Part shown: piece after piece, positions 1-5,216 of the stretch
How the letters are laid out: the number at the start of each line of letters is the position of its first letter
Numbering within the stretch: the stretch's first letter is position 1
NCBI GenBank assembly: GCA_023512255.1
Contig: JAILZY010000149.1
Span: 1 to 5,216 of the forward strand
Direction of reading: 5' to 3'
From: a bacterium
Lineage (GTDB): Bacteria > SZUA-182 > DTGQ01
DNA: 5,216 bases
Notes under the pieces: model-generated
The model's database searches: none
What the model was told of the DNA's origin: nothing
Seen by the model: the letters and a program-made list of their open reading frames with translations, nothing else
Position numbers and translations under genes: made by a program

Positions 1-24
1 TGCCATCCTTAATAAAAAGCCTGG

Positions 25-52
25 ATTACTGGTCTTAAGACCATGTCGTAAT
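25..52. repeat. Dyad symmetry with perfect 14-bp palindrome core
   Basis: TGGTCTTAAGACCA (30-43) equals its own reverse complement. Outside it, ATTAC (25-29) and GTAAT (48-52) extend the dyad if four bases on the right (44-47) are bulged. With no loop in the core it looks more like a dimeric protein's binding site than a terminator; no U-run follows directly. No associated gene is visible, so its role is unknown. Confidence 0.5.
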
Positions 53-100
53 TAAATTCCCTATCTACTCTTGAGTGCCAATTTATCATTTTGCCCTTTG

Positions 101-262
101 CTCAACTCTAATCTTGGCCTCTTGCCCTTTTCTCATCTTGTCCCACTTGCCCCACTCTTATCTTGCCCCGCTTGCTCAACTCTCATCTTGCCACTTTGCC
201 CCGCTTACCCCACTTTTATCTTGCCTTTGCCCTGCTCTAATCTTGCCCCTCTTGCCTTACTT
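101..262. repeat. Imperfect ~25-bp tandem repeat, six copies
   Basis: The hexamer ATCTTG recurs at 111, 135, 160, 185, 218 and 240 (spacing 24, 25, 25, 33, 22). A wider consensus CNACTCTNATCTTGCC is seen around most copies, separated by variable C/T-rich sequence. The + strand is pyrimidine-rich throughout. The conserved core is too short and the intervening parts too similar for a CRISPR array. Two + strand reading frames run through it only because the repeat lacks stop codons. Confidence 0.75.
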
Positions 263-304
263 TTTTCGCTCAGAATGCTGGCTGTAGCCTTATCTTAAAA
301 TGTG

Positions 305-330
305 TCTGGTAGTGAAATCTGGTAGTGAAA
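305..330. repeat. 13-bp exact tandem duplication
   Basis: TCTGGTAGTGAAA occurs at 305-317 and immediately again at 318-330. Its core TAGTGAAA also occurs twice in the 1151-1231 array on the other side of cas2. Confidence 0.8.
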
Positions 331-581
331 TAAGGTTACATAAATTTTAATAAATTACTCTCTTCCTCCCAAATCTCTTTTGCTATTAGTCTTATTGCCA
401 TCTCCTGTCACTCTTTTTTGCCAGCGCTCTTATGGGTCATGCTGATTGTCATTTTCAACGAAATGTTGCTATTTTTTAGCGAAAGCTTAGAATCAGTGGG
501 GGGATTGGTATAAGCTCCTTTCTGTTCAAGTTTTGGGTCTCATCTTGGGAGGTCTGGTTTTGATATTCGGTTGGGTGCTTA

Positions 582-857
582 TCAAACAATATAAACATCC
601 TCCCTTTTGATTTTTTCTCCCTGTCCTATAATCTCAATTGCCTTTTCGCACTTGGCACACAAGGTGTAGATACGCACGCTGTCCTCATCCTGGTTAATGA
701 TTCGCCCGATCCTAGCCACCATCTGACTCAGGAGATGATTGTCCAGAAGGCATTCAAAAACGCTATACTGAACCCTATCTCCAAAATCTTCAAGCGCCTT
801 GGCCAGCGCAGTTCTTCGTTTGGTATCGGGAATATCATAAGAGACAACGTAATGCAT
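582..857 (-). CDS. cas2: Cas2, CRISPR adaptation protein
   Basis: Cas2 is a small ferredoxin-fold dimer that bridges two Cas1 dimers in the spacer-integration complex. The 91-aa product has a typical start MHYVVSYDIPDTKRR with the conserved Asp8, the central RVQYSVFEC motif and the C-terminal segment VRIYTLCAKCEKAIEIIGQG. Length is normal for the family and there is no disruption. I chose ATG 857 because it matches the usual Cas2 N-terminus. An in-frame GTG at 872 would add five residues but lies inside a local repeat. Neither start has a clear Shine-Dalgarno sequence. The gene is 452 nt from cas1, a long gap for a pair normally co-translated, and a good promoter lies in that gap, so cas2 may be transcribed separately. 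Confidence 0.96.
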   Translation of the reverse strand: MHYVVSYDIPDTKRRTALAKALEDFGDRVQYSVFECLLDNHLLSQMVARIGRIINQDEDSVRIYTLCAKCEKAIEIIGQGEKIKREDVYIV

Positions 858-957
858 GATAATAAACCGCACGGAATAAACCGTATGAATAATAAATGGA
901 TAATAAGCTGTATGGCGCCTTATGGATTTAAGGCTTCCCTCATCAACTTATTACTAC

Positions 958-1054
958 CATATTACTTGCCGCTCTGCCCTTACTGCCCGCTTGCATTACA
1001 TATTACTTGCCGCTTATATTACTGCTCTTACTGCCCGCTCGCGTTACTGCCGCT
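958..1054. repeat. Interleaved degenerate repeat with TTACT(T)GCC(C)GCT core, five copies
   Basis: TTACT cores at 962, 980, 1003, 1028 and 1044 are each followed by a GCCGCT- or GCCCGCT-like end. The 16-mer CATATTACTTGCCGCT is exact at 958-973 and 999-1014, and CTTACTGCCCGCT is exact at 979-991 and 1027-1039, so two variants alternate and suggest duplication of a composite unit. On the transcript it is AGCGG(G)CAGTAA-like. Confidence 0.75.
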
Positions 1055-1150
1055 TGACCTATTACTACCACTACTACCACTTGCTCCTGCTTGTACCAAA
1101 ATTTTAAATTCGAACTTACCACTACTAGCAACTCTCAACAACAGGATCAT

Positions 1151-1234
1151 GGGATAGTGAAACTCCCCAACACGGGAGGCTGAAATTCCCCCAAGGGATA
1201 GTGAAATTCTCAATCTGTCGTCTGAAATTTCCAA
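1151..1234. repeat. Four degenerate ~21-bp tandem repeats in the presumed cas2 leader
   Basis: TGAAA cores start at 1158, 1181, 1202 and 1223 (spacing 23, 21, 21). Copies 1 and 3 share GGGATAGTGAAA (1151-1162 and 1195-1206); copies 2 and 4 share CTGAAATT followed by CC. Thus A-B-A-B order is visible, pointing to duplication of a ~44-bp dimer. On the transcript the unit reads AATTTCACTATCCC-like. It lies immediately downstream of the promoter at 1269-1297. Confidence 0.7.
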
Positions 1235-1268
1235 TCTTGTTGTCTTAGTCTATCGTCTTATAGTTAAA

Positions 1269-1297
1269 ATGATATCATATCTAAATATCTTTGTCAA
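1269..1297 (-). promoter_or_regulatory. Sigma-70-like promoter between cas1 and cas2, pointing at cas2
   Basis: On the minus strand, TTGACA (1292-1297) is followed after exactly 17 nt by TATCAT (1269-1274). That is a perfect -35 and a 5/6 -10 at optimal spacing. A start near 1262 is implied, giving a leader of about 400 nt before cas2 that contains two repeat arrays. It lies just after the cas1 stop codon. The AT-rich context makes chance -10 matches easy, but the exact -35 and spacing argue for function. Confidence 0.6.
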
Positions 1298-1309
1298 TGT
1301 ATTATTATA

Positions 1310-2422
1310 CTAAACTCTCAATAAAAATGGAAAGTAGGCAATATTATTTTGAATTGTCGAAGCCAGCCTCTCGATTTGGAGTCGAAAACACTTTCTGAAG
1401 GTAGTTTTCTCCTCCGTTTGCGGGTGAGTGAATTCATGGGTCAGCATCTTTTCATATTCTACAAAGTAGCGCTTGAGAGGCTCTCTCTTTAAGTAAACCC
1501 CGCCATCCTTAGGGTTTGAGTAAAAGTCAGCCGGCTTTAGAATTCGATTATTGATCAGGCTGAGCACCAGACGATCAGCCAGCGGAGCCCGAAATTCTTC
1601 CATCAGGTCAGCGGCCAGGGATGCTCTGCCGTAGTCAAGGCTGTGGTAGTAGGCAAGGTAGGGATCAAAGCCCGAGCCATCGAGCAGAGAGGCAATTTCG
1701 GTAAAGATCATGGTATAGCTCAGGGAAAGAAGAGCATTGACCGGATCTTGAGCCGGATGCTTCCTCCTGCCTGAAAAGCTAAACCCATCGGCCAGAATCA
1801 TCCGGCCAAAGGCTCCAAAATAGGCACTAGCCGCACTGCCCTCAACCCCCATGAGTTGCTCAAGGTCTGCTGCCCGGTCCACACCTTGAAGCCTGGCTTC
1901 AAGGTCGCTGGCCGCAAGCCGCAGGGCCTCAACTCCTTGCCGGCCGCAGGGTCTCAAATCCCTGCCGCCTGATTCTGATACTGATACTGATATTGATTCT
2001 GATTCTGATCCTGATTCCTTATCCTTATCCTGATCCTGATCTTGATGATTGTAGGAAAAAAGCCGAATCAGGGCCAGACAATTTTTTATCTTGGCCGCCA
2101 CAATCGCCTTGGCTAGAGCCAGCCGAAAACCACTATCCCAGTACTTTTTAAACTGCTCAAGCCGCAAGGCAATATTCTTGGTGGCCGGAGCGGTAATCTG
2201 GCCAATGAGTTTGCCTGATCTGGTCAAAATGGCTAGCTCTATCCCTTGCCGAAGGAGCTCATGCAGCACCTGGGTAGTAACCTGAACATTGCCGAAAATG
2301 AGCACCGCCTCAATCTTGTTGTCCTGCACCTCAAGCAGAGTTTCACTCCCTTTTTGGACAATCAGCCGCTGGCCGCTCTTTCGCAGGATAGAATTTTGCT
2401 CAGTCAAATAAAGATTAGCCAT
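1310..2422 (-). CDS. cas1: Cas1, CRISPR integrase
   Basis: Cas1 is the metal-dependent integrase that, with Cas2, inserts new spacers into the CRISPR array. The 370-aa product starts with the N-terminal beta domain (MANLYLTEQ; IFGNVQVT at 42-49) followed by the helical catalytic domain. The likely catalytic residues are Glu194 (LMGVEGSAASAYF), His260 (AYYHSLDYGRASLA) and Asp272 (ADLMEEFRAPLADR), so the enzyme looks intact. It is somewhat longer than the usual ~320-340 residues because of a low-complexity insert at ~125-170: alternating Asp/Gln/Lys, then Ser/Glu/Val repeats, then an Arg/Leu/Gly segment read from a 25-bp tandem duplication. The insert is before the Glu194 motif, where Cas1 proteins tolerate variable length. 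ATG 2422 is preceded by AGGA at a 10-nt spacing. It lies 346 nt after csx3. Confidence 0.96.
   Translation of the reverse strand: MANLYLTEQNSILRKSGQRLIVQKGSETLLEVQDNKIEAVLIFGNVQVTTQVLHELLRQGIELAILTRSGKLIGQITAPATKNIALRLEQFKKYWDSGFRLALAKAIVAAKIKNCLALIRLFSYNHQDQDQDKDKESGSESESISVSVSESGGRDLRPCGRQGVEALRLAASDLEARLQGVDRAADLEQLMGVEGSAASAYFGAFGRMILADGFSFSGRRKHPAQDPVNALLSLSYTMIFTEIASLLDGSGFDPYLAYYHSLDYGRASLAADLMEEFRAPLADRLVLSLINNRILKPADFYSNPKDGGVYLKREPLKRYFVEYEKMLTHEFTHPQTEEKTTFRKCFRLQIERLASTIQNNIAYFPFLLRV
1918..1967. repeat. 25-bp tandem duplication inside cas1
   Basis: Two contiguous 25-bp units (1918-1942 and 1943-1967) differ at three positions. The second contains an inverted repeat GCAGGG (1946-1951) / CCCTGC (1960-1965). 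As 25 is not a multiple of three, the two units are translated in different frames, giving GRDLRPCG and QGVEALRLAA in the Cas1 insert. Confidence 0.8.
1970..2048. repeat. Hexanucleotide array (TGATNC) inside cas1
   Basis: About a dozen degenerate copies of a 6-bp unit, TGATTC/TGATAC/TGATCC, with two CTTATC variants. It is in frame and encodes the alternating Asp/Gln/Lys and Ser/Glu/Val/Ile stretch at Cas1 residues ~126-151. A 6-bp unit can expand or contract without breaking the frame. Confidence 0.85.
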
Positions 2423-2425
2423 ATA

Positions 2426-2487
2426 ATCAATATCCTAACGACCTGGGATCAATATCCCAAAGCCTTCATCTTTATCCCAAAGCCTTC
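2426..2487. repeat. Short duplications in the cas1 5' leader
   Basis: ATCAATATCC is at 2426-2435 and 2448-2457; TATCCCAAAGCCTTC is at 2453-2467 and 2473-2487. The second ATCAATATCC sits in a small dyad, GGGAT/ATCCC (2445-2458). Confidence 0.75.
2433..2436 (-). promoter_or_regulatory. Probable Shine-Dalgarno site of cas1, inside a duplicated 10-mer
   Basis: AGGA on the minus strand, 10 nt before ATG 2422, a slightly long spacing. It overlaps GGATATTGAT, which is repeated 22 bp upstream (2448-2457), so the ribosome-binding region is part of a local duplication. Confidence 0.45.
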
Positions 2488-2583
2488 TTTTCCCCTCATA
2501 CCCTTATCCCCTATACTTCCTTGCTATCTTGATCTCCTTATGTCTTTCCTCTTGCCTTTCCTCCTGCCTTTTTCCCTATCCTT

Positions 2584-2603
2584 TCTTGTCTTTCCTGACA
2601 AGA
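2584..2603. repeat. 7-bp perfect hairpin
   Basis: TCTTGTC (2584-2590) and GACAAGA (2597-2603) are inverted repeats with a 6-nt loop, in an otherwise purine/pyrimidine-biased tract where stems are unlikely. No U-run follows on the transcribed strand. Confidence 0.4.
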
Positions 2604-2612
2604 CAGATCATC

Positions 2613-2644
2613 AAGCTCGTCTGCCGCTAAGCTCATCTGCCGCT
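2613..2644. repeat. 16-bp tandem duplication
   Basis: AAGCTCGTCTGCCGCT (2613-2628) is followed directly by a copy with one change (2629-2644). Confidence 0.85.
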
Positions 2645-2653
2645 GTGCTGGCG

Positions 2654-2758
2654 ATCAATCGCTTGACGCCGGCCTGCCCATCAATCGCTTCCCGCTGTCC
2701 CGGCGATCAATCGCTTATCACTTAGCCTGGCTATCAATCGCTCTAATTCGGCGCTTTA
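2654..2758. repeat. 26-bp tandem repeat, four copies with conserved 10-mer
   Basis: ATCAATCGCT begins at 2654, 2680, 2706 and 2733 (spacing 26, 26, 27). The ~16 bp between cores are G/C-rich and only loosely alike. The last unit runs into the 13-bp array at 2739-2778. Confidence 0.85.
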
Positions 2759-2778
2759 TTCGGGCGCTCTAATTCGGG
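2739..2778. repeat. 13-bp tandem repeat, three copies, containing the csx3 stop codon
   Basis: CGCTCTAATTCGG at 2739-2751 and 2765-2777, with a degenerate copy CGCTTTATTCGGG between them (2752-2764). The csx3 TAG stop and last Asn codon lie within the copy nearest the gene. Confidence 0.85.
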
Positions 2779-3101
2779 CTGTGATCAAAGATCACCACCT
2801 CGCCCGCTACCGGCGAGCGATAGATGAGCCGTCTTGCCCGCCCATGCAGGGCGTGGGCCACCTTAAGATACATCCAAATCGGAGCCTGGCCAGTGATAAT
2901 AACTACCTTCCCTTCACCAGCCAAGCGTTTGGCCTGCTCCAAATACCGGTCAAGGTCGGCTAACTTAGCCACATCTCCTTGATAAAGGAGCGAAAGATCA
3001 ATCGTAACTACTTCCGCCCCACTCCCTTCTGCCGGCACCCCGCCCCCTTCTGCCGATGGCTTGCTCCCTTCTGCTGAATTCTCTTTCTTTGCAGAATCCA
3101 C
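2769..3101 (-). CDS. csx3: Csx3/Crn3-like ring nuclease, variant lacking the usual YDP aspartate
   Basis: A 110-aa protein with the Csx3 core at about residues 31-110. Csx3 (Crn3) proteins form tetramers and cleave cyclic tetra-adenylate with Mn2+, ending type III immune signalling. Family-like features are GKVVIITGQAPIWMY (64-78; compare 'GrgPiWLY' in relatives), the pair His83/His86 and a hydrophobic strand EVVIFDH (101-107). The segment that normally reads YDP is Y94-R95-S96-P97, so the acidic residue I recall as catalytic in the Archaeoglobus protein appears to be Arg; Asp106-His107 is the nearest alternative. Residues ~9-29 are three 7-residue repeats, (S/P)AEG(S/G)xx, an unusual N-terminal tail. 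The start is GTG 3101, with GGAG 8 nt upstream. The gene follows can2 by 94 nt, which fits an effector plus off-switch pair. Identity rests on motif memory, not a search. Confidence 0.78.
   Translation of the reverse strand: MDSAKKENSAEGSKPSAEGGGVPAEGSGAEVVTIDLSLLYQGDVAKLADLDRYLEQAKRLAGEGKVVIITGQAPIWMYLKVAHALHGRARRLIYRSPVAGEVVIFDHSPN
3024..3076. repeat. 21-bp repeat, three copies, inside csx3
   Basis: CCCTTCTGC(C/T)G is at 3024-3034, 3045-3055 and 3066-3076, exactly 21 bp apart. It keeps frame and encodes the seven-residue (S/P)AEG(S/G)xx repeats of the Csx3 N-terminal tail. Confidence 0.85.
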
Positions 3102-3109
3102 TCTTCTCT

Positions 3110-3113
3110 CTCC
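3110..3113 (-). promoter_or_regulatory. Shine-Dalgarno site of csx3
   Basis: GGAG on the minus strand, 8 nt before GTG 3101. It supports the non-ATG start and therefore inclusion of the repetitive N-terminal tail in the protein. Confidence 0.65.
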
Positions 3114-3121
3114 GCTAATTA

Positions 3122-3152
3122 AGTATGGATTGGTCCCTCTTGAGTATGGATT
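3122..3152. repeat. 10-mer direct repeat in the can2-csx3 gap
   Basis: AGTATGGATT is at 3122-3131 and 3143-3152, 21 bp apart. Confidence 0.6.
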
Positions 3153-3175
3153 TAACTATATTTAGCTATCTATAT

Positions 3176-3217
3176 TTAACTATCTATTGAGTTAACTATC
3201 TATTGAGATCTATTGAG
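3176..3217. repeat. 16-bp exact tandem repeat spanning the can2 stop codon
   Basis: TTAACTATCTATTGAG occurs exactly at 3176-3191 and 3192-3207, and a 10-bp partial copy (ATCTATTGAG) follows at 3208-3217. The can2 stop (TAG, 3196-3198) and its final codons lie in the second and third copies, so the end of the protein derives from repeat sequence. Confidence 0.9.
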
Positions 3218-4479
3218 TTTTTAGCTCTTATCTTTTGAGCGATTTTCTCCTTTAGCTGACCAAGCTCAGAAAGTGAGATAATCTCGGACTTAAACCGCTT
3301 CGCCAGATCCTCCGAAGGGGAGGAGGCGGTAACCAAAAAGCTATTCACTTTCAAGCCAAAATTTTGCTGTAAGGCTTCAATCTTGTAAAGGGTAGATTTG
3401 GTCTCTCCCTTGTCCTGAGGGAGGGATTTGCACTCCACAAAATAGAGCGCATTATCTTTGGTAAACAGGCAATCGTATTCATTTTCATTATTGCTCTTTT
3501 GACCCTCTGCTGCTTGGCGGCAGACACTTTTGCCCTCAGGCTGGCCAGGCTGGCGGCTCAGCTGCCCTTGGCCGTAATCCGCCTCCTGCCCATGAAATTT
3601 TTCAAGGTGCAGCCCGATCTGCACATCATCAATAAGGCCCTGCTCATGCAACTCCAACAGGCTGTTGAAACAATACTCCTCAAGCCAGCCTCCGGTTAAA
3701 TACCTAATCTGCGACTTAGTTAGCTTTTTGCTGATAGTCAGCCTTTGGCTGCCCTCCTCATTGGACAAGCTGAATCCAAACCGACCGAGAAACGCTCTCT
3801 CCTCTTGAGTTGGTTTATCGAAGGTATCGGTAAGCTCAAAATTTTTCTTATTCCGATGATTCCCTAGCTTACTATAAAGCCAATGAAGCAGGTTCTCGAT
3901 CTGATTATAGTTTTCAACCATCCACTTGGACAGTTCCTTGCGCTCTTTTGCCTCCTGGCGGCAGGTGTCTAAATTTTTATTATTCAGCACCTTGAGGCTA
4001 TAGGCTGTCAGATACTCAATAACCTTTAGCCGAAGATTGAGCGCTGTAGGCTGGCCCGCACTTTTTTTCGGAAAGGGCACAATAAACTCATTTTTCGCTA
4101 TCGGCACATAGATCATTTTATTATTATAATCCCTGAAAAATTCATAGGCCGCAAAGGACATGATCTTTGTGCCGCAGGTCAAATTAACTACAAATTCAAC
4201 TTCTTCTTTGCCTTTTCCACTTTTATTAATCCATTCATCGAGCCGCTGATAGCAATCAAGGATCGAATCCTCCTGAACCAGGATTTTGTGGAACTTATTA
4301 TCCTTCTGGTAGTCTCCTAGCTCCAGCAGCTCGAGGGTCTTCAGAATGCTTGAGGTTTTGCACTGATTCTCCATCTTTTGAGTTGAGATGAACAAAAGCT
4401 CATCAGGCTTAAAATGATGAATAGCCAGAATGTTAGGAATAGGCTGCTCGCTGACCAGCGAGACAAGAACACGACTCAT
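3196..4479 (-). CDS. can2: Can2/Card1-type CARF-PD-(D/E)XK nuclease (DUF1887 family), cyclic-oligoadenylate-activated CRISPR effector
   Basis: This 427-aa protein fits the Can2/Card1 family, whose studied members bind cA4 through a CARF domain and then cut nucleic acids non-specifically (Card1: single-stranded RNA and DNA; Can2: RNA and supercoiled DNA). The N-terminal CARF domain covers about residues 1-145, with the ligand-loop motif NLTCGTK at 99-105; relatives usually read TGGTK, so the Cys is a substitution. A helical linker follows. The nuclease domain starts near GGWLEEY (263-269) and has Asp336 and E349-C-K351 as the PD-(D/E)XK core. Residues ~296-329, just before the catalytic Asp, are a Gln/Gly/Pro-rich insert. 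I chose ATG 4479 because GGAG lies 8 nt upstream; an in-frame GTG at 4497 has no such site. It stands where csm6 is often found in III-A loci. The last codons and TAG lie within a tandem repeat. Confidence 0.87.
   Translation of the reverse strand: MSRVLVSLVSEQPIPNILAIHHFKPDELLFISTQKMENQCKTSSILKTLELLELGDYQKDNKFHKILVQEDSILDCYQRLDEWINKSGKGKEEVEFVVNLTCGTKIMSFAAYEFFRDYNNKMIYVPIAKNEFIVPFPKKSAGQPTALNLRLKVIEYLTAYSLKVLNNKNLDTCRQEAKERKELSKWMVENYNQIENLLHWLYSKLGNHRNKKNFELTDTFDKPTQEERAFLGRFGFSLSNEEGSQRLTISKKLTKSQIRYLTGGWLEEYCFNSLLELHEQGLIDDVQIGLHLEKFHGQEADYGQGQLSRQPGQPEGKSVCRQAAEGQKSNNENEYDCLFTKDNALYFVECKSLPQDKGETKSTLYKIEALQQNFGLKVNSFLVTASSPSEDLAKRFKSEIISLSELGQLKEKIAQKIRAKNSIDLNR
3537..3554. repeat. 9-bp exact duplication inside can2
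   Basis: CAGGCTGGC at 3537-3545 and 3546-3554. In frame, it makes a repeated Gln-Pro-Gly-like triplet in the insert before the nuclease core of Can2. Confidence 0.7.
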
Positions 4480-4487
4480 AGCTCTAT

Positions 4488-4491
4488 CTCC
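4488..4491 (-). promoter_or_regulatory. Shine-Dalgarno site of can2
   Basis: GGAG on the minus strand, 8 nt before ATG 4479. It decides the start: the in-frame GTG at 4497 would give six more residues but has no comparable site and lies in an 11-bp duplication. Confidence 0.7.
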
Positions 4492-4512
4492 ATTCACGTA
4501 TCATTCATGTAT
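4491..4512. repeat. 11-bp tandem duplication in the csm5-can2 gap
   Basis: CATTCACGTAT (4491-4501) is followed by CATTCATGTAT (4502-4512), one mismatch. It lies directly upstream of the can2 ribosome-binding site and occupies almost half of the 46-nt spacer. Confidence 0.8.
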
Positions 4513-4525
4513 CATACTGACAGTG

Positions 4526-5216
4526 TTATGCTGGCAGCACCTCAAGCACTGCCCAGCCAAAAGGGACCAGGCTGCTGCCTGCTGTGGGTTTGCTTTTTTC
4601 AGAGGCTAGCCACAGGGTAGTGGCCTGGGGTAGAAACCGGGGGGATTGCCCCTTTCCCTGCATGATCTTTATGTGCCGGTTTCCCTCGATGGTTACTGCT
4701 TCAGCGCCAGAGTGTCTACCAAGACGAATCAGGACTGAAGAGTGGTTCAATTTGAACCCCTCTTTGATCCTCTTGACCACTACACTACCTGCACCAATCT
4801 CATAGGTAACTTTATTTTCCTCATTCACCAGCGAGACATAAAATGCATTAACTGATTGCAGAAGCTCTTCAGCCTTAATCGGTTTCTTTATACAGTCAGA
4901 TGCCGGTGGCTTCTGGATATTGATCATCCCCTCAAATACAGCCCCCTCTTGAATGGTTTCGACAATCTGAAATGGCCCTCTAGCCTCAAACTTTGATTTC
5001 TTTTTCTTCCTGTTGACCGCATACATAATTTTCGTCTTGACATTCTGAAGGGGAAGAAAATCAGAAACCTTGACCAGCCTGAAGGGATCAGTATCAAAGC
5101 TGCCGCCATCAAGAAGATACTTTTCAAATTCTTTGGCCTGCTCAGATGTTCCCCATGTTGAAAAAATAATGTTGAAAATATAAAGGGGAGGAGAGAAAAT
5201 AAAGAGAGAAGAAAGT
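4526..5216 (-). CDS. csm5: Csm5, type III-A Csm complex backbone protein (C-terminal part; 5' end outside window)
   Basis: Csm5 is a RAMP-fold subunit that caps the crRNA 3' end in the cytoplasmic Csm complex and helps crRNA maturation. The visible frame is open from the window edge and gives 229 residues ending in TAA. I continued it upstream of the internal Met at 5026 because the added stretch (DPFRLVKVSD at fragment residues 43-52) matches the Csm5 pattern of a conserved Arg followed by 'vsD'. Further C-terminal hallmarks are LIRLGRHSGAEAVTIEG (162-178), TTLWLAS (199-205) and PFGW (218-221). The first ~20 residues are hydrophobic low-complexity sequence read from a pyrimidine-rich tract and may be an insert. 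The next gene starts 46 nt downstream, so the two are probably co-transcribed. Identity is firm from these motifs; the true start and any upstream disruption cannot be seen. Confidence 0.9.
   Translation of the reverse strand, partial: LSSLFIFSPPLYIFNIIFSTWGTSEQAKEFEKYLLDGGSFDTDPFRLVKVSDFLPLQNVKTKIMYAVNRKKKKSKFEARGPFQIVETIQEGAVFEGMINIQKPPASDCIKKPIKAEELLQSVNAFYVSLVNEENKVTYEIGAGSVVVKRIKEGFKLNHSSVLIRLGRHSGAEAVTIEGNRHIKIMQGKGQSPRFLPQATTLWLASEKSKPTAGSSLVPFGWAVLEVLPA

Follow-up and report, generated by a model that had tools for sequence, protein, structure and literature searches.

Bacterial VNTR loci form a limited set of multi-copy tandem repeats and are thought to change by slippage. Tandem repeats are pervasive in the Borg elements of methane-oxidising archaea, where each site has its own unit and the units within genes are multiples of three (PMC9879509), while in mammalian cells the fill-in of offset nicks gives microhomology-poor tandem duplications, mostly in a Ku80-dependent manner (PMC8355091). 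The repeats described here lie in the gaps of a bacterial cas operon, in a window (the whole stretch of DNA analysed, 5216 bp) that is a dense patch of genome-wide short tandem duplication. Like bacterial minisatellites and VNTR loci, they include intergenic tandem units of 10-26 bp and a region, window 1-315, whose length varies among three copies, but the ~30% of the genome that was sampled held hundreds of sites with duplications of this kind, most of them two-copy.

Repeat arrays in and around a cas operon

The window is the entire contig C11 of a 3.83-Mb genome assembled in 172 contigs, and the presence of MutS1 together with a completeness of 96.6% suggests a chromosome rather than an extrachromosomal element. 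Every gene is on the minus strand, and the operon runs from a csm5-like fragment through a Card1-like CARF nuclease, a csx3-like gene and cas1 to cas2:

1-581, region after cas2: array of ~25-bp units and a perfect 13-bp repeat in two copies
582-857, minus strand, cas2 (PF09827, 8.5e-25; TIGR01573)
858-1309, cas1-cas2 gap, 452 nt: composite repeats at 958-1245; single-copy in the genome
1310-2422, minus strand, cas1 (PF01867, 1.3e-84)
2423-2768, cas1-csx3 gap, 346 nt: 20-, 16-, 25-26- and 13-bp repeats; single-copy in the genome
2769-3101, minus strand, predicted csx3-like ring nuclease gene (PF09620, 9.3e-8; PADLOC match from residue 29)
3102-3195, csx3-Card1 gap, 94 nt: AT-rich repeats continuing into the end of the next gene
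3196-4479, minus strand, Card1/Can2-like CARF and PD-(D/E)XK nuclease (PF23400, 5.1e-30; PF09002, 8.8e-20)
4480-4525, Card1-csm5 gap, 46 nt: weak 11-bp repeat, 2.3 copies
4526-5142, minus strand, csm5-like gene, its 5' side cut by an insertion sequence (IS) (PADLOC Csm5, 7.6e-10; TIGR01899, 4e-4)
5143-5216, left end of a high-copy IS with terminal repeat CAGATGTTCCCCAT and a 9-bp target duplication

The first ~28 codons of the csx3-like gene are repeat-like and fall outside the family match, and its start codon is uncertain. As the IS end occupies 5143-5216, csm5 is interrupted by the element and the contig ends inside it; a search by the expected 9-bp IS junction did not recover the contig with the remainder of csm5.

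The original prediction, made from the sequence alone, placed local repeats in all four intergenic gaps and after cas2, and nearly all of the arrays that it named were recovered by Tandem Repeats Finder and a direct-repeat search, although a 21-bp unit at 3122 proved to be a 10-bp word repeated 20 bp apart, with no array. After cas2, ~25-bp units occur in seven copies (89-272), followed by a perfect 13-bp duplication (305-330). The cas1-cas2 gap holds a perfect 16-mer pair (958/999), 23-24 bp units (980-1047) and 21-bp units (1151-1245), while the cas1-csx3 gap holds a 20-bp repeat (2448-2487), a 16-bp repeat in two copies (2613-2644), 25-26 bp units in four copies (2640-2743) and, at its end, 13/14-bp units in three copies (2739-2779). 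From the csx3-Card1 gap into the end of Card1 there are a 14-bp repeat (3153-3180) and a perfect 16-bp duplication (3176-3207), and the 11-bp repeat of the Card1-csm5 gap (4491-4515) scores 43. Arrays were also present within genes, in cas1 (1918-2046) and csx3 (3017-3058). In total, 10 arrays with a score of at least 50 cover 705 bp of the window, whereas 60 dinucleotide shuffles gave a mean of 0.05 arrays and 1.8 bp, with a maximum of one array; repeat density is thus far above that of shuffled sequence.

A single transposed element in all gaps had been argued against, correctly, as likeness from gap to gap was at the level of shuffled sequence except between gaps 1 and 2, where it was weak (score 24 versus a shuffle maximum of 21). 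The companion claim that each gap has private, unrelated sequence holds for gaps 2, 3 and 4, which occur once each in the genome, but fails for the leftmost array, as two diverged copies of it exist elsewhere in the genome. Window 1-315 is matched at C71:1-279 (85%) and C87:13339-13581 (69%); the three copies have diverged and differ in length (315, 279 and 243 bp by match in C11, C71 and C87, respectively), and contigs C11 and C71 both open at an identical base of the region. The region is possibly a shared CRISPR leader; it has no likeness to the leader region of a genome from the same genus, and no CRISPR repeat of the same-genus type was found in this genome. The three long gaps also have a pyrimidine-rich plus strand in common and contain 23 [CT]TGCC words in ~1.4 kb, on one strand only (genome density 4.0 per kb, both strands together), which amounts to a weak common theme. 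A growth of the gaps along the operon had also been proposed, and the lengths of 46, 94, 346 and 452 nt are right if Card1 starts at the ATG at 4479 (an alternative GTG start is possible at 4497), but this growth carries no weight because four gaps are monotone by chance in 1/24 orders.

In the same-genus genome the order card1-csx3-cas1-cas2 is as here, and a CRISPR array with 42 repeats comes next. The gaps of that operon measure 20, 335 and 57 nt, versus 94, 346 and 452 nt in the window, and the 335-nt gap contains a different repeat, of 18 bp. A lone, slightly degenerate repeat of the downstream 42-repeat array lies in the same-genus cas1-csx3 gap (L055:12186-12222). Other homologous cas1-cas2 pairs are mostly separated by 6-67 nt, with exceptions of 117 and ~217 nt (measured between match ends); in one genome of the same class, a short partial copy of the cas2 start lies just upstream of cas2 (L003:710-763), a local gene-start duplication. 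Within the coding sequence, the window Cas1 has 370 residues versus 329 matched in a Scalindua relative, and the surplus is the repeat-coded linker (DNA 1918-2046), which is missing from Cas1 of relatives; the same-genus Cas1 has its own low-complexity insertion elsewhere in the protein. Between the two same-genus genomes, identity is ~36% for Cas1 (window 1310-2422; L055:11054-12136), 68% for Csx3 and 53% for Card1, while the window Cas1 is 62% identical to that of the Scalindua genome. The low Cas1 identity looks as if cas1 had been exchanged.

The IS that ends the contig belongs to a high-copy family with 14-bp terminal repeats, present at many contig ends. The loci read contained 86 left and 21 right ends of the element, and 14 left/right pairs have exactly 9 bp of flanking sequence in common. 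A 14-bp repeat in two copies at 5155-5182 is internal to the IS and not part of the operon. The long leader of the element contains an inverted repeat, TTACCGTGG...CCACGGTAA, before its likely start codon (L118, L171). A second repeat family, ATTCGCTCTTAT..., also occurs at contig ends (L033 end, L155 end, L206 start) and contains a 23-bp tandem repeat, ATATCAGAACAACCATAAACCCT.

Short tandem duplications across the genome

Duplications were counted in 1.15 Mb of other contigs of the same genome (~30% of the genome) as adjacent copies at least 90% identical with a unit of 12-23 bp, after removal of low-complexity and duplicate units. Coding DNA was taken as the longest non-overlapping ORFs with 100 or more codons and all else as non-coding, so that small genes are counted as gap. 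The 207 kb of non-coding DNA contained 239 such duplications, a rate of 1.15 per kb that is 12 times the coding rate of 0.096 per kb, while all 1.15 Mb when shuffled gave three in total. The same-genus genome reached 0.34 per kb of non-coding DNA (over 504 kb), family and order relatives 0.12-0.31 per kb (in small samples) and other genomes of the class 0.08 per kb. No such duplications were found in 20.1 kb of non-coding DNA of E. coli K-12, and three distant genomes gave three in 6.1 kb, a sample too small to set a rate for bacteria in general.

The repeats had originally been read as a property of the cas operon spacers. Their occurrence throughout the genome, and within cas1 and csx3, contradicts this, and a CRISPR-specific duplication process is rejected on the same grounds. 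When repeat density inside and outside the CRISPR locus was compared, the window ranked first among 225 sampled tiles, with arrays covering 13.5% of its bases (9.8% in the runner-up), yet repeats run through the whole genome, and the top rank is no independent test as the window was chosen for looking repetitive.

The unit differs from site to site, and nearly all duplications are two-copy, with few arrays beyond 2.5 copies. Unit lengths range broadly over 8-22 bp, and longer units become steadily scarcer (46 duplications at 12 bp, 2 at 23 bp); only three longer units were found (25, 27 and 40 bp) versus the 239 of 12-23 bp, giving a cap near 22 bp, and perfect duplications end at 20 bp with a single exception at 40 bp. 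The G+C fraction of the duplicated units is 0.306. Within genes, unit length is divisible by three in 80 of 90 cases, indicating that the copies are real and have been filtered by selection. Rates were similar in co-directional (1.26 per kb), divergent (1.24) and convergent (1.32) gaps and flat along the gap, as expected of a feature that arises by mutation and not for regulation, and any regulatory or orientation preference was rejected. Mismatches between copies are common and graded in number, suggesting that the duplication process has been running for some time.

Origin of the duplications

On balance, the gap repeats are probably a local extreme of a genome-wide head-to-tail duplication of ~8-22 bp by fill-in and rejoining of staggered breaks. 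Two nicks on opposite strands, up to ~20 bp apart, would open the duplex at random places; after fill-in of the single-stranded tails and joining of the ends, the sequence flanked by the nicks would be present twice, head to tail. With nicks farther apart the strands would, we infer, remain annealed, which would set the cap near 22 bp. Selection would then clear the products from genes unless the unit were a multiple of three, and would not oppose them elsewhere. This nick-pair step is proposed from the pattern of the duplications in sequence. At the cas locus, several rounds may have struck the same gaps, with older copies decaying and being extended again into the degenerate 25-26 bp arrays. 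Since the window arrays of 24-26 bp units in 3-7 copies exceed the genome-wide cap, a second expansion step is needed, and slippage may well act there.

Replication slippage as the general source, in which a nascent strand re-pairs with a short direct repeat already present and the sequence in between is copied, is unlikely. It is a known source of tandem repeats, the multi-copy arrays of the window resemble its action once a repeat exists, and the three copies of window 1-315 differ in length. Slippage between short direct repeats, however, leaves each duplication with a surplus beyond its two copies that is as long as the seeding repeat, whereas the mean extension of 114 perfect duplications was 0.61 bp versus 0.72 bp expected by chance, which disfavours slippage on pre-existing repeats for most events. 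The scarcity of arrays beyond 2.5 copies, the length cap and the presence of MutS1 also speak against it; as MutS1 is present, loss of mismatch repair is rejected as a cause. The original prediction of a local duplication process acting on the spacers is thus upheld in a genome-wide form, and of the two mechanisms that it offered, slippage is disfavoured and short-patch repair is the closer.

An error of replication or repair that needs no homology, for example a polymerase re-initiating 8-22 nt back on its template, has a similarly small chance of being the source. It would fit the length cap and absent microhomology equally well and would require no end-joining enzyme, consistent with the missing Ku, but no specific signature of it was found, and by sequence alone it is inseparable from the nick-pair model. 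Far less probable are footprints of mobile elements, that is, target-site duplications left in tandem by precise excision: the genome is rich in IS and other repeats at contig ends, but in 14/14 pairs the target duplication of the dominant IS is exactly 9 bp long, not 8-22 bp, which excludes this element as the source, and among repeats of 13 bp or more no larger spacing stands out as a peak. An assembly artefact is the least credible origin, even though the assembly is fragmented into 172 contigs and the window, itself a short contig, breaks at an IS, as an artefact would neither avoid genes 12-fold nor give multiples of three within them, mismatches between copies are graded, and the assembly retains exact tandem runs of 22-35 bp within genes, which also rules out the assembler as the origin of the length cap.

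For fill-in and rejoining of staggered breaks, the rejoining step is without a known agent, because Ku (PF02735) is absent from this genome and 8 relatives, with a positive control in B. subtilis; Ku-based end joining is thereby ruled out. More tentatively, duplication independent of homology and strictly limited to ~22 bp might be active in a bacterium without Ku, where it would have reshaped the non-coding DNA and would lengthen protein linkers such as that of Cas1. The agent of such a capped process could be, for example, a nicking activity combined with an unrecognised end-joining route.

Relation to described systems

A search of one literature library for descriptions of a bacterial genome with two-copy, capped, microhomology-free gap duplications found none, which is weak evidence of novelty. 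The genome would give a natural setting among bacteria for studying short tandem duplication as a mutational signature that is length-limited, microhomology-free and outside the Ku-dependent route, and it shows a route by which intergenic gaps and low-complexity protein linkers lengthen. It also cautions that repeats in cas gaps are not necessarily CRISPR biology.

Among described sources of such repeats, a slippage-born minisatellite is seeded by a short direct repeat that leaves microhomology at its edges, and none beyond chance was seen here. Footprints of an IS have the length of the element's target duplication, 9 bp for the dominant family, which does not match the 8-22 bp observed. The duplications made from offset nicks are closer in kind, being short, two-copy and with little microhomology, as expected of staggered-end fill-in, and on the mammalian side they are mostly Ku80-dependent and aided by CST-Pol alpha-primase (PMC8355091). 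Adjacent pairs of copies without edge microhomology were likewise found here, but Ku-type machinery was not. To our knowledge, neither Ku80 nor CST-Pol alpha-primase is expected in bacteria.

The Borg repeats are alike in being replicon-wide, in having their own unit at each site, in occurring both between and within genes and in being far rarer in the related or host genome. Distinct, pervasive units and genic units divisible by three are thus found in both. Borg repeats, however, are perfect and multi-copy (regions of at least 50 nt), A-rich and accompanied by flanking partial repeats (PMC9879509), and their carriers are linear and extrachromosomal; perfect multi-copy units with such flanks are not the pattern here. 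Instead, the duplications of this genome are mostly two-copy, often diverged and located on a bacterial chromosome, with a cap near 22 bp and no homology at their edges.
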